A stretch of DNA of 8,357 nt, from positions 1-8,357 of the forward strand of contig DAOWEW010000157.1 in the NCBI GenBank assembly GCA_030638305.1, given 5' to 3'. The first letter of the stretch is position 1. Every line of letters starts with the position of its first letter. Positions 1 through 8,357 of the stretch are shown here, in pieces. The translations under genes and the position numbers were made by a program. Below the pieces are notes generated by a model. It saw only the letters and a list, made by a program, of their open reading frames with translations. It had not been told where the DNA came from and made no database searches. The DNA is from Desulfobacteraceae bacterium (GTDB taxonomy: Bacteria; Desulfobacterota; Desulfobacteria; Desulfobacterales; ETH-SRB1).

Positions 1-788
1 AATAAATCCTCAAGAATAGAATAAATTTCCCAGGCGCTGCCGCCTACTGTTTTCCATATTATCTCTATCTGTTTCTCATCAAGAGTGTACTCCTGAACCT
101 GATTGTATTTTTTTATATCCTGAAGCCAGGCAAAGACATCCTTTTTTTCAAGATAATCCAGTTTCATGAACTTACTGGTCTTGCGGAGCTTGCTGTCCAC
201 ATAGACCTGTTCGATGAAAAAGGCATCTGACGAGGCGATGATCACATGGCAGAGATGACTTTCTTTGGTCATGGCCACGAAGAAATTCATTAATTCCACC
301 ATAAGCCTTTTCTGCTTGTCCGGCAGATAAAGGCCATCAAGTTTGTGGAATTCATCAATAATGACCACTGGCTGGATACCCTTTTTGATTAGACTCTGAA
401 ATTCCCGTTTCATAATTAGAAAAGGGTCTTCCTGACGTTTCTTGAGCATCTTCTCGGTAAAGGCGTCAAGCTTGAAGAGACCGAAGAGGCTGTACTGCCT
501 TCGAATACCGGCCTTCAGGCCATTTTCCGCACTGCTTGATTTAAAAAAGGCATCAATAAAATCATCATATGATGTCAATAAAATCTCACGCAGATTGAGA
601 AAGTTGATCTCATACCTTTTTTCAGCCTCCATCTGCTCAAACAGTTGATACATCAGGGTAGTTTTGCCGGACGATTTGGGGCCATATAAGAAGAGGATGG
701 AGTTTGGCCGGCCTTCGAGGTAGTTTCGCAACTCGGCCATCTCTTTTTCTCTGTTTATAAAAGTGATATCTATTTTAAACCGGATCAT
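1..788 (-). CDS. AAA-family ATPase, archaeal-type ATPase (PF01637-like), 3' end outside window
   Basis: An open frame of 262 codons runs without a stop from an ATG at 788 to the window edge, so the C-terminus is missing. The start is supported by a perfect AAGGAG at 796-801, seven bases before the ATG. A P-loop GPKSSGKTT lies at residues 36-44 and a Walker B strand ending IIDEF at about 143-147 (Asp145, Glu146). A sensor-like strand VIIASSD follows, then a helical lid with the GG-SAWEIYSIL pattern typical of this family. These STAND-like ATPases are cytoplasmic, and many carry a winged helix or a PD-(D/E)XK (DUF234) domain at the C-terminus, which cannot be seen here. Function is unknown; a role as an accessory or mobile-element ATPase is inference. 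It is divergent from the AAA/nuclease gene at 1020. Family assignment is fairly sure, role is not. Confidence 0.82.
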   Translation of the reverse strand, partial: MIRFKIDITFINREKEMAELRNYLEGRPNSILFLYGPKSSGKTTLMYQLFEQMEAEKRYEINFLNLREILLTSYDDFIDAFFKSSSAENGLKAGIRRQYSLFGLFKLDAFTEKMLKKRQEDPFLIMKREFQSLIKKGIQPVVIIDEFHKLDGLYLPDKQKRLMVELMNFFVAMTKESHLCHVIIASSDAFFIEQVYVDSKLRKTSKFMKLDYLEKKDVFAWLQDIKKYNQVQEYTLDEKQIEIIWKTVGGSAWEIYSILEDL

Positions 789-795
789 CTTGATT

Positions 796-801
796 CTCCT
801 T
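796..801 (-). promoter_or_regulatory. Shine-Dalgarno site of the minus-strand ATPase
   Basis: AAGGAG on the minus strand with a seven-base spacer fixes the start codon at 788. A short inverted repeat GTGAG/CTCAC (806-810 and 821-825) lies just upstream. It may be a weak 5' hairpin but is too short to call on its own. Confidence 0.7.
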
Positions 802-933
802 ATTCGTGAGCCTGATAATACTCACATTTCAGTTAAATAAAAGCAAGAACATTTAAAATTTGACCAATTGTGCTCCTGATTTCCGGAGTTACATGCCAAG
901 AGGCATCCCAAAATAGCGTTCGCCTCCAAGTTG

Positions 934-962
934 TTGACAAGTTATTTTGAGTTTTCAAATTT
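934..962 (+). promoter_or_regulatory. weak candidate sigma-70 promoter for the AAA/nuclease gene
   Basis: TTGACA at 934-939 is a perfect -35 hexamer in the AT-rich 231-bp space between the divergent genes. The bases 15-18 positions downstream (TCAAAT, AAATTT) are only poor -10 matches, so this is a guess. It is the only good -35 I found ahead of the gene at 1020. The gap also contains a 5-bp hairpin ATGCC-AAGA-GGCAT (893-906) with no T-run. I see no other gene in the gap. Confidence 0.22.
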
Positions 963-1019
963 CTGCGGCATAGAAAATAATGTTGTCATAAGCAGCAAAA
1001 TGGTGTAGTTTTTTACATT

Positions 1020-2561
1020 ATGAAGAAACTCCCTATTGGTATTCAGACATTCAAAAATATCATCAACGAAGGCTACTGCTACGTTGACAAGACTTTTTTT
1101 ATTCATGATCTTGTAGATAAAGGAAAATATTATTTTCTTTCCAGGCCCCGCAGGTTTGGCAAAAGCCTGTTTTTAAGCACGCTTAAAGCAGCTTTTTCCG
1201 GCGAAAAAGAATTATTTCAGGGGTATTTTCTGGAGCATAACTGGGATTGGAAACTCAAATGGCCGGTGATTCATATCAGCTTTGGTGCTGGAGTAAGCAG
1301 AAGTGTTGAAGAAATCAGAATTACTTTTGATGAAATCCTGTATGACCATGCACGGGAAAATTCGATTGATTTTGTGAAGAAAAGTCTCAAAGGCAAATTC
1401 GCCGAACTGATCACCAGCCTTTACGAAAAATACGGCCGGCAGGTAGTAGTACTCATTGACGAATATGACAAGCCTATTCTTGATAATATTCACGAAACAG
1501 AAACTGCTGTTCTTATTCGTGAAGAACTCAAAAATCTTTATTCAGTCATCAAAGACGCTGATCCATACATCAAATTTGTATTTATCACCGGTGTATCCAA
1601 GTTCAGCAAGGTCTCTCTTTTCAGCGGGCTGAATAATTTGAAGGATATTACTTTGTCAAAGGAATATTCTGCTATTTGCGGATATACACAAGAAGAACTG
1701 GAAACAGTTTTTGCCGATCGTCTGCAAGGTATAAATTTGAATGAAGTCAAAAAATGGTACAATGGATATAACTGGTTGGGCGAGGAAGTTTATAATCCTT
1801 TTAATATTCTGTTGTATCTCGACAGCAAAGAATTTCGTAATTACTGGTTTGAAACAGCGACGCCTACTTTTTTGATCAAGCTGTTTGAGGATAAAAAATA
1901 TTTTATCCCCGGCATAGAAAATATCAAAGTTAGTGAAAGTATAATAGGCAGTTTTGATGTTGACAGACTGGAGATAGAAACCCTGCTTTTTCAAACAGGT
2001 TATCTGACCATTAAAGACGTTAGAAAAATTGTAACCATAACACAGTACCGCTTAGGATATCCGAATCTGGAGGTTAAGCAGAGCCTGATCGACTCTATTC
2101 TGTACTATCTGACTTCCAACACCGTGGAAAAAGAAAACAACAAGTTTGCCATTTTTGAGGCCCTGACAGCCAACGATATGAACAAACTTGAAAAGACCAT
2201 TCATGCCTTTTTCGCATCTATTCCCAACGAGTGGTACCGCAAAAACCGGATAGCAAATTATGAAGGCTACTACGCTTCCATTGTCTATTGCTATTTTGCT
2301 TCGCTTGGATTGGATGTTATCCCTGAAGATACTACAAACCATGGCCGGATAGATCTTACCGTGCATTTTGATGACCGAATCTATCTGATTGAATTCAAAG
2401 TAGTGGAGTTAACAGAGAAAGGCAGCGCCATGAAACAAATCAAGGCCAAAAAATATCACCGGAAATATTCAAACAAGACTGTTTATCTGATTGGGATTGA
2501 ATTCAGCAGGGATGATCGGAACATCGTCAATTTTGAATGGGAGCTGATAAAGCCTTCCTGA
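1020..2561 (+). CDS. AAA-ATPase-like protein with C-terminal PD-(D/E)XK nuclease domain (PF09820/DUF1703)
   Basis: The 513-residue protein matches the usual full length of this family. The N-terminus (PIGIQTF, then YVDKT at 21-25) is the family hallmark. A modified P-loop RPRRFGKS lies at residues 42-49 and the Walker B strand VVVLIDEYDKP has Asp147 and Glu148. The C-terminal domain keeps a PD-(D/E)XK signature: Asp445 in GRIDL, and Glu458 and Lys460 in IEFKV. It is predicted to be cytoplasmic, with no signal peptide or membrane segment. The biological role is not known; members often occur in many copies per genome in Bacteroidota, Desulfobacterota and Fusobacteria, and mobile-element or defence roles are only suspected. 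No clear Shine-Dalgarno precedes the ATG, but the start agrees with the family N-terminus. It converges with the biotin operon end, leaving 51 bp in which I see no terminator hairpin. Confidence 0.9.
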   Translation: MKKLPIGIQTFKNIINEGYCYVDKTFFIHDLVDKGKYYFLSRPRRFGKSLFLSTLKAAFSGEKELFQGYFLEHNWDWKLKWPVIHISFGAGVSRSVEEIRITFDEILYDHARENSIDFVKKSLKGKFAELITSLYEKYGRQVVVLIDEYDKPILDNIHETETAVLIREELKNLYSVIKDADPYIKFVFITGVSKFSKVSLFSGLNNLKDITLSKEYSAICGYTQEELETVFADRLQGINLNEVKKWYNGYNWLGEEVYNPFNILLYLDSKEFRNYWFETATPTFLIKLFEDKKYFIPGIENIKVSESIIGSFDVDRLEIETLLFQTGYLTIKDVRKIVTITQYRLGYPNLEVKQSLIDSILYYLTSNTVEKENNKFAIFEALTANDMNKLEKTIHAFFASIPNEWYRKNRIANYEGYYASIVYCYFASLGLDVIPEDTTNHGRIDLTVHFDDRIYLIEFKVVELTEKGSAMKQIKAKKYHRKYSNKTVYLIGIEFSRDDRNIVNFEWELIKPS

Positions 2562-2612
2562 TTCCCGAGAATTGTGCCTTGAGTAAACTTTCCGCTCACC
2601 ATACCCTGTACG

Positions 2613-3836
2613 CTACTTTACGTTCCTTATAATCAAAGCGCTGTTTTGCCCTCCAAAACCGAAATTTTCTAATAATATATTGCGTATCCGGCAGCTTTGT
2701 TCTTCACGGACAAAGTTAAGCCCCGCATGGCAAGGTTCATCAAGATTTCTTATCTTTGGGAGATAACTGTTTTGCATACAGGCAAGACATATTGCAAGCT
2801 CAACAGCCCCGCATGCCGCAAATATGTGCCCGATCCACGATTTAAGTGCAATGATAAAGGGAGATCTTTTACCGTAAACCCGATCAATTAAATCTGCTTC
2901 CATTGCATCATTTAACAGTGTCCCTGTTCCATGAGATGAAACAACGTCTATATCGGAAAAAACAAGCTCTGCTTCCTGCAAAGCCGCATTCACCGATTTT
3001 TCAGCCCATTTTCCATCTGGCCGGGGAGCGGTCATGGAATATCCATCAATGGAAGCGCCATAACCGCAAATTTCGCCATAGATCGCTGCACCGCGGCTTT
3101 TAGCATGCCGGAACTCCTCAAGCAAAAAAAAAGCGCTGCCTTCGCCAGGTACAAATCCTTGTCTGTTTTTATCAAAAGGACGGCTTGCTCTCTCAGGTTC
3201 ACCCGTTCCGTCGCAAAGAGCATGAGCTTTTTTATAAGATAGAATACTGCTTTTGCTTAATCTTGAATCGCCTCCACCTGCAAATGCAAGATCAATGTAA
3301 CCATTTTTTATTTTGCGAAATGCTTCACCAATGGCCTGGAGTGAAGCGGAACATGCTGTTGTAATAGTCTGGTTTTCGCCGTGGATGCCTGCCAGTTTAG
3401 CAATGACTGAAGCCGCTGTATTTGGCAGGAATTTCAATATCCAGAGAGCCATCAGATCTTTTCTATCTATTTCCCCAGCTTTGACATCAGGAAATTCCCC
3501 TCCGATATTCAGATTGGGGCCTGCCCCAAGGAAAAGACCTGCTTTTGCCAATAATTGTTTGTCAAGCCCCGCTTTTTTCACGGCTTCTATGGCTGAAGCC
3601 ACACAGAATTGAGCTCCCCTGTTGAGATAGCGTTTATCTTTAAAACGACCTGCAAAATCTTTGATATTAAAGTCATTTATGGGGCTTACAATAACAGCTT
3701 CATTATCAAAAAAAAATCTTTTAAACGAAATATTTTCATCTTTCAAATTGTTAAGTATCTCCTCTAAGGTAAAACCCAGGGAGGAAATAACTCCAACAGA
3801 GGTAATGACGACTCTTCTGCGCACGTTATCCATCAT
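2613..3836 (-). CDS. FabF-like 3-oxoacyl-ACP synthase (ketosynthase) of the biotin operon
   Basis: This 407-residue condensing enzyme is the usual length for KAS I/II. The full catalytic set is present: Cys162 in TACSAS, His302 in SSHGTGT and His337 in KSWIGH with Lys332, close to E. coli FabF numbering (163, 303, 340). The glycine-rich gating loop near the C-terminus reads FGFGGQNSA (392-400), where FabF has a GFGGTN type loop; this hints at altered acyl selectivity. It should catalyse decarboxylative condensation of malonyl-ACP with an acyl-ACP in the cytoplasm. It is the last gene of the operon, 15 bases after the nitroreductase. Two adjacent ATGs (3836, 3833) are possible starts and neither has a strong Shine-Dalgarno. 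The context suggests chain extension toward pimeloyl-ACP rather than housekeeping fatty acid synthesis; that is inference. Function as a ketosynthase is nearly certain. Confidence 0.92.
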   Translation of the reverse strand: MMDNVRRRVVITSVGVISSLGFTLEEILNNLKDENISFKRFFFDNEAVIVSPINDFNIKDFAGRFKDKRYLNRGAQFCVASAIEAVKKAGLDKQLLAKAGLFLGAGPNLNIGGEFPDVKAGEIDRKDLMALWILKFLPNTAASVIAKLAGIHGENQTITTACSASLQAIGEAFRKIKNGYIDLAFAGGGDSRLSKSSILSYKKAHALCDGTGEPERASRPFDKNRQGFVPGEGSAFFLLEEFRHAKSRGAAIYGEICGYGASIDGYSMTAPRPDGKWAEKSVNAALQEAELVFSDIDVVSSHGTGTLLNDAMEADLIDRVYGKRSPFIIALKSWIGHIFAACGAVELAICLACMQNSYLPKIRNLDEPCHAGLNFVREEQSCRIRNILLENFGFGGQNSALIIRNVK

Positions 3837-3851
3837 ATTTTTTTGACAATC

Positions 3852-4502
3852 TCATATTTCACTGACAATTTCTGAAATGCTCTTTTTGGGTGGCATTTCC
3901 GGTTTTTCATCCGGAAATCCTGCTGTAATAAAGCATTTTATTCGAACATCAGTTATTCCAAGAATTTCTTCAACATTTGGAATAAAGACTATAGGTCCGG
4001 TAAGGATGCATGATCCAAGCCCCAATTCTTCTCCTTTAAGGATAAATCCTTTCAAAGCAAGCCCTACAGTAATGTCAAGGCTTGTTTCTTCTCTCTTGTT
4101 GTGCGTGAGTACTTCTTCATCAAACATTTTTTTTGAAAAACTCTTACAGGATATAATTGTACCAACAGCAAAAAGAAGAGGTGCGTTAAACATGAATTCA
4201 GAAAACCGGTAATAGGTATTTATCCAGTTTTTCAGTTTCTTTTTCTCCACCTTGGGCTCTACAGCTCTTAAAAATTTTTGCCTGCCCAAAGCCAGTGCCT
4301 GATAAAGATTTTCTCTTTTTTCGGCAGAGCTGATTCTGAAAAACCGGACAGGTTGACTGTTTGAAGGAGAAGGAGCCATCAGAGCGCATTGCAGCATAAT
4401 GTTTATCCATTCTTCCGGCAGCGTATCCGGTTTATATTTCCTTATGCTTCTTCTTTTGCTTATAAGCTCTTCGAGTAACGTTCTATCGGGTTTAGTCCAC
4501 AT
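3852..4502 (-). CDS. nitroreductase-family FMN oxidoreductase, candidate enoyl reductase of the cassette
   Basis: The 216-residue protein has the nitroreductase fold pattern. It shows the FMN-phosphate motif RRSIRKY (17-23), the flavin-contacting APSPSNSQP stretch (43-51), the central helix with DITVGLALKG, then GLGSC, and a closing AGFPDEKP segment. I place the start at the ATG at 4502, because GGAAAGG at 4510-4516 sits seven bases upstream. An upstream ATG at 4520 would add six residues but has no ribosome-binding site. The gene overlaps the ACP stop by 11 bases and is followed 15 bases later by the ketosynthase, so it is co-transcribed and probably translationally coupled. The family covers nitroreductases, dehydrogenases and ene-type reductions using FMN and NAD(P)H. 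In this operon KS, KR, DH and ACP are all present but no FabI/FabK/FabL, so an enoyl-thioester reductase role is a reasonable inference. The substrate cannot be read from sequence. Confidence 0.85.
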   Translation of the reverse strand: MWTKPDRTLLEELISKRRSIRKYKPDTLPEEWINIMLQCALMAPSPSNSQPVRFFRISSAEKRENLYQALALGRQKFLRAVEPKVEKKKLKNWINTYYRFSEFMFNAPLLFAVGTIISCKSFSKKMFDEEVLTHNKREETSLDITVGLALKGFILKGEELGLGSCILTGPIVFIPNVEEILGITDVRIKCFITAGFPDEKPEMPPKKSISEIVSEI

Positions 4503-4863
4503 TGCTCTGCCTTTCCACATAACTTATTAAATCTTTCACCTTAAGAGTCGGACCGTTTTCGATATCTGCCATTATCTCTTTCAGCCTTTCTTGCATCAGA
4601 AAGGGAAGTTTTTCAGCCAAATATTGCAATATATCATTATCCGGTTGTTCGGCTTCGGTTATATATTGTCTTAATTTTCTTAAAAATATTTCATCATCAT
4701 TTACATCTATTTTAAATCTTGAGTTCAATGCTACTGCAAGCTCCAGAAGATCAATGGATTCAGCGCCCAATTCTCTTATCACATAAGTTTCAGGGGAAAT
4801 ATTATGATTCTCAATATCAAGGATTTCTGCCAGGATTTCCGTAATTTCTTTTAAAATATTCAT
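4492..4863 (-). CDS. acyl carrier protein with a large insertion before the last helix
   Basis: The first 60 residues are a clear acyl carrier protein: an amphipathic helix I, then LGAESIDLLEL, where Ser36 is the phosphopantetheine attachment site (normally in a DSL motif, here ESI), then the helix III region NSRFKIDVNDDE. Normal ACPs are about 75-85 residues, with the closing helix about 28 residues after the serine. Here the closing-helix-like segment LKVKDLISYVE is at 107-117, about 72 residues after Ser36, and the protein is 123 residues long. The extra 45 or so residues (about 60-105) are predicted helical and charged. The ATG overlaps the SDR stop as ATGA (4860-4863), so translation is coupled. 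It probably carries the growing acyl chain for its neighbours. The carrier-protein call is firm; the partner set and the role of the insert are inference. Confidence 0.88.
   Translation of the reverse strand: MNILKEITEILAEILDIENHNISPETYVIRELGAESIDLLELAVALNSRFKIDVNDDEIFLRKLRQYITEAEQPDNDILQYLAEKLPFLMQERLKEIMADIENGPTLKVKDLISYVERQSNVD
4510..4516 (-). promoter_or_regulatory. ribosome-binding site that decides the nitroreductase start
   Basis: GGAAAGG on the minus strand lies inside the 3' end of the ACP gene, seven bases before the ATG at 4502. It favours that start over the upstream in-frame ATG at 4520, which has only AT-rich sequence ahead of it. Confidence 0.55.
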
Positions 4864-5603
4864 AAGGTTATTTGCCCGCCGTTCATTGAAATTTCAGTGG
4901 CATTAAATCCGGCAGCACTGTCGGAAAGATAAAAAAGAATTGTTTCTGCCACTTCTTTTTTTGTTAAAGCTCTTTTTATTGGTGTCTTATTAAAAACTTC
5001 ATGAGTGTGTGCCCGGATGAATTGCCTGCCACGGCCTGAATCAATATATCCGGGACGCAATGTAATGGTGGTAATGCCATGCCCGCCCAGTTCCAGGCCC
5101 AGATTTTTATAGATTGCTTCAGATGCAAGCTTTGCTGCTGCATAAAATCCCTGGCCGGGATTGGGTCTTGCTGTTGCTGCTGAAGAAATATAAATAAGAC
5201 GGCCTCTTTTGTTTTTCATCATTATCCTTGCAACTTTTTTTACGATTTCTGCTCGAAAGGAAACATTTTCAGCAAAATAACTGTAAATTCTGTCCACATC
5301 AGCAGAGGCAATAAGACTTTCAAAATTTCCATGTACAAAATCTATCATGTAATCAATGTGATCAATGTGATCACCTGTTTGGCAAAAAAAAGAATTTATT
5401 GAATCGCTATTGCCGAATTCAAGTAAAAAGACGCTGTATTCTTTTCTATAAGCCTTCAAGCTTTTTAATATATACTCCAGCCCTTTTTTGCTTCTGTACG
5501 TCAATATCGGAAACAGACCTGCTTTAATCATACACTGGGCAAGACTAATAGCGAGATCACAACTGCCACCCAGAATAAGGGCTTGATTGCCTGAAAATTT
5601 CAT
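4860..5603 (-). CDS. short-chain dehydrogenase/reductase, FabG-like 3-oxoacyl-ACP reductase
   Basis: With the ATG at 5603 the protein is 247 residues, the standard size for a classical SDR. A frame extending to 5666 exists, but it would add 21 residues that overlap the previous gene and lie ahead of the first Rossmann strand. The 5603 start overlaps the hot-dog gene stop as ATGA and has AGGA 11 bases upstream. The catalytic tetrad is visible: Asn113 (ENVS), Ser141 (after YIS), Tyr154 and Lys158 in YAAAK. The cofactor loop is degenerate: LGGSCDLA (11-18) in place of TGxxxGIG, and the usual NNAG is replaced by FVHG near residue 90. The C-terminal GFNATEISMNGG resembles FabG. It is expected to reduce 3-oxoacyl-ACP to 3-hydroxyacyl-ACP with NAD(P)H. 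Another SDR substrate is possible, but the operon favours the FabG role. Confidence 0.85.
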   Translation of the reverse strand: MKFSGNQALILGGSCDLAISLAQCMIKAGLFPILTYRSKKGLEYILKSLKAYRKEYSVFLLEFGNSDSINSFFCQTGDHIDHIDYMIDFVHGNFESLIASADVDRIYSYFAENVSFRAEIVKKVARIMMKNKRGRLIYISSAATARPNPGQGFYAAAKLASEAIYKNLGLELGGHGITTITLRPGYIDSGRGRQFIRAHTHEVFNKTPIKRALTKKEVAETILFYLSDSAAGFNATEISMNGGQITL

Positions 5604-5896
5604 TTTCTGATTATTCCTGTTACAATTGGTTTCAGCATGTCTGAACTGCTTTGAAAAAGCCTGCATTTCATGCAGTTATGATCAATTTCGATATTAAAAG
5701 GATATTCTCCCGGAGAAACAAATTCTCTAAACCTAAAATTCTCTATTATATATTGTACGTTATTAACCTTTTCTTCTTGCAATGCTTTCAGAAAAGCATG
5801 AATTATAAGACTCCCGGGAACAACAGGTTTGCCAGGGAAATGCTCCGCATAAATTCTGTCAGATGGATCAAAATAAAATGTGCCTTTAATATTCAT
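5600..5896 (-). CDS. short FabZ/FabA-like hot-dog protein, putative 3-hydroxyacyl-ACP dehydratase
   Basis: The 98-residue protein carries the dehydratase signature EHFPGKPVVPGSLIIHAF (residues 18-35). His19 corresponds to the catalytic histidine of FabZ. The residue 14 positions later, a catalytic Glu in FabZ or Asp in FabA, is His33 (codon CAT at 5798-5800). The protein is much shorter than FabZ (about 145 residues): it lacks the usual N-terminal arm and appears to end early in the hot-dog sheet. It starts 14 bases after the bioA stop and its own stop overlaps the SDR start. Position in the operon suggests the dehydration step on an acyl-ACP. With the acid residue replaced it could be a weak or altered dehydratase, or act as a binding or chain-length-sensing partner. 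Membership of the hot-dog family is clear; activity is uncertain. Confidence 0.8.
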   Translation of the reverse strand: MNIKGTFYFDPSDRIYAEHFPGKPVVPGSLIIHAFLKALQEEKVNNVQYIIENFRFREFVSPGEYPFNIEIDHNCMKCRLFQSSSDMLKPIVTGIIRK

Positions 5897-5910
5897 ATCC
5901 CCATTGTGTA

Positions 5911-7296
5911 TCAGTGCCTTATATTAGATCTTTCAGTAACAGCCCGAATAGATTCATATGTTATGTCGCAAAGCCTGTCGAGTTCATCAATTGAAATGCT
6001 GAGAGGAGGCATAAGAACAATAACATCACCAAGAGGTCTTATTATAAGGCCGTGATTACGTGCTTCTTTTATTACCCTGTGTCCGATCCTTGCTCCTGAA
6101 GGAAAACACTCTTTTGTATCTTTATCAGCTATTAGCTCTATGCCAACCATAATCCCGCATTGACGAACATCTCCCACATTGTCTAAGGCTGTGAATGATT
6201 GTAGCCTTTGTTTGAAATGCTCAATTTTCGTCTGAAGTTTATCCAACATTTTTTCTTCTTCAAAAACTTCAAGATTTGCTATTGCTGCCGCCCAGGCCAA
6301 AGGATTTCCGGTATATGTGTGGCCATGAAAAAATGTTTTGAGCTCTTCATATTATCCCAAAAATCCTGTATAAATTTTTTCAGTTGTCAGAGTAGCTGCA
6401 AGCGGCAGATATCCTCCTGAAATGCCTTTGGCAAGGGTCATGATGTCCGGCGCGACATTTTCATGCTCACAGGCAAACATTTTTCCTGTCTTTCCGAATC
6501 CAACAGCAACCTCATCTGCTATCATAAATATGTTGTGCCTGTCGCAGAGTTCTCTGACTTTTTTCAAATAGCCTGGAGGTTGCAGCAGCATACCCGATGC
6601 TCCCTGGACCAGAGGCTCAATTACCATTGCCGTTACTTCATGTGCATGGGCATTCATAATTTCTTCCAACCTGCTTAAGCATTCAAGGCTGCACCCTGGC
6701 CGGGATTTGCCGAATGCACACCGGTAACAATAGGGAGACTCGGCTTTTATTGATTCAAAGAGAAGATGTTTATACACTGAATGAAACAGATCAATGCCTC
6801 CAATGCTCACAGAACCAATGGTATCCCCATGATAAGAGTTGTGCAGGGATATGAATTTTTTCTTTTTTGGATTTCCATCCCGAGCCTGTTGCTGATATTG
6901 AAAGGCTATCTTAAGTGCTATTTCAACAGCAGTTGAACCACTATCTGAGTAAAATACTCTTGTTAAACCTTTGGGCGCAATCCCGACAATTTTTTTTGCA
7001 TATCTGATAGCAGGAACATTGGAAAGCCCCAGCAAGGTTGAATGCGCTATTTTGTCTAATTGCTCTTTAACGGCAACATCCAGCTCTTTTTTTCTGTGTC
7101 CATGAACATTCGTCCATAAAGAAGAAACCCCATCAATATATTCATTTCCATGGATATCAGTTAAGATACATCCGGATCCTTTTTCCATTATAATGGATTC
7201 TTCTTTTACATAATCCTGCATCTGCGTGAACGGATGCCAGATATATTTCCCGTCATCAATTTCCAACTGCTTGTTCCGCTCTTCAATTATTTTCAA
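5911..7296 (-). pseudogene. bioA: adenosylmethionine-8-amino-7-oxononanoate aminotransferase, interrupted by an in-frame TAA
   Basis: BioA converts KAPA to DAPA using PLP and S-adenosylmethionine as amino donor. The frame has WHPFTQM near the start, [29 protein letters not shown] and the PLP lysine in LAKGISGG (codon 6427-6429). At 6352-6354 a TAA follows FLG, and the same frame then continues YEELKTFFHGHTYTGNPL and the rest of BioA to a stop at 5911, including RPLGDVIVLMPP. So this is a base substitution, not a frameshift; GAA, AAA or CAA to TAA would explain it. The shortened product keeps the lysine but loses the phosphate-binding HTYTGN and the substrate-binding C-terminal domain, so it should be inactive. 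The second part has no clear restart. The start is taken as TTG at 7296, with GGAG at 7303-7306; another TTG lies at 7308. A sequencing error remains possible. Confidence 0.88.
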
Positions 7297-7302
7297 TTTA
7301 TA

Positions 7303-7306
7303 CTCC
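7303..7306 (-). promoter_or_regulatory. Shine-Dalgarno site choosing a TTG start for bioA
   Basis: GGAG with a six-base spacer (TATAAA) precedes TTG at 7294-7296. No ATG occurs between bioB and the conserved WHPFTQM segment of BioA, so a non-ATG start is required. TTG at 7308 lies just upstream of this site and has no ribosome-binding site of its own. Confidence 0.55.
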
Positions 7307-7317
7307 AATACAAATAT

Positions 7318-7343
7318 CGTAACATCTCAGCATTACGTAACAT
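7318..7343. repeat. 8-base direct repeat in the bioB-bioA gap
   Basis: CGTAACAT is present at 7318-7325 and 7336-7343, 18 bases apart, the second overlapping the palindrome TTACGTAA (7333-7340). An 18-base spacing could suit a regulator or be chance. It does not resemble the BirA box consensus (TTGTAAACC with its inverted copy). Confidence 0.4.
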
Positions 7344-7355
7344 TGAGCTACGGGT

Positions 7356-7379
7356 GTAATACCTTAAAGTAATACCTTA
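7356..7379. repeat. 13-base tandem duplication at the bioB stop codon
   Basis: GTAATACCTTA occurs at 7356-7366 and again at 7369-7379, with a period of 13 bases. The second copy contains the bioB stop codon (TAA on the minus strand, 7377-7379); the first duplicates it 13 bases downstream. It lies in the only long gap of the operon. It is probably a replication-slippage product without function. Confidence 0.6.
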
Positions 7380-8357
7380 GCAAATATTCAGCCCCAGTTG
7401 TTTAATCATATCCATATCCATGGCTGTGCTTCTTCCCTTTGTAGTAAGATAATTGCCTATCATAATTCCGTTAGCACCAGCCATAAAAATCCATGACTGA
7501 AAATCACCAAGAGTTCGTTCCCTGCCGCCGCATATAGTTATGCTTTTGTCAGGATTTATAAATCTGAAAAGAGCTATACATTTGAGCGCTTCCATTGGTG
7601 GAAGCAAAGATCTGTTTTCCATTCTTGTGCCTGGGATTGGATTTAAAAAATTTATTGGTATTGAATCCACATCCAGTTCTTTAAGCGTAAAAGCCAGCTC
7701 CACACGCTGTGCCCATGTCTCGCCCAGTCCAAGAATTCCTCCGCTGCAAACCTTCAGTTCTGCCGATTTTGCTATTTTGATTGTCTGAATATCTTCATCA
7801 TACTCATGTGTAGTACATATCTGATCAAAATAACTTCTCGCTGTTTCCAGATTGTGATGATATGTGGTCACTCCTTTTTCTTTGAGCTTTATTGCCATGG
7901 TGTCAGTGAGCTGTCCCAATGATGCGCAAACTGAGAGATCAGTTTTCCTGTTTATTTCTTCCGCCGAATGTCCAACAGAATCAATCTCTATGCCGGAAAG
8001 CGAATGACCGCTTGTTACCATTGAATATTTTGTTGCGCCGGCTTCTTCCATTAGCAGGGAATAGTTTACCATTTTCTCTGTGTCTAATAATGGATAAGTT
8101 TCAATTCCGGTTTTATGAAAAGCCGACTGAGCACAAAAGGCACAGTCCTCTGAACAACGACCTGACCTGGCATTAATAATGGAACATGTGAACACATTAT
8201 TTTTTTTAAACCTGTTCCGGATCTTATTGGCGCACATTATCAAATCAAGTGTATTATTCCGGGCAAGAGCGAGCTCGCAGGCATCTTCACAAGAAATAGA
8301 GTAGCCCGGATATGTGATAATTTTTTCAGTTATGCTGATTAATGTTTTATCGAACAT
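7377..8357 (-). CDS. bioB: biotin synthase, radical SAM, anaerobe-type cysteine pattern
   Basis: BioB inserts sulphur into dethiobiotin, the last step of biotin synthesis, using radical SAM chemistry. The 326-residue protein has the SAM-cluster motif Cys68-x3-Cys72-x2-Cys75 (RCSEDCAFCAQ), YHHNLET at 166-172, KVCSGG with Cys204, GLGET, and GGRE with Arg279. Aligned by spacing to E. coli, Cys144 and Cys204 match Cys128 and Cys188, but the Cys97 position is Ser112 (KYSMVTSG; 37 residues after the last SAM-cluster cysteine in both). Extra cysteines stand at 58 (TCSII), ten residues before the SAM cluster, and at 276, just before GGRE. This suggests the auxiliary cluster is bound differently. The ATG is the last three bases of the window; its ribosome-binding site and promoter are outside, and a longer N-terminus cannot be excluded. 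It leads the visible operon, 80 bases ahead of the preferred bioA start. Confidence 0.95.
   Translation of the reverse strand: MFDKTLISITEKIITYPGYSISCEDACELALARNNTLDLIMCANKIRNRFKKNNVFTCSIINARSGRCSEDCAFCAQSAFHKTGIETYPLLDTEKMVNYSLLMEEAGATKYSMVTSGHSLSGIEIDSVGHSAEEINRKTDLSVCASLGQLTDTMAIKLKEKGVTTYHHNLETARSYFDQICTTHEYDEDIQTIKIAKSAELKVCSGGILGLGETWAQRVELAFTLKELDVDSIPINFLNPIPGTRMENRSLLPPMEALKCIALFRFINPDKSITICGGRERTLGDFQSWIFMAGANGIMIGNYLTTKGRSTAMDMDMIKQLGLNIC

Follow-up and report, generated by a model that had tools for sequence, protein, structure and literature searches.

Biotin operons of Desulfovibrio were predicted in 2004 to include a gene set of fatty acid synthase (FAS) type (PMC545781), and transposon fitness data from 2023 marked the D. 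vulgaris cluster, with its two FabZ-like genes and acyl carrier protein (ACP), as important for growth without biotin (PMC10102598; both as far as the accessible parts of these sources go). The question of how such anaerobes make pimeloyl-ACP without BioC/BioH or BioW dates back to the 2004 prediction, and the genetic work of 2023 stopped short of the chemistry; in the accessible parts of the literature, we found no enzyme assay of a Desulfovibrio-type biotin module. A differently organized dehydratase is described in ApeI:ApeP, a heterodimer with a single active site that replaces homodimeric FabZ (PMC8041823).

Here, we examine a biotin locus in a window of 8,357 nucleotides (the whole stretch of DNA that was analysed). 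With a probability of about three in four, we read it as the nitroreductase-containing form of the Desulfovibrio-type module, which would build pimeloyl-ACP from malonyl units without BioC/BioH, using a split dehydratase and arginines that hold the free carboxyl group. The locus joins an already published module type and is not a new system; new here are a second hot-dog protein (HD2) as the likely dehydratase partner and clade-specific arginines at position 192 of the ketosynthase and position 191 of the ketoreductase.

Layout of the locus

The module lies on the minus strand in the order bioB, bioA, HD1, SDR, ACP, a nitroreductase-family flavoprotein (NTR), and a FabF-like ketosynthase (KS), all closely packed (Table 1). 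By ORF coordinates, HD1 and SDR overlap by 4 bases, as do SDR and ACP, and ACP and NTR overlap by 29 bases; gaps of 14 and 15 bases separate bioA from HD1 and NTR from KS, and the alternative start of a longer SDR reading frame, at 5666, falls within HD1. The five coupled genes that a sequence-only reading of this DNA had placed after bioB-bioA, encoding a dehydratase homologue, an SDR, an ACP, a flavoprotein, and a KS, have the reading frames and families it described. The contig ends with the ATG of bioB, so that neither an upstream region nor a BirA site is visible, and Rfam searches at gathering scores returned no RNA element within the window.

Table 1. Genes and landmarks of the biotin locus and its surroundings
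Feature	Coordinates	Strand	Basis
bioB, biotin synthase	7377..8357	-	TIGR00433, 400 bits against a cut-off of 225
bioA, DAPA aminotransferase, 461 codons, in-frame stop at 6352-6354	5911..7296	-	TIGR00508
HD1, FabZ-like hot-dog protein, 98 aa; catalytic-type His19 (HFPG), His33 at the position of FabZ Glu	5600..5896	-	PF07977, E 9e-7
SDR ketoreductase (FabG-like), 247 aa; clade-specific Arg37, Arg117, Arg183, Arg191	4860..5603	-	TIGR01830, 92 bits, cut-off of 298 not reached
Dedicated ACP, 123 aa; phosphopantetheine Ser within LGAESIDL	4492..4863	-	PF00550; motif in relatives
NTR, nitroreductase-family flavoprotein, candidate enoyl-ACP reductase (putative role)	3852..4520	-	PF00881; ACP-KS position in relatives
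KS, FabF-like ketosynthase, 407 aa; Cys162, His302, His337, Lys332; clade-specific Pro107, Trp132, Arg192, Tyr201	2613..3836	-	PF00109/PF02801; comparison with FabF of the same genomes
End of similarity to locus L001; no HD2, bioF, or bioD beyond	2613..2623		DNA alignment to L001 stops at 2623
AAA-ATPase/PDDEXK gene, convergent, adjoining KS; outside the biotin module	1020..2561	+	PF09820, PF08011

Conservation among relatives

The gene order that the sequence-only reading had put forward for comparison is kept in part: of the 50 loci compared, all from other assemblies, 30 have the five module genes in the same order within 9 kb, and the other 20, many of them at contig ends, are without one or more of these genes. 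This order, together with dN/dS values of 0.13-0.29 against L001 (six genes tested, bioA not among them), argues that the module is not a chance arrangement. Linkage to biotin genes, also proposed for checking, extends to the relatives, with at least one of bioB, bioA, bioF, and bioD at 43 of the 50 loci. The seven loci without any of the four are L005 and L032, which are short; L035, which carries birA; L020 and L040, which extend 10 kb on each side; and L022 and L042. Of the alternative routes named by the same reading, BioC and BioW were sought in 49 relatives' genomes; no BioC scored over the cut-off, and no BioW was found. In the relatives, the outcomes of these checks thus mostly speak for the sequence-only reading.

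Past KS, the operon of the relatives usually runs into HD2 (31 of the 32 loci able to show it), often followed by bioF and bioD. At E <= 1e-3, HD2 was found in 45 of the 49 relatives' genomes (43 strong matches and two fragments at contig ends) and not in G006, G021, G031, or G044. It is rare in the phylum, with 15 matches among 297 sampled genomes, four of them strong (G009, G019, G048, G283); among seven weak matches that were read, six resemble FabZ and one (L087) resembles another half-site protein.

A proposed split dehydratase

The motifs of the two hot-dog proteins are complementary: HFP is present in 47 of 48 HD1 versus 0 of 33 HD2 sequences, and E..AQ in 0 of 48 versus 31 of 33. The catalytic His of FabZ is retained in HD1, whose counterpart of the FabZ Glu is mostly lost; HD2 has the Glu but not the His loop. 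The split is not absolute, since four of 47 HD1 sequences (L009, L043, L048, L081) have Glu at the FabZ position. The window's HD1 shows His19 and His33 at the two FabZ catalytic columns, not the His and Glu that a FabZ homodimer carries in one chain. The FabZ controls were all 15 over-cut-off loci, selected with a profile built from 12.

In VIA-align comparison, HD1 matches ApeI from the ApeI:P dehydratase heterocomplex best. HD2 matched no Pfam family in five sequences tested or, going by precomputed annotations, in the 120 homologues listed, and no NCBIfam family in the one tested; its profile gave no credible match to solved structures, and ApeP was not found by sequence. HD2 was placed through fold comparison, in which thioesterases match about as well as FabZ, and through FabZ-like proteins of other genomes. 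Of 448 HD2 homologues, the 120 that were listed measure 136-194 residues and show no evident HD1-HD2 fusion, which would have lent the pairing strong support; the listing admits proteins up to about 1.75 times the query length. From the complementary motifs, we infer that HD1 and HD2 form one heterodimeric dehydratase, like the aryl-polyene ApeI:ApeP.

Candidate omega-carboxyl arginines

The KS has the Cys-His-His triad, Lys, and GFGG loop, with positions 162, 302, 337, 332, and 394 invariant in 31 aligned sequences (31 of 39 found, namely the window and 30 loci, leaving aside L003, L013, L015, L018, L021, L031, L038, and L081). It is FabF-like and not a housekeeping FabF, as it scores 303.6 bits against the TIGR03150 cut-off of 493.75. 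Its best matches, among the 25 shown of 28 from NCBIfam, are beta-ketoacyl-ACP synthase II models, and no KAS III family appears among these 25 or the three Pfam matches.

The clade has Arg at KS position 192 and at SDR position 191, which the tested FabF and FabG of the same genomes never have; the controls were all 22 over-cut-off FabF loci (n = 21 for most columns, L074 being a fragment) and 13 of 15 over-cut-off FabG matches, one per genome. Each of these arginines is a candidate for binding the free omega-carboxyl. Arg192 is not the sole candidate in the KS, which has further clade-specific basic positions at 32, 135, 175, 202, 203, and 363. We take positions 133 and 193 to be acyl-site positions. 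The gating residues of FabF are given as I108 and F202 in the accessible part of PMC7138838; we found no further literature on them.

An incomplete copy

Two features of the locus are absent from the sequence-only reading: the in-frame stop in bioA and the loss of similarity to L001 at the end of KS. The bioA DNA aligns without gaps to the intact bioA of L001 through the stop codon at 6352-6354, a position that in 32 relatives is Glu (15), Lys (8), Arg (1), Ala (1), or a gap (7). A frameshift, as a reading from two ORFs would have it, was ruled out by this gapless alignment and the in-frame stop. The alignment with L001 breaks off near 2623, where relatives continue into HD2, and tblastn with the relatives' HD2, bioF, and bioD found no copy on the window's contig; the best HD2 match (E 8e-4, 16 residues) falls within the last part of KS, the query ORF having been extended too far upstream into KS.

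In a biotin-importing cell, the copy could be a dying operon, truncated past KS and with its bioA interrupted by a nonsense codon. The stop, the genes missing from the contig, and the adjoining AAA-ATPase/PDDEXK gene, whose family is multi-copy in three of six relatives searched, are in keeping with such decay, which we nevertheless regard as doubtful: the other six genes are open under the low dN/dS given above, and sequencing or assembly error also yields one-codon stops and breaks. Moreover, HD2 is unlinked from KS in G047, and the L004 cluster lacks HD1, which sits on another contig of the same genome (G004), so that distance alone does not amount to loss. No convincing mobile-element repeats surround the adjoining gene. 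For the pathway to work in this genome, HD2, bioF, and bioD would have to be encoded outside the contig, and bioA would have to be undamaged or its defect compensated.

Proposed pathway and alternatives

The gene set most likely builds the seven-carbon precursor of biotin. Both the prediction (PMC545781) and the fitness data (PMC10102598), in the parts accessible, fit the idea of the sequence-only reading that a private elongation cycle, for which sulphate reducers offer a precedent, feeds biotin synthesis. That reading is supported in part: the five genes do not form a complete cycle, HD1 being without the FabZ Glu and its likely partner HD2 being absent from the contig; rescue by the five genes alone would probably fail without HD2. 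We propose the following steps:

(i) A dedicated type II FAS would start from a dicarboxylic group on ACP (malonyl-ACP being the likeliest) and extend it by malonyl units over probably two rounds, giving pimeloyl-ACP for BioF, and would not use BioC/BioH methyl protection.

(ii) KS would carry out condensation and SDR ketone reduction, while the conserved KS Arg192 and SDR Arg191 may hold the free omega-carboxyl.

(iii) Dehydration would fall to an HD1-HD2 heterodimer with a single active site, to which HD1 would contribute the His and HD2 the Glu, and the flavoprotein NTR would presumably reduce the enoyl group.

We consider it somewhat probable that the FAS has been rebuilt for unprotected dicarboxylic acids through an obligate HD1(His):HD2(Glu) dehydratase and acyl-site arginines in KS and ketoreductase; with the omega-carboxylate held by these arginines, methyl shielding by BioC would not be needed. 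With HD2 named as the likely missing partner, and with HD1 His19, HD2 Glu, KS Arg192, and SDR Arg191 as residues to mutate, dehydration and the handling of the omega-carboxyl become open to direct tests.

The starter could instead be a longer diacid thioester, such as glutaryl from another pathway, needing a single round, as BioZ reportedly does. BioZ uses glutaryl-CoA, which the breakdown of aromatic compounds or amino acids could plausibly supply in Syntrophaceae, Syntrophales, and Desulfobacterales, the labels that many of the relatives carry. FabF-type condensing enzymes take ACP-bound primers. For all its precedent in BioZ (PMC7645780, PMC8024396, in the parts accessible), such a starter seems unlikely to us, as its FabF-like type and Cys-His-His triad set the KS apart from BioZ, a KAS III enzyme, and no CoA-to-ACP transferase is found among the window's genes.

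A housekeeping reductase acting on the enoyl group, with NTR having another task, is a reading that we likewise regard as doubtful: NTR lies between ACP and KS at 32 of 36 loci, and mutants in the D. vulgaris nitroreductase DVU1220 grow poorly without biotin, but NTR is missing from four of the 36 intervals (L011, L018, L036, L049) and from the Desulfovibrio-like L081, and DVU1220 is unlinked and distant from the cluster nitroreductases (PMC10102598, accessible part). It is improbable, in our judgement, that HD1 and HD2 are separate proteins, with an ordinary FabZ dehydrating and either of them serving as a thioesterase, an ACP-binding scaffold, or in some other task; the complementary motif loss, the match of HD1 to ApeI, and the importance of both FabZ-like genes in D. 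vulgaris, where polarity is possible (PMC10102598, accessible part), all argue for a joint enzyme.

Comparison with known systems

As in Desulfovibrio-type modules, ACP, KS, SDR, and a FabZ-like gene are contiguous with bio genes in the window. D. vulgaris DVU2558-DVU2565 shares with it bioB, bioA, a FabZ-like protein, SDR, ACP, and FabF-like KS; that cluster contains two FabZ-like genes, bioF, and bioD, with the nitroreductase DVU1220 outside, whereas the window has the nitroreductase within and is without the second FabZ-like gene, bioF, and bioD. The biotin clusters of Syntrophobacter fumaroxidans and Desulfobacter vibrioformis, likened here by description, also have a nitroreductase-like gene; unlike them, the window breaks off past KS (PMC10102598, accessible part, for all three species). 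ApeI:ApeP (6qsr; PMC8041823) pairs a smaller with a larger hot-dog partner, as HD1/HD2 would, but acts on an aryl polyene substrate, and the biotin pair is known from sequences and fold matches. E. coli BioC/BioH likewise leads to pimeloyl-ACP from malonyl units by fatty acid synthesis chemistry, yet relies on methyl ester protection and housekeeping enzymes, and no BioC scored over the cut-off in the relatives. BioZ of alpha-proteobacteria resembles the module in being a dedicated ketosynthase but, as far as the accessible sources go, is of KAS III type, whereas the KS of the module is of FabF type and comes with its own ACP and reductive enzymes.

Organization of the operon and apparent defects of the window's copy

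In the window, bioB and bioA are followed, all on the minus strand, by the five genes of the proposed type II fatty acid synthase module, in the order and of the families that the sequence-only reading had named. Genes from bioA to KS overlap or lie no more than 15 bases apart, and dN/dS values of six window genes (bioA not among them) against L001, the closest related locus found, range from 0.13 to 0.29, as expected under purifying selection. The bioB ATG coincides with the contig end, so that an upstream regulator site is not visible in the window.

Features of the 8357-base window (forward-strand coordinates)
Gene	Coordinates	Strand	Remark
bioB	7377-8357	minus	
bioA	5911-7296	minus	
HD1 (FabZ-like hot-dog protein)	5600-5896	minus	
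SDR (FabG-like ketoreductase)	4860-5603	minus	
ACP	4492-4863	minus	
NTR (nitroreductase family)	3852-4520	minus	
KS (ketosynthase)	2613-3836	minus	
AAA-ATPase/PDDEXK gene	1020-2561	plus	PF09820, PF08011; convergent with KS, next gene after operon
Second ATPase gene	3-788	minus	PF01637 (ATPase_2); cut by contig end

This copy has two features that the sequence-only reading missed. An in-frame stop interrupts bioA at 6352-6354, where 32 relatives carry Glu (15), Lys (8), Arg (1), Ala (1) or a gap (7), and the DNA alignment with L001 has no indel at this point. KS is the last operon gene, similarity to L001 ends at 2623, and tblastn with queries from relatives detected no copy of bioF, bioD or HD2 (a second hot-dog protein) in the window. 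The AAA-ATPase/PDDEXK gene may be an insertion at the operon break point; no convincing flanking repeats surround it in the window, and its family matches number 25, 7 and 6 in the relatives' genomes G004, G003 and G001 and none in G002, G007 and G009. Pathway function in this organism hangs on off-contig genes and on whether the bioA stop is real.

Conservation of the module among relatives

One scan of genome contigs with an alignment of 30 SDR homologues gave 61 matching stretches and 50 confirmed loci, representing 49 genomes (one genome contributes both L048 and L049, on separate contigs). By record title these are mostly Deltaproteobacteria or Desulfobacterota, with one Spirochaetales (L045) and one SAR324 (L035) MAG. 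In profile annotation of the loci, the fullest gene order is bioB-bioA-HD1-SDR-ACP-NTR-KS-HD2-bioF-bioD; bioA or bioB is displaced or inverted in some loci, 32 of 36 loci have NTR between ACP and KS, and a birA-like gene is present in 24 of 50. In locus L007, bioA, bioD, bioF and birA were identified by NCBIfam, bioF as the best match yet under its cut-off.

The checks of gene order and of linkage to bio genes called for in the original proposal largely agree with it. All five module genes keep their order within 9 kb at 30 of 50 loci; at the other 20, many of which are at contig ends, one or more of the genes are missing. At least one of bioB, bioA, bioF and bioD accompanies the module at 43 loci and none at seven (L005, L020, L022, L032, L035 with birA only, L040 and L042). 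Several of these seven are short, but L020 and L040 extend 10 kb on either side, so linkage is not universal.

Some loci depart from the common plan. L045 carries the module in two blocks about 6 kb apart, HD1-SDR (9708-10717) and ACP-NTR-KS-HD2-bioF (16851-20541), and, provided binning is right, lies outside the groups named in the extracts of PMC10102598 consulted. L035 carries birA, HD1, SDR, ACP and the first part of NTR at a contig end. L020, L022, L040 and L042 have module genes and HD2 without bioB, bioA, bioF or bioD on the locus; in genome G042, HD1 and HD2 matches occur together on a second contig, perhaps a second module copy. L081, found via HD2, reads HD1-SDR-ACP-KS-HD2-bioF without NTR, with bioA, bioD and bioB on the opposite strand and a weak HD1 match (26 bits).

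Two of the known pimeloyl routes noted at first as absent from the window were searched for in the relatives: BioC exceeds its family cut-off in 0 of 49 genomes (best 95 of 185 bits), and BioW has no match in any of them at E <= 1e-3; Bacillus subtilis and Methanocaldococcus jannaschii were the positive controls. The completeness of these genomes is not stated, so the absence is indicative. Sub-cut-off BioC matches occur in all 49 relatives; all 14 control genomes match, one over the cut-off. Housekeeping FabF (18 over cut-off), FabZ (15) and FabG (13) exist separately from the module in 20 relatives' genomes.

A putative split dehydratase

Of the 32 loci in which KS is complete and the sequence runs on for at least 350 bases, 31 have HD2 after KS, 30 of them no more than 92 bases away and L003 605 bases away; in the sole exception, L047, HD2 sits on another contig of the genome. 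Across the 49 genomes, 47 have a strong HD1 match (G005 has a contig-end fragment and G032 a weak match only; in G004 HD1 is on a different contig from the module cluster) and 43 a strong HD2 match, with HD2 fragments in G032 and G038 and no HD2 match in G006, G021, G031 and G044. In a limited literature search, chiefly of openly licensed papers, we saw no biotin-module dehydratase described as split. Split FabZ-like pairs may be common beyond HD1/HD2: in genomes of this kind, a hot-dog protein of L087 (866-1300) has the Glu and lacks the HFP His, and one of L118 (1489-1860) has the HFP His and lacks the Glu.

Residues that may handle the carboxylate

We compared 31 module KS with FabF encoded in the same genomes (22 loci, of which 21 could be used at most columns). 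KS 107, 132, 135, 192 and 201 correspond, counting from the catalytic Cys, to E. coli FabF 108, 133, 136, 193 and 202, of which we take 133 and 193 to be acyl-pocket positions. Module KS have Pro at 107 (30/31; Leu or Ile in 17 FabF), Trp at 132 (30/31; FabF 0), Arg or Lys at 135 (29/31; FabF 2), Arg at 192 (30/31; FabF 0) and Tyr at 201 (31/31; FabF Phe 20, Tyr 1); other clade-specific basic positions are 32, 175, 202, 203 and 363. FabF 108 and 202 are described as gating residues of the acyl pocket in PMC7138838. In SDR, numbered from the ATG, Arg183 and Arg191 are present in 48 of 48 module proteins, where 13 of 13 FabG have Ala and Met, respectively. An ESIDL-like motif was found by pattern search in 42 of 43 module ACPs, L018 being the remaining one. 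We infer that module arginines would hold the free carboxylate.

Proposed pathway and comparison with known clusters

The cycle would start from malonyl-ACP and run through two elongation rounds, with KS, whose catalytic residues were checked in the alignment, condensing and SDR reducing, as their families suggest. Dehydration would fall to a HD1:HD2 heterodimer, with strong comparative support, and enoyl reduction, a weaker assignment, might fall to NTR. The product would pass to BioF, an established step, whose gene is absent from the window.

In PMC10102598 (2023), a malonyl-ACP starter is suggested too, enoyl reduction by a nitroreductase is one option named, and the biochemistry is still to be defined by more study. 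Of the ten D. vulgaris genes found there to matter when biotin is lacking, nine lie in the cluster DVU2558:DVU2565, among them a ketoreductase, an ACP, a KS and two genes whose products have FabZ-like domains. The remaining one, DVU1220, carries a nitroreductase annotation, and clusters of Syntrophobacter fumaroxidans and Desulfobacter vibrioformis contain a nitroreductase-like gene. The window adds one more member to this Desulfovibrio-type kind of biotin cluster.
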